The translations under genes and the position numbers were made by a program. A stretch of DNA of 48,406 nucleotides from Phycisphaerales bacterium (GTDB lineage: Bacteria > Planctomycetota > Phycisphaerae > Phycisphaerales > SM1A02): contig SIAD01000014.1 in NCBI GenBank assembly GCA_009691915.1, positions 1 to 48,406 on the forward strand. Direction: 5' to 3'. Every line of letters begins with the position of its first letter. Position 1 is the stretch's first letter. Positions 1 to 48,406 of this stretch are shown here, piece after piece. The notes below the pieces were generated by a model, which saw only the letters and a program-made list of their open reading frames with translations, was not told the origin of the DNA and made no database searches.

Positions 1-27
1 ATCGACTTTCCCTATTCTAGCCTGTCT

Positions 28-1113
28 ATGAGACCTGAATCACTTTCGTTTCTTCACAGACTTCTCGACACGCCAAGCCCCTCTGGATTTGAAGCACCTG
101 GGCAAAAACTCTGGCTGGAATATGTGAAGCCAAGCGCCGCACGAACATGGTCTGATGCATACGGCAACTGCTTTGGGGAAATTGCGCCTGCGGGAGCGAA
201 GCGAACCGTGGCGGTGTGCGGACACGCAGACGAAATTGGATTGATGGTCAATCATGTCGACGCACAGGGCTTTGTCTATTGCCGGGCGATCGGCGGGATC
301 GACCCGGCGTCCATTGTCGGAAAGCGAATCCAGTTCCAGTCGAGTGTGGTGGGCGTCGCCAATCCAGTCGTCGGACTCGTCGGCGCGACAGCGATCCATC
401 TTCAGGACAAGGATGCGATGGGGAAGGTCCGCAAGCTGCACGAACTCTTTATTGACATCGGCGCGAAAGATGCGGCCTCCGCGATGGCCCGCATCAATAT
501 CGGCGATCCAGGGGTTTTCCTTGATGCGAGCATGATGATGAACGACGAACTCATCGTCGCGCGCGCGCTCGACAATCGAATCGGCACCTTCGTGGCGGCC
601 GAGACTCTGCGTCTTGTCGCGGCCGCCGGCAGCGAACTGAAAGTGCGAGTCGTCGCCGTCAGCACTGTGCAGGAGGAGATTGGCACTCATGGCGCAGCGA
701 TGGTGGCGGAGAGTCTGAGACCCGACATTGCGCTCGTCACTGATGTCGGCCACGCCACCGACTCGCCCGGGATCTCGCACGCCCAGCACGGTCACTTCAA
801 GATGGGCGAGGGTCCGAAGCTCGCCGTTGGCGCGGCGATGCACCCAGCGATTGTTTCCCGCCTGATCGCGGCCGCTGCCGCGAAGTCGATCCCGCTTCAA
901 CGCGCGGCTACACCAGGGCGCAGCGGAACAGACACGGACGCGATATTTCTTCGCGGCGGCGGCATCCCGAGCGGCCTTCTCAGCCTTCCCATCCGCTATA
1001 TGCACACCACCGTCGAGATTGCGCACCTTCGGGACCTCGAGCAGATTGCCGAGGTATTCGCGGGCATGATCCTCGCGCTCGGCGCGAACGGGATCAGCGA
1101 CGCTGCCCAGTGA
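28..1113 (+). CDS. M42 family metallopeptidase (FrvX/glutamyl aminopeptidase-like)
   Basis: This is a 361-residue cytosolic aminopeptidase of the M42 family, whose members form dodecameric tetrahedral shells and trim N-terminal residues from peptides using two metal ions. The metal and catalytic residues are all visible: His66 and Asp68 in GHADEIG, the bridging Asp182 in ALDNRIG, the Glu216-Glu217 pair in VQEEIGTHGA, Asp239 in VTDVGHATD, and His326 in RYMHTTVE. The length matches the family. The ATG at 28 has no Shine-Dalgarno sequence; a TATTCT hexamer (13-18) lies 9 bases upstream. A methyltransferase gene follows closely. The family call is secure, but substrate preference cannot be read from the sequence. 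Confidence 0.93.
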   Translation: MRPESLSFLHRLLDTPSPSGFEAPGQKLWLEYVKPSAARTWSDAYGNCFGEIAPAGAKRTVAVCGHADEIGLMVNHVDAQGFVYCRAIGGIDPASIVGKRIQFQSSVVGVANPVVGLVGATAIHLQDKDAMGKVRKLHELFIDIGAKDAASAMARINIGDPGVFLDASMMMNDELIVARALDNRIGTFVAAETLRLVAAAGSELKVRVVAVSTVQEEIGTHGAAMVAESLRPDIALVTDVGHATDSPGISHAQHGHFKMGEGPKLAVGAAMHPAIVSRLIAAAAAKSIPLQRAATPGRSGTDTDAIFLRGGGIPSGLLSLPIRYMHTTVEIAHLRDLEQIAEVFAGMILALGANGISDAAQ

Positions 1114-1145
1114 TCGCGGGAACTCGGCGTAGAATCGACGCTTCG

Positions 1146-1769
1146 ATGCTGAAGTTTGTCCATCAGGCGATCCGCAACATCCGAACGACCGGCTCGGTCG
1201 TGCCGAGTTCGCCGATGCTGGCGAAGGAGATGACCCGCTCGCTGCGTGGACACCGTGGCGAGAAGCGGGTTCTCGAGGTCGGCGCAGGCACCGGCGCCTT
1301 CACCTCCGCGGTGCTTCTCGCACTGCGCGGCCACGATCAGCTGGACATCGTCGAAATGAACCCTGCGTTCTGTGAGCACCTCGAAGTCCGGCTGCTGCAG
1401 GCGTTCCGCCGTCGCCACCCCGCGATCAAGATCCAACTCCACGCGCAACCGATCGAGCGGGCCCAGCTCGTCGGCGGCTACGACTTCGTTGTGTGCGGCC
1501 TCCCATTCAACAACTTTCCTCCGGCGCTTACCGATGTGATTTTCAAGCGGATGCTCTCGCTGATGCGGGATGGAGCCGAACTCACCTACTTCGAGTACGC
1601 CGGGCTCGGCGCGATCAGGAGCCCCTTCGTCGGATCGGCGGGACGGGAGCGCATTCGCGGTCATCAGGCGATCAAGCACGCCACTGCGAGAGACCACCGT
1701 GTGACCCGCCATCTTGTGCTCGCGAACTTCCCGCCCGCCCACGCCGTGCGCATCGTCAAGCGAAGATGA
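1146..1769 (+). CDS. Class I SAM-dependent methyltransferase, phospholipid N-methyltransferase-like
   Basis: This is a 207-residue Rossmann-fold methyltransferase. SAM-binding motif I (VLEVGAGTG) is at residues 42-50, with an acidic residue ending the second strand (IVEMNP) and a CGLPFNNF motif near 118-124. The N-terminus, with its NIRTTGSVVPSSP pattern, resembles bacterial PmtA-type phosphatidylethanolamine N-methyltransferases, which also share features with rRNA adenine dimethylases. I chose the ATG at 1146 because the family-like N-terminus begins there. A GTG at 1110 overlapping the upstream stop codon would add 12 residues. dapL begins 11 bases after the stop. The methyltransferase fold is clear, but the lipid substrate is inferred from similarity only. 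Confidence 0.75.
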   Translation: MLKFVHQAIRNIRTTGSVVPSSPMLAKEMTRSLRGHRGEKRVLEVGAGTGAFTSAVLLALRGHDQLDIVEMNPAFCEHLEVRLLQAFRRRHPAIKIQLHAQPIERAQLVGGYDFVVCGLPFNNFPPALTDVIFKRMLSLMRDGAELTYFEYAGLGAIRSPFVGSAGRERIRGHQAIKHATARDHRVTRHLVLANFPPAHAVRIVKRR

Positions 1770-1780
1770 TCTATTGAACC

Positions 1781-3031
1781 ATGTTCCGAGTCAACGACAA
1801 CTTCCTGAAACTCTCTGCGGGGTATCTGTTCCCGGAGATCGCACGACGGGTGGCCGCGTTCACCGAGGCGAACCCCGCGGTTGCGGGTCGCATCATCCGA
1901 TGTGGGATCGGCGATGTCACCGAACCCCTCCCTCGTGCGGCGATTGATGCCATGCGAAACGCGGTAGACGAACTCGCGCAGCGCGAGACCTTTCGTGGCT
2001 ATCCGCCACCCACGGGATACGACTTCGTTCGTGCGGCGATCGCCGAGGGGGATCTGCGCGCTCGGGGCTGCGACATCGCCGACGACGAAGTGTTCCTCAG
2101 CGATGGGTCCAAGCCGGACGCCAGCGCGATCCTCGAGATCCTCGGTCAGGGAAACCGAGTCGCCATCACCGATCCCGTCTACCCCGTCTACGCCGACACC
2201 AATGTCATGGCCGGCAACTCCGGAGTCGCGCTCGAGGGGGGCGGCTACGAGGGGTTCGTCTACCTCCCCTGCACGGCGGCCAATGGATTCTCCCCGGCGT
2301 TGCCGACCGAACGAGTTGATGTCGTCCATCTGTGTTCCCCGAACAATCCGACGGGAACGGTGCTTGACCGCGAAACGCTGACCCGTTGGGTGAGTGCCGC
2401 GCGCAGCAACGGGTGGCTCATCATGTTTGACGCCGCCTACGAGGCGTTCATCCGCGATGACTCGATCCCCCACTCCATCTACGAGATCGAGGGTGCTCGC
2501 GAGTGCGCCATCGAGTTCCGTTCGTTCTCGAAAGTCGGCGGGTTTACAGGGGTTCGTGCGGGGTACACGGTGATCCCGAAGTCGCTCCTTGGTGCCACTT
2601 CGGACGGCTCGCGGGTCGCGCTACACGGACTGTGGTTACGGCGATGGGCCACTTGCTCCAACGGCGTCTCGTGGCCAGTCCAGTGTGCGGTGGCCGCGCT
2701 CTATTCCCACGAAGGTCGCATGCAGACCCGCGCCCTCACCGACTTCTACCTCGCCAATGCGGCGCTCCTCGCCGACGCCTGCGAACGGCTCGGACTCCGA
2801 ACCGTTGGAGCAAGGAACTCTCCCTATGTGTGGACCGCGTGCCCAGCGGGACTATCTTCGTGGGAGACATTCGACCTGCTTCTTCGCGAGGCCCAGGTAG
2901 TGACGACTCCTGGCGCCGGGTTCGGTCGCTGCGGCGAGGGGTTCATTCGCATCAGCGCCTTCAACTCGCGCGCCAACGCTGAAGAGGTCGCACGGCGATT
3001 GACGGTGCTCGCATCGGTATCGGCGCGATAG
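1781..3031 (+). CDS. dapL: LL-diaminopimelate aminotransferase
   Basis: DapL converts tetrahydrodipicolinate directly to LL-diaminopimelate with glutamate as amino donor, a one-step bypass of the succinylase and acetylase routes to lysine and meso-DAP. The 416-residue protein is a fold-type I PLP enzyme. NNPTGT (188-193) is the cofactor-pocket asparagine motif, Asp217 and Tyr220 contact PLP, and Lys251 in SFSKVGGFTGVRAGY is the Schiff-base lysine. The N-terminus (NDNFLKLSAGYLFPEI) is distinctive for DapL rather than for other aspartate aminotransferase relatives. Length is typical. It converges with rlmE, leaving only 7 bases between the stop codons. DapL is common in Planctomycetes, which supports the lineage guess. 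Confidence 0.95.
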   Translation: MFRVNDNFLKLSAGYLFPEIARRVAAFTEANPAVAGRIIRCGIGDVTEPLPRAAIDAMRNAVDELAQRETFRGYPPPTGYDFVRAAIAEGDLRARGCDIADDEVFLSDGSKPDASAILEILGQGNRVAITDPVYPVYADTNVMAGNSGVALEGGGYEGFVYLPCTAANGFSPALPTERVDVVHLCSPNNPTGTVLDRETLTRWVSAARSNGWLIMFDAAYEAFIRDDSIPHSIYEIEGARECAIEFRSFSKVGGFTGVRAGYTVIPKSLLGATSDGSRVALHGLWLRRWATCSNGVSWPVQCAVAALYSHEGRMQTRALTDFYLANAALLADACERLGLRTVGARNSPYVWTACPAGLSSWETFDLLLREAQVVTTPGAGFGRCGEGFIRISAFNSRANAEEVARRLTVLASVSAR

Positions 3032-3038
3032 CCGAAGA

Positions 3039-3692
3039 TCAGGCGGACTGAGGCGATTCTCCCCACCCACGGCGGCGCGCACCGGCATCGGTGCCAGTGC
3101 TGTTGGCCGCTCCACCCTTGTACCCCTTGCCCACGACGAACATTTCCACACTCTCGCCTCGCGATGACTCCGGCTTGACTCCCTTGACTTCGTCGAAGAG
3201 ACCGTCGGTGCGCTTGAGTAGCGCTCCGTATCCCCCGCCCTCGTAGACCTTGAGGATGAGGTTCCCTCCCCGTCGCAGCCAATGGGGGAGACGGTCGAGC
3301 AGCGCATTGCAGAGGGCGATCGAACGGATGCTGTCCCCTGATGGATCGCCCGATGTGTCGGGGCCCATGTCGCTGATGACCGCGTCGAAGAGCGCGCCTC
3401 CGAATGACGCGGCCGTCAACTCATTTAGATCCGCCTGCATCACACGCACATTCGCGGGCAGCCCCCGCGCATCGATTTCCTTGAGATCGAATGCGCAGAC
3501 TTCGCCGGACTCGCCGACTCTCGCCGCGGCGACCTGTGTCCAGGATCCGGGGGCGGCACCCGCGTCGAGCACGCGGAACCCACGCCCGAGGATGCCTCGG
3601 CGGTCATCGATCTCTATCAGTTTGAATGCGCTGCGCGCGCGATACCCCTGCTCCTTCGCCTTTCGGAACCAGATGTCCTGCACATCCTTCAT
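3039..3692 (-). CDS. rlmE: 23S rRNA 2'-O-methyltransferase RlmE (FtsJ/RrmJ)
   Basis: RlmE methylates the 2'-OH of a uridine in the A-loop of 23S rRNA late in 50S assembly. The 217-residue protein carries the SAM motif VLDAGAAPGSWTQ at about 41-53. Its K-D-K-E tetrad is recognisable as Lys24 (RSAFKL), Asp108 (ISDMGP), Lys148 (LILKVY) and Glu183 (VEMFVV), with spacing close to the E. coli enzyme. The C-terminal 25 residues are a low-complexity Gly/Arg tail not expected in the family. I chose the ATG at 3692; a TTG at 3704 would add four residues. The gene starts 14 bases after the upstream esterase stop codon, so the two are probably cotranscribed. Confidence 0.93.
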   Translation of the reverse strand: MKDVQDIWFRKAKEQGYRARSAFKLIEIDDRRGILGRGFRVLDAGAAPGSWTQVAAARVGESGEVCAFDLKEIDARGLPANVRVMQADLNELTAASFGGALFDAVISDMGPDTSGDPSGDSIRSIALCNALLDRLPHWLRRGGNLILKVYEGGGYGALLKRTDGLFDEVKGVKPESSRGESVEMFVVGKGYKGGAANSTGTDAGARRRGWGESPQSA

Positions 3693-3706
3693 GGTGCTGA
3701 CCAAGC

Positions 3707-5428
3707 CTAGTCGTGGAGCTTCGCTCGGCGGAAGTGCTCCTGAATCTCGCGCCCGAACCGCACTTGCGCTAGCGGCAGAATCGTTTCATGAGTCGCGCCG
3801 CGGACGATCTCGATGTATCCCGGGCCACCGGGAAACTCACGCCCATGTTCCGCGGCCACGCGGGCGCAGGCATCGATCGTGTCGCGCAAAGCCAGTGCCG
3901 ACCGTTCCAGATAGAACGAGTCGCGATCGCCGACGAGAATGCGCACGCGTGACGCGACGAGCGCGCCGAGCCTTTCGGGATCGCGCTGGATGCGGCGCAC
4001 AAGGTCCCATGTGCTCCACGCCTCGACCGTCTGCGGGTCGATCACCCCAGTGAGCGGATCGCACAGCCGCCGCGGCGCGTTGGTACTAGCGTCGATGGGA
4101 CTGAACATGGCCGCCCATGCATCCCACTGCCCACCGGAATCCCCGCTGGGTGAGATCGCCCGCTCCATCCCCAACTCCTCTTCGAGAACCATCGGGACGA
4201 GATCGTGGGACGGACCGAGGACTTCGCGATAGGCAGCCCGCGCCGCGGTCTCGGTCGCGGTGGACTCGAAAAAGAGATTCTCGTCGCGGTAAAGATCGAC
4301 CAGCTCGAACTTGGAGAAGTCCAGCGGTTGGGGGGCACTGGCGAAGGCTGCGGAGAACACCGCGGGACATCGGACCGCCAGGAACACCGCTGCCCATCCT
4401 CCGGTTGAGTGTCCCTGCACCACACGCGCCTGTGGTTCCCGAACGAGCCGGAATCGCTCCTCGAGGTAGGGGATGAACTCAGTAACCAGCGCGGTGCCGC
4501 GAGGACCGTTCGCCTGGCTGTCGATGAATCCGTGGCTCCCGTACGGTCCCTCCTGATCAAGGACGACATACACGGCGTTCGCTCTCACCGCCCCGAGCGC
4601 GTCCGACGCAAGCTGCGTCGCAATCTCCTTGGCCAGCTCATGGCGCATTCCCGCAGGTGCGATCACATAGACCGTCGGCCAGATACGACGGCGTGCATTG
4701 AGATCACCGTATTGGCGAGGAAACACCATGGACGCTCGATGGTGGACGCGGCGGGAGGCCGCGGTGCTGAGGAGCGGGCTCTCTACTTCGATCTCCATGA
4801 CGTTGCGGTGATCCGGTGGCGCGGGGGAATCGATCCGACGCGTGAGCGCGAGCCGCACTTCATCGACCGAATCGCGATGAAATCCGATCCGTGCGACCGG
4901 CGAGATGAGGTTTCCCGCGGCACGATGCCCAGCGCCGTCTGTGTCCGGATCGAAGACAGCCTGCACCTCGTACTCCCCGTCGAGAAGGCGTGGTGCGGCC
5001 TCCGGCCACCACACTGATTGCGAAGAGAGTTTGATGGTCATTCCAGGCGCGAGCGCATCGACTCTCACCGACCCGATCGGCTGCGGATCCGAGAAGAACG
5101 GGCCGTCTGCGGGAGCACCCGTCGCGCGGCTGTCTAGCGCTTTCAGGAAGACGATGATGCGCCCCGACCGGGCTTTCGGATCAAGGAGCGTCGCACCCTC
5201 CAGCAGGAATTCGACTTGAAAGTGATCCGACGGCGCTTCCTCGCCCTCAGCGAGCGCGCGGACTCTGCGTCCCTTGTCGACTCGCTCACGGACTGTTCCA
5301 ATTGATCGTGCGGCCTCGTGACGGGCTGCATCCGACTGAGCGACAGTCGACTGCGGAGCAGGGACCGCGCGCTGCGACCCCTGTGGCATCAGTGCCACGA
5401 GTACCAGTCCTGCAAGCGAGACAATCAC
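3707..5428 (-). CDS. Secreted alpha/beta-hydrolase esterase with N-terminal accessory domain
   Basis: This is a predicted secreted or periplasmic serine esterase of 573 residues in the putative-esterase (esterase D-like) group. The hydrolase half (about 250-570) shows the nucleophile elbow GHSTGGW with Ser341, an acid candidate at Asp501 or Asp503 (VGDRDSFY) and His547 (GATHETI). Residues 1-16 form a short hydrophobic signal segment. Residues 70-245 look beta-rich and contain no known catalytic motif. The frame is open to 5812, but that extension runs through the divergent lipoprotein gene, so I chose the GTG at 5428 where the signal peptide begins. A TACGAT hexamer lies 6 bases upstream. The substrate is unknown. 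Confidence 0.8.
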   Translation of the reverse strand: MIVSLAGLVLVALMPQGSQRAVPAPQSTVAQSDAARHEAARSIGTVRERVDKGRRVRALAEGEEAPSDHFQVEFLLEGATLLDPKARSGRIIVFLKALDSRATGAPADGPFFSDPQPIGSVRVDALAPGMTIKLSSQSVWWPEAAPRLLDGEYEVQAVFDPDTDGAGHRAAGNLISPVARIGFHRDSVDEVRLALTRRIDSPAPPDHRNVMEIEVESPLLSTAASRRVHHRASMVFPRQYGDLNARRRIWPTVYVIAPAGMRHELAKEIATQLASDALGAVRANAVYVVLDQEGPYGSHGFIDSQANGPRGTALVTEFIPYLEERFRLVREPQARVVQGHSTGGWAAVFLAVRCPAVFSAAFASAPQPLDFSKFELVDLYRDENLFFESTATETAARAAYREVLGPSHDLVPMVLEEELGMERAISPSGDSGGQWDAWAAMFSPIDASTNAPRRLCDPLTGVIDPQTVEAWSTWDLVRRIQRDPERLGALVASRVRILVGDRDSFYLERSALALRDTIDACARVAAEHGREFPGGPGYIEIVRGATHETILPLAQVRFGREIQEHFRRAKLHD

Positions 5429-5434
5429 GCGATC

Positions 5435-5476
5435 ATCGTATGGGGCGCGTGCGAGCCTGACCGCGAGCGATAGACT
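5435..5476. promoter_or_regulatory. Candidate divergent -10 hexamers between esterase and lipoprotein genes
   Basis: The 54-base gap between two divergent genes must hold both promoters. On the minus strand TACGAT (5435-5440) ends 6 bases before the esterase GTG. On the plus strand TAGACT (5471-5476) ends 6 bases before the lipoprotein GTG. Neither has a convincing -35 hexamer or a Shine-Dalgarno sequence. If these are real -10 elements, both transcripts would begin at or next to the start codon. Confidence 0.3.
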
Positions 5477-5482
5477 CGCTGT

Positions 5483-6367
5483 GTGCGAACACAGACGGCC
5501 CAGCTGAAGCGTTGGCCGTCGAGGACCGCAAGTCTCTCTCTCTTGCTCGCTGCGGTGACCTGGGTCACCGGCTGCACGACCCATCCCCGCCCCGGGCTCG
5601 CGCACGGCGTTCTGCACGGCTGGAACGAGGTGGTCGGGGGACATGTCAGCCGCGCAGAGACCACTTTGGTGCCCAGCGACGGGGGATTGCAAGGCACGCC
5701 ACGCATTCCAGTCATGGGAATCGAGATCGACTCGTTCGGCGGTGATGTCGTCATCAAGGCCGACCCCAAAGCCGAAACCGCTTCGATCGAAGCGACCCGC
5801 TGGGGGACGCACGGCTATGGCCGTCGAGACGAGTCTGAGGCATCGCTTGACTCCATCACGGTGTCGTACGCGGTCGAGGACAGACCCGAGGGCAAGACGA
5901 TCGTTGTGAAGGCGACCTCAACCGCGCCCGAACCCTGGTTTCAGCATGTCGACCTGGTGGTCATCGTTCCCCGCCTCGGCGCGGCGATTGTCCGCTCCAG
6001 TCGAGGCCATGTGTATGTGACCGACTTCACCGACGGCGTTGACATTGAGACCACGAAGGGGGATGTGCGGGCGGTCTCCAATCATGTGCTGTCGCACCCC
6101 TCGACCATCCTCAACGCGGAGGGTTCGATCAACTGGCGCGCGCCGGCGGGTAGTGCCGCCATGATCGAAGCCGAGGCCGTCAACGGAACGGTGAGGGTGC
6201 GCGTGCGCGACGGCAAGTGGCTGGCAGTCGACTCCCGCAATGACCACGACTCGATGTATGGATCGATCAATCAAGGGAAGAACCTAGTGATCCTCCGCAC
6301 CGTCGATGGTGATGTCCGCGTGTTCGTAGGTCCCAATCCAACGCAGACCGGCTCGTTCGGCGAGTGA
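5483..6367 (+). CDS. Putative lipoprotein with repetitive beta-strand (DUF4097-like) body
   Basis: This is a 294-residue exported lipoprotein of unknown function. A basic N-region and a hydrophobic stretch (about 16-29) lead to VTGC, giving Cys31 as the acylation site. The mature part is made of short alternating strands, such as GIEIDSFGGDVVIKAD, VDIETTKGDVRAVSN and ILRTVDGDVRVFVG. This resembles the adhesin-like beta-solenoid proteins grouped as DUF4097. No catalytic motif is visible. The GTG at 5483 is the only start that preserves the signal peptide. It diverges from the esterase and converges with queF, with 16 bases between the stop codons. The lipoprotein call is good; the fold is inferred. 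Confidence 0.7.
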   Translation: MRTQTAQLKRWPSRTASLSLLLAAVTWVTGCTTHPRPGLAHGVLHGWNEVVGGHVSRAETTLVPSDGGLQGTPRIPVMGIEIDSFGGDVVIKADPKAETASIEATRWGTHGYGRRDESEASLDSITVSYAVEDRPEGKTIVVKATSTAPEPWFQHVDLVVIVPRLGAAIVRSSRGHVYVTDFTDGVDIETTKGDVRAVSNHVLSHPSTILNAEGSINWRAPAGSAAMIEAEAVNGTVRVRVRDGKWLAVDSRNDHDSMYGSINQGKNLVILRTVDGDVRVFVGPNPTQTGSFGE

Positions 6368-6383
6368 CTGCCCCTCGGGTGGC

Positions 6384-6752
6384 TCATCCGCGCGCGAAGG
6401 CGTCGGGGACCGTCCCGTGCGAGGCGACAATCCGCGACCGAATCCCGCCCCGGCCGCGCCACTCGGATACGACCTGAAGCCATGCCGGACTCATGCGCGA
6501 GACGAGATCGTCGCAAATGCGGTTGGTCACGGCCTCGTAGAAGATCCCCTCGCTACGAAACGACTGGTAGTAGAGCTTGAGCGACTTGAGTTCTACGCAG
6601 GACGCCTGCGGCTGATAGCGCAAAGTGATCGAGCCGAAGTCTGGATGACCGGTCTTGGGGCAGACTGATGTGAACTCTTCATTCACATGCTCAATGAGAT
6701 AGCCCCGCGTCGTGGGCGAATCGAAGAAATCGAGGAGGTCGGTGCGAGGCAT
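6384..6752 (-). CDS. queF: NADPH-dependent 7-cyano-7-deazaguanine reductase (short, YkvM type)
   Basis: QueF reduces the nitrile of preQ0 to the amine preQ1, a step toward queuosine in tRNA anticodons. The 122-residue protein has the nucleophilic Cys31 in TSVCPKTGHPDFG and the proton donor Asp38, with the seven-residue spacing seen in the B. subtilis enzyme. It also has the family NADPH motif ELKSLKLYYQSFRSEG at 54-69. It is shorter than B. subtilis QueF and belongs to the unimodular subgroup. It is the last gene of the minus-strand run starting at the secretin, 14 bases after the endonuclease/TPR frame. No other queuosine gene is in the window. Confidence 0.94.
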   Translation of the reverse strand: MPRTDLLDFFDSPTTRGYLIEHVNEEFTSVCPKTGHPDFGSITLRYQPQASCVELKSLKLYYQSFRSEGIFYEAVTNRICDDLVSRMSPAWLQVVSEWRGRGGIRSRIVASHGTVPDAFARG

Positions 6753-6766
6753 GGGACCGTAGGGGT

Positions 6767-8749
6767 TCAGAGTCCGTAGGTCGTGCAGAGCTTCAGCACC
6801 TTCGGTTGATCGGGAAGTGAGTTCATCGAGGCTCGGAAGGCGCGCCGCGCCTCGGCGGCGGCCTCGCCGTCACGCTTGTCCGAGGCGAGCCAGCGATTGA
6901 GCGCGTTGACGCCGATCCCATTCCAGGCCGGCCAGTACTTCGGGTCGAGTACCACCGCCTGCCGGTACGCCGCACTCGACAACTCATAGTTTCCCGCACG
7001 GAACTCCGCCCATCCGAGGCGCTCGAAAGTCTCCGGTCCCGACGCCAACTTGGTGAGCGCGACCGCGGTGTTCACGGCCTCTGGGTACCGTCGGTCAGCA
7101 ACATAGGCGTTCACGAGATTCATCAGGAGCTGGGGCGTGGGCGTCATCAACTCGCTGGCGGTCTGATACCGCGCGATCGCGTCAGCCGCGCGACCGAGTC
7201 GCTCGTAGGCCACCCCGAGATTGACATGCGCCGCGGCGTTCTTCGGTGACAACTCAACAGCGCGCTCCCCGTACCTCGAGGCCGCACGGGCATCGCCCAG
7301 CGAGAGGTACGCCGTCGCCATATTCAGATTGACTTCGGCACTCTTTGGATTCGCGGCGAGTGCCCGCTGGTATGCGCCGATCGACTCTGCCGCGCGGCCG
7401 AGCATCTGCAGCGATCTCCCATGCCCATACTGCGCCCCGTAGGCGGCAGGATCGAGCTTTGCCGCACGACGGTAGTTCGGCTCGGCGTCGCCGTATCGTC
7501 CCTGGGCGAACCTCACATCGCCAACCCCGACGAAAGCCTCGGGCAGAAGCGGATTCTTCGCTAGAAGGTCCTCAAAGAGCGCGAGCGCTTCGTCGTGGTA
7601 GCCGCGAAGCTGCAGAGTGCCGGCCGTCTCGAGCGCCGCGTTCTCCTCTACCGTTGGGTTCGCTGCAACGACTCGACGAGGTGTGGTATTGGGCGCCTGT
7701 GCCGCCCGCTTCGACTGGAAGATGGAGCATCCACCGACAGAACACGCTGTGATTGCGCCGAGTGCACACATGACCATCACCCAGACCGATGCGACGGCGC
7801 GTGCTCGAGTGCGAGTACGGCGCAACCGACGGATCGTCTCCAGCCGTTGGATATTGGCAAGATCCCACGGCGAGCCGTTACAGAGCCCGTCTTTTGGTGT
7901 CTCAAGGATCATGGGGACGCCGCACAACTCACGGCGTGAGAGAATAGCCGCGAAACAGGCGTCCCCGCAGATCCCCTGCCCGATATGCGTGTGAATGTCC
8001 TTTCGTGACGCCACCGCCCCAACCGAGTCGTTGACATGAACGACGCGCAACGACTCGATCCCGCACCGCTCGTCGAACTCGTCAAGAACGCCCTTGGCGA
8101 GCCGTGGAGTCGACATGTCGTAGCCCGCAGCGACGATGTGGCATGTGTCGAGGCAGATGGCGACGCGCTCCGGCTGCGCCACCATCGACCGGATCGTGGC
8201 TAGGTGGGAGAAGTCGTAGCCGAGGTTGGTCCCACTCCCTGTAGTCGTCTCGAGGCAGGATATGACCGCATATCCGGGCAGACTCCGGTGCAATTCGTCA
8301 AGCGAACGGGCGATCCGGCGCAATCCAAGGAGCTCATCCTTCGATGGTGCCGCGCCCAGGCGGTTGGGCTCGCGCGGCGTGCGCGAAACTCCCAGGTGAG
8401 CGCCCGGATGGAGGACGCACGCCCCGATTCCCAGCGTCTCGCAGCGCTCAAGCTCGTCGAGCTGACGGGTGATCGACCGGCGACGCGCCTCACGATCCGG
8501 CGACGCGAGATTCACGAGGTACGAGTTATGGCTCACGATTCTGGCGGCCGGGTCGGACCATCCCGTTGCCTTCACGGCGTGACGCCACGCCTTCGCTGCC
8601 TCCGCCGTGAGCGGCGGTGCCCTCCACTGCCGTTGATTCCTCGTGAACACCTGCAACGATCCGAGGCCGAGGCGCATCGCCTCCTCGAGAGCCCGGTGCA
8701 TCCCTCCGGCGATCGAGAGATGACTCCCGTACCGCGGTGTGGATTCCAT
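6767..8749 (-). CDS. nfo: Endonuclease IV continuous in frame with a TPR lipoprotein
   Basis: One uninterrupted 660-codon frame holds two proteins that are normally separate. Residues 1-308 are a full-length AP endonuclease IV with all zinc ligands: His74, His114, Glu167, Asp201, His204, His238, Asp251, His253 and Glu283. The signature CLDTCHIVAAGYD is intact. Residues 309-341 then read as a lipoprotein signal peptide: an Arg-rich start, a hydrophobic core at 319-335, and cysteines 336 and 341. Residues about 375-650 are roughly seven tetratricopeptide repeats. Either the cell makes a membrane-spanning fusion with the nuclease inside, or the TPR lipoprotein starts at an internal TTG (7825). 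The second reading seems more natural, but no stop codon separates the parts. Both halves are confident; the joined product is uncertain. Confidence 0.85.
   Translation of the reverse strand: MESTPRYGSHLSIAGGMHRALEEAMRLGLGSLQVFTRNQRQWRAPPLTAEAAKAWRHAVKATGWSDPAARIVSHNSYLVNLASPDREARRRSITRQLDELERCETLGIGACVLHPGAHLGVSRTPREPNRLGAAPSKDELLGLRRIARSLDELHRSLPGYAVISCLETTTGSGTNLGYDFSHLATIRSMVAQPERVAICLDTCHIVAAGYDMSTPRLAKGVLDEFDERCGIESLRVVHVNDSVGAVASRKDIHTHIGQGICGDACFAAILSRRELCGVPMILETPKDGLCNGSPWDLANIQRLETIRRLRRTRTRARAVASVWVMVMCALGAITACSVGGCSIFQSKRAAQAPNTTPRRVVAANPTVEENAALETAGTLQLRGYHDEALALFEDLLAKNPLLPEAFVGVGDVRFAQGRYGDAEPNYRRAAKLDPAAYGAQYGHGRSLQMLGRAAESIGAYQRALAANPKSAEVNLNMATAYLSLGDARAASRYGERAVELSPKNAAAHVNLGVAYERLGRAADAIARYQTASELMTPTPQLLMNLVNAYVADRRYPEAVNTAVALTKLASGPETFERLGWAEFRAGNYELSSAAYRQAVVLDPKYWPAWNGIGVNALNRWLASDKRDGEAAAEARRAFRASMNSLPDQPKVLKLCTTYGL
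7823..7842 (-). promoter_or_regulatory. Candidate internal ribosome binding site and TTG start for the TPR lipoprotein
   Basis: A TTG codon at 7825-7823 would start a 352-residue protein beginning MRRTRTRARA, followed by a hydrophobic core and a cysteine, the exact layout of a lipoprotein signal peptide. A GGAGA sequence lies about 11 bases upstream, slightly far but usable. It falls where the endonuclease IV fold should end. This supports separate initiation within the continuous frame but does not prove it. Confidence 0.35.
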
Positions 8750-8751
8750 TG

Positions 8752-9807
8752 TCAGACCATCCGTGCGCCAGCTCGACGGGCAGCGTCCACGATGCGCTGC
8801 GCGGTTCTCACGGCGGCGAAGCCTGCTTCGGCATCGACGAACGGATGTCCTCCGCCACGCACCGCGCCCAGAAAACTCTCGAGCTGCAGGCGCAGCGGCT
8901 CCCCAGCGGTGACGGCGAGAGGTTCGACCTTCACGAGTTCGAGGTAGTTGAGCGAGGAGAGATCCTCCCCCCGTCGGAACCGCTCACGGATCTCTGCGAG
9001 TTGCTGGGCATTTACCGCCTTGCGCACAACCGTCCCCCTGCGCTCTCCGAAGTCGGCCGAGACATAGGTGTCCTCGCTGATGATGCGGATTTTTCGCTCC
9101 GTTTTGAGCGCGAGGCGGCTGGCGGTGACATTCGCGGTGCACGACAACCCATCGTCCCCCGGCGGAAAGACGAGCCGCGCATTGCAGACATCCTCGGCCT
9201 CGCCCAGCACGCTGACGGCATTGGCGTAGATCTCCTGAGGTTCGCTGCCCATCAGCATGATGAGGACATCGAGGTCGTGGATCATCATGTCCAGGACGAC
9301 TCCGACATCGACCGATCGGAATGTCATAGGTGAAACCCGGTCGACTTCGACGAACCTCGGGCGCAGCCCGTCGATTGCGCGAATCGCCACCATGACCGGA
9401 TCGAAGCGGACTACATGGCCGACCTGCAGGATCGCGCTGCCGCGATGCGATGCCTCAGCTATGGCGCGCGCTTCCCCCGGATCGGGGGCGAGCGGTTTTT
9501 CTACCAGACAGTGAACACCCGCGGCCAGAAGCCGCTCGACGATCACACGGTGGGTGACGGTCGGTGTCGCCACGATGCATGCATCAACTCCTGCAGCCAG
9601 AAGTCCATCGACACTGTCGAACGCAGCGCATCCATACTGCGCGACCATCTCCGCGCGGCGGGTTTCATTGCCATCGACGACACCGACGAGATCCGCCCCG
9701 TCGACCTGCGTGCACAGCCGTGCGTGGTGGCGTCCCATCCGTCCCACGCCGATGACACCGAGTCTGGTCACCGCGGTTGCCGAGGATCGTTCCTGCCCTG
9801 GGATCAT
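8752..9807 (-). CDS. Gfo/Idh/MocA family NAD(P)-dependent oxidoreductase
   Basis: This is a 351-residue sugar-type dehydrogenase. The Rossmann nucleotide motif GVGRMG is at 20-25, the family EKP motif (LVEKPLA) puts its lysine at 104, and the second-domain catalytic region has DMMIHDLD with Asp173 and His177. Members oxidise or reduce sugars, nucleotide sugars or inositols; the closest feel is to UDP-N-acetylglucosamine 3-dehydrogenase-like proteins, but that is an impression. The ATG overlaps the upstream anti-sigma kinase stop as ATGA, so translation is coupled. The gene ends 2 bases before the endonuclease IV start. The substrate is unknown. Confidence 0.85.
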   Translation of the reverse strand: MIPGQERSSATAVTRLGVIGVGRMGRHHARLCTQVDGADLVGVVDGNETRRAEMVAQYGCAAFDSVDGLLAAGVDACIVATPTVTHRVIVERLLAAGVHCLVEKPLAPDPGEARAIAEASHRGSAILQVGHVVRFDPVMVAIRAIDGLRPRFVEVDRVSPMTFRSVDVGVVLDMMIHDLDVLIMLMGSEPQEIYANAVSVLGEAEDVCNARLVFPPGDDGLSCTANVTASRLALKTERKIRIISEDTYVSADFGERRGTVVRKAVNAQQLAEIRERFRRGEDLSSLNYLELVKVEPLAVTAGEPLRLQLESFLGAVRGGGHPFVDAEAGFAAVRTAQRIVDAARRAGARMV

Positions 9808-10232
9808 GAACGCGGGGGCTTTCGGTAGTGCATTTCGATGTGGTTCCCAGGCGCGTGATAGGTCGCGCCTGACATGTAGGTCCGAATCAGCATGATCCCA
9901 CGACCCGACGGGATCTCCAGGTTCTCATCCAGCGTCGGATCGGGAATCGCATCGGGGTCGAATCCTTCGCCCTGATCGGTCACATGAAATGTCGCAACTT
10001 CTGGGGTGACGACCCACCTGACTGTCAGGGACTTTCGCGGATCCTTCTGGTTTCCGTGATGGAATCCGTTCATGATCGCCTCTTCCAGCGAAAGGCGGAT
10101 ACCAAACCGGGCCTGTTCTGCGTAATTCAACTCGGCGAGTACCGCGTCGATCCGTCGCTGAATCGCCTCGATCGCCCGGCTCTCCTCGACGAGATCGATT
10201 GATCCTTCGCGATCACCCTGCGTGGTGGCCAT
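9804..10232 (-). CDS. Anti-sigma factor serine kinase, RsbW/SpoIIAB type
   Basis: This 142-residue GHKL ATPase domain protein is expected to bind a sigma factor or another partner and to phosphorylate its STAS antagonist. The N box LSLEEAIMNGFHHGN (47-61) contains Glu51 and Asn55, matching the catalytic Glu and Mg-binding Asn of SpoIIAB. DQGEGFDP (86-93) and SGRGIMLI (109-116) form the rest of the ATP pocket. It begins 18 bases after the STAS gene and has a good GGAGA 8 bases before the ATG. Its stop overlaps the oxidoreductase start. No sigma factor gene is nearby, so the target is unknown. Confidence 0.88.
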   Translation of the reverse strand: MATTQGDREGSIDLVEESRAIEAIQRRIDAVLAELNYAEQARFGIRLSLEEAIMNGFHHGNQKDPRKSLTVRWVVTPEVATFHVTDQGEGFDPDAIPDPTLDENLEIPSGRGIMLIRTYMSGATYHAPGNHIEMHYRKPPRS

Positions 10233-10240
10233 GATCGCGC

Positions 10241-10245
10241 TCTCC
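10241..10245 (-). promoter_or_regulatory. Shine-Dalgarno sequence of the RsbW-type gene
   Basis: GGAGA on the minus strand lies 8 bases before the ATG at 10232. It is one of the few clear ribosome binding sites in this window and fixes the start of the anti-sigma kinase. Confidence 0.6.
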
Positions 10246-10250
10246 GGGGT

Positions 10251-10616
10251 TCAACCTCGGCCGAACCCCTGCATCGCCTTCTCGGCGGTGTCAAAACTCT
10301 GAAAAAGCTTGTTCAGCTTCGTGATTACGAACACTTCATAGATCGATGGCTTGATGTTGGACAGGCGCAGTTGACCCCCCCGCTTCTTGATGAGGCTATT
10401 CACTGTGATAAGAGTGCCAAGCGCGGCCGACGACAGGTGCTCGACACCCTCAAAGCAGATGAGGACAAGGGGCGGTTTGGCCGATTCGATCGCACGGATC
10501 AGCTCGGAACTTATCTGGCGGATGCTCCCCTCATCGAGGATGTCACGGTCGGTGAACTCGACACGCATTACGCCGTTGATGTCGACGACGCGGATGCGGG
10601 AAGGTGCGGTGGTCAT
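10251..10616 (-). CDS. STAS-domain anti-sigma factor antagonist
   Basis: This 121-residue single STAS domain resembles SpoIIAA/RsbV. The phosphoacceptor loop reads EHLSSAALGTLI, with Ser62/Ser63 at the position of the phosphorylated serine. Flanking strands (PLVLICFEGV) and the helix after the loop fit the fold. In partner switching, the unphosphorylated form binds the RsbW-type kinase and releases its captive sigma factor. The kinase gene is immediately downstream, so the two form a cognate pair. The secretin gene upstream ends 55 bases away, so cotranscription with it is possible. The C-terminus (KLNKLFQSFDTAEKAMQGF) is standard for the family. Confidence 0.88.
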   Translation of the reverse strand: MTTAPSRIRVVDINGVMRVEFTDRDILDEGSIRQISSELIRAIESAKPPLVLICFEGVEHLSSAALGTLITVNSLIKKRGGQLRLSNIKPSIYEVFVITKLNKLFQSFDTAEKAMQGFGRG

Positions 10617-10671
10617 GATTCGCCGCCGAGGGTACCGCCAATCACACTTCGCGGCGGGACGGTCTGCGCGA

Positions 10672-13665
10672 TCAAAACCTTGCCGAGCCAGTACTCCCCA
10701 GACGATCCTGCAGCCCGGGGAAGAGAAGATCTTCCGCCTCCTGCTGGATGATGACCTCAGGACGGATGAGCAGGAGCGTTGTTGTCTCGGTCTTGCTGGT
10801 CACCGAGTTCGTGAAGAACCGGTTGACGAATGGAATCTTCGAGAGGACTGGGACACCGACTTCGATCTCCGTCTCATTGACTTCGCGCCGGCCGCCGAGC
10901 AGGATTGTTCCCTTGTCCGGGACGGACACCGAGGTGTTGATCTGCGTCACCGCAATCGTCGGCAGCTGGATCGTGGCCTGGAATGAACCCGCGCGGCCGA
11001 ATGCATCCCCGCCTCCGGCAGCTCCGCTGACCGTCTGGGCCTCGAACTTGATCAAAATGTTCTGCGCGAACTGCACCGTCATCGAGACATAGCGGCGATC
11101 GGCACTGGTCACCGCCTCGATGTCGAGAACGAAGCCGGTCCGAAGGTTCTGAATGATCGGCTGAAACGCGCCGGCCGCGTCGCCCGTCACCGCCTGCACA
11201 TTGGCGATATAGGACTGCGACTGACCGAAGCTGATCCAAGATCGCGACCCGTTGAACAGTGTCAGCCGTGGGGCGGTGAGGGTCATCGACCTCTGATCCG
11301 CCTGCGTCGCCTGCACGAGGAGATCGACCTGCACATCGTCGAGGTAGGTGAACCCGACGCTCAGCGCGGGGTTGGCCAGCGCGGCAGCACCGACGGTCCC
11401 CTTGATAGCGGCGCCAAGCAACTGAATCAGCGGAAGCCCTTCCTGCTGGACATTCACCGGGGAGACGCCATTGGAGTCATAAAGCCCGCCGTAACTCTCG
11501 CCGGAGCGCCGGACACCGACCGGGTTGTAGAAGCCGCCGTTGGTCGGCCCCGACTGCTGGTAGGTCAGGTTCGCTGCACCGGGTGCCGTCGGCGGCGCGA
11601 TCGCGGTTCCAGTCGATGTCTGGTTGGCGGACGGGAGCTGGGCAGAAGTCTGCCCAAGTCCGCTGAACACCACCGGGCTCTTCAATTGTCCGACTCGGTG
11701 ATCGGGGGTGGTCGACGCGGGGCCGGGGGGATTCTGGAAGAAGAAGTCGCGGAGCTGGAAGTTCGGATCCTGGTCGACCGCGTAGTCAAACATCCCGGGA
11801 TTCGTGTTGAAATACACATCGAAGTCAAAGGCGATCTGCTCGAACCACTCGACATCGACGCCGATGAGCCTGGACTCGATATTGATCTGAACCGCCCGGA
11901 CGGCGCGGAGCTGTGTGAGCAGGTTCATTATGTCGCGGTGGGTTCGCGGGGTCGCCGTGACAATGAGGTTGCCATTGAAGTCGTCCAGACGGCTCTCGGT
12001 CAGATCGCCCTTGTCCCAGAATGCCTCAGGGACGAGGTACTTGATGAGTTCCTTGAGCCCCTGAAGGATCCTGTCGCGCTGATCCTCGATCTCCATATCG
12101 CCGCCGTTTCCGAACAGCGACCCGCCGCCACCGCCGCCGCCGCCGCCACCTCCACTGCCGCCGCCTCCGCCGCCGAATCCGCCGCCACCGCCGCCCTGGC
12201 CGCCACCGCCGCCGCCACCGCCGCCCTGGCCGCCACCGCCGCCCTGGTTGAGTGCCGCATCGATGTTGAAGTTCGGCGCATTGTCGAAGTAGGGAACGAT
12301 GTAGAGGAGATCGCGGACGTCGTACACGATCGTCACGCGGCGAAGCGCGAGCGCCTCGGTCGATGAGACGACGATGATGCCGTCTTCGACGGTCCAGTCG
12401 CCGTGATTGGCCTGTGCGTCAGTCGGGTTGGAGGCATCCCCGGCGGAGGCCTCAAGCGTGAGGTCAAGTGCCTTGTCGCCTCGGATCTGCTGGAACACCA
12501 GGGTGACGGGCGAACTCTTGGTGATCCCCACCGTGTCGAGTGACTTCCAGTCGATGTAGAAGTCGAGGCCAGTGACCTCCTTTAGGTAGTTGAACACCTG
12601 CTCTGCCTCGGTCTCGTTGAAGTCGACCGCGATCCGTTCGCGCAGCTTGGCCATCACGGCCCGATCCACTTCGGTGTCGCAGAACCCAGCCGCTGATTCT
12701 CGCCTAGCCGAAATCTGTGGCCAATCCTCCGGGTAGGCGACTATCGCATCAAGGCTCCGGGGACCGGGGCCGCTCAGATTCACCTTGGGCGGAACGAATG
12801 ACGCCTGCGAATCCACAGACATCTCAGCGAAGGCGAAGGCCCTGCGACGCTGGAGCTCGGTGTATCGGCGGTACAGGATCCCAGACTCGATCACATCGCG
12901 CAGCGCGAGGGCCGCGGGGTTGTTGGGATCAATGAAGAGGATTTCCTGAACGACTTCTAGCGCCTCGGTGTACTTCAACTCCGACTGGAGCTGACGCACA
13001 CGCGCCATGTTCTCGTTGATCGTGCGCTGCCGTTGCTCGAGCTCCTGACGATTCTGCGCCGCGGCTGCACCCTTCTGATCCTGAGCCGAAAGTGCCTTGG
13101 CGCTGTCCGACGCGTCGGTCTGCGCCGCCGTGATCTTCTTCAGTTCAGCTGCGGCTCGTCCCAACCGCTCGTCGTAGTCGGCTGGAGAAAGCAGGCTGCG
13201 GCTGCGTGTGAGCGCGGCCTTCGCCTGCACGATGACTCGCTCCGCCCCGGCATAATCCCCTCGCGAAAACAGCTCGTCGGCACGGATGAGCGTGTTGTCG
13301 AATTCGACCTGGGCCTGCTCGCGCAGCACGGCGGCATCGCCAGTGACTGAGTCGATCGAACTCGCCTGATTCATTGATGCCTGTGCATCCGAGAGCCCCT
13401 TCCCGGCCTCGGCATCGCCGGGAAGCTGGGCCAGAATCGCCGCCCAGAGGTCGGCCGCTGCAGCCCACTGACTTCGAGACATCGCCTGACGCGCCTGCGA
13501 TCTCAGCAGCCCAACCGATGTGTCTGTCTCCGGAGCTGACGGCTCTGGTGCACCGGGGGCGGCGTCCTGCGGCGCGGCAGATTGCGCACTCATCGACGCG
13601 TGAAAGAGTCCCGAGGCCACGACAACGAGCACGCTCGTCATCGCCAGAGTGTTTTTGGAGGTCAT
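10672..13665 (-). CDS. TPR-containing secretin (GspD/PilQ superfamily) with long Gly-rich linker
   Basis: This is an outer-membrane secretin-like channel of 997 residues from the chosen ATG at 13665, where a signal peptide begins (MTSKNTLAMTSVLVVVASG). The frame is open to 13794, but that extension is not signal-like. The N-terminal third is Ala/Gln-rich with TPR-like helices, for example ALEVVQEILFIDPNNPAAL. A small N-domain precedes an almost pure Gly stretch (about 474-515). The C-terminal 250 residues are a secretin domain, with VPDKGTILLGG, VPVLSKIPFVNRFF and a closing TTTLLLIRPEVI motif. No assembly ATPase, platform protein or pseudopilin gene is in the window, so type II, type IV pilus and Tad use cannot be distinguished. 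Confidence 0.88.
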   Translation of the reverse strand: MTSKNTLAMTSVLVVVASGLFHASMSAQSAAPQDAAPGAPEPSAPETDTSVGLLRSQARQAMSRSQWAAAADLWAAILAQLPGDAEAGKGLSDAQASMNQASSIDSVTGDAAVLREQAQVEFDNTLIRADELFSRGDYAGAERVIVQAKAALTRSRSLLSPADYDERLGRAAAELKKITAAQTDASDSAKALSAQDQKGAAAAQNRQELEQRQRTINENMARVRQLQSELKYTEALEVVQEILFIDPNNPAALALRDVIESGILYRRYTELQRRRAFAFAEMSVDSQASFVPPKVNLSGPGPRSLDAIVAYPEDWPQISARRESAAGFCDTEVDRAVMAKLRERIAVDFNETEAEQVFNYLKEVTGLDFYIDWKSLDTVGITKSSPVTLVFQQIRGDKALDLTLEASAGDASNPTDAQANHGDWTVEDGIIVVSSTEALALRRVTIVYDVRDLLYIVPYFDNAPNFNIDAALNQGGGGGQGGGGGGGGGQGGGGGGFGGGGGGSGGGGGGGGGGGSLFGNGGDMEIEDQRDRILQGLKELIKYLVPEAFWDKGDLTESRLDDFNGNLIVTATPRTHRDIMNLLTQLRAVRAVQINIESRLIGVDVEWFEQIAFDFDVYFNTNPGMFDYAVDQDPNFQLRDFFFQNPPGPASTTPDHRVGQLKSPVVFSGLGQTSAQLPSANQTSTGTAIAPPTAPGAANLTYQQSGPTNGGFYNPVGVRRSGESYGGLYDSNGVSPVNVQQEGLPLIQLLGAAIKGTVGAAALANPALSVGFTYLDDVQVDLLVQATQADQRSMTLTAPRLTLFNGSRSWISFGQSQSYIANVQAVTGDAAGAFQPIIQNLRTGFVLDIEAVTSADRRYVSMTVQFAQNILIKFEAQTVSGAAGGGDAFGRAGSFQATIQLPTIAVTQINTSVSVPDKGTILLGGRREVNETEIEVGVPVLSKIPFVNRFFTNSVTSKTETTTLLLIRPEVIIQQEAEDLLFPGLQDRLGSTGSARF
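12121..12245 (-). repeat. Low-complexity GGN repeat encoding a Gly-rich linker in the secretin
   Basis: About 125 bases are almost entirely glycine codons with a few Gln, Phe and Ser codons, including repeated GGQGGGGG-type units. It sits between the N-terminal part and the secretin domain of the protein. Such tracts are prone to slippage, so length may vary between strains or be misassembled. Confidence 0.85.
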
Positions 13666-13788
13666 TGGGGTGAACCGCGAGATGCGAGCGTGGAGGCGAC
13701 CATGCCTTGTCGGATCAAGTCCGCCCGCCTGCCTGACGGGAGGAGGGAGACTAGGCGGCATCACCGACTGCCGCAAGCGAGGCGGGGC

Positions 13789-13794
13789 TATCAT
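13789..13794 (+). promoter_or_regulatory. Candidate -10 hexamer for carA
   Basis: TATCAT ends 8 bases before the carA ATG at 13803. No good -35 sequence and no Shine-Dalgarno sequence are seen in the 137-base divergent gap between carA and the secretin gene. If used, the carA transcript would be leaderless or nearly so. I found no attenuator or PyrR-type structure in this gap. Confidence 0.3.
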
Positions 13795-13802
13795 GGGCGA
13801 CC

Positions 13803-15053
13803 ATGCCCACTTCCACCGGTCATTCCGCGGCCGCGCAATCCCCGTGCCGTCTTGCCCTGGCTGACGGATCTATCTTCCACGGGATCGGTTTTGGCGCGAT
13901 CGCGGGCGATGAGGGAAGCGTGGGTGAGGTGGTCTTCAATACGGCCATGACCGGCTATCAGGAAGCACTCACCGACCCGAGTTACACCGGGCAGATTCTG
14001 ACGATGACCGCCTCACAGATGGGGAATTACGGGATCACCACTGACGACATCGAGAGCGCTCGCCCAACCGTCAGCGGGTTCGTCATCCGTGAACTCAGTC
14101 GAGTCTGGTCGAACCAGCGAGCTGTGGATGGCCTGTCGGAGTGGCTTGCGTACCACGGTGTTCCGGGAATTCACGAGCTCGACACTCGCGCGCTCGTCAG
14201 GCGACTTCGCACCACTGGATCAATGAACGGGATTCTCTGCGGGAATGGCGCGGTTCCCGACGCGGCACTGATTGAGCGCGCCCGCGGCGCCGTCGCGATG
14301 GCCGGCCAGGATCTCGCCAGTTCGGTGAGCCCGAAGTTCGCGGCCCAGTGGGATGAGACTCTGGGCGAGTGGGCGCCGCGAAGCGATCTCGGGATGCGAG
14401 TGGCAACGCGGATGCTGCGAGTCGCCGCTCTCGACTGCGGAGCCAAGCGCAACATCTACCGCAACCTTCGACAGCGAAACTGCCAGGTGCATGTGCTGCC
14501 GCATGACTCCACTCCAGCGGCAATCCGCGCGCTCAATCCCGACGGGCTGTTCATCTCCAACGGGCCCGGCGATCCTGCGGCGGTCGAGGCAACGGTGCAC
14601 ACCCTTCGGGAAATCGCGGGAGAGATTCCGACTTTCGGGATCTGCCTTGGCCACCAGCTTCTGGCGCTAGCGCTCGGAGCGAAGACCTACAAGCTCAAGT
14701 TCGGCCACCGCGGCTCTAACCAGCCGGTCCGTAATCTCCTGTCGGGGCGAGTGGAGATCACCAGCCAGAACCACGGATTCTGTGTCGAGGAGACATCGCT
14801 GGTGGCTGTCGGCGGTCTCCCGACGCACATCCACCTCAACGACCACACCATCGCCGGGTTCCGGCATGTGTCGAAACCGATCTTCAGCGTGCAGTACCAC
14901 CCCGAAGCATCGCCCGGACCTCACGACTCCGACTACCTCTTCGACTGCTTCATCGAAATGATGGAGACTCGGTTGCCGGTGTCAGCCGAGTCAATGGGCA
15001 GCGCCCAGACCCGAGCCGCGCTCATCGCCAAGGGCGAAGTCGCCGTGCGATGA
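13803..15053 (+). CDS. carA: Carbamoyl-phosphate synthase small subunit (glutamine amidotransferase)
   Basis: CarA hydrolyses glutamine and channels ammonia to CarB for carbamoyl phosphate, the precursor of pyrimidines and arginine. The 416-residue protein has the N-terminal CPSase small-chain domain (LALADGSIFHGIGFG onward) and a class I amidotransferase domain. Its triad is Cys281 in FGICLGHQ, His366 and Glu368 in YHPEASPGP. It is somewhat longer than usual because of about 14 extra N-terminal residues and a 30-residue C-terminal tail. The partner carB is about 27 kb away on the other strand. The carA stop codon overlaps the priA ATG, so the two genes are translationally coupled. Confidence 0.96.
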   Translation: MPTSTGHSAAAQSPCRLALADGSIFHGIGFGAIAGDEGSVGEVVFNTAMTGYQEALTDPSYTGQILTMTASQMGNYGITTDDIESARPTVSGFVIRELSRVWSNQRAVDGLSEWLAYHGVPGIHELDTRALVRRLRTTGSMNGILCGNGAVPDAALIERARGAVAMAGQDLASSVSPKFAAQWDETLGEWAPRSDLGMRVATRMLRVAALDCGAKRNIYRNLRQRNCQVHVLPHDSTPAAIRALNPDGLFISNGPGDPAAVEATVHTLREIAGEIPTFGICLGHQLLALALGAKTYKLKFGHRGSNQPVRNLLSGRVEITSQNHGFCVEETSLVAVGGLPTHIHLNDHTIAGFRHVSKPIFSVQYHPEASPGPHDSDYLFDCFIEMMETRLPVSAESMGSAQTRAALIAKGEVAVR

Positions 15054-17356
15054 CCACGCAGGCGCACCCTGCCCCACAGTATGTGCGCGTCGCCGTCGAG
15101 CGCGGGATCGACCGCTATCCAGATGGTCTGACCTACCGGGTTGACGCGGCGATCGGCGCGGTCGTTCTGGGCGATCACATCGAAGTTCCGCTGGGACGGG
15201 GAGACTCGCGCGTCGAGGGTGTCGTGGTGGCGACGGGTGGTCCGGAGCTCCTGGACCGGAACCTCGACCCGAAGAATGTCAAGGCGATTCTCGGTGTTGA
15301 TCGTTCGCAGCGGGCACTCCCCGAGACGGTCGTCCGTCTTGCGCAGTGGATCTCGTCCTACTACTGCGCGCCGCTCGGAGTGACGCTCATGAGCATCACT
15401 CCGAGCGCGGTTCGTAAGGGGGTGGGGAGCGTCCGAAGGCTGTTGGTCGACTTGGCATCGCCGCAGCCCGCGGGAACTCTCCATCCGAAACGACGCGCGG
15501 TGATTGACACGCTTTCAGAGAGAGCGCCTTCGGAGCGGCCCGTCGATGCCGAGGAACTGCGGGAATTGTGTGGACTTGCGACGCGCGCGCCGATCCAGGC
15601 GCTCATCAAGAGCGGGCATCTCACGGCGAGTCATCGCAGTCAGGTTCAGGCCCGTTGGAAGGCGGAAGCGACCCCCGAGGCGTCGCCGCCTCAACCAACC
15701 AACGAGCAGGCCGCGGTATTGAGCGCCATCGAGCCATGCCTCGCGGCTGGATTTTCGCAGCACCTTCTCTTCGGCGTAACCGGATCCGGAAAGACCGAGG
15801 TCTACCTGCGGCTCGCGCAGCGAGTTCTCGAATCGGGCCGCAGCGTGCTCTTTCTCGTACCGGAGATTGCGCTGACGCCGCAGACTTGCTCGCGGATCTC
15901 CGCGAGGCTTCCGATGCACCCCATGGCGATCCTTCACTCCGGACTCACTCAGGCACAGCGCCACGAACAGTGGCTAGCCAGTGCCCAGACGCGCGCGACC
16001 ATCGTCGTCGGGGCCCGTAGTGCCGTCTTTGCACCGATCCCCGAGGGCGTGCTGGGACTCGTGATCGTCGACGAAGAACATGACTCGTCGTACAAGCAGG
16101 ATCAGGCACCGCGCTACCACGGTCGGGATGTCGCCATTCGCCGCGCCCAATTGGCGAAGTGCCCGGTCCTTCTTGGAAGCGCGACCCCAAGCCTTGAGAG
16201 CTGGTGGAATGCAACCTCGCGCGGACTCTCCTCGCTGCACACCTTGAAACAGCGCGCACCCGGGCTACGGAATCCACGCGTTGAAATCATCGACTTCCGA
16301 GTCGAGTCGCGGCTGCGACCTGACCGACGGGTCCATCTCGTCGGTCCCACGATGGAACTCGCGCTCCGCCGTGCCTTCGACGACGGTGGTCAGGCGATCG
16401 TCCTTCTCAATCGCCGCGGCTACGCCAATTGGATCGCATGCCCGGACCAGGCTTGCGGCTGGATGATGCGATGTGATCACTGCGAAGTGGGGATGGTGGT
16501 GCACCTTCGCTCGCCCGAGGGGGGTGCGCTGCGAACAACCCGTTGCCATCACTGTCAGGCGCAGCAGAAAGTGCCCACCCGATGCCCACGATGCTCAAAG
16601 GGAGTGTCGGTGTTCGGCCTCGGCACTCAGCGCGTCGAGGAGGAGTTGTCGCGGCTGTTTCCCGATATCGCCAGCAGCGGGGGAATCGTCCGCGTCGACA
16701 GTGACACCATGTCTACAGCAAGCGACTTTCACCGAGCGCTCGGAGGATTCGCCCGCGGCGAGGTGCGCCTGTTGCTTGGTACCCAGATGATCGCTAAGGG
16801 TCTTGACTACCCGAATGTCCGCGTGGTCGGCGTCATCAGCGCAGACACGGCCCTCAACCTTCCGGACTTCCGCGCGAGCGAGCGAACTTTTCAATTGGTG
16901 TCGCAGGTCTCCGGGCGATGCGGGCGTGGCGACAATCCCGGCCGGGCGATCATCCAGACCTTTCAGCCAGACGCTGCGCCGATTCTGGCCGCCGCCGCCC
17001 AGAACTACGCGCGGTTCGCCAAGGAAGAGTGCGCGATCAGGGAGCGGTACGGTCTGCCGCCCGCTACGCGCATGGCGCGCATCGTGGTCCGGCATGCCGT
17101 CCGCGACGAGGCGGAGCGGGTGGCGAAGCGGCTCAGCGCGGACCTCACAAGGGTCGATGCGGCGCGTGAGATTGAGGTTCGTGGACCGGCCCCATGCCCG
17201 ATCGCGCGGATTGCCGACCGCTGGCGGTTTCAGATCGAGTTGATCGCTCCGACCGCCGCGATCCTCCAGCGGATGCTGGCCGCCTCGCGCAGCGCGGGGA
17301 TCCTCGTTCCCGGCGAGACCGTCGCCGTTGATGTCGACCCTGTCGCGCTTCTCTAG
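15050..17356 (+). CDS. priA: Primosomal replication restart helicase PriA
   Basis: PriA recognises stalled or repaired forks and reloads the replicative helicase. The 768-residue protein has an N-terminal DNA-binding domain, the superfamily 2 Walker A motif GVTGSGKT (242-249) and the DEEH box (341-344) followed by DSSYKQDQAPRYHGRD. Two zinc sites are formed by cysteines in CPDQACGWMMRCDHC and in CHHCQ...CPRC. The motif TQMIAKGLDYPNVRVVGV and the closing RCGRGDNPGRAIIQT region are also present. Length and domain order are complete. The ATG overlaps the carA stop by the ATGA arrangement. Confidence 0.96.
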   Translation: MTTQAHPAPQYVRVAVERGIDRYPDGLTYRVDAAIGAVVLGDHIEVPLGRGDSRVEGVVVATGGPELLDRNLDPKNVKAILGVDRSQRALPETVVRLAQWISSYYCAPLGVTLMSITPSAVRKGVGSVRRLLVDLASPQPAGTLHPKRRAVIDTLSERAPSERPVDAEELRELCGLATRAPIQALIKSGHLTASHRSQVQARWKAEATPEASPPQPTNEQAAVLSAIEPCLAAGFSQHLLFGVTGSGKTEVYLRLAQRVLESGRSVLFLVPEIALTPQTCSRISARLPMHPMAILHSGLTQAQRHEQWLASAQTRATIVVGARSAVFAPIPEGVLGLVIVDEEHDSSYKQDQAPRYHGRDVAIRRAQLAKCPVLLGSATPSLESWWNATSRGLSSLHTLKQRAPGLRNPRVEIIDFRVESRLRPDRRVHLVGPTMELALRRAFDDGGQAIVLLNRRGYANWIACPDQACGWMMRCDHCEVGMVVHLRSPEGGALRTTRCHHCQAQQKVPTRCPRCSKGVSVFGLGTQRVEEELSRLFPDIASSGGIVRVDSDTMSTASDFHRALGGFARGEVRLLLGTQMIAKGLDYPNVRVVGVISADTALNLPDFRASERTFQLVSQVSGRCGRGDNPGRAIIQTFQPDAAPILAAAAQNYARFAKEECAIRERYGLPPATRMARIVVRHAVRDEAERVAKRLSADLTRVDAAREIEVRGPAPCPIARIADRWRFQIELIAPTAAILQRMLAASRSAGILVPGETVAVDVDPVALL

Positions 17357-17456
17357 CGCCTCTTGCGCCAATCGAATGGGGAGCGGATTGACCGAGGTCG
17401 CTACACTTGGCGTTCTCGGTCGGGACGCAGATCCCGGCACCCCACGCCCCCCTGAC

Positions 17457-17460
17457 GGAG
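17457..17460 (+). promoter_or_regulatory. Shine-Dalgarno sequence deciding the sucA start
   Basis: GGAG lies 5 bases before a GTG at 17466. The reading frame is open upstream to 17328 inside priA, but the earlier ATG codons lack such a site and would add residues unlike the family N-terminus. Confidence 0.55.
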
Positions 17461-17465
17461 CACTC

Positions 17466-20327
17466 GTGACCAGCGAAGGCCACGCGCAATCTGAACCGCC
17501 GCATCCCGCCCGACAGTCGATCAACAGTTGGGACGGCGCATTCATCGATGCGCTCTACGCCAGGTGGCAACGGGATCCCGGGTCGGTTGACGAACAGTGG
17601 AGGCAGTTCTTCGCCGGATTCGACCTTGGAGCGGCACGGACGGCGCCGTCGGGATCCGCAGACGAAACTGGTTCTCAGGCTGGCGGCGGGTCGGCGCAGC
17701 GGCAGGTCGACACCCTGATCAGTCGGTATCGGGAGTTCGGCCATCTCGCCGCGCAACTTGATCCGTTGGGTCTGGCTCGTCCGTTCCCCGACATGCTGAC
17801 CCTTGAGAGCATCGGACTCTCGGACGAGCATCTTGCTCAACCATTTGATGCGGGATCACTCCCCATTCCATCGCCCGCGCCACTTGGCGAAATCGTCGCC
17901 CTCTTGGAGGTGATCTACTGCGGCTCGGTCGGGGTCGAGATCGCTCATATCACCAACCTGGAGCAGCGTCACTGGTTGGAGCGGCGGATCGAGCAGGAGC
18001 GAGGGGAGCCCACCATCGGCCCTGAGCAGCAGCGGAGGATCCTCTCCAAGCTGGTCGACTCCGATGCCTTCGAGGGATTCCTCGCGATGCGGTATGTCGG
18101 GAAGAAGCGCTTTGGCTTGGAAGGCGCGGACACAGTCATACCGATGCTCGACCAGTGCATCGAGGCTGGGGCGGCACTGGGTGCGAAGGAGTTCTGCTTC
18201 GCGTTTGCCCATCGCGGGCGGGTGAATCTGCTTGCGAATGTCGTCGGGAAGCGGTACGACCAGGCGCTGACGGAGTTCGAGGAGTCATGGACTGAGAGCT
18301 TCGCCCTCGGCGGCGGTGATGTGAAGTACCACCAGGGCCACAGTGGCGAGATCGAGACCGCGTCCGGCCGCGTCCGCGTGACGGCATCCGCCAATGCGTC
18401 GCACTTGGAGTATGTCAATGGCATCGTGCTCGGTCGCACCCGTGCCAAACAGGACTTGCGTCGCGACGCGGAGCGCTTGGAGGTACTGCCGATTCTTGTC
18501 CACGGCGACTCCTCCTTCCCGGGGCAGGGGTCGGTCGCCGAGTGCTTCAACTTCATGAAGCTCACCGGCTACGACACTGGCGGCGCGCTGCATCTCATCA
18601 TCAATAATCAGGTCGGGTTCACGACGAACCCCGACGATGTCTTCGGCGGGCGGTACTGCTCCGATCTTGCCAAGGGTTTCGATGTGCCGATCTTGCACTG
18701 CAATGGGGACGATCCCGAAGCGTGCGTCTGGGCGATGCGGATCGCCACTGAGTTCCGTCAGGCGTTCCGGCGCGACGCGCTCGTCGAACTCTGGTGTTAC
18801 CGAAAGAATGGCCACAATGAGACAGACGAGCCCACCTTCACACAGCCACTTCTCTACCGACGAGTGAAGGGACACACGCCCGTGGCTGAGTCGTATCGGG
18901 ATCGACTGGTCACGCTCGGAGTCATCTCCGCCGAAGCCGCGGAAGCGATGGTCAAGTCGGTCCACGACCGGATGGATGCGGCGCAGACTTCCGTCAAGTC
19001 CAAGCCGGTATCGCCGGGAGTCGCGCCCTTCGCCGGGCGGTGGAATGGTCTCTCGCATGAGTACTCGAGTTCGCCAGTCGAGACCGGCGTCCCCCTCGCC
19101 ACCTTGACGAAGATTGCCTCGACCCTCGCCGCAATCCCCGAACATGTCACACCGCATCGGACCATTGCACGACTGACCACGGTGCGTGGAGCGTTCGACC
19201 CGGATACCAGGGTCGACTGGGCCAGTGCCGAACTGTTGGCCTACGGGTCGCTCCTGACGGAGGGGCACACCGTGCGACTCAGCGGCCAGGATGTGGAACG
19301 GGGCACATTCAGCCATCGCCATGCGGTCGTGACCTGCCAAGACACGGGAACTAAGCACTGCGCGCTGGCGTCGCTGGGAAAGATTCAGATCTGGAACAGC
19401 CCTCTGACCGAGAACGCCGTTGTGGCCTTCGAACTCGGCTACGCGCTCGCCGATCCAAGTGCGCTCGTCATCTGGGAGGCGCAGTTCGGCGACTTCTCCA
19501 ATGGCGCTCAGGTCATCTTCGACCAGTTCGTCGCCAGCGGTGAAATCAAGTGGAATCGCGCCAACGGCCTCGTGCTGTTCCTCCCCCACGGGTACGAAGG
19601 GCAGGGGCCCGAGCACTCCAGCGCGCGCGTCGAACGATTCCTCCAGCTTGCTGCGCAGGACAACATGGAAGTCGTGGCCCCGTCGACGACGGCGCAGATG
19701 TTCCATGTCCTGAGGCGTCAGCTCAAGCGCCCGTTCCGAAAGCCGCTCATCATTCTCACTCCCAAGAGCATGCTGCGACTCCACGAGGCTCAGAGCACCG
19801 GATCGGAGTTTGTCCAGGGGTCGTTCCAGCGAGTCATTGACGACCCGCTGGGCCGGGCTCTCACGACGGCCACGCGAGTCCTTTTCTGCTCGGGAAAGTT
19901 CTTCCACGAACTCGCCGCGCGGCGGACCGAGGTCGGTGATCGCTCCAGTGCCATCGTCCGCATCGAGCAACTCGCCCCCTTCCCCGCCGACGAGGTCGAA
20001 GCGATCCTGAAGAAGTACCGCGGTGCGCAGATGTACTGGGTGCAAGAAGAGCACCGCAACGGCGGCCCCTATCGATTCGTGCAGGCGACCATGCTCGATC
20101 GATTCGGCGTGAACCCGCACTTTGTCGGGCGGCCCGATAGCGCGACTACCGCGGTCGGATCTACGAAAGTGCATGAGAAGCAGGGTCAGGCGATTCTTGC
20201 CGAACTCTTCACGCGGACGGATGTGAAAGCGCCGGACGCCACTCCTGACACCACTGAGCGTGCCAAGGGATCGCGGCGAGCGCGGGACTCGCGGCCACGC
20301 AAGTCTTCGGCGTCCAAAGGCAGATGA
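17466..20327 (+). CDS. sucA: 2-oxoglutarate dehydrogenase E1 component
   Basis: This is the thiamine diphosphate-dependent decarboxylase of the 2-oxoglutarate dehydrogenase complex, linking the TCA cycle to succinyl-CoA. From the GTG at 17466 it has 953 residues. The N-terminal motif SWDGAFIDALYARWQ binds E2 in the family. FAHRGRVNLLANVVGK, the ThDP-site pair HGDSSFPGQG and INNQVGFTTNP, RKNGHNETDEP, and the C-terminal QEEHRNGGPYRFVQ all fit OdhA/SucA. The last 20 residues form an Arg/Ser/Lys-rich tail that is not typical. sucB follows after 17 bases. The E3 lipoamide dehydrogenase gene is not in the window. Confidence 0.95.
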   Translation: MTSEGHAQSEPPHPARQSINSWDGAFIDALYARWQRDPGSVDEQWRQFFAGFDLGAARTAPSGSADETGSQAGGGSAQRQVDTLISRYREFGHLAAQLDPLGLARPFPDMLTLESIGLSDEHLAQPFDAGSLPIPSPAPLGEIVALLEVIYCGSVGVEIAHITNLEQRHWLERRIEQERGEPTIGPEQQRRILSKLVDSDAFEGFLAMRYVGKKRFGLEGADTVIPMLDQCIEAGAALGAKEFCFAFAHRGRVNLLANVVGKRYDQALTEFEESWTESFALGGGDVKYHQGHSGEIETASGRVRVTASANASHLEYVNGIVLGRTRAKQDLRRDAERLEVLPILVHGDSSFPGQGSVAECFNFMKLTGYDTGGALHLIINNQVGFTTNPDDVFGGRYCSDLAKGFDVPILHCNGDDPEACVWAMRIATEFRQAFRRDALVELWCYRKNGHNETDEPTFTQPLLYRRVKGHTPVAESYRDRLVTLGVISAEAAEAMVKSVHDRMDAAQTSVKSKPVSPGVAPFAGRWNGLSHEYSSSPVETGVPLATLTKIASTLAAIPEHVTPHRTIARLTTVRGAFDPDTRVDWASAELLAYGSLLTEGHTVRLSGQDVERGTFSHRHAVVTCQDTGTKHCALASLGKIQIWNSPLTENAVVAFELGYALADPSALVIWEAQFGDFSNGAQVIFDQFVASGEIKWNRANGLVLFLPHGYEGQGPEHSSARVERFLQLAAQDNMEVVAPSTTAQMFHVLRRQLKRPFRKPLIILTPKSMLRLHEAQSTGSEFVQGSFQRVIDDPLGRALTTATRVLFCSGKFFHELAARRTEVGDRSSAIVRIEQLAPFPADEVEAILKKYRGAQMYWVQEEHRNGGPYRFVQATMLDRFGVNPHFVGRPDSATTAVGSTKVHEKQGQAILAELFTRTDVKAPDATPDTTERAKGSRRARDSRPRKSSASKGR

Positions 20328-20333
20328 ACCAAT

Positions 20334-20338
20334 GAGGA
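20334..20338 (+). promoter_or_regulatory. Shine-Dalgarno sequence of sucB
   Basis: GAGGA lies 6 bases before the sucB ATG at 20345, in the 17-base gap after sucA. It allows independent initiation of sucB within the operon. Confidence 0.55.
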
Positions 20339-20344
20339 TGAACC

Positions 20345-21517
20345 ATGGTTGAAGTCACGATTCCAAGTCCAGGCGAGTCGATCACCGAGGTGACACTGGG
20401 CACTTGGCGCAAGAAGGACGGAGAGTGGGTCGAGAAGGATGAGTTGCTCAACGAGATTGAGTCTGACAAGGCGACACTCGAGCTGCTGGCTCCAGCAGCC
20501 GGGATGCTGGCACTGAACGCTCGATCGGGGTCCGAGCAGAAGATCGGCGCACTGGTGGCCAAGGTCGACGAGACCGCGAAACGGCCCGCTGGATCCAAGG
20601 TGCCGAAGGCCGCTGCTGTGAAGGTGCCCAAGACACCGAAGGACGACATGACCACCACATCACGCGTTTCCGGAGTCGCGAGGAAGGTGGCCGCGGAGCG
20701 CGGAATTGATGCGGCCAAACTTCCTGGAAGCGGACCGTCGGGCCGGGTGATGAAGATTGATGTGGAGAGCGCCTCGACCACAGTCCAACCAGGATCGAAC
20801 CCATCCACACGCGGCGTGCGCCGCGAGAAAATGACGCGCCTTCGCCTGAAGATCGCCGAGCGGCTGGTATCGGCGCAGCACAGCGCCGCCATGCTGACGA
20901 CCTTCAATGAGGCGGACATGAGCGAAGTGATTCGTCTGCGCACCGAACACAAGGCCGCGTTTGAGAAGTCACACGGCGTGGGTCTCGGGTTCATGGGGTT
21001 CTTCATCTGCTCCTGCGTCTCGGCACTCCAGAAGTATCCGCGCGCCAACGCTTATCTCGTCGGCGACGAGGTCGAGTACCACGACTACATCGATGTCGGG
21101 GTCGCGGTGGGAACGGATCGTGGCCTTGTCGTTCCCGTCCTGCGCAATGCGGAAGCGATGGGGCTAGCCGATGTCGAGCGAACACTGCGTGACTGCGCGA
21201 CGCGCGCACGCGATGGCAAGTTGACCGTCGACGAGATGATGGGCGGCACCTTCACCATCTCTAATGGCGGCGTGTACGGCTCGCTGATGTCGACGCCGAT
21301 CCTGAATCCGCCGCAGTCGGCGATTCTCGGGATGCACGCGATCAAGAAGCGGCCGATCGAGGATCCAAACGCGCCCGGACAGATTGCGCTGAAGCCGATG
21401 ATGTACCTCGCACTGTCGTACGACCATCGGATCATCGATGGAGCCGAAGCTGTCGGCTTCCTTGTGCATGTGAAAGACTGCATCGAGAACCCTAGTCGCC
21501 TCGTGCTGGGAATCTAA
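20345..21517 (+). CDS. sucB: Dihydrolipoyllysine succinyltransferase, E2 of 2-oxoglutarate dehydrogenase
   Basis: E2 transfers the succinyl group from lipoyl-lysine to CoA and forms the complex core. The 390-residue protein has one lipoyl domain (1-77) with Lys42 in ESDKATLEL as the lipoylation site. A Pro/Lys/Ala-rich linker leads to a peripheral subunit-binding domain around 105-140 ([19 protein letters not shown]). The C-terminal acyltransferase domain ends in the catalytic [11 protein letters not shown] motif. [20 protein letters not shown] is characteristic of succinyl rather than acetyl transferases. A lipoprotein gene starts one base after the stop codon. Confidence 0.95.
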
Positions 21518-21518
21518 T

Positions 21519-22082
21519 ATGAACGCAACACACCGCGCAGTCCGTGGTCTTCTACTCGCCATGGTTTGTGCCTGCGCGATCAGTTGCAGCAGCGACGAAG
21601 ACCGCCCTCCGGAAGTCCCCACGACGCCGAAGGCTGCCGCCAGCGCGACTGGCGCCGCCGAGCCCCCCAAGATCACAGTAGACCTCACCAAGATCGCGTC
21701 AGAACTCGCCGCGACCTATGCCGTGCAGGCAACTCTCATTGAGTCGATGGCCAAGGGACGAAACCTCACCGCGGCGGAGACGGAGAAGTACTGGGCCTCC
21801 AAGGGGGACGCAGCCCGTCAATGCGACGAGATCTGCCAGATGTTGCGAAAGAATCCGCGCTGGCAACGACAGATGACTGCGGCCCTCGAAGCGAACACCA
21901 AGCAGCGGATCATTCAGGTCTCCAAGTGCACGAAGTCATTCGATGCCGCCAGGAAAAATGGCTCGGCCGGCAAACCTGCCTCGGCACCGCCGGAGGCTGT
22001 TGTCACTGCCATGAACAAGTTCGGGATGTCCGAGGTACGGGTGAAAGGGTTCATGCCCTACACCAAGAAGGAAATGGAGTAG
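21519..22082 (+). CDS. Small lipoprotein of unknown function downstream of sucB
   Basis: I do not recognise this 187-residue protein. A basic start and a hydrophobic stretch (10-20) lead to CAISC, making Cys23 the likely lipidated residue. A Pro/Ala/Thr-rich spacer (28-50) follows, then a helical body with cysteines in CDEICQML and in VSKC that could pair in the periplasm. A second Ala/Pro spacer precedes a Lys-rich C-terminus ending GFMPYTKKEME. Its ATG begins one base after the sucB stop codon, so it is in the sucAB transcription unit. It converges with ftsI at a 28-base gap. Confidence 0.75.
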   Translation: MNATHRAVRGLLLAMVCACAISCSSDEDRPPEVPTTPKAAASATGAAEPPKITVDLTKIASELAATYAVQATLIESMAKGRNLTAAETEKYWASKGDAARQCDEICQMLRKNPRWQRQMTAALEANTKQRIIQVSKCTKSFDAARKNGSAGKPASAPPEAVVTAMNKFGMSEVRVKGFMPYTKKEME

Positions 22083-22110
22083 CCCGACCTAGGGGGCCGG
22101 CGATCTGCGG

Positions 22111-24144
22111 TCAGCGAGGCGTGGCGCGCGACACCGGGCGAACGCTGCCCGTAGGCGCGGAGGTCACAGAGGTACCGCTGGTCAATCGACGCGGAGGCAC
22201 TCTCGAGGGCTGACCTGTCGACGGCGCATCCGGGGAACTCTCGGCCGCGAGATCGCCGTCATCAAGATCTGAGGTTAGATCTAGTGCTGCCGCCACTCGC
22301 TCCTTCGCATCCGTCGGAAGATCGCTTCCGCTGGCAAGAATCGTGTTTCGGCGCGACGGCAGCTGATCCGGTCTGACCCCGAGGTACTGGAGCGACTCGT
22401 CAATCACATCGCGTACCACCGGACCGGCGATTGATCCTCCGAAGTGACCGCGCTTCCGATCGGGATCGTCAATGACACAGAGGACGACAATGCGCGGATG
22501 GTCGTAGGGCGCTCCTGCGATGAAGCTGGCGACATACCGATCGTCGAAGTAGCCGGTTCCCTGACCATCAGGCCGAGGCAACTGCGCGGTTCCCGACTTG
22601 CCGAACATCCGATAGAGGGCGCTCTGGGCCTTGCGGCCGGTCCCTTCGGTGAACACACCCTCCATCGCCGACCTCGTTTCGAGCGCAATCTCCGGTGAAA
22701 TTACGGGAATCTTGGGGGAGGGGATCACCCGTCCATCCGGACCCATGGTTAGAACAATCCTCGGGGTCGACATCGAGCCGCCGTTGCAAAACGCGCTGAA
22801 GGCGCGCACCATCTGCATCGGGGTGACGGCGATCTCATGACCCATGGCGACCGATGTCTGCGTGTACTTCGACCACGCCTCGGGTGAAGTGACCAGCCCT
22901 GCCGTCTCCCCGGGGAGTCCGAGGTGCGTCATGGTTCCAAACCCGAAGCGGTCGACGACCCGCGATTGCATCTGCTCGAAGGTCATCCGCTCTCCGGCGA
23001 TCGCCATTCCGGAGTTGAGGCTCTTCACGAGGACTGTCTTCCATGAGACCGGGCCGTAGTACTTGACATCGCGGATCGCGCGGCCGAATCCCGTGCGGTA
23101 GGGACCGTTGGTCGGAGTCGGCACACGCGACTCCGGACGAAACACTCCGCACTCGGTCGCTGCCGCCCAGACGAATGGCTTGAATGTCGATCCAGGCTCA
23201 TACGGGTCGGTGATGTTTCGGTTGCGACCGAGCGCCGGATGGATCCGCCGCGATGGATCGTCCGTGACCTCGGCCCATCCCTGACGGCGCCTGAGGATGT
23301 CCACCATTGCGAGAACATCGCCAGTCGCGGGGTCAAAGGCCACCAGTCGCCCGCCACCAGCGTTGTATTGACGCACCGCCTCGGCAAGACGCCGTTCCGA
23401 GATGTCCTGAAGAACAAGGTCGATCGAGAGTCGGACATCATCGCCGTCGTCGGCGGGAACGAACTGCTCGTCGTCGATGTGCAGGACATTCCGCTGCACA
23501 TCGCGCAGGAAGGTGAGCTTGCCATCGCTGGCCGCCAGCTGCTTCTCGAAGGCAAGTTCCACGCCCGCGAGTCCCGTGTGCTCAAAGCCCACCTTGCCGA
23601 CGATCCCGGCCGCCACAGTTCCCTGCGGATACTCACGCACCGGCTTGGTCTCAATGCCGAGACCGTCGAGGTCGAGGGCCCTGACCGCGTCGAGTTCCGA
23701 CTCCGAGAGGTCGGGATCGAGGACCACATACCGATCATCGCAGCGGGAGCGCAGGATCCTCTCGATCTCCTCAGAGCTGCGGCCCAGCGCCGAACCAATC
23801 CCCTCGGCCGCATCGTGAAACGGATCACTGATGATTCGTGCCTGCGGGTCGATGACAAGCCCCTTGCGGATTTTCTCTTTCCCCTTCCTGAACAGTGTGA
23901 CCGGATCGACGAAGAGACGGTGGCCGACGACGCTCGTAGCGAGCACCCGTCCTCGGCGGTCAAGAATCCTGCCACGCGCGGCAAGTTCCGCCGAAGTCGA
24001 AGTGCGTGAACCCATCGCGGGATCAAGTTCACCCGGCGGCATGGTCTTCAGCTGCGCGACCCGAACGAGCGTCAGTCCAAGGGCCGCGATCGTGCCGATG
24101 ACGACTCCGCGCGTCCACGCTCGGATGCGCGCATCAGACTTCAT
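22111..24144 (-). CDS. ftsI: Septal peptidoglycan transpeptidase FtsI (class B PBP)
   Basis: FtsI cross-links septal peptidoglycan during division. The 677-residue protein has a short cytoplasmic N-terminus, one membrane segment (about 12-31), the class B dimerisation domain beginning RGRILDRRGRVLATS, and a transpeptidase domain. Catalytic motifs are Ser319-x-x-Lys322 (PGSTFKP), Ser375-Leu-Asn377, and the KSGT form of the third motif at 516-519. The final 70 residues are a Ser/Pro/Asp-rich tail with no PASTA domain. Its ATG overlaps the ftsL-like stop codon as ATGA. It is the last gene of the minus-strand run. Its presence indicates a peptidoglycan wall. Confidence 0.93.
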   Translation of the reverse strand: MKSDARIRAWTRGVVIGTIAALGLTLVRVAQLKTMPPGELDPAMGSRTSTSAELAARGRILDRRGRVLATSVVGHRLFVDPVTLFRKGKEKIRKGLVIDPQARIISDPFHDAAEGIGSALGRSSEEIERILRSRCDDRYVVLDPDLSESELDAVRALDLDGLGIETKPVREYPQGTVAAGIVGKVGFEHTGLAGVELAFEKQLAASDGKLTFLRDVQRNVLHIDDEQFVPADDGDDVRLSIDLVLQDISERRLAEAVRQYNAGGGRLVAFDPATGDVLAMVDILRRRQGWAEVTDDPSRRIHPALGRNRNITDPYEPGSTFKPFVWAAATECGVFRPESRVPTPTNGPYRTGFGRAIRDVKYYGPVSWKTVLVKSLNSGMAIAGERMTFEQMQSRVVDRFGFGTMTHLGLPGETAGLVTSPEAWSKYTQTSVAMGHEIAVTPMQMVRAFSAFCNGGSMSTPRIVLTMGPDGRVIPSPKIPVISPEIALETRSAMEGVFTEGTGRKAQSALYRMFGKSGTAQLPRPDGQGTGYFDDRYVASFIAGAPYDHPRIVVLCVIDDPDRKRGHFGGSIAGPVVRDVIDESLQYLGVRPDQLPSRRNTILASGSDLPTDAKERVAAALDLTSDLDDGDLAAESSPDAPSTGQPSRVPPRRLTSGTSVTSAPTGSVRPVSRATPR

Positions 24145-24440
24145 CCGCCGAGCTCCACACGGGGGGCTGCGTCGGCGTCCACTCCGTGACCTTCTTCAAG
24201 CCGATAGGGGATCGCTCGCCATCGCCGGTTGAGCCTCTCGACAGCCATGCGAACTTCGTCGGGGCGGGTTCGCCGTGCGATCTCTGCACGGAGTGCCCAC
24301 AGTGTCCGCTCCTGCTCCAGCATTCGCCAGTGGGCACGAGAGATGTCGCGCGCGAGTTCGTAGCGCTGCTGACGCTCGACGAGTACTCCACAGGCGAGTA
24401 CGCCGATGCCGAGGACCAATGCGGCGATCTTGGCGAACAC
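24141..24440 (-). CDS. ftsL: FtsL-like bitopic division protein
   Basis: This 99-residue protein has a membrane segment at residues 4-21 followed by a heptad-like helix (ERQQRYELARDISRAHWRML onward), the FtsL/DivIC architecture. Primary sequence conservation in FtsL is always weak, so the call rests on topology and on position between rsmH and ftsI. FtsL bridges FtsB/FtsQ and the FtsWI synthase. The start is a GTG at 24440, 11 bases after the LysM gene; the stop overlaps the ftsI start. The C-terminal 20 residues are acidic and probably unstructured. Confidence 0.7.
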   Translation of the reverse strand: MFAKIAALVLGIGVLACGVLVERQQRYELARDISRAHWRMLEQERTLWALRAEIARRTRPDEVRMAVERLNRRWRAIPYRLEEGHGVDADAAPRVELGG

Positions 24441-24451
24441 GGTGACTCGTG

Positions 24452-25183
24452 TCAGCTGTCAGCGGGAATGCGCAACGGCTGGCCGATCCTGAGATCGGTC
24501 GGGCCCTTGATCCGATCCTTGTTCGCCTCGTAGAGCTGGTTCCACTTCTTGGCGGAGCCCATTTCACGCGAGGCAATCGCGCCCAGAGTGTCACCCTTCT
24601 GCACGACATACTCGCGTTCGGATGCGGGGACCGCGTCGGATGGCGTCGCCAGCATCTCCGGCAGGGATTGCGGACTTGGCGTGATGGCGTCGGGAATCGG
24701 CGGAGCAGCCACCTGCTGAATCTCCCCTCGCAGCACACTCGCAGATGGGATGCGGATCGTCATCCCCTTCCGGAGTTTCGTGGGATTGGAGATGATCGAC
24801 TTGTTGAACTCGGCGAGTTCCTTCCATAGATTCCCGTTGCCGTATCGGGACTGGCAGATCTTGTAGAGGGTCTCCCCGTCCTTAAGCGTGTACAGCTCCG
24901 CCGGAACGCCAGGCATCTGGGCTGGCTGCTGCCCATTCCCCCTGGGTACGGCCCCTGCGATTCCCGTGGCCGGTTGCACCCTGGTGACGGATCCTGGATT
25001 GTCAAACACGACAGGCTGGATCGACACGGGATCGGCGCTGCGCGCTGCGCGCATCGGCGTCCGCGCCGCCAATGCGGTTGAGACACGGCGCTGCGAAGCC
25101 GAGAAGTGGTCAGAGACGAGGATGCCGACGAAGAGCAGGAGTCCAAATCCGAGGACGACTGCCAGTTTGTGTTCGCGTGTCAT
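24452..25183 (-). CDS. Membrane-anchored protein with two LysM domains
   Basis: This 243-residue protein has an N-terminal membrane anchor (about 7-25), a 70-residue linker, then two LysM modules at 98-146 (YTLKDGETLYKICQSRYGN) and 192-240 (YVVQKGDTLGAIASREMGS). A Pro-rich stretch joins them. LysM binds the GlcNAc backbone of peptidoglycan. No hydrolase domain is present. It lies between rsmH and ftsL in the division cluster, where the standard order has no such gene, so a role in septal wall recognition is a fair inference. The upstream gap contains the 13-bp tandem array. Confidence 0.85.
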   Translation of the reverse strand: MTREHKLAVVLGFGLLLFVGILVSDHFSASQRRVSTALAARTPMRAARSADPVSIQPVVFDNPGSVTRVQPATGIAGAVPRGNGQQPAQMPGVPAELYTLKDGETLYKICQSRYGNGNLWKELAEFNKSIISNPTKLRKGMTIRIPSASVLRGEIQQVAAPPIPDAITPSPQSLPEMLATPSDAVPASEREYVVQKGDTLGAIASREMGSAKKWNQLYEANKDRIKGPTDLRIGQPLRIPADS

Positions 25184-25203
25184 GGGGCAAGTTCCGTGTC
25201 GAG

Positions 25204-25268
25204 GGGGGTGTCAGGCGGGGGTGTCAGGCGGGGGTGTCAGGCGGGGGTGTCAGGCGGGGGTGTCAGGC
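25204..25268. repeat. Perfect 13-bp tandem array, five copies
   Basis: Five contiguous identical copies of GGGGGTGTCAGGC run from 25204 to 25268; on the minus strand each unit reads GCCTGACACCCCC. The array begins in the last codons of rsmH, supplies its stop codon (25250-25252, in the second unit met by the minus-strand ribosome), and fills most of the 66-base gap before the LysM gene. Since 13 is not a multiple of 3 and each unit carries TGA, changes in copy number above two leave the rsmH product unchanged. Confidence 0.95.
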
Positions 25269-26197
25269 GGCGTGGAGATGAACGAAATGGCGCGAAGCTT
25301 GGCCGACCGTGCCCGTGAATTACGCTCGACCTCTGCGAGGCTGGCAATCACGGGCTTCCGAGTTGTGCGCTTGACGACTCCCTCGTCCGAGAGCGCGGCG
25401 AACACTCGCTTGACCTGGCGATCCTCCAACGAATGGAAGGAAATCACCGCCACTCGCGCATCCCGAGCCAGCCACCCGTGGCCACGCGATCGGGCCGCCG
25501 TAGCGACCGACTGCAGAAGGCCTCCTAGAGCCCCAAGTTCGTCGTTGACGGCGATCCTGAGGGCCATGAAGGTCCGCGTGGCTGGGTGCACTCTGGATGC
25601 GCGCGCCCGCGAGCCATACGCCTCGCGGACGAGCCGAGCCAAATGCGCCGTCGTAGTGATCGGCCGCTCCGCTCGACTTTGTGCAACTTTCCGCGCGATG
25701 CGCCGCGCGTACGGATCTTCCCCGAGATGGAAGATGATGTCCGCGAGTTCCTCCTCGCTTGAGTCGCGCACGAGGTCGCTGGCGGAACGAAGTCCAGTGG
25801 TGTCGAGTCGCATGTCAAGCGGACCATCCTGTTGGAATCCGAACCCCCGCTCGGACTCGTCGAGTTGGTTGCTAGAGACACCGAGGTCCGCCAGCAGCAT
25901 GTCGCCGACACATGCAGCATCGTGAGCACTTGCGTCCACGGTTCTGAAGTCGGAGTGGCGGGCGATAACTTCGCAATGCGGGGCGGCTTGTCTTGCTCGC
26001 GCGACTGCGAACGCAAGATTGCCCTGATCACGATCGAGCAGCAGCACTCGTCCTGTTCCCATTCGCCGCGCTATTTCTGAGGCATGACCTCCGCGACCGG
26101 CCGTGGCGTCAATGAGCGTCGCACCCGGCACCGGGGAGAGCGCGGCGATCACTTCATCGAGGAGGACTGGGATGTGGCCTGGATCGGCCCCGTTCAC
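25250..26197 (-). CDS. rsmH: 16S rRNA (cytosine-N4) methyltransferase RsmH (MraW)
   Basis: RsmH methylates N4 of C1402 in the 16S rRNA decoding centre. The 315-residue protein begins with the family HIPVLLDEV motif, followed by the SAM-binding DATAGRGGH (30-38), DLGVSSNQLDESERGFGF, DGPLDMRLD, HPATRTFMALRIAVN and ISFHSLEDRQVK. It ends NSRARSAKLRAI plus a short TPPDTPA tail encoded by the tandem repeat. Its ATG overlaps the WecA-like stop codon by four bases. rsmH normally heads the division and cell-wall cluster; here it follows polysaccharide genes. No mraZ is present. Confidence 0.96.
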   Translation of the reverse strand: MNGADPGHIPVLLDEVIAALSPVPGATLIDATAGRGGHASEIARRMGTGRVLLLDRDQGNLAFAVARARQAAPHCEVIARHSDFRTVDASAHDAACVGDMLLADLGVSSNQLDESERGFGFQQDGPLDMRLDTTGLRSASDLVRDSSEEELADIIFHLGEDPYARRIARKVAQSRAERPITTTAHLARLVREAYGSRARASRVHPATRTFMALRIAVNDELGALGGLLQSVATAARSRGHGWLARDARVAVISFHSLEDRQVKRVFAALSDEGVVKRTTRKPVIASLAEVERNSRARSAKLRAISFISTPPDTPA

Positions 26198-27537
26198 GCG
26201 CCGTGTTCCGCGGGGGACTTCGCCAGACTACTGTCGGGCACTGCGGGCGTCACTGGCGGACCTGATTTTCCGGCGAGTTCGTTGCTCTCAGCGGTCACCC
26301 CACTCCACCGTTGGATGAAGGCCACCTTGACGGCGACTGCGATCACGACGCCAAAGAGGGCGGCACCGATGGAGTAAACAACGAGAACCCTAGTCGACGA
26401 GAGGAGCACGATGGCCGCCGCGGCGACGCCGAGGATCGTAAATGCGAGCGTGACCCCATAGAGTGCGAAGACAGCCTTCTTGACACTCCCCAGAGACCGC
26501 CGGAGTTGGTGGTGGATGTGGTTGGCGTCGGGGGTGTTCATCGGAACACCCATGATCTTTCGACGGATAATCGCCAGGCTTGTGTCGATTATCGGCAATC
26601 CGAAGATGATGAACCCGGCGACGACGAGGCTCGGTGCCCCCTGCTCCCCGAAGAGCAGCACGGTGGTGACGCAGAGATAGCCGATGAGAAGGCTCCCGCA
26701 GTCCCCGAGGAAGATGACCGCCGGATTGAAGTTCCATGGCAGAAACCCCAGCATTGTTCCGAGGAGCGCCAGCGACATGACGACCCGTGCGCCAACGAGA
26801 CTGGTGGTCGGATCCACCGCAGTGGCGGTGGAGGCCAGGAGCAAGCTTATCGCTAGGAATCCGCTCGCCATGATCGAGGTCGAGCCGGTGAGGAGTCCGT
26901 CAAGGCCATCAAGGAGGTTGGTCGCGTTGCATCCCGCGATGATGACGAAGCCCAGCAAGAATGTTCCGACCCAGTAGTAGAGGTCGGCACTGTGAATGGC
27001 AAACACACCAAAGTCGATGAGCGTGTGATCGAGTGGGCCAAAGAATGGCTGCAACACACCTGTCACCGCGCCGATCCCGATGTCCGAAACCGCGAGTGCC
27101 GCCGCCGCAACTAGCTGACCCGCAATCTTCAGTCGCGCGTCCCACTTCCAGATGTCGTCCGCGAGCCCGGTCAGCGCAATCGCGGTCGCGCCCACGAGAA
27201 TCGAAATCGGAACGGGCGCCAGGTCCGCGGCATCGCCCTCGATGGCGATGAAGCTCATCAGCATCGCCGCCATGAACCCCATGAAGATCGCCAGCCCACC
27301 GAGGTAGGCAATCGGACGCGAGTGGTGCTTGCGGATTCTGTCTGGGGCATCGATGACCCCAGCCTCAATGGCAATCTTGCGCACCACCGGTGTCGCCACC
27401 AAAGTGATCAGGAACCCCGTGATGAACACCGGCGCAAAGATGTTCAGCGTGTCGATCGCATCGAAGAAGACGCTCGACGCCTCTGGAGGAAGCGGAGCGT
27501 GCCGCTCGATGAAGGGACCGGTCAGTTGCAACGGCAT
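26194..27537 (-). CDS. WecA/TagO-type undecaprenyl-phosphate GlcNAc-1-phosphate transferase
   Basis: This polytopic membrane enzyme of the MraY/WecA superfamily has 447 residues and about eleven hydrophobic segments. It would transfer a sugar-1-phosphate to undecaprenyl phosphate to start a surface glycan. Superfamily motifs are the Asp pair 127-128 (GLADDIWKW), NATNLLDGLDGL (204-215) and GDCGS (278-282). HIHHQL (340-345) is the His motif typical of WecA/TagO rather than MraY, so despite lying next to rsmH it is probably not the lipid I synthase. The ATG is 3 bases after the Wzc-like gene. The C-terminal 40 residues are a soluble Pro/Ser tail. Confidence 0.85.
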   Translation of the reverse strand: MPLQLTGPFIERHAPLPPEASSVFFDAIDTLNIFAPVFITGFLITLVATPVVRKIAIEAGVIDAPDRIRKHHSRPIAYLGGLAIFMGFMAAMLMSFIAIEGDAADLAPVPISILVGATAIALTGLADDIWKWDARLKIAGQLVAAAALAVSDIGIGAVTGVLQPFFGPLDHTLIDFGVFAIHSADLYYWVGTFLLGFVIIAGCNATNLLDGLDGLLTGSTSIMASGFLAISLLLASTATAVDPTTSLVGARVVMSLALLGTMLGFLPWNFNPAVIFLGDCGSLLIGYLCVTTVLLFGEQGAPSLVVAGFIIFGLPIIDTSLAIIRRKIMGVPMNTPDANHIHHQLRRSLGSVKKAVFALYGVTLAFTILGVAAAAIVLLSSTRVLVVYSIGAALFGVVIAVAVKVAFIQRWSGVTAESNELAGKSGPPVTPAVPDSSLAKSPAEHGA

Positions 27538-27540
27538 CGG

Positions 27541-29748
27541 TCAACCTGCGGCAGGCGCCGCCTTTGGCTTGTCGGGAGTGGACACTCCGTAGCTCACCAT
27601 CGTCTTGGCATTCTTCTTGTAGTAGCCGCTGGCGGTCTGTTGCGGTCGGTTCAAAATCGCGCCCACAAACACAGCGCGCTGCTTCGACAACTGGCCAAGG
27701 ATCCGTCCGACGAGTCCGCGCTCGTCCCGCATGGCGCGAACGACGAGCACGCTGGCATCGAGGCTGTTGGCAATCACCATTGCCTCGGCGGCGAACGCCG
27801 CCGGCGGCATGTCCACGAGAACTAGGTCGTAGCGATCTTTGAGCAACCGAATCACTTCGGCCGTGCGTGGAGTGTCGAAGAGCTGAAGCGTTCGCGTCTG
27901 CCCCGGCCCGAGGATGTCGACGCCGTTCACGCCGAGCTCAATCACCGCGTCGAAGTCGGCGCTGCCTCCAAGGAGCTCACTGAGTCCCGGGCCATCTGTG
28001 CGCGCACCGAAGGCCTCCGCCAAGCGCGGCCGGCGGAAGTTGGCATCCACTACGAGCACACGCTTGCCGACCACAACCCCGCTGGTCGCCAGATTGGTGA
28101 TGACGGTGGTCGTGCCCGCATCCGGCATCGGAGAGAGGACGCCGACGACCTTGGCCTGCTCTTCACCTATGGCCTTCGAGAACTGCGACCAGACTTGCCG
28201 GAGATTCTCGGCAAGCACCGACCTCGGCGCATCTCGCACCACGAAGTCGACCTTCTCGGGGCTGGACTCGTCGTCGGTAAGGTCAGGAATCACACCCAGT
28301 AGCTTCCCCCCGGTCATCTGGATGAGGTCGCTCGCGAAACGCACTCGCTGGTCCATGAGCTCCTTCAGGAAGATGAGCCCGATCCCGAAAGCAACCGTCA
28401 GGAACCAGACTCCCGGAATGACGACCTTGGGATTTGGAAACGCAATCTGGCGCGGCGTGATCGCGGCCTGCGCCTTCTCGACTGGAATCGCGTCGATGCG
28501 GGATCGGGCCAGTTCGAGGTCGCTGATCGCCTTGGCGATTTCCCCCCGCTCCTCTTCAAGCCGTTTCAGTTGATCTTTCTTGGCTTCAAGTTCGGCCACC
28601 TTCGCCGCCAGCCCCTCGATTCGCTTGGCCTCCTCGGCGTAATCGGATGCCTGCTTCTTCAACAGATCGTCGTACCCGACGACCTGATCGCTGAGCTGCT
28701 TGTACTCCCCGCGAAGTTCCCGCTTGACGATATCTTCCATCGCCGTCTTCTTCTGGCCTCTCGCCGAGGCGAGCAGGTGTTCACTCGAGATTAACTCGGG
28801 ATGTCCATCGCCGAACCGCTGTCGCTTGGAGGCCAAGGAGATCGCCATGTCGTTGATGTCCCGCGTCAGCTGGACCACCGTCTGATTCATCTCGGCCTTG
28901 CGCTGATCGTCCTCGGTCGGCTCGATCTTCCCCTGCAGTTTCGCATCGATCTGAGCGCGCTGCGACTTGACGAGACTCAGTTCCATCGTCGTCGCGGCGA
29001 TTCGCCGTTGCAACTCCTCCAGCCCGCGCTGCGTCTGGGCGGAGTTCTCTTCGTAGGACGGAATCCCCTCATCCCTTATGTATTTCGAAATCTCGGCCTT
29101 CCGCGAAGAAATGCTCTGGTCCAGATTCTCCTGCTTCTTTACGAACACGCTCTTGGTGTCGTTGAACTTCTTGTCGCTCTCCGACTTCAGCTCACCGAGG
29201 TAGGTGTCGGCCACGGTGTTGAGGACGATGGGGACATCGCCAGGAACATGCGCCGACCAGAACAAGAGAAAGAAATTCGTCCCACGACGGTGGCCGGAGC
29301 TGATGTCGTCCTCGAGGTCGTCAACCGCCTCATCCACCATGAATTGACCATCGGCATCGAGGAAATACTCGTGCCACGCTGTCTTGAGGATGTCGCGGTT
29401 GGTCACCGCACGAATCAGGATGTCACGGCTGATCATCTGCTGCGCCTCAGTCTGCGCCAGACGAGCGACTGTCTCTTCCTGGGGAGTGACTTCGCCGAAG
29501 ATCTCCTTCGCGTCACCAAGTTGGTTCCTCAGCCGCATCACCACCTGCCCGCTGTAGAGCGGGTACACCAGAAACGAGCCGACCTGGAACACCCCCGCAG
29601 TGATGAGCCCCACGCCGCCCCAGACGCAAATCTGCTTCCAGTGCTGGCGGAATATGCGGACAGGATCGATGGCAATATTCTTGGTCACAGGTGCTCGTCC
29701 TGGTGGACCAGAGCGACCAGATGTTGGTGTTACTGTTGGTGGGGGCAT
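27541..29748 (-). CDS. Wzc-like chain-length/BY-kinase-type protein with degenerate Walker A
   Basis: This 735-residue polysaccharide copolymerase-like protein has membrane segments at about 39-62 and 441-463 bracketing a long periplasmic coiled coil (about 185-435), the Wzz/Wzc layout. The cytoplasmic domain resembles bacterial tyrosine kinases: VLVVDANFRRP (Walker A', Asp568) and VLVDMPPAAF (Walker B). The P-loop reads PDAGTTT where the family has PGEGKTT, so Thr546 replaces the essential lysine. Tyr709, Tyr710 and Tyr720 near the end could be a remnant tyrosine cluster. It probably controls glycan length without normal kinase activity. It starts 20 bases after the TPR gene. Confidence 0.85.
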   Translation of the reverse strand: MPPPTVTPTSGRSGPPGRAPVTKNIAIDPVRIFRQHWKQICVWGGVGLITAGVFQVGSFLVYPLYSGQVVMRLRNQLGDAKEIFGEVTPQEETVARLAQTEAQQMISRDILIRAVTNRDILKTAWHEYFLDADGQFMVDEAVDDLEDDISSGHRRGTNFFLLFWSAHVPGDVPIVLNTVADTYLGELKSESDKKFNDTKSVFVKKQENLDQSISSRKAEISKYIRDEGIPSYEENSAQTQRGLEELQRRIAATTMELSLVKSQRAQIDAKLQGKIEPTEDDQRKAEMNQTVVQLTRDINDMAISLASKRQRFGDGHPELISSEHLLASARGQKKTAMEDIVKRELRGEYKQLSDQVVGYDDLLKKQASDYAEEAKRIEGLAAKVAELEAKKDQLKRLEEERGEIAKAISDLELARSRIDAIPVEKAQAAITPRQIAFPNPKVVIPGVWFLTVAFGIGLIFLKELMDQRVRFASDLIQMTGGKLLGVIPDLTDDESSPEKVDFVVRDAPRSVLAENLRQVWSQFSKAIGEEQAKVVGVLSPMPDAGTTTVITNLATSGVVVGKRVLVVDANFRRPRLAEAFGARTDGPGLSELLGGSADFDAVIELGVNGVDILGPGQTRTLQLFDTPRTAEVIRLLKDRYDLVLVDMPPAAFAAEAMVIANSLDASVLVVRAMRDERGLVGRILGQLSKQRAVFVGAILNRPQQTASGYYKKNAKTMVSYGVSTPDKPKAAPAAG

Positions 29749-29768
29749 GGTTGTCTTTCGAGACCTGT

Positions 29769-32700
29769 CTAGCCTCCGCTATTCGACTCGGCGATGGCTC
29801 GTTCAACCTCATCGAGGTCCCGTTGCGCCTCCGCATCCGGCCGAAGCAATTTCGCGCGTCGGACCGACCCTTCCGCTTCGTTGCGCCGCCCGGCCTTGAG
29901 TTGCGCGGCGGCCAGATGGGCATAGACCGCCGGCGATGGGCGCATCCGCGAAGCACGCGTGAGGTGATTGATCGATTCCGGAAGCGCCCCAGACTTGAGG
30001 AGGGCGAACCCGAGCGTGTCCATGAGATCGACATTGGCCGGGTCTCGCGCCAGTGCGATGCGTGCGCGCTCCACCGCGTGCGCCGTCTTCGACGGGTCAA
30101 GCGCTTCGAGGAACGCGATATTGTTGATGGTCATCGCGTCCTCGGGGTGAATCGCGAGCGCCAGCTCGAATGTTGCCATCGCGCTGGTGTAGTCCTTGGC
30201 CGCATACTGGATCCCACCAAGAACACTGAGGGCGAAGAATCGGTCATCATCGTTCGTGGCGAGCTCGACAGACTTGGTCCCGTAGTCCAACGCCTTCGCC
30301 ATGTCATCAGGCCCGCCGGTCACAAAGCGCGACGCGAGGTTTCGAGCGAGCGTGCTGGTCATCGTGTTCGATGCGGCCAGCAGTACAAACTTCTCAAACT
30401 CCGCCGAGCGGTCGGTGGAGTACAGCGACCCGGCGGCAACGGTCCATGCATCGACCAATACCGCGTTGGTAGCCGCCGTCTTGTACATCTCGCGTAACTG
30501 GATAATCCCCTGGTTGCGCTGGACTTCGTTCTCGCCTGCCCCGGCGATCGCGGCCGCGCCGGCCATCTGGAGGAAGGGAATAGTCGATGTGTCCTGCTTC
30601 GCGTTGCGAAGGGAATTCAGGATTCCTGTGAAGTCCGGCGGAACCGACTTGATCCTCATGAGCACCGACTTAGTGAGCATGGACAGGTCTCCGGACACTT
30701 CGAACAGTTTCTCGTACGCGTCGCCAGCCTCCTTGAACTGCTGCGCTGCCGTGTAGGCCTCTGCAAGGGCGTCGATCCACACCGGGTTGTTCGGCTCGAT
30801 CACCATGATCGCCTTCACGGCATCGACTGCCCCACTGAAGTCGGCTGCGGAGATGTAGTACCCGACCAGCGCCCGACGCGCGTCGACATTTCGCGGATTC
30901 TGCTCGACGAACCTGCGCACGACCTGGATCGCTGACAGCATGTCCCCCTCATCCATACAGATGGAGGCGCGCAGGCGAGTCGCGGGCCAGAAGTTGGCTT
31001 GCAATTCGAAAGCTCGTTCGATATCGCGCCGAGCCTCGGACAGGATCTCCGTTTCGCCGGTCCGTTGGAATCGCCGCTGCAGTGCCCCCGCTCGCACGAT
31101 GAACGGAACCGGACTGCTCTGATCCGCCTTGATCGCGGCGTCGATCGCCGTGTCGAAGGCCGCAATCGCGACTTTGGTCTGCGCGGGCGACATCACAGTG
31201 AAGGTCGACTCGATCTCGGCGTTGGCGATGTCCGCCGAGAGGAGCCGGTCGCTGAAGGTGGGGGGCCCTTGGGAGAGTCGCTCGACCTCGGCAATGGACT
31301 TCTTCGCCGCCTCAAAGTCGCGAAGATCCAGTTGGACTGCCGCGAGCTGGCGCGCAATGGCCAGAGAGGGGTTCGCTGCGAATGCCGGTTCGAGCACTCG
31401 GCGCGCCAGCAACGGGCGTCGATGATCGACCCAGTACGCGGCGGTCGCCTGGGCTGCAAGCCCCTTCCCAGTTGTGTCGAACCCGATCGCCTTCACAAAC
31501 GATGCCTCGGCTGCGACTGGGCGGCCATCCTGTGCCTGCAGTTCGGCCAGATCGATCCACGCCTGCCACGCGCTTGCCGGCAGCGCCTTCTCGGCGAGTG
31601 CCTGCAGGGTTACCTCCGCCTCACGCCCGCGGCCCGCCCGCTGCATCGACGCGCCGTACCCGCGAATCGAAGGGCGCTTGTCGCCATCCATTTTCATCAA
31701 CTGGTCGAAGATCGCCTGCGCCTCCATCTTGTGGATTTGAGTGAGCGCATCGAGTTCCTGTTCTCGTCGCTCACCAGTCAAGGCCTCCCAGTCGGCGGCT
31801 GAAAATCGCTCACTCCCGTCATTGTTGATAAGGAACTCTCGCGCTGCCTGAGCTTCGACCAGGATGCGCAGGAGTTGCCGCGCGTTATCGACATCGCTTG
31901 GGCGGACCGCGTAGAGCCGACGGCGCTCGACCATGCTGTCGGCGCGGCTGCCGAACTGTCCTTCGATCTCCAGGTAGACATTGCGGAGTTCTGGCGACTC
32001 CGGCATCGCGAGCATCGCCGTGCGAAGCACATCACGGGACGCCGACATGTCTCCACTTCGAGCGAGCAGTCCTGCATAGAGCTGGACCGAAGCGAGGTCG
32101 TTCGGGCGCCGCTCATGCGCGATGCGGTATGCCTCACGAGCTCCAGCGATGTCACCTGACCGCTCCTTCGCGACGCCAAGCAGTCTGAATCCGGGGGCTG
32201 AGGCTCCCGGCTGCGACTGCGCCAACTCAAACTGTTTGATGGCGCTAGCCCAGTCTTCGCGGTCCAGTGCGACGCGCCCGCGGAGCAGCGGAACCAGCGT
32301 CCTGTCGACGGCCGACTGCTCGGCTAGGGCGATCACCTGATCCACGGCTGATGCGTCCTTCGCCTTGAGTGCGTCGGTCAACAACCGGTCGAGAACAAAT
32401 GTGTCGCCGGGCGCAAGTTCGATGGCCTTGGCCTTGGCGTCCGCCACAGCAGCCTCCGTCTTGGCCAACTCGGTCTTGATGAAACCCGCCTGAGCAGGCG
32501 CGACGATCGCCAGACGCTGCGCGAGGTTGTCACGCAGGTTGATCGTCGCGACGAGCACTTCGACGGCGCGCTGCGGAGGGGACAGGTTGATCAGGTCGAC
32601 GAACGCGACCGCGCGCTCGAGCGGCGAGTCTTTCGTAGCCAGCACCTGAAGCTGCTTAAAGACCGTGTCGTCGGGATGGTCCGCCATGAACTCCGCAAGC

Positions 32701-34583
32701 CGCAGCCGTGCTGTGTCCATCGAGCCTACGAACAGCAGCCATTGGATGATCGTTCTCTGAATCCGCACGTCCTTGGGATAGGTCACCAGAGCGTTCTCGA
32801 GCATCCTCGTCGCCTCTTCGACCTTTCCTTCGCGGGCCACGAGTTCGGCGTCGCCGAGAATTTTGACGACCATGTCCCCGATGTTGACCGTCCCCTCGCC
32901 TGGGACCTTGTCGAGTTCGGCCATTAGCTTGGTGGCATCTTCCAACCCGGGGTACCGCTCCAGCACAGCGATTAGGGCGCGCCTGGCTTCAGTCAGCCGA
33001 CCCAGTTGCATGAGCACCCGTGCACGCGTCAGGTAGAACTGCGGAGCCGCCGGAAAGTCGCTGATTCCTCGATCCAACTTGACGAGGGCAGCCCCGAGCT
33101 CCCCGCGCTCGATGAGGCAGATAGCCGAGAGAATGAAGAGTTCTGCAGTCGGCTTGTCCGCCCTGGCAAACACCTCTTCCAGACGGGTCACCGCGATGAG
33201 GTAGTCCCCAGCCGCGAAGGCGATCTTGGCATCGGCGCGAATGAGCGAAATCTCCCCCTCGCGTCCGGCGGCGAGCTCAGCCAACCGCGCCCGCGATGCC
33301 TTCATCGACGCGAACGCTGTGGCTTTCTGAGACGGATCGGGGGCGATTTCCCAATCGGTGAAGTCCGTGTCGAATAGCCTCTCCGCGGCAGTCACGCGAA
33401 TGTCGTCCTGGAACGCCGACAGCATCGACACCTTGAGTCGAGGGACGGCAATCAGTTGCTCCAGAGTCGCACGCGACTCGGTTCGCTGCCCGGCATCGCG
33501 CTGAGTCTGGGCAAGTGCGCCAAGGTGTAAGAGATCGTTGGGGTTGGCCTTGGTGTACCCGTCGAGGATCGTGACCAACTGGCCGGCATACCCCTTGTTC
33601 GTCGAGACGCTGACAAGCCGCGCCAGTTCCAGCATCGCCGCTGGTTCGGCGTTCGCGATCAGCCCTGGCTCGGTGCTGGTCTGGTCGCCTCCCTTCCAGA
33701 GCAGCGGTGCAAGCACCTCGTCGATTGCCGCATTCGTCACCATCGGATCGTTGGCGAAGGCTCGACTGATCAGCCGCGCCAGCAACACCACCTGAATCGA
33801 CGGGTCCTTGGGGAATAGGGCTGTCGCCTTGGCCATGTCCGCGTCAAACGCCATGGTGCGACCCTGCGACTCGGCGATGCGATTTGCGAATGCCAGCCGC
33901 GTGGCATCGGAGTGAACCGAACGCAGGAGCGCTGCCCAGACCTCTATGGCGCCAGGGTGTTTCGCTAAATACTCGCGCGCGCTCTGTTCCGCGACAGCGC
34001 GTTCATCAACGGTGAGTATCGCGTCCTGCGCCAACTGAGCGCGGATCTGCATCGCTTGGACGGCAGGCACATTGGGCTCGTCGGGAGGGAGCTTCACGAG
34101 CCCCTCCGTGCACACATCGACGATGTCCCGCCACAAGCCGGCGTCCTCGAAGAGCTGCGCCCGACTCTCGGAGGCATCGAGATACATGAGCCACTGCTTG
34201 CCATCGAGCGGTGCGGCCTGGGTCCGCTTTCGCAGGAGTCGTTCGCGCTTGGAATAGAGTTCCTGCGCGTCTCCCGAGGTCTTGGGAGTCATCAGCGCCA
34301 GCGTGTCCACCATCCGCTGGTTGTATTCAAGGTTGTTCGGCTTCTTGTTGACGGCACGGCCAAACCGGCCCAGTGCCTCTTGGTAAGCGGTGTACGCCGC
34401 ATTCTCGTCGCCAGCCTTCTCTGCGGCCGCGGCCGCCTTCAGACCCTCATCGCCGAGTCGGAGGTTTCGCTCTGGGGCTCTGGTGATCGTGAAGTAGGCG
34501 CCACCACCGAGCACAAGTGCTGCGAAGAGAAGGAACCCTCCGACCAGCATCACGAGCTTCTTGTTCAAGGCTTTCTTTGCCAT
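29769..34583 (-). CDS. Giant TPR-repeat membrane-anchored protein of the exosortase/EPS locus
   Basis: At 1604 residues this is the largest gene here. After a basic start, one membrane segment (about 9-31) anchors a long helical-repeat body outside the cytoplasm. Tetratricopeptide-like units recur throughout, for example around ALVKLDRGISDFPAAP and near the end in ATFELALAIHPEDAMTINN. I see no enzyme motif. Its position between EpsI and the Wzc homologue recalls PrsT, the large TPR protein of proteobacterial PEP-CTERM loci, although this one is longer. A scaffold for polysaccharide assembly or export is the simplest inference. The ATG follows the EpsI stop codon by one base. Confidence 0.85.
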   Translation of the reverse strand: MAKKALNKKLVMLVGGFLLFAALVLGGGAYFTITRAPERNLRLGDEGLKAAAAAEKAGDENAAYTAYQEALGRFGRAVNKKPNNLEYNQRMVDTLALMTPKTSGDAQELYSKRERLLRKRTQAAPLDGKQWLMYLDASESRAQLFEDAGLWRDIVDVCTEGLVKLPPDEPNVPAVQAMQIRAQLAQDAILTVDERAVAEQSAREYLAKHPGAIEVWAALLRSVHSDATRLAFANRIAESQGRTMAFDADMAKATALFPKDPSIQVVLLARLISRAFANDPMVTNAAIDEVLAPLLWKGGDQTSTEPGLIANAEPAAMLELARLVSVSTNKGYAGQLVTILDGYTKANPNDLLHLGALAQTQRDAGQRTESRATLEQLIAVPRLKVSMLSAFQDDIRVTAAERLFDTDFTDWEIAPDPSQKATAFASMKASRARLAELAAGREGEISLIRADAKIAFAAGDYLIAVTRLEEVFARADKPTAELFILSAICLIERGELGAALVKLDRGISDFPAAPQFYLTRARVLMQLGRLTEARRALIAVLERYPGLEDATKLMAELDKVPGEGTVNIGDMVVKILGDAELVAREGKVEEATRMLENALVTYPKDVRIQRTIIQWLLFVGSMDTARLRLAEFMADHPDDTVFKQLQVLATKDSPLERAVAFVDLINLSPPQRAVEVLVATINLRDNLAQRLAIVAPAQAGFIKTELAKTEAAVADAKAKAIELAPGDTFVLDRLLTDALKAKDASAVDQVIALAEQSAVDRTLVPLLRGRVALDREDWASAIKQFELAQSQPGASAPGFRLLGVAKERSGDIAGAREAYRIAHERRPNDLASVQLYAGLLARSGDMSASRDVLRTAMLAMPESPELRNVYLEIEGQFGSRADSMVERRRLYAVRPSDVDNARQLLRILVEAQAAREFLINNDGSERFSAADWEALTGERREQELDALTQIHKMEAQAIFDQLMKMDGDKRPSIRGYGASMQRAGRGREAEVTLQALAEKALPASAWQAWIDLAELQAQDGRPVAAEASFVKAIGFDTTGKGLAAQATAAYWVDHRRPLLARRVLEPAFAANPSLAIARQLAAVQLDLRDFEAAKKSIAEVERLSQGPPTFSDRLLSADIANAEIESTFTVMSPAQTKVAIAAFDTAIDAAIKADQSSPVPFIVRAGALQRRFQRTGETEILSEARRDIERAFELQANFWPATRLRASICMDEGDMLSAIQVVRRFVEQNPRNVDARRALVGYYISAADFSGAVDAVKAIMVIEPNNPVWIDALAEAYTAAQQFKEAGDAYEKLFEVSGDLSMLTKSVLMRIKSVPPDFTGILNSLRNAKQDTSTIPFLQMAGAAAIAGAGENEVQRNQGIIQLREMYKTAATNAVLVDAWTVAAGSLYSTDRSAEFEKFVLLAASNTMTSTLARNLASRFVTGGPDDMAKALDYGTKSVELATNDDDRFFALSVLGGIQYAAKDYTSAMATFELALAIHPEDAMTINNIAFLEALDPSKTAHAVERARIALARDPANVDLMDTLGFALLKSGALPESINHLTRASRMRPSPAVYAHLAAAQLKAGRRNEAEGSVRRAKLLRPDAEAQRDLDEVERAIAESNSGG

Positions 34584-34584
34584 T

Positions 34585-35427
34585 TCAGGACTCCTTCGTT
34601 AGAGGTGATTCGAGGGTCGGCCAATCGGGGAGGCAACGCATGAGATGCGGGTAGAGGTGCCGCAGGAGGTCCGCTGACCGCTGGGTCCACACCTCCACCT
34701 CGTTGCCGCTGCGCGGCATCGAGAGCGAGAATTGTACTTTGCAGTAGTAGGCGTAGCGGCTGGAGAGATCGAACGCGTAGGTCCGCACAACATAGGGGGT
34801 CGAGGCGAGCCGACCATTGGCTACGAAGAAGTACCCGCCCACGGTGATCCGTTCCGGCGCCTGCGGATCCTGAAACACTGTCACCGATGCCTCGGTGGAC
34901 CCCAGAGGCATCGATACTGTCGCCGCTCGCCTCGTCACCGGGTCTATCACCGTAGCAAGGGGGTACCGTTGGGTTCCTCCGGGGGCGAGTGGACCGCTGG
35001 TCATGTCCCACGAAGACCGATCAAAATCAATCGTCACCTCCTGCGGCTGTGTGACCATCGCCATCCCTGCGGCTCCCCAGCACCTCTCGGGTACATGCGG
35101 GACAGCGTCTACCACTCCGGTGTAGTACGCGATGTGGAGGTGGAGCATCCCGCTGTTCTGGTTCCCCTCGTAGGCGTAGGTCCGGTCGAGGTACTGGTTG
35201 GTCCCGAGGCTTTCGACCATCGCGGTACCGAACCGTCCATCCGCTCCGATGCGCTTCCATCGACCCAGGGAAGTCGGGATCGACTCGAGCGGTTCGCGCA
35301 ACTGGACCGCCTCCTTGCGCAGATGCAGATTGAGGGCCGCGATGCCGCTTCGGAAACCCGCCGCAGAGACGAGGAGGAGTGCAACGAGAAGGGCCAGTGC
35401 GACCCGTACCGATCGGTCAAACTGCAC
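34585..35427 (-). CDS. Exosortase-associated EpsI family protein
   Basis: EpsI-family proteins accompany exosortases, either fused to their C-terminus or as a separate gene, and are needed for exopolysaccharide production in some species. The 280-residue protein has one N-terminal hydrophobic segment (about 8-24) and an extracytoplasmic domain. The recognisable core is HLHIAYYTGVVDAVPH followed by VPERCWGAAGM (to residue 122), the His-Pro-Cys-Gly block of the family. It overlaps the exosortase gene by 11 bases and ends one base before the TPR gene, so the three are tightly coupled. Confidence 0.85.
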   Translation of the reverse strand: MQFDRSVRVALALLVALLLVSAAGFRSGIAALNLHLRKEAVQLREPLESIPTSLGRWKRIGADGRFGTAMVESLGTNQYLDRTYAYEGNQNSGMLHLHIAYYTGVVDAVPHVPERCWGAAGMAMVTQPQEVTIDFDRSSWDMTSGPLAPGGTQRYPLATVIDPVTRRAATVSMPLGSTEASVTVFQDPQAPERITVGGYFFVANGRLASTPYVVRTYAFDLSSRYAYYCKVQFSLSMPRSGNEVEVWTQRSADLLRHLYPHLMRCLPDWPTLESPLTKES

Positions 35428-36370
35428 TCGGTATCCCCTTCCTGCCCGTAGATTCCACGAAGAAATTACGAATCACAAAGAGCACTCCCAGGTACATGAA
35501 GAGGGCGGGCAGAAGCCACACGAAACCGATGAACTCGTGGAACTCGCCGTCGGCGAAGTTCTGGTCAAACATGGCGAAAACCCCCGTCGTTCCGATACGA
35601 AGCACATTGACTCCAAGTGCCACCGGGATCCCCGCAATCACGAGTGCGCTGCGCTGCCAGAACGAAGTAAGGTTGGTGTAGGCGAGGAACACACCGAGCG
35701 CAATGAACGCCACCAGCATGCGCATTCCAGAACATGCCTCGGCGACATTGAGCGGATGAGCGATCCCGTCAGACCAGACCGTCAATGTGTTGCCACTGCG
35801 GTCGATATCGATTCCGATCACCGTGAGCAGGAACTGGGCACCGACCGCCGACATGTCCTGCATCAGAAAAGTGAGGCGATTCATGAGGACTTCGGAGACT
35901 GTCTGGCCGAACACCCACCAGTATCCGATCGGAAACCATAGCCAGCGAAACGCCGCGGTTCCAAGCAGCAGCCAGGCGGTGCCAAGGATTGAGAGCAGGA
36001 CTCCCGCCGACATCACATTGTGGTGAAAGAGCGGCTTGGGCCCGAACACACACAGCACATACCAGCCCATGCCGAGGATCACCGGAACCATTCCCCACCA
36101 GCAGGGTGTGAACGGCTGAACTCGGCGGAGCTCGTCGCGGTGCAGCCAGATGAAGTATCCGGAGACACCTGGGATGACTAGAGTGTGCCCCCAGTCGCTT
36201 GGCATACCGATGGCAAAGCGCCACTGCTGCCGAACGAAGTCGGAGAACAGAAACCCAAACAACGCGAGGAGCCCGATACCCACCCCCATAACGAGCAGAG
36301 GTGACGCTACGACCGTGCGCTCTGCGCTCGGTCGGATATGACTCTCGGTTGGGTCGCTCGGGAGGATCAC
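35417..36370 (-). CDS. Exosortase
   Basis: Exosortases are polytopic membrane transpeptidases that recognise C-terminal sorting tails (PEP-CTERM and relatives) and attach proteins to the envelope or surface glycan. The 317-residue protein has about eight membrane segments and the Cys-Arg-His triad: Cys213 in EACSGMRML, Arg258 in GVNVLRIGTTGV and His278 in GEFHEFIGF. It lacks the EpsI domain, which is encoded by the next gene. It may belong to the planctomycete-type exosortases, but I cannot assign a subfamily. No protein with an evident sorting tail is encoded in this window. Confidence 0.93.
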   Translation of the reverse strand: MILPSDPTESHIRPSAERTVVASPLLVMGVGIGLLALFGFLFSDFVRQQWRFAIGMPSDWGHTLVIPGVSGYFIWLHRDELRRVQPFTPCWWGMVPVILGMGWYVLCVFGPKPLFHHNVMSAGVLLSILGTAWLLLGTAAFRWLWFPIGYWWVFGQTVSEVLMNRLTFLMQDMSAVGAQFLLTVIGIDIDRSGNTLTVWSDGIAHPLNVAEACSGMRMLVAFIALGVFLAYTNLTSFWQRSALVIAGIPVALGVNVLRIGTTGVFAMFDQNFADGEFHEFIGFVWLLPALFMYLGVLFVIRNFFVESTGRKGIPSAV

Positions 36371-36378
36371 TTCACCAA

Positions 36379-38100
36379 TCAGAAATTGACGGTTTCCTGC
36401 TGTGGCGGCGGACCAAAGACATCGTTGCCCCAGTTCCGGTCGAGCAGGAATCCGAAGCCGTAGGTCATCCGGAACCCGTTCCGGATGACGGCCAGCGGAG
36501 TGGCCCAGAAGTTTGTGCCGATGATCACATGATCATCCTTCTTGAGGATGATGTCCGGTTCGCTCATGTTTCGGATCGCCGCGAGGTTGACACGAATTGC
36601 GGCTTGGCGTCCGCCGCGAAGGGTGCGCACGAGATCCACTCGCTCTGGAATCGCGATAGCCGTCAGCCCGCCGGCGGACGCGACCAGCCGACTGATTGTG
36701 AGGCGACCGACCGACGGAAGTTGGAAGACCCCTGGTCGCTGAATCTCGCCGTCGATATAGACCACCCCAAGCGGTGGGAACTGCACATAGATCTCATCGC
36801 CCGGTCTGACGATCACATTCTGTGACTGGTCCCCCTTGATGAGGCGGTCGTACTCGATCTCGATGATGCGCGTGTTGAAGATCGCCCGTGGATCAGCCTT
36901 CTTCCGTGACCCTCCTGCGTTCGCCTGCGCCGCCGCTCCGGTGAGCGCGGATCCTGGCACCGAGATCGCCTCGGGATCCGAGATCGTCGGTGGCATTGGC
37001 GCCGACCTTCCGCCTTTCAAACGCACCCATTGCTGACTGTTGACATCGAAGACGAACGAGTCGCCGTCGTTGGCAAGTTGATTGGACGGTGAACGGCGCG
37101 TCATCGTTGCGGCATCGATGACAGGCTGGTCATTGACCTGGATCGGTTCAAGCGAGTCGATATCGATCACCGGAGCAGCCTGATAGCTACTGACGGCACC
37201 GGGGGCGGGTTGGCGCGGTTCCGAGGATCCAGTGGGCGGCACTGGCTCCGGAGTCGGCGCGGGGGCTGGCGTTGGGGCGGGGACCGGCGGCACCGTGCCA
37301 GCGTTCCCCAACTGGTTGATGAGCGCCTCGATGTCCACGGGGGTCGAGTCGGTCTTGATCGGCGCCGGTCGAGGCGTGCCGTGGGATCCTCCGCCCGTCG
37401 TGGAGGTCGCGCCATCAGGGGGCGTCGGTTTGGCCGCATCATCGACATCGCGCTCGGTCAACATAGAGCGCACGACGAGCACCCGCTCGGTGACGGCCTC
37501 CGCGCCGTTGGCCAGCGCGAGAGCCTGGGTCAAGCGGAAATTCGGTTTGTCGAGCGCGTAGACGCCAGGGTTCTGGATCGCTCCATTAATCGTGAACTCG
37601 AAACTGCGTCCCTGCTCGATGTCGATGGAGACGACCGGGTTCTTCAGGATCGGTTCGAGCATGGTCTTGATGGCGAGACGCAGTTCTTCAAGGGTCAAGC
37701 CACCGGCGCGCACCTCGTTGATGGTCGGAAGGCGAATGAACCCTCCCGGATCGACTGTGCGGCGCATCTGTTCGGTCCGGCCTTGGGTGATGAGTTCGTA
37801 GATGTCGACATTGACCTGATCGCCCGGCGCGAGCCTGTACTTGAGCGTGTTGGCAATCAGATCCTGCAACTCGGGCGGCCCCGTCACCCCCAACGGCTCC
37901 TCCGGCGGCTCGATCACATCGATCCGCGCGAGAACCGGCATCGTGGTTGGTGTGTGCTCGAAGTACCCGGTGCGACTGGGATCGATATAGGAGTCCATCT
38001 CGCAGGCGGCAGGGCCAACCGCGCACAGAGCGATCACGCACAAGTGTGACGCAGTGCGGCGCACACGACTAAGGTGATTCTGGGGGCTGTTCTGATACAT
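36379..38100 (-). CDS. Wza-like polysaccharide export protein with interrupted SLBB domain
   Basis: This is an outer-membrane polysaccharide export protein of 573 residues. After the signal region, Cys33 follows Pro-Ala-Ala, a weak lipobox. The poly_export domain spans about 88-165 (YRLAPGDQVNVDIYE). A first SLBB domain begins at 166 (FTINGAIQNPGVYAL) but is broken after residue 216 by a Pro/Ala/Gly/Ser-rich insert of about 190 residues, then resumes (IIEIEYDRLIKGD ... VRPGDEIYV). A second SLBB domain follows (VYIDGEIQRPGVFQL). The C-terminus is an aromatic/Asn-rich tail. It begins 14 bases after pyrB and heads the glycan and exosortase genes. Confidence 0.88.
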   Translation of the reverse strand: MYQNSPQNHLSRVRRTASHLCVIALCAVGPAACEMDSYIDPSRTGYFEHTPTTMPVLARIDVIEPPEEPLGVTGPPELQDLIANTLKYRLAPGDQVNVDIYELITQGRTEQMRRTVDPGGFIRLPTINEVRAGGLTLEELRLAIKTMLEPILKNPVVSIDIEQGRSFEFTINGAIQNPGVYALDKPNFRLTQALALANGAEAVTERVLVVRSMLTERDVDDAAKPTPPDGATSTTGGGSHGTPRPAPIKTDSTPVDIEALINQLGNAGTVPPVPAPTPAPAPTPEPVPPTGSSEPRQPAPGAVSSYQAAPVIDIDSLEPIQVNDQPVIDAATMTRRSPSNQLANDGDSFVFDVNSQQWVRLKGGRSAPMPPTISDPEAISVPGSALTGAAAQANAGGSRKKADPRAIFNTRIIEIEYDRLIKGDQSQNVIVRPGDEIYVQFPPLGVVYIDGEIQRPGVFQLPSVGRLTISRLVASAGGLTAIAIPERVDLVRTLRGGRQAAIRVNLAAIRNMSEPDIILKKDDHVIIGTNFWATPLAVIRNGFRMTYGFGFLLDRNWGNDVFGPPPQQETVNF

Positions 38101-38114
38101 CTGAATGAACTGGC

Positions 38115-39059
38115 CTACGCGGAAACTTTCTTTAGAACGCCACTTGGAGCGAGAAGGTTCTCCAGAACCGCCATTCGCGCCGCCACCCCGATGGTTACTT
38201 GTCTGAGGATTCGACTGTGAATCGGGTCATCCGCGACCCGGTCATCAATCTCGGTACCCCGATTCAATGGCCCTGGATGCATGATGAGCGCATGGGACGG
38301 CATACGGGCGGCTCGTTCCTGTGTGAGACCGTACATGCTCCGATAATCACTTGACACGCCACCTCCTGCGGCCCGTTCTAACTGCACACGCAACATGATG
38401 ACAGCATCGATGCCTTCGAGCGCAGCATCCAGATTGGTCATCGTCTGAACTGTCCCCGGGCCTTTCGTAATTCGCTCGAAGGCCGGCGACACAAGCGTCG
38501 GGGGGCCGACCAGTCGAACCCTTGCCCCAAGTGTCGTGAGCGCGTGGGTCGTCGACCTCGCAACGCGACTGTTGGTGATGTCACCGACGATTGCGATGGT
38601 GCGGCCCTCAACCGAGCCGAACTCCTCCAGGAGCGTGGCAACATCCAGAAGTGCCTGCGTCGGGTGCTCATGGCGGCCATCCCCGGCATTGATGACGGGG
38701 CATCGCACTCCGTCTGCCACCATCTTCGCTCCTCCGGAAACCGCCGTACGCACGACGATTGCCGCGACACCCATGCACTCGATGTTCTGAGCGGTATCGA
38801 GAAGGGATTCGCCTTTGCTGAGACTGGAGCCCGCGGGGGTCAGGTTGAAAACGCTGCCTCCGAGCCGATGGACCGCCGTCTCGAAGGAGCATCTGGTTCT
38901 TGTCGAGTCCTCGAAGAAAAGGTTGGCGACGACCAGACCTGCAAGGGTCGCGCGGGTTGGTGCCCGTCCCTCGGCTAGTGGAATGTTGTCGCGCGTGGCT
39001 TCCAATAGCCCTTCAAGATCCGCCAGGCTGAGTCCTTCAATAGTCAGAAAGTCGGCCAA
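38115..39059 (-). CDS. pyrB: Aspartate carbamoyltransferase catalytic subunit
   Basis: PyrB condenses carbamoyl phosphate with aspartate, the committed step of pyrimidine synthesis. The 314-residue protein has the carbamoyl-phosphate loop FFEDSTRTR (Ser52-Thr-Arg-Thr-Arg), the mobile-loop lysine in SLSKGES (Lys82), HPTQALLD (His132) and the late HPGPLNRG motif. The start is an unusual TTG, two bases after the radA stop codon; no other start codon preserves the N-terminal domain, so expression is probably modest and coupled to radA. No regulatory pyrI and no pyrC are adjacent. Confidence 0.95.
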   Translation of the reverse strand: MADFLTIEGLSLADLEGLLEATRDNIPLAEGRAPTRATLAGLVVANLFFEDSTRTRCSFETAVHRLGGSVFNLTPAGSSLSKGESLLDTAQNIECMGVAAIVVRTAVSGGAKMVADGVRCPVINAGDGRHEHPTQALLDVATLLEEFGSVEGRTIAIVGDITNSRVARSTTHALTTLGARVRLVGPPTLVSPAFERITKGPGTVQTMTNLDAALEGIDAVIMLRVQLERAAGGGVSSDYRSMYGLTQERAARMPSHALIMHPGPLNRGTEIDDRVADDPIHSRILRQVTIGVAARMAVLENLLAPSGVLKKVSA

Positions 39060-39061
39060 TA

Positions 39062-40450
39062 TCAGTGTGCTTTCCGGATCGGCGATAGTAGTTCAATTGC
39101 CTGCGCGATGCCGCGCACGGGGATGATCGTGGCACTTCCCGGCAGTCGGGCGAGGGGCTGGCCAGAGGGGCAGACGATCGTGTTGCATCCGCGACGGATT
39201 GCCTCGGCGATGCGCTGGTCGAGGTTTCGCATGGGTCTGAGCTCCCCGGAGAGGCCGACTTCGCCAAGGACCGCAGTGCCCGGCGCGAGTGCACGGCCAA
39301 GGTGCGCCCCCGCGATCGCGAGACACACCCCGAGGTCTGCTGCGGGTTCGACGACGCGCATCCCACCTGCAACCGCGGTGTAGATGTCTTGATCGGCCAA
39401 TCGAAGACCGGCGTGCTTCTCGAGGACGGCGATCATCATGGAGAGGCGGCCCGTGTCCGTCCCGCTCGCCTTGCGTTTTGCGTTGCCGAGAAATCCTGCG
39501 GCGACGAGTGCCTGGATCTCCGCCAGGAGCACGCGGCTCCCTGCCATGACCGGGACGATCGCGCTCCCAGGCCGAGGGTCGGCGGCGTTGGCGGCGGCGA
39601 GCGCGCTCTCGTCGACTTCCGCGAGCCCATCGCCGGTCATCTCGAAGAGACCGATTTCGTGCGTCGAACCGTAGCGGTTCTTCGTCGCACGGACGAGGCG
39701 GAAGGCATGGTGGCGATCGCCCTCGAAGGAGAGGACGACATCGACCAGGTGCTCAAGGAGCTTCGGACCCGCGAGATCCCCTTCCTTGGTGACATGGCCG
39801 ATGATGAGAACCGCCGTACCCGTCGACTTGGCGAACTGAACGAGTTCCAGGCAGCACCGACGAAGCTGGGTCATCGACCCGGGCAGCGCATCCGCGTCGT
39901 GGCGCTGAACCAGTTGGATCGAGTCGATGGCCAGGAACGACGCTCGCACACGGCGCGCCTCGTTGGTGATCCGGGCGACGGAGGTCTCCGCCAGAAGATA
40001 GAGCGTGTCGTGCGGCTGGGATTCACCGGGGCAGATGCGCTGGGCGCGGAGCTTTACCTGCTGCGCGCTCTCCTCGCTCGAGGCATAGAGCACGCGCTGG
40101 CCGCGCGCGGCGAGCGCAGAGAACGCCTGCAGGAGGAGTGTCGACTTTCCGATTCCGGGATCGCCGCCGATGAGGATCGCGCTGCCAGGAACGATCCCGC
40201 CCCCGAGTGTCCGATCGAATTCGCCGATGCCAGTGGCGATGCGTGGAACTTCCAGCGCGGGGACTTCAGAGAGCGGAAGGGCCGAGGATCCTGCGGCGTC
40301 CGTGGCGCAGTGCGCCGGACCATCACCCTCGTCAGACCCCGCGAAGGTCTCCATCGTGTCCCACACACCGCACTCGAGGCAGCGCCCCGACCAGCGCGGG
40401 GCGATCGCGCCGCAGTCGCGGCAGACGAAACTTGTCTTCACTTTGGACAC
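39062..40450 (-). CDS. radA: DNA repair protein RadA (Sms)
   Basis: RadA is a RecA-like branch-migration helicase acting in recombinational repair. The 462-residue protein has the N-terminal four-cysteine zinc finger (Cys10, Cys13, Cys24, Cys27), Walker A GGDPGIGKS (95-103), the RadA-specific KNRYGS motif (257-262, a conservative variant of KNRFGS), and a C-terminal Lon-protease-like domain with GTAVLGEVGLSGELRP. The GTG at 40450 gives the standard start (MSKVKTSFVCRDCG). It lies between a small basic ORF and pyrB. Confidence 0.96.
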   Translation of the reverse strand: MSKVKTSFVCRDCGAIAPRWSGRCLECGVWDTMETFAGSDEGDGPAHCATDAAGSSALPLSEVPALEVPRIATGIGEFDRTLGGGIVPGSAILIGGDPGIGKSTLLLQAFSALAARGQRVLYASSEESAQQVKLRAQRICPGESQPHDTLYLLAETSVARITNEARRVRASFLAIDSIQLVQRHDADALPGSMTQLRRCCLELVQFAKSTGTAVLIIGHVTKEGDLAGPKLLEHLVDVVLSFEGDRHHAFRLVRATKNRYGSTHEIGLFEMTGDGLAEVDESALAAANAADPRPGSAIVPVMAGSRVLLAEIQALVAAGFLGNAKRKASGTDTGRLSMMIAVLEKHAGLRLADQDIYTAVAGGMRVVEPAADLGVCLAIAGAHLGRALAPGTAVLGEVGLSGELRPMRNLDQRIAEAIRRGCNTIVCPSGQPLARLPGSATIIPVRGIAQAIELLSPIRKAH

Positions 40451-40477
40451 GGGCTCAGTCTACGAACGACTGCTCCC

Positions 40478-40690
40478 TCAGCGGGAAATCCGCCGCATCT
40501 TCGCGGCCCAAGCGCCGAACTCAAGAACCGAGTGAAGGCGCTGCAATAGTGGGATCGACCCCTCCCCCGAGCCAAACGCGGTCGCTCGACGCCAAGTCCA
40601 GTAGCGCCCGCGGAGTCGAAACTTCGTGATGACACAGAGGCGCGCCAGAGCGATCAGCGCGCGCAGAACTTCGAGCGGCGTGAGTCGCAC
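40478..40690 (-). CDS. Small basic conserved-looking protein between nuoH and radA
   Basis: This 70-residue ORF starts with GTG two bases after the nuoH stop codon and ends 27 bases before radA. The product is strongly basic and begins with an amphipathic helix (RLTPLEVLRALIALARL), followed by FRLRGRYWTWRRATAFG, an aromatic/Arg-rich block that does not look random. Without it the gap between nuoH and radA would be 242 bases, by far the longest in a run whose next longest gap is 66. I know of no function. The tight spacing and composition favour a real gene, perhaps nucleic-acid or membrane associated. Confidence 0.55.
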   Translation of the reverse strand: MRLTPLEVLRALIALARLCVITKFRLRGRYWTWRRATAFGSGEGSIPLLQRLHSVLEFGAWAAKMRRISR

Positions 40691-40692
40691 GG

Positions 40693-42009
40693 TTAGTGGA
40701 TCGAGACCGGACCCTGTCGCGGATCCTGGATTGCTCCGTCGCTTCGCGCCACCGGATGCTTCGAGGCGGAGGCGACGATCTCGTCATCTGTCGGCGAAAA
40801 CCGGCTGCCGAGGAGTTGGAGACGGTGGTTCGGATTGCGCCGCTGGCGAATGAGCGGTCGGACGATCCAGACGATCCCGAGGCATCCGAGTGACGAGAGC
40901 CACAGGTACTGCGGAAGTCCGAGGAAGGTCATCGTGGCCGTGGCCGTCAGGAAGAGGAGCGTGGCGGGGATCATCCCCTCCCACGCGAGACTCATCAGCT
41001 GGTCGAAGCGGAATCGCGGGATCGTCCAGCGCACGGCCATGGCGAAGGCGAGCATGAACGCAGTCTTCCCGAGCATGACCGCGACCTGCAGAAGGACCAG
41101 CGCGATCGATCCTGCGGCGGGAAGATCCCATCCGGGGAAGAGTCCGCCCAGCGGGTTGATGCTCCAGCCGCCAAGGAACAGGAGCGAGAAGAACGCCGAG
41201 CCGGTGATCACATGGAAGTACTCGGCAAGGAAGAACATCGCGAAGCGCATCGAGGAGTATTCGGTATGGAAGCCGCCGACGAGTTCGCTCTCTGCTTCCG
41301 CAAGATCAAACGGGGCACGGTTGGCCTCCGCGAGGATGCAGGCGTAGAAGACGATTGCGACTAGCGGCTGCTGCACAAGGTTCCAGCCCATCGCCTGCTG
41401 CGATGCGATGATCTGATAGGGATCAAGACTCCCGGCGGCGAGGATGACGCACAGGACCGCAAGTCCCATGGGAATCTCGTAGGAAATCATCTGCGCGCTC
41501 GCGCGCAGTCCGCCGAGGAACGAGAACTTGCTGTTGCTGGCCCAGCCACCCAGGGCGACGCCGTACACGCCGAGGCTGGCGACGGCGATCAGGTAGATGA
41601 TCCCGACATTGAGATCTGCTCCGGCGATGCGCACTTCGGACCCCATGGTGATCCCGATGTTTGTGAGAAACGAGACCACCGCCGTCGGCAGCGTCGAGAG
41701 GTCGAGCGTGCCGCCCCACGGAATGATGACGAATGCCGCCATCGCGGGGATGATCGAGAGGCCCGGCGCGAGCGTGAAGAGCATCGAGTCGGCGCCCGAG
41801 GGAGTGTGCTCTTCCTTCAAGAGAAACTTGATTCCGTCGGCGATCGGCTGCAGGAGTCCGCGCGGGCCGACGCGATTGGGACCGATCCGGTCCTGCATCC
41901 ACGCGCTCAGTTTTCGTTCCAGCATGACGCCGTACGCGCAGCCGCCCAGAAGCACATGGACCATCACCACGATGACGATCACATTGACGACAAGCTGGGC
42001 AGTCAGCAT
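40693..42009 (-). CDS. nuoH: NADH-quinone oxidoreductase subunit H
   Basis: NuoH is the membrane subunit at the junction of the hydrophilic arm and proton-pumping arm of complex I and helps form the quinone site. The 438-residue polytopic protein has ERKLSAWMQDRIGPNRVGP, the acidic loop AEANRAPFDLAEAESELVGG followed by FHTEYSSMRF, and FGWP-type helices near the end. A soluble tail of about 55 residues follows the last helix. Notably, no other nuo gene is adjacent: carB lies 33 bases upstream and a small ORF then radA downstream. The remaining subunits must be encoded elsewhere. Confidence 0.94.
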   Translation of the reverse strand: MLTAQLVVNVIVIVVMVHVLLGGCAYGVMLERKLSAWMQDRIGPNRVGPRGLLQPIADGIKFLLKEEHTPSGADSMLFTLAPGLSIIPAMAAFVIIPWGGTLDLSTLPTAVVSFLTNIGITMGSEVRIAGADLNVGIIYLIAVASLGVYGVALGGWASNSKFSFLGGLRASAQMISYEIPMGLAVLCVILAAGSLDPYQIIASQQAMGWNLVQQPLVAIVFYACILAEANRAPFDLAEAESELVGGFHTEYSSMRFAMFFLAEYFHVITGSAFFSLLFLGGWSINPLGGLFPGWDLPAAGSIALVLLQVAVMLGKTAFMLAFAMAVRWTIPRFRFDQLMSLAWEGMIPATLLFLTATATMTFLGLPQYLWLSSLGCLGIVWIVRPLIRQRRNPNHRLQLLGSRFSPTDDEIVASASKHPVARSDGAIQDPRQGPVSIH

Positions 42010-42042
42010 GGGGTTTCCGAGTCTATCGGGTCGTGTCGGACT

Positions 42043-45000
42043 CTAACTCGCGGCGAGCTCGGCGGTGCGCGCGACGAGTGGGCCTCTCGCAAGATGCGGG
42101 AAGTAATCCTGAATCGCCGCGACATCCCAGACTCCATCCTGCAGTGCGGTGATCGCCTGCACAGCGGCGCGCGCTCCCGCGACCGTCGTCATGATCGGTG
42201 TCCCTGATCGCACGGCGGATGCGCGAATGCGGCCCTCGTCGGTCTGTCCACCCTTGCGCGTCGGCGTGTTGATGATGAGAGAGATTTCGCCTGAGCGCAC
42301 GAGATCGACGACATTGGGTCGTTGTCCCTCGGCGATCTTGGCGATCATCTGCGTCGCGATGCCGTTGGCGGCGAGGTAGTCGTGCGTCCCGCGGCTGCAC
42401 ACCAGCGAGAACCCTGCAGCGAGGAGGCTGCGGGCGATGTCAATCGATGCCTTCTTGTCGCTCTCGCGCACACTGAGGAACACCTTGCCGACGATGGGGA
42501 GCGTCACTCCCGCCGCCATCTGTGCTTTGGCGAAGGCGACGGCGAGCGAACGATCCGCGCCCATCACTTCTCCGGTCGAGCGCATCTCCGGGCCCAGAAT
42601 CACATCGACGCCGGGGAACTTGGCGAACGGGAACACCGACTCCTTCACCGAGTAGAAGCCCGCGTCTTTGAGCTCCTTCGTCCCGAGCTGGTCAAGCGAG
42701 GCGCCCATCATCAGCTGCGCAGCGATGCGCGCCCACGAGACGCCCTTTGCCTTCGATACAAACGGCGCCGTGCGTGAGGCGCGCGGATTCACTTCGAGGA
42801 TGTAGAGGACATCGTCCTTGCACGCCATCTGAACATTCATGAGGCCGCGCACCCTGAGGCGCGTGGCCAAGGCGATGGCGGCGGCTCGAATCCGCGCGAC
42901 CATCGAATCGGGGAGGGAATATGGTGGAATCGTGCAGGTGGAGTCGCCGGAGTGGATCCCCGCCTCCTCGATGTGCTCCATCACACCGCAGATGATCGCA
43001 CGCGGAGTGCCCGCGGCGACTGTGATCTGGTGCGAGCGGCTCGCCTCGTCGGGGAGAAAGTCGGCGACAACATCGACATCGACCTCGATCGCGTCTGAGA
43101 GGAATCGATCGATGAGGATTGGTCGGTTAGCGAGTTCGCTTACATCAACCGCGTCGGCCATGTACCGCCGCAGGCTCGTTTCGTCGAAGCAGGTTTCCAT
43201 GCCGCGGCCGCCGAGCACATACGAGGGACGCACGAGAACCGGATAGCCGATGCGGGTGGCGATCTCGATTGCGTCGCCGGGGCTGCGCGCGATCCCGCTG
43301 GCGGGTTGCGCCAGGGGTATCTCGTCGAGCATCGCCTTGAAGCGGTCGCGGTCTTCGGCGAGGTCGATGGAGTCGATGCCCGTGCCAATGAGCGGGACTC
43401 CGGCGGCGTGCAGTCCGTGGGCGAGATTGAGCGGTGTTTGTCCACCGAACTGCACGATGACACCCGCGACACTACCGGTGCGACCGGCAACCTCGGTGCC
43501 GCCGCCGTTGAGTCGTTCGATCACATTGAGGACATCCTCCAGAGTGAGCGGCTCGAAGAAAAGGAGGTCGCTGGTGTCGTAGTCGGTCGATACCGTCTCG
43601 GGATTGGAGTTGATCATCACACTCTCAAATCCCATCTCGCTGCAGGCGAACGCCGCCTGGCAACAGCAGTAGTCAAACTCGATCCCCTGCCCGATCCGAT
43701 TGGGGCCGCCGCCGAGGATGATGATTTTCGGCCGTGCGCTGACACGAATCTCGTCGTCGAAGTGCTCACGGCCCGCGATGGTCACGGGCGACTCGTAGGT
43801 TGAGTAGTAGTACGGTGTGATGGCCTCGAACTCCGCCGCGCAGGTATCGACGAGTTTGTAGACCGGTTCAATGCCGAGGCGCTTGCGGTGCGCTCGCACG
43901 GCGAGAATGTTCGTCGTCGTGATGCCGCCGAGATACAGAAAGGCGAGTTGTGCGTCGGAATATCCGAGCTGCTTCGCGCGGCGCAGGGATGTGGGGCTCA
44001 GTGCCTCGAGGCTGCCTGAGGCGCACAGTTCCTCCTCGAACTCGCACAGCTGCGCGATCTGGTCGAGGAACCAGCGGTCGTAGCCGGTCGACGACGCGAT
44101 GTCTTCAAGTGGCCATCCCATCTTGATGGCGTAGCGGACGAAGTACAGGCGACCCTGGCTAGGCACCGCGAGTTTGCGACGGAGCAGTTCGTCGGGGATC
44201 GGCCAGACGGCCTTCGAGCCGTCGGCGAGTTCCTGACTGGATGCGCGCCGACCCGCGAGCCACTTGTCGTTGGCGTCGAGCCCGAGACCGAACCGCTTGA
44301 CTTCCATCGAGCGGATCGCCTTCTGCAGCGCTTCCTTGAAGGTGCGTCCGATCGACATCGCTTCGCCGACCGACTTCATCTGAGTAGTCAGCGTTTCGTC
44401 CGCCTCGGGGAACTTCTCGAAGGTCCAGCGCGGCATCTTCACAACGACATAGTCGATTGACGGTTCGAAGCACGCGCTCGTCGACCCAGTGATGTCGTTG
44501 CGCAGCTCATCGAGCGAGTAGCCGACCGCGAGTTTCGCCGCGATCTTGGCGATTGGGAAACCGGTCGCCTTCGAGGCCAGCGCCGACGAGCGCGAGACGC
44601 GCGGGTTCATCTCGACAACGACCATCTGGCCGCTCACCGGGTTGATCGCAAACTGGACATTCGAGCCGCCGGTTTCCACGCCGACGGCGCGCATGATGGC
44701 GAAGGCCGCATCGCGCATCCGCTGGTATTCGCGGTCGGTGAGCGTCTGGATCGGCGCGACGGTGATCGAATCGCCGGTGTGCACACCCATCGCGTCGATG
44801 TTCTCGATGCCGCACACGACGATGCAGTTGTCCTTGCGGTCGCGGACGACTTCAAGCTCGTACTCCTTCCAGCCAAGCGCGCTCTGGTCGATGAGCACCT
44901 GACCGATCATGCTCGCCGCCAGCCCCCGGCGCACGATGTCCTCGAACTCCTCGAGGTTGTAGGCGATGCCTCCCCCGCTGCCACCCAGCGTGAACGCCGG

Positions 45001-45522
45001 ACGGATGATCGCGGGAAGGCCGATCTCCCCTAGGAACGCATGCGCGTCGTCGAGGGTCGTGACGGTGCGCGCGTGCGGCTGCGCGAGGCCAAGACGCGCC
45101 ACGAGTTCGCGGAAAGCTTCACGGTCTTCGGCCCTTCGGATCGCCTCGCGGCTCGCCCCGATCATTCGGACACCGAAGCGTTCCAGCGCGCCGCTGTCGT
45201 GAAGCGCGCACGCGCAGTTGAGCGCGGTCTGGCCACCAAGAGTCGGGAGCAGGGCATCGACTGGATTCCCCAGCCCCTGCTCCTTCGCGAGGATGCGCTC
45301 GATGGCCGCCGGTGTGATCGGCTCTATGTAAGTCCGGTCGCTGAAGGCCGGATCGGTCATGATCGTTGCGGGGTTGGAGTTGACGAGAACGACGCGGTAG
45401 CCCTCTTCGCGCAGCGCCTTGCACGCCTGTGTCCCGGAGTAGTCGAACTCGCATCCCTGTCCGATGACGATGGGGCCCGAGCCGATGATGAGTATCGTGT
45501 GGATGTCGTCTCTTCGCGGCAT
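42043..45522 (-). CDS. carB: Carbamoyl-phosphate synthase large subunit
   Basis: CarB makes carbamoyl phosphate from bicarbonate, two ATP and ammonia delivered by CarA. From the ATG at 45522 it has 1159 residues, longer than the roughly 1070 of E. coli. Both ATP-grasp halves are present ([19 protein letters not shown] and [19 protein letters not shown] starts), as are [19 protein letters not shown] and [19 protein letters not shown]. The C-terminal MGS-like allosteric domain contains [18 protein letters not shown] at 45543 would add seven residues, but the family N-terminus ([14 protein letters not shown]) begins at the ATG. It leads the long minus-strand run and diverges from plsC. Confidence 0.95.
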
Positions 45523-45542
45523 GCTCAGTCCAAATCTCCCCA

Positions 45543-45550
45543 ACTATAGC
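45543..45550. promoter_or_regulatory. Candidate overlapping divergent -10 elements between carB and plsC
   Basis: The 46-base divergent gap contains a partly palindromic ACTATAGC (45543-45550). Read on the minus strand it offers TATAGT, 20 bases before the carB ATG; on the plus strand it offers TATAGC, 18 bases before the plsC ATG. If both are used, the two promoters compete for the same bases. No clear -35 element is seen on either side. Confidence 0.3.
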
Positions 45551-45568
45551 GGTCGGACGAAGTTTCCG

Positions 45569-46195
45569 ATGGTGTTGCGGATCCTGAGGCCACTGGCCCG
45601 GATCTTCCTTCGCACATGGCACCGTGCGCGGGTGGAGATGGCGGCGCCGGAACGGGCCGGGCAGGCCATCCCGATGCAGGGCGGACTGATCGTCGTCGCC
45701 AACCATGTCTCTGGGATCGATCCTGTCATTGTGCAGGCGTGGTTTCCACGGCCCATCCGCTGGATGATGGAACGGGGGCAGATGGCGTGGGTGGCCAGGC
45801 GGCTCTGGCGCGCGCTCCGGGTGATCCCGGTCGATCCCGCGGGCGGGACGAGCGCGCTGCGCGAGTCGCTGCGCGCGCTGAGCGCTGGCGAAGTGTTGGG
45901 GATCTTTCCCGAGGGGCAGATCGCGCGGCCGCCGGGGAGAGTGCAGGTGTTTCGGCCGGGGCTCGCTGGTCTGGCGAGAAGGACGGCCTCGCCCGTCGCA
46001 GTGTTCGTCCTTGACGGCATCCCCCCCTGCGGCAACCCGTTCGTGAGCCTTGTGCGGCCCAGTCGCGTGCGGATGCGCCTCGTGTCGGTCGTCGCGCCGC
46101 CCGCTGCGGGGGACGAAGCACGCTGGACCGAGGCCATCCGCCAGTCGATGGCTGATGCGCTTCATGTCCCGGCGGATACGCTGACGAGCGAATGA
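45569..46195 (+). CDS. plsC: 1-acyl-sn-glycerol-3-phosphate acyltransferase (PlsC family)
   Basis: This 208-residue membrane-associated acyltransferase would make phosphatidic acid from lysophosphatidic acid. The HX4D catalytic motif is NHVSGIDP (His46, Asp51) and the substrate-binding FPEG box is at 113-116. The N-terminus has a short amphipathic segment. The frame is open to 45464, but that part lies inside carB, so the ATG at 45569 is preferred. The stop codon overlaps the ruvA ATG as ATGA. Some PlsC-fold proteins act on other lysolipids, so the substrate is by family. Confidence 0.88.
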   Translation: MVLRILRPLARIFLRTWHRARVEMAAPERAGQAIPMQGGLIVVANHVSGIDPVIVQAWFPRPIRWMMERGQMAWVARRLWRALRVIPVDPAGGTSALRESLRALSAGEVLGIFPEGQIARPPGRVQVFRPGLAGLARRTASPVAVFVLDGIPPCGNPFVSLVRPSRVRMRLVSVVAPPAAGDEARWTEAIRQSMADALHVPADTLTSE

Positions 46196-46881
46196 TCACG
46201 CGCATCGAAGGGACGCTGGAGGCGATCGACGGCTCGCGCGCGACGGTCGCTTCAGGCGAACTCGCCTACGAGGTGGCGGTACCCAGCGCGGATGTCGCGG
46301 TGCTGCTTGGGCGCAGGGGCGAGCTGGTCGTCTTCCACACGCTCCACTACCTAGAGTCGCAGGGACAGGGGTCGAGTTTCTGGCCCAGGCTCATCGGATT
46401 TCAGAGTGCCAAGGACCGCAAGTTCTTCGAGCTCATCACTTCCGTGAAGGGGATCGGTGTGCGCCGGGCGTTGCGCGCGCTGACGATTCCATTCGGGCGC
46501 ATCGCGGAAGCGATCCTCATGAAGGACCTCGCGCTCCTGACGAGCCTTCCCGAGATCGGCCGCAAGACGGCGGAGACGATGGTGCTCGAACTGCGCGACA
46601 AGATGGATGCCTTTGCGGTGGTCAGCGGTCCGGTGGCCGCGATGGCGACGAAGGGCACGAAGACGGCCGCGAACGCCGCGAAGGCTGCGACCGCAGAGGC
46701 CTCGACGCCACCGACCACTATGGCGACCGTCATGGACGCCGTGAGCGTGCTCGTGCAGCTGGGCGAGAGTCGAATGGATGCCCGTGCGCTCATTGACCGC
46801 GCGATCGAACGGGATCCTGACGCGGCTTCTGCCGACCAACTGGTGGCAGCCGCGCTCGCCGCCAAGGGTGCGCCGCGATGA
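46192..46881 (+). CDS. ruvA: Holliday junction branch migration protein RuvA
   Basis: RuvA tetramers bind four-way junctions and load the RuvB motor. The 229-residue protein has the N-terminal OB domain (ITRIEGTLEAIDGSRATVA), two helix-hairpin-helix elements (ITSVKGIGVRRALRAL and LTSLPEIGRKTAETMVLELRDK), an Ala/Thr-rich linker at about 145-180, and the C-terminal RuvB-binding three-helix domain. The linker accounts for its extra length over E. coli. Both ends overlap neighbours by ATGA (plsC upstream, manC downstream). ruvB and ruvC are not in the window. Confidence 0.94.
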   Translation: MITRIEGTLEAIDGSRATVASGELAYEVAVPSADVAVLLGRRGELVVFHTLHYLESQGQGSSFWPRLIGFQSAKDRKFFELITSVKGIGVRRALRALTIPFGRIAEAILMKDLALLTSLPEIGRKTAETMVLELRDKMDAFAVVSGPVAAMATKGTKTAANAAKAATAEASTPPTTMATVMDAVSVLVQLGESRMDARALIDRAIERDPDAASADQLVAAALAAKGAPR

Positions 46882-47978
46882 CTTCGACATCGGCGGGCCA
46901 CCGATATGCGGTTGTGATGGCCGGCGGGTCGGGAACTCGTCTCTGGCCAATGAGCCGTGCCGATCGGCCCAAGCAACTGATCCCGTTCCTCGGGGGACAG
47001 TCGCTCCTTCAGAAAGCCGCGGCGCGGCTTGATGGAGTGGTCGCGCTGGATCATCGGCTGGTCTGCGCTTCACGGAAGTATGAGAAGGAAGTGCTCGAGG
47101 CGGTTGTGGGCTTGACAGCGAGCAACTTTCTCGGCGAGCCTGAGGGACGCGACACGCTCAACGCCGTGGGATTTGCCGCGGCGGTGCTCCTGGCGCGCGA
47201 CCCGCACGCGGTCTTCATCGTCGTGACGAGCGACCATCTCATTGAGCCTGAGGATGAGTTTGCGAGGCAGGTCGATCTGGGGTTTCGCCTCGTCGAAGCG
47301 GACCCGACACGCATCGTGACCTTTGCGATCACGCCAACATTCGCCGCGACGGCCTACGGGTATGTCGAGTCGGGGGAGGCGATCTCGGGGTTTGCACCGG
47401 CGTGCCGGGCGAAACGGTTCGTCGAGAAACCCGATGCGTCGCGCGCCGCGGAGTTTCTCAGGAGCGGCGCATTCGGGTGGAACAGTGGGATGTTCGTGTT
47501 CAGCGCGGCGACCGCACTCGCGGCCATCGACTGGTTCAAGCCGGAAAACGGTGCGGGGCTTCGGCTCATCGGGGCAGCGGCGCTCAAGACGGACTCCGCC
47601 AGGGTCGTCAGCGAGGTCTATCCATCGCTTGCCAAGATCAGCGTCGATTACGGCCTAATGGAGCCGGCTTCCCGCGACCCGCGCCTATCGGTGTGCGTTG
47701 TGCCGATGGCCGTGTCGTGGAAGGATGTCGGCAGTTGGCCGAGTTATTCGGGCGCGCTCGACGCAGACGCCCATGGGAACCGGTGCAATGCCCGCACGCT
47801 CGGGCTCGACTCACGGAACAATGTGATTGTCAGCGACGACCCGAGCCACATGATCGCGGCCGTCGGAGTCGAGGGTCTCATCATCGTCCACACGCGCGAC
47901 GCGACGCTCGTTTGTCGCGCGGAGGACGCTGAGCGCGTCAAGGAGCTTGCGGCACGGATGCCTCCGGAACTTCGGTAG
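46878..47978 (+). CDS. manC: Mannose-1-phosphate guanylyltransferase (single-domain)
   Basis: This enzyme makes GDP-mannose from GTP and mannose-1-phosphate for glycans. The 366-residue nucleotidyltransferase has the pyrophosphorylase signature MAGGSGTRLWPMSRADRPKQ (14-33), VVTSDHLI, FVEKPD and WNSGMFVF. There is no C-terminal phosphomannose isomerase domain, so it is monofunctional. The ATG overlaps the ruvA stop codon. It could feed the exopolysaccharide locus on the other strand. Confidence 0.92.
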   Translation: MTSTSAGHRYAVVMAGGSGTRLWPMSRADRPKQLIPFLGGQSLLQKAAARLDGVVALDHRLVCASRKYEKEVLEAVVGLTASNFLGEPEGRDTLNAVGFAAAVLLARDPHAVFIVVTSDHLIEPEDEFARQVDLGFRLVEADPTRIVTFAITPTFAATAYGYVESGEAISGFAPACRAKRFVEKPDASRAAEFLRSGAFGWNSGMFVFSAATALAAIDWFKPENGAGLRLIGAAALKTDSARVVSEVYPSLAKISVDYGLMEPASRDPRLSVCVVPMAVSWKDVGSWPSYSGALDADAHGNRCNARTLGLDSRNNVIVSDDPSHMIAAVGVEGLIIVHTRDATLVCRAEDAERVKELAARMPPELR

Positions 47979-47980
47979 CC

Positions 47981-47986
47981 AAGGAG
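47981..47986 (+). promoter_or_regulatory. Shine-Dalgarno sequence of ruvX
   Basis: AAGGAG lies 5 bases before the ATG at 47992, the strongest ribosome binding site in the window, in the 13-base gap after manC. Confidence 0.65.
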
Positions 47987-47991
47987 AGACC

Positions 47992-48406
47992 ATGCGGTAT
48001 CTCGCCATCGACCTAGGTGATCGCCGTACGGGAGTCGCTTGCGGCGATGACATCCTGCGGCTCCCGAGTCCGATCGAAGTGATCGAGGCCGCCAGCCGCG
48101 AGACGCTCTTGAGCCGACTCGACCGGGTAGTGCGCGAGTACGGACCCGACGAACTCGTGATCGGGCTCCCCATCAACATGGACGGGACGGAGGGAACGCG
48201 CGCGAGGCTCTCGCGGGATTTTTCCAGGGAGTGCGAGGCGCGGTTCGGGCTTCCCTGCCACCTGCAGGACGAACGACTGACGAGTTTTGCCGCCGAAGGC
48301 GCGCTTGATCGCAGTGGGAGGACGCACGCTCAGAAGAAGAAGCTCCGCGATGCCCTGGCGGCGTGCGAACTCCTCAAGGATTTCCTCGAGCGCCCGCGTG
48401 GCGACG
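47992..48406 (+). CDS. ruvX: Putative pre-16S rRNA nuclease YqgF (RuvX), truncated by window end
   Basis: About 138 codons are visible and no stop codon is reached before the window ends, so the gene is partial at its 3' end. The RNase H-like fold is shown by IDLGDRRTGVA with its first catalytic Asp, VIGLPINMDGTEG, and DERLTS with the late acidic residue. YqgF matures the 5' end of 16S rRNA and was earlier proposed as a Holliday junction resolvase. It starts 13 bases after manC and lies in the plsC, ruvA, manC run. It is probably nearly complete, as the family is about 140 residues. Confidence 0.93.
   Translation, partial: MRYLAIDLGDRRTGVACGDDILRLPSPIEVIEAASRETLLSRLDRVVREYGPDELVIGLPINMDGTEGTRARLSRDFSRECEARFGLPCHLQDERLTSFAAEGALDRSGRTHAQKKKLRDALAACELLKDFLERPRGD

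Follow-up and report, generated by a model that had tools for sequence, protein, structure and literature searches.

An endonuclease IV and a TPR protein in one conserved reading frame, joined through an internal lipobox-like segment: a candidate bacterial polyprotein of the Phycisphaerales

Proteins that are joined by gene fusion usually belong to the same compartment. In the Bradyrhizobium cytochrome b/c1 precursor, FbcH, two envelope proteins are made as a single precursor with an internal signal peptide. Signal peptidase cuts between the two membrane-bound respiratory proteins, and the precursor is not known to contain a lipobox or a DNA-repair enzyme. In hepatitis C virus, the core-E1 polyprotein is cut by signal peptidase and then by signal-peptide peptidase, and its upstream part, a cytosolic protein, has at its end the signal peptide of the exported protein that follows (PMC5402940). 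The protein described here shares this arrangement with core-E1, but the viral system depends on a eukaryotic signal peptidase, whereas Lgt, LspA and perhaps a site-2 protease are presumed to act here; the parallel is one of mechanism only. In E. coli, HA-MBP-tagged signal peptides have been reported as RseP substrates (PMC10470546), which suggests that E. coli tolerates a cytosolic domain ahead of a signal peptide.

Both halves of the protein also have described counterparts. With E. coli Nfo (1qtw/1qum) it shares the fold, the nine metal ligands and the full domain length. Unlike in E. coli Nfo, the last helix does not end the protein but leads into a membrane segment, behind which a second protein follows. 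Solved structures of Nfo among the matches listed are chains of 252–323 residues, while the present protein has 660. The TPR envelope lipoproteins PilW/PilF, Tgl and PrsT resemble the other half in having a lipobox-like site, a tether and a TPR solenoid, and their profiles match it weakly, but in our protein the signal segment is internal rather than N-terminal. A literature search that covered few subscription journals returned no paper on an endonuclease IV-tetratricopeptide lipoprotein fusion or on Nfo in Planctomycetes, and the term internal lipobox was absent among the matches listed.

The gene lies on the minus strand of the window, which is the whole stretch of DNA analysed (48,406 nucleotides of contig SIAD01000014.1 from a Phycisphaerales bacterium). 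An ATG at 8749 and a stop codon at 6769..6767 bound a frame of 660 codons (6767..8749) that encodes endonuclease IV, a signal anchor with a lipobox-like site and a TPR domain. The frame had been placed at exactly these positions in an earlier note on this DNA, which did not mention the strand. That note had also described a complete Nfo with all nine zinc ligands that continues into a lipoprotein part without a stop codon, and both observations are borne out by the continuous frame and by the alignment with E. coli Nfo.

The endonuclease IV domain comprises residues 1–305 (7835..8749, minus strand) and is supported by profiles, alignment and structure prediction. Pfam AP_endonuc_2 matches this part with E = 1.9e-46, and the NCBIfam profile TIGR00587 (nfo) scores 244.7 bits, above its curated cut-off of 129.65. 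Using the ligand labels of E. coli Nfo, the alignment with 1qtw assigns all nine metal ligands: H74, H114, E167, D201, H204, H238, D251, H253 and E283. The nine are intact in 48/48 fused and 43/43 separate homologues, the exception being a fused locus in which a single residue is lost where the contig ends. A Foldseek search with the predicted model places E. coli Nfo (1qum_A) first, with a TM-score of 0.95 by target length, and the TIM-barrel fold of 1qum_A is present in the model. The Nfo part is the only endonuclease IV match found in the window genome. At the same time, XthA (TIGR00633) was found in none of the 19 genomes of the window's genus, the window genome included, while 9 of 14 control genomes match. 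Since there is a single Nfo match and XthA was not found, the fused enzyme, judged from the two families searched, is probably the main AP endonuclease, and as such it must reach the chromosome. In a genome of another genus (G022, genus g5), XthA is present, and a search of the 4 kb surrounding the TPR gene gave no nfo.

The last helix of the Nfo part does not end at the domain boundary. An AlphaFold2 model built from 42 sequences (mean pLDDT 92.4, pTM 0.56) shows a single helix at residues 295–335 (7745..7867, minus strand), and hydropathy gives one hydrophobic segment at about residues 315–335, so the last Nfo helix is predicted to run straight into this segment. The low pTM means that the relative placement of the two domains is not given by the model. 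Behind the segment lies a lipobox-like cysteine, C341, preceded by VGG (codon 7727..7729, minus strand), which is the presumed Lgt/LspA site. C336, preceded by ITA (7742..7744, minus strand), is an alternative. From the flanking residues of relatives, C341 rather than C336 is judged to be the homologous cysteine.

In 51/51 fused junctions, a hydrophobic stretch is followed by a cysteine with Gly, Ala or Ser at −1. Our script demanded one of these residues, so the −1 position is not independent evidence, and the evidence is that such a cysteine exists in every junction. The net charge ahead of the hydrophobic segment is positive in 49/51. On the other hand, Leu at −3 is seen in 15/51 fused junctions versus 25/42 separate genes, making this position laxer in the fused group, and a PROSITE-like lipobox pattern fits 31/51 fused junctions versus 34/42 separate genes. 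This could mean weaker or absent cutting by LspA. All 20 fused junctions that do not fit the pattern belong to genera g1 and g55, which makes efficient cutting by LspA less likely in these two genera. The earlier note had called the lipoprotein signal peptide perfect. The hydrophobic segment and the cysteine stand, but the adjective does not, given the loose −3 position in the fused group and the lack of an N-terminus of its own. Lipoproteins are translated with an N-terminal signal peptide, and here about 300 Nfo residues precede it.

Lgt and LspA are both encoded in the window genome, and each was found in 20 of 21 genomes searched (13 of the window's genus and 8 of other families); LspA was missed in G001 and Lgt in G004, both incomplete assemblies. 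The same searches match 10 and 9 of 14 control genomes. A member of the M50/site-2 protease family is present in 21/21. A general habit of internal lipoboxes was considered and rejected from a sample of the genome: among 333 open reading frames in 408 kb, the window included, the nfo::tpr protein is the sole case of an internal lipobox with a single hydrophobic segment, and the four other hits carry 4 to 11 segments.

Between the lipobox and the TPR domain, residues 342–358 (7676..7726, minus strand) form a low-confidence tether, with pLDDT under 50 at residues 335–358. The TPR solenoid occupies residues 367–657 (6779..7651, minus strand) and is identified by profile and model. About seven repeats had been suggested for it; the model shows 8 helix pairs and a cap instead. 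Consensus TPR proteins appear in the Foldseek results from rank 16 on. The profiles of TPR lipoproteins remain below their curated cut-offs, with 54.3 of 154 bits for PilW, 54.8 of 225 for Tgl and 70.1 of 312.2 for PrsT, and a secretin pilotin of the PilW/Tgl type is rejected on these scores.

The distribution of the join was followed in a first scan of 61 genomes and a family scan of 181 genomes. All of these matched, many through one half or through TPRs only. Apparently fused loci were taken, together with a sample from the remainder. Of the loci that carry the two halves on the same contig, 91 were analysed; 82 of them belong to the family and 9 to three further families of the order. Within the family, 48 of the 82 loci (47 genomes) are fused, and they make up every examined both-halves locus of six genera (g1 17, g55 12, g60 11, g17 4, g6 3 and g62 1). 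The remaining 34 are separate neighbours, spread over 25 further genera. Among the examined loci every genus is uniform, most separate genera being represented by one or two loci, g18 by three and g19 by five. Three g55 and three g60 genomes with weaker matches were left out (G129, G131, G138, G186, G189 and G196). Outside the family, 9/9 loci are separate, and an order-wide draw of 251 genomes gave no stop-free span of both halves outside the family among the matches listed. The earlier note had suggested comparing orthologous frames in related Phycisphaerae and had named a stop codon between the parts in close relatives as evidence against the fusion. The comparison finds the parts fused at 48/48 both-halves loci of the six genera, with no such stop; stops between the parts were seen solely in other genera, where the two genes are plain neighbours. 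One genome, G188, carries two different fused nfo-TPR genes (L156 and L157). In G142 (contigs C15 and C10), one contig ends inside a fused gene, and the other has a separate match to the TPR part (E = 9.5e-87).

For the analysis of the junction itself, three fused loci that run off the contig end (L028, L166 and L167) were added to the 48, giving 51 junctions, and L025 (g1), which is cut before the junction, was dropped. The 1,821 junction codons contain no in-frame stop, while base shuffles give a mean of 55.7 and a minimum of 33; within the fused class, which is defined by an open frame, the zero is circular, and its weight lies in the fact that no locus of the six genera falls outside this class. 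A chance open frame is ruled out by these two observations together. Read in the other two frames, the linker part has 23 and 15 stops and the hydrophobic part has 51 and 2, the count of 2 meaning that one alternative frame is nearly open in the latter. The junction is 22–69 codons long and always in frame, while the 43 separate pairs use all three relative frames (16/5/22). In g60, the few linker codons that can be aligned, which belong to the conserved Nfo end, differ at the third position only (37%). The g55 linker differs at all three codon positions (0.53, 0.44 and 0.67), and this much difference points to a loose constraint on the linker sequence, with the frame nonetheless maintained. 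The conserved single frame is firmly shown at the level of sequence.

To follow the history of the join, a tree with no root assigned was made by a quick method from the two proteins themselves, covering 66 of the 91 loci. The fused label needs 4 changes on this tree, at least 3 of them required by well-supported branches, and a single fused clade is rejected by the AU test (p-AU 4.4e-07). Genus g17 is fused, but the genera closest to it, g53 and g48, are separate, and this placement is highly supported. The tree has long branches for g60 and g18, for which it should be read with care, and includes two rows of unusual letter make-up. The join appears to have changed more than once, and repeated fusions or one fusion with later splits would both fit.

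We consider the protein to be best explained as a bacterial polyprotein, in which Nfo and the precursor of a TPR lipoprotein are made together and cut at the internal lipobox by Lgt/LspA, with a probability of roughly 0.6. Two proteins do lie in one continuous conserved frame; their proteolytic separation is inferred from the conserved cysteine only. Neighbouring co-directional genes for nfo and a TPR lipoprotein would have become one translated frame, and the lipoprotein signal peptide, which has no conserved start of its own, would continue the last Nfo helix and act as an internal signal anchor. The precursor would be inserted through Sec with Nfo in the cytosol and the TPR domain outside. 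Lgt would then lipidate the cysteine, and LspA would cut just before it. The products would be a mature TPR lipoprotein and an Nfo that keeps the signal peptide as a C-terminal helix and is anchored by it in the membrane. More speculatively, an RseP-type site-2 protease may shorten the leftover helix, which would release Nfo.

A quite different route to two products, put forward in the earlier note, is internal initiation at TTG 7825. In its general form, the lipoprotein would be made from its own start inside the frame, and the fused product would be a by-product. This TTG encodes residue 309 (7823..7825, minus strand). When positions are counted, with no gaps, from a Leu-Glu pair that 18/18 g1 junctions share, the place of this TTG holds a start codon in 0/17 other junctions of the window's genus, which leaves the proposal unsupported and rules out TTG 7825 as a conserved start mechanism. 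One codon earlier, TTG is found in L007 and L009 and GTG in L011. The nearest GGAG, 12 nt upstream of TTG 7825, spells the Leu-Glu pair itself, and 16 of the 18 g1 junctions spell the pair differently. Taken over all junctions, start codons ahead of the cysteine are common enough to give the idea some support. An ATG, GTG or TTG lies 16–34 codons before the cysteine in 39/51 fused junctions (none in 12) versus 39/42 separate genes (none in 3), and an ATG in 20/51 versus 35/42; within 16–40 codons the fused values are 45/51 (none in 6) and 33/51, and within 16–41 codons the separate values are 42/42 and 39/42, where fused counts use re-picked cysteines and separate counts use the earlier choice and leave out L043 (g16), which has no cysteine near its TPRs. 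L014 and L015 have an ATG at the normal position of a lipoprotein start, and predicted anti-Shine-Dalgarno pairing is strong for the TTG of L157 and L164 (−12.2 kcal/mol) and the GTG of L058 (−10.3), the window's TTG having −6.4. The predicted pairing is weak also at many separate genes' starts and so decides little. In some g60 loci the sole ATG is the Met of the METPKE stretch in the Nfo core, and the g60 hydrophobic stretch starts right after the presumed Nfo helix. No start position is conserved in the window's genus, and the lack of a start codon in 12/51 fused junctions, or 6/51 over the longer range, weighs against the idea. Internal initiation should also tolerate stops or frame shifts between the parts, and there are none in 48 loci of six genera. 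Internal starts may be used in single genomes, but as a conserved mechanism they are not supported, and we regard this explanation as unlikely. Of the earlier note's overall reading, the join is borne out and initiation at TTG 7825 is given up, while its membrane-tethered enzyme and its cut by signal peptidase II both stay as candidate outcomes, either of which the sequence would allow. The locus left out of the separate counts, L043 of genome G033, has a long Pro/Glu/Ala-rich stretch ahead of its TPRs and no lipobox near them.

The fusion may also stay uncut, with a signal anchor, lipidated or plain, linking Nfo to a periplasmic TPR arm and making it a membrane-tethered AP endonuclease. The open frame, the continuous helix and the laxer −3 position of the fused group would all agree with this, but the cysteine and the small residue before it are found in every fused junction even though the remainder of the segment is variable, the genome encodes Lgt and LspA, and a mere tether would not need a motif of the cleavage type. 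This makes the uncut form unlikely, if less so than internal initiation. How the frame came to be joined is partly a separate matter, and a neutral origin, in which drift in compact genomes removed the stop and the join has no function, is compatible with the polyprotein reading. The two genes adjoin also where they are separate, which leads us to infer that adjacency came first and the join later. A median intergenic spacer of 43.5 nt is reported for the Nemodlikiaceae (PMC6461901), freshwater Phycisphaerae to which the window genome may or may not belong. Against drift, no locus among the 48 of the fused genera has been re-split, the fused label changed more than once on the tree, and g19, with genomes of 1.6–2.1 Mb, is separate in 5/5 examined loci. 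A neutral origin is a real possibility, at somewhat less than even odds. Finally, the named relatives are mostly metagenome assemblies, and an assembly or sequencing artefact might be suspected in any one of them; the same fused frame at 48 loci in 47 genomes of six genera rules this out for practical purposes.

With the polyprotein reading preferred, the locus combines a cytosolic DNA-repair enzyme and an envelope lipoprotein in one frame, with the export signal in the middle of the protein, at 48 loci. If it is cut, bacteria would have a natural polyprotein matured through the lipoprotein pathway, and if uncut, a membrane-tethered repair enzyme. Either way it can be tested directly whether a lipobox that lies 300 residues inside a protein is used by Lgt and LspA, and whether the chromosome is repaired from the membrane when the sole detected endonuclease IV is membrane-born and no XthA was found. 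It is doubtful, though conceivable, that the sole endonuclease IV is left attached to the membrane by the LspA cut, with a site-2 protease controlling its release and base-excision repair coupled to envelope biogenesis. The case also suggests that lipoprotein searches limited to N-termini would miss such proteins.

The gene is embedded in a block on the minus strand (6384..13794) in the order secretin (MshL/GspD-like), STAS anti-anti-sigma factor, RsbW-like protein, Gfo/Idh, nfo::tpr and queF. The stop of the Gfo/Idh-family gene lies two bases before the nfo::tpr start, and queF follows nfo::tpr. The block from secretin to queF is present in the fused relatives with enough flank, and also in L076 and in the separate locus L089. 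In the majority of the remaining separate loci, nfo adjoins gfo, queF or both. The secretin-like protein of the window (10672..13794, minus strand) contains a long glycine-rich, low-complexity insert in the middle of the protein.
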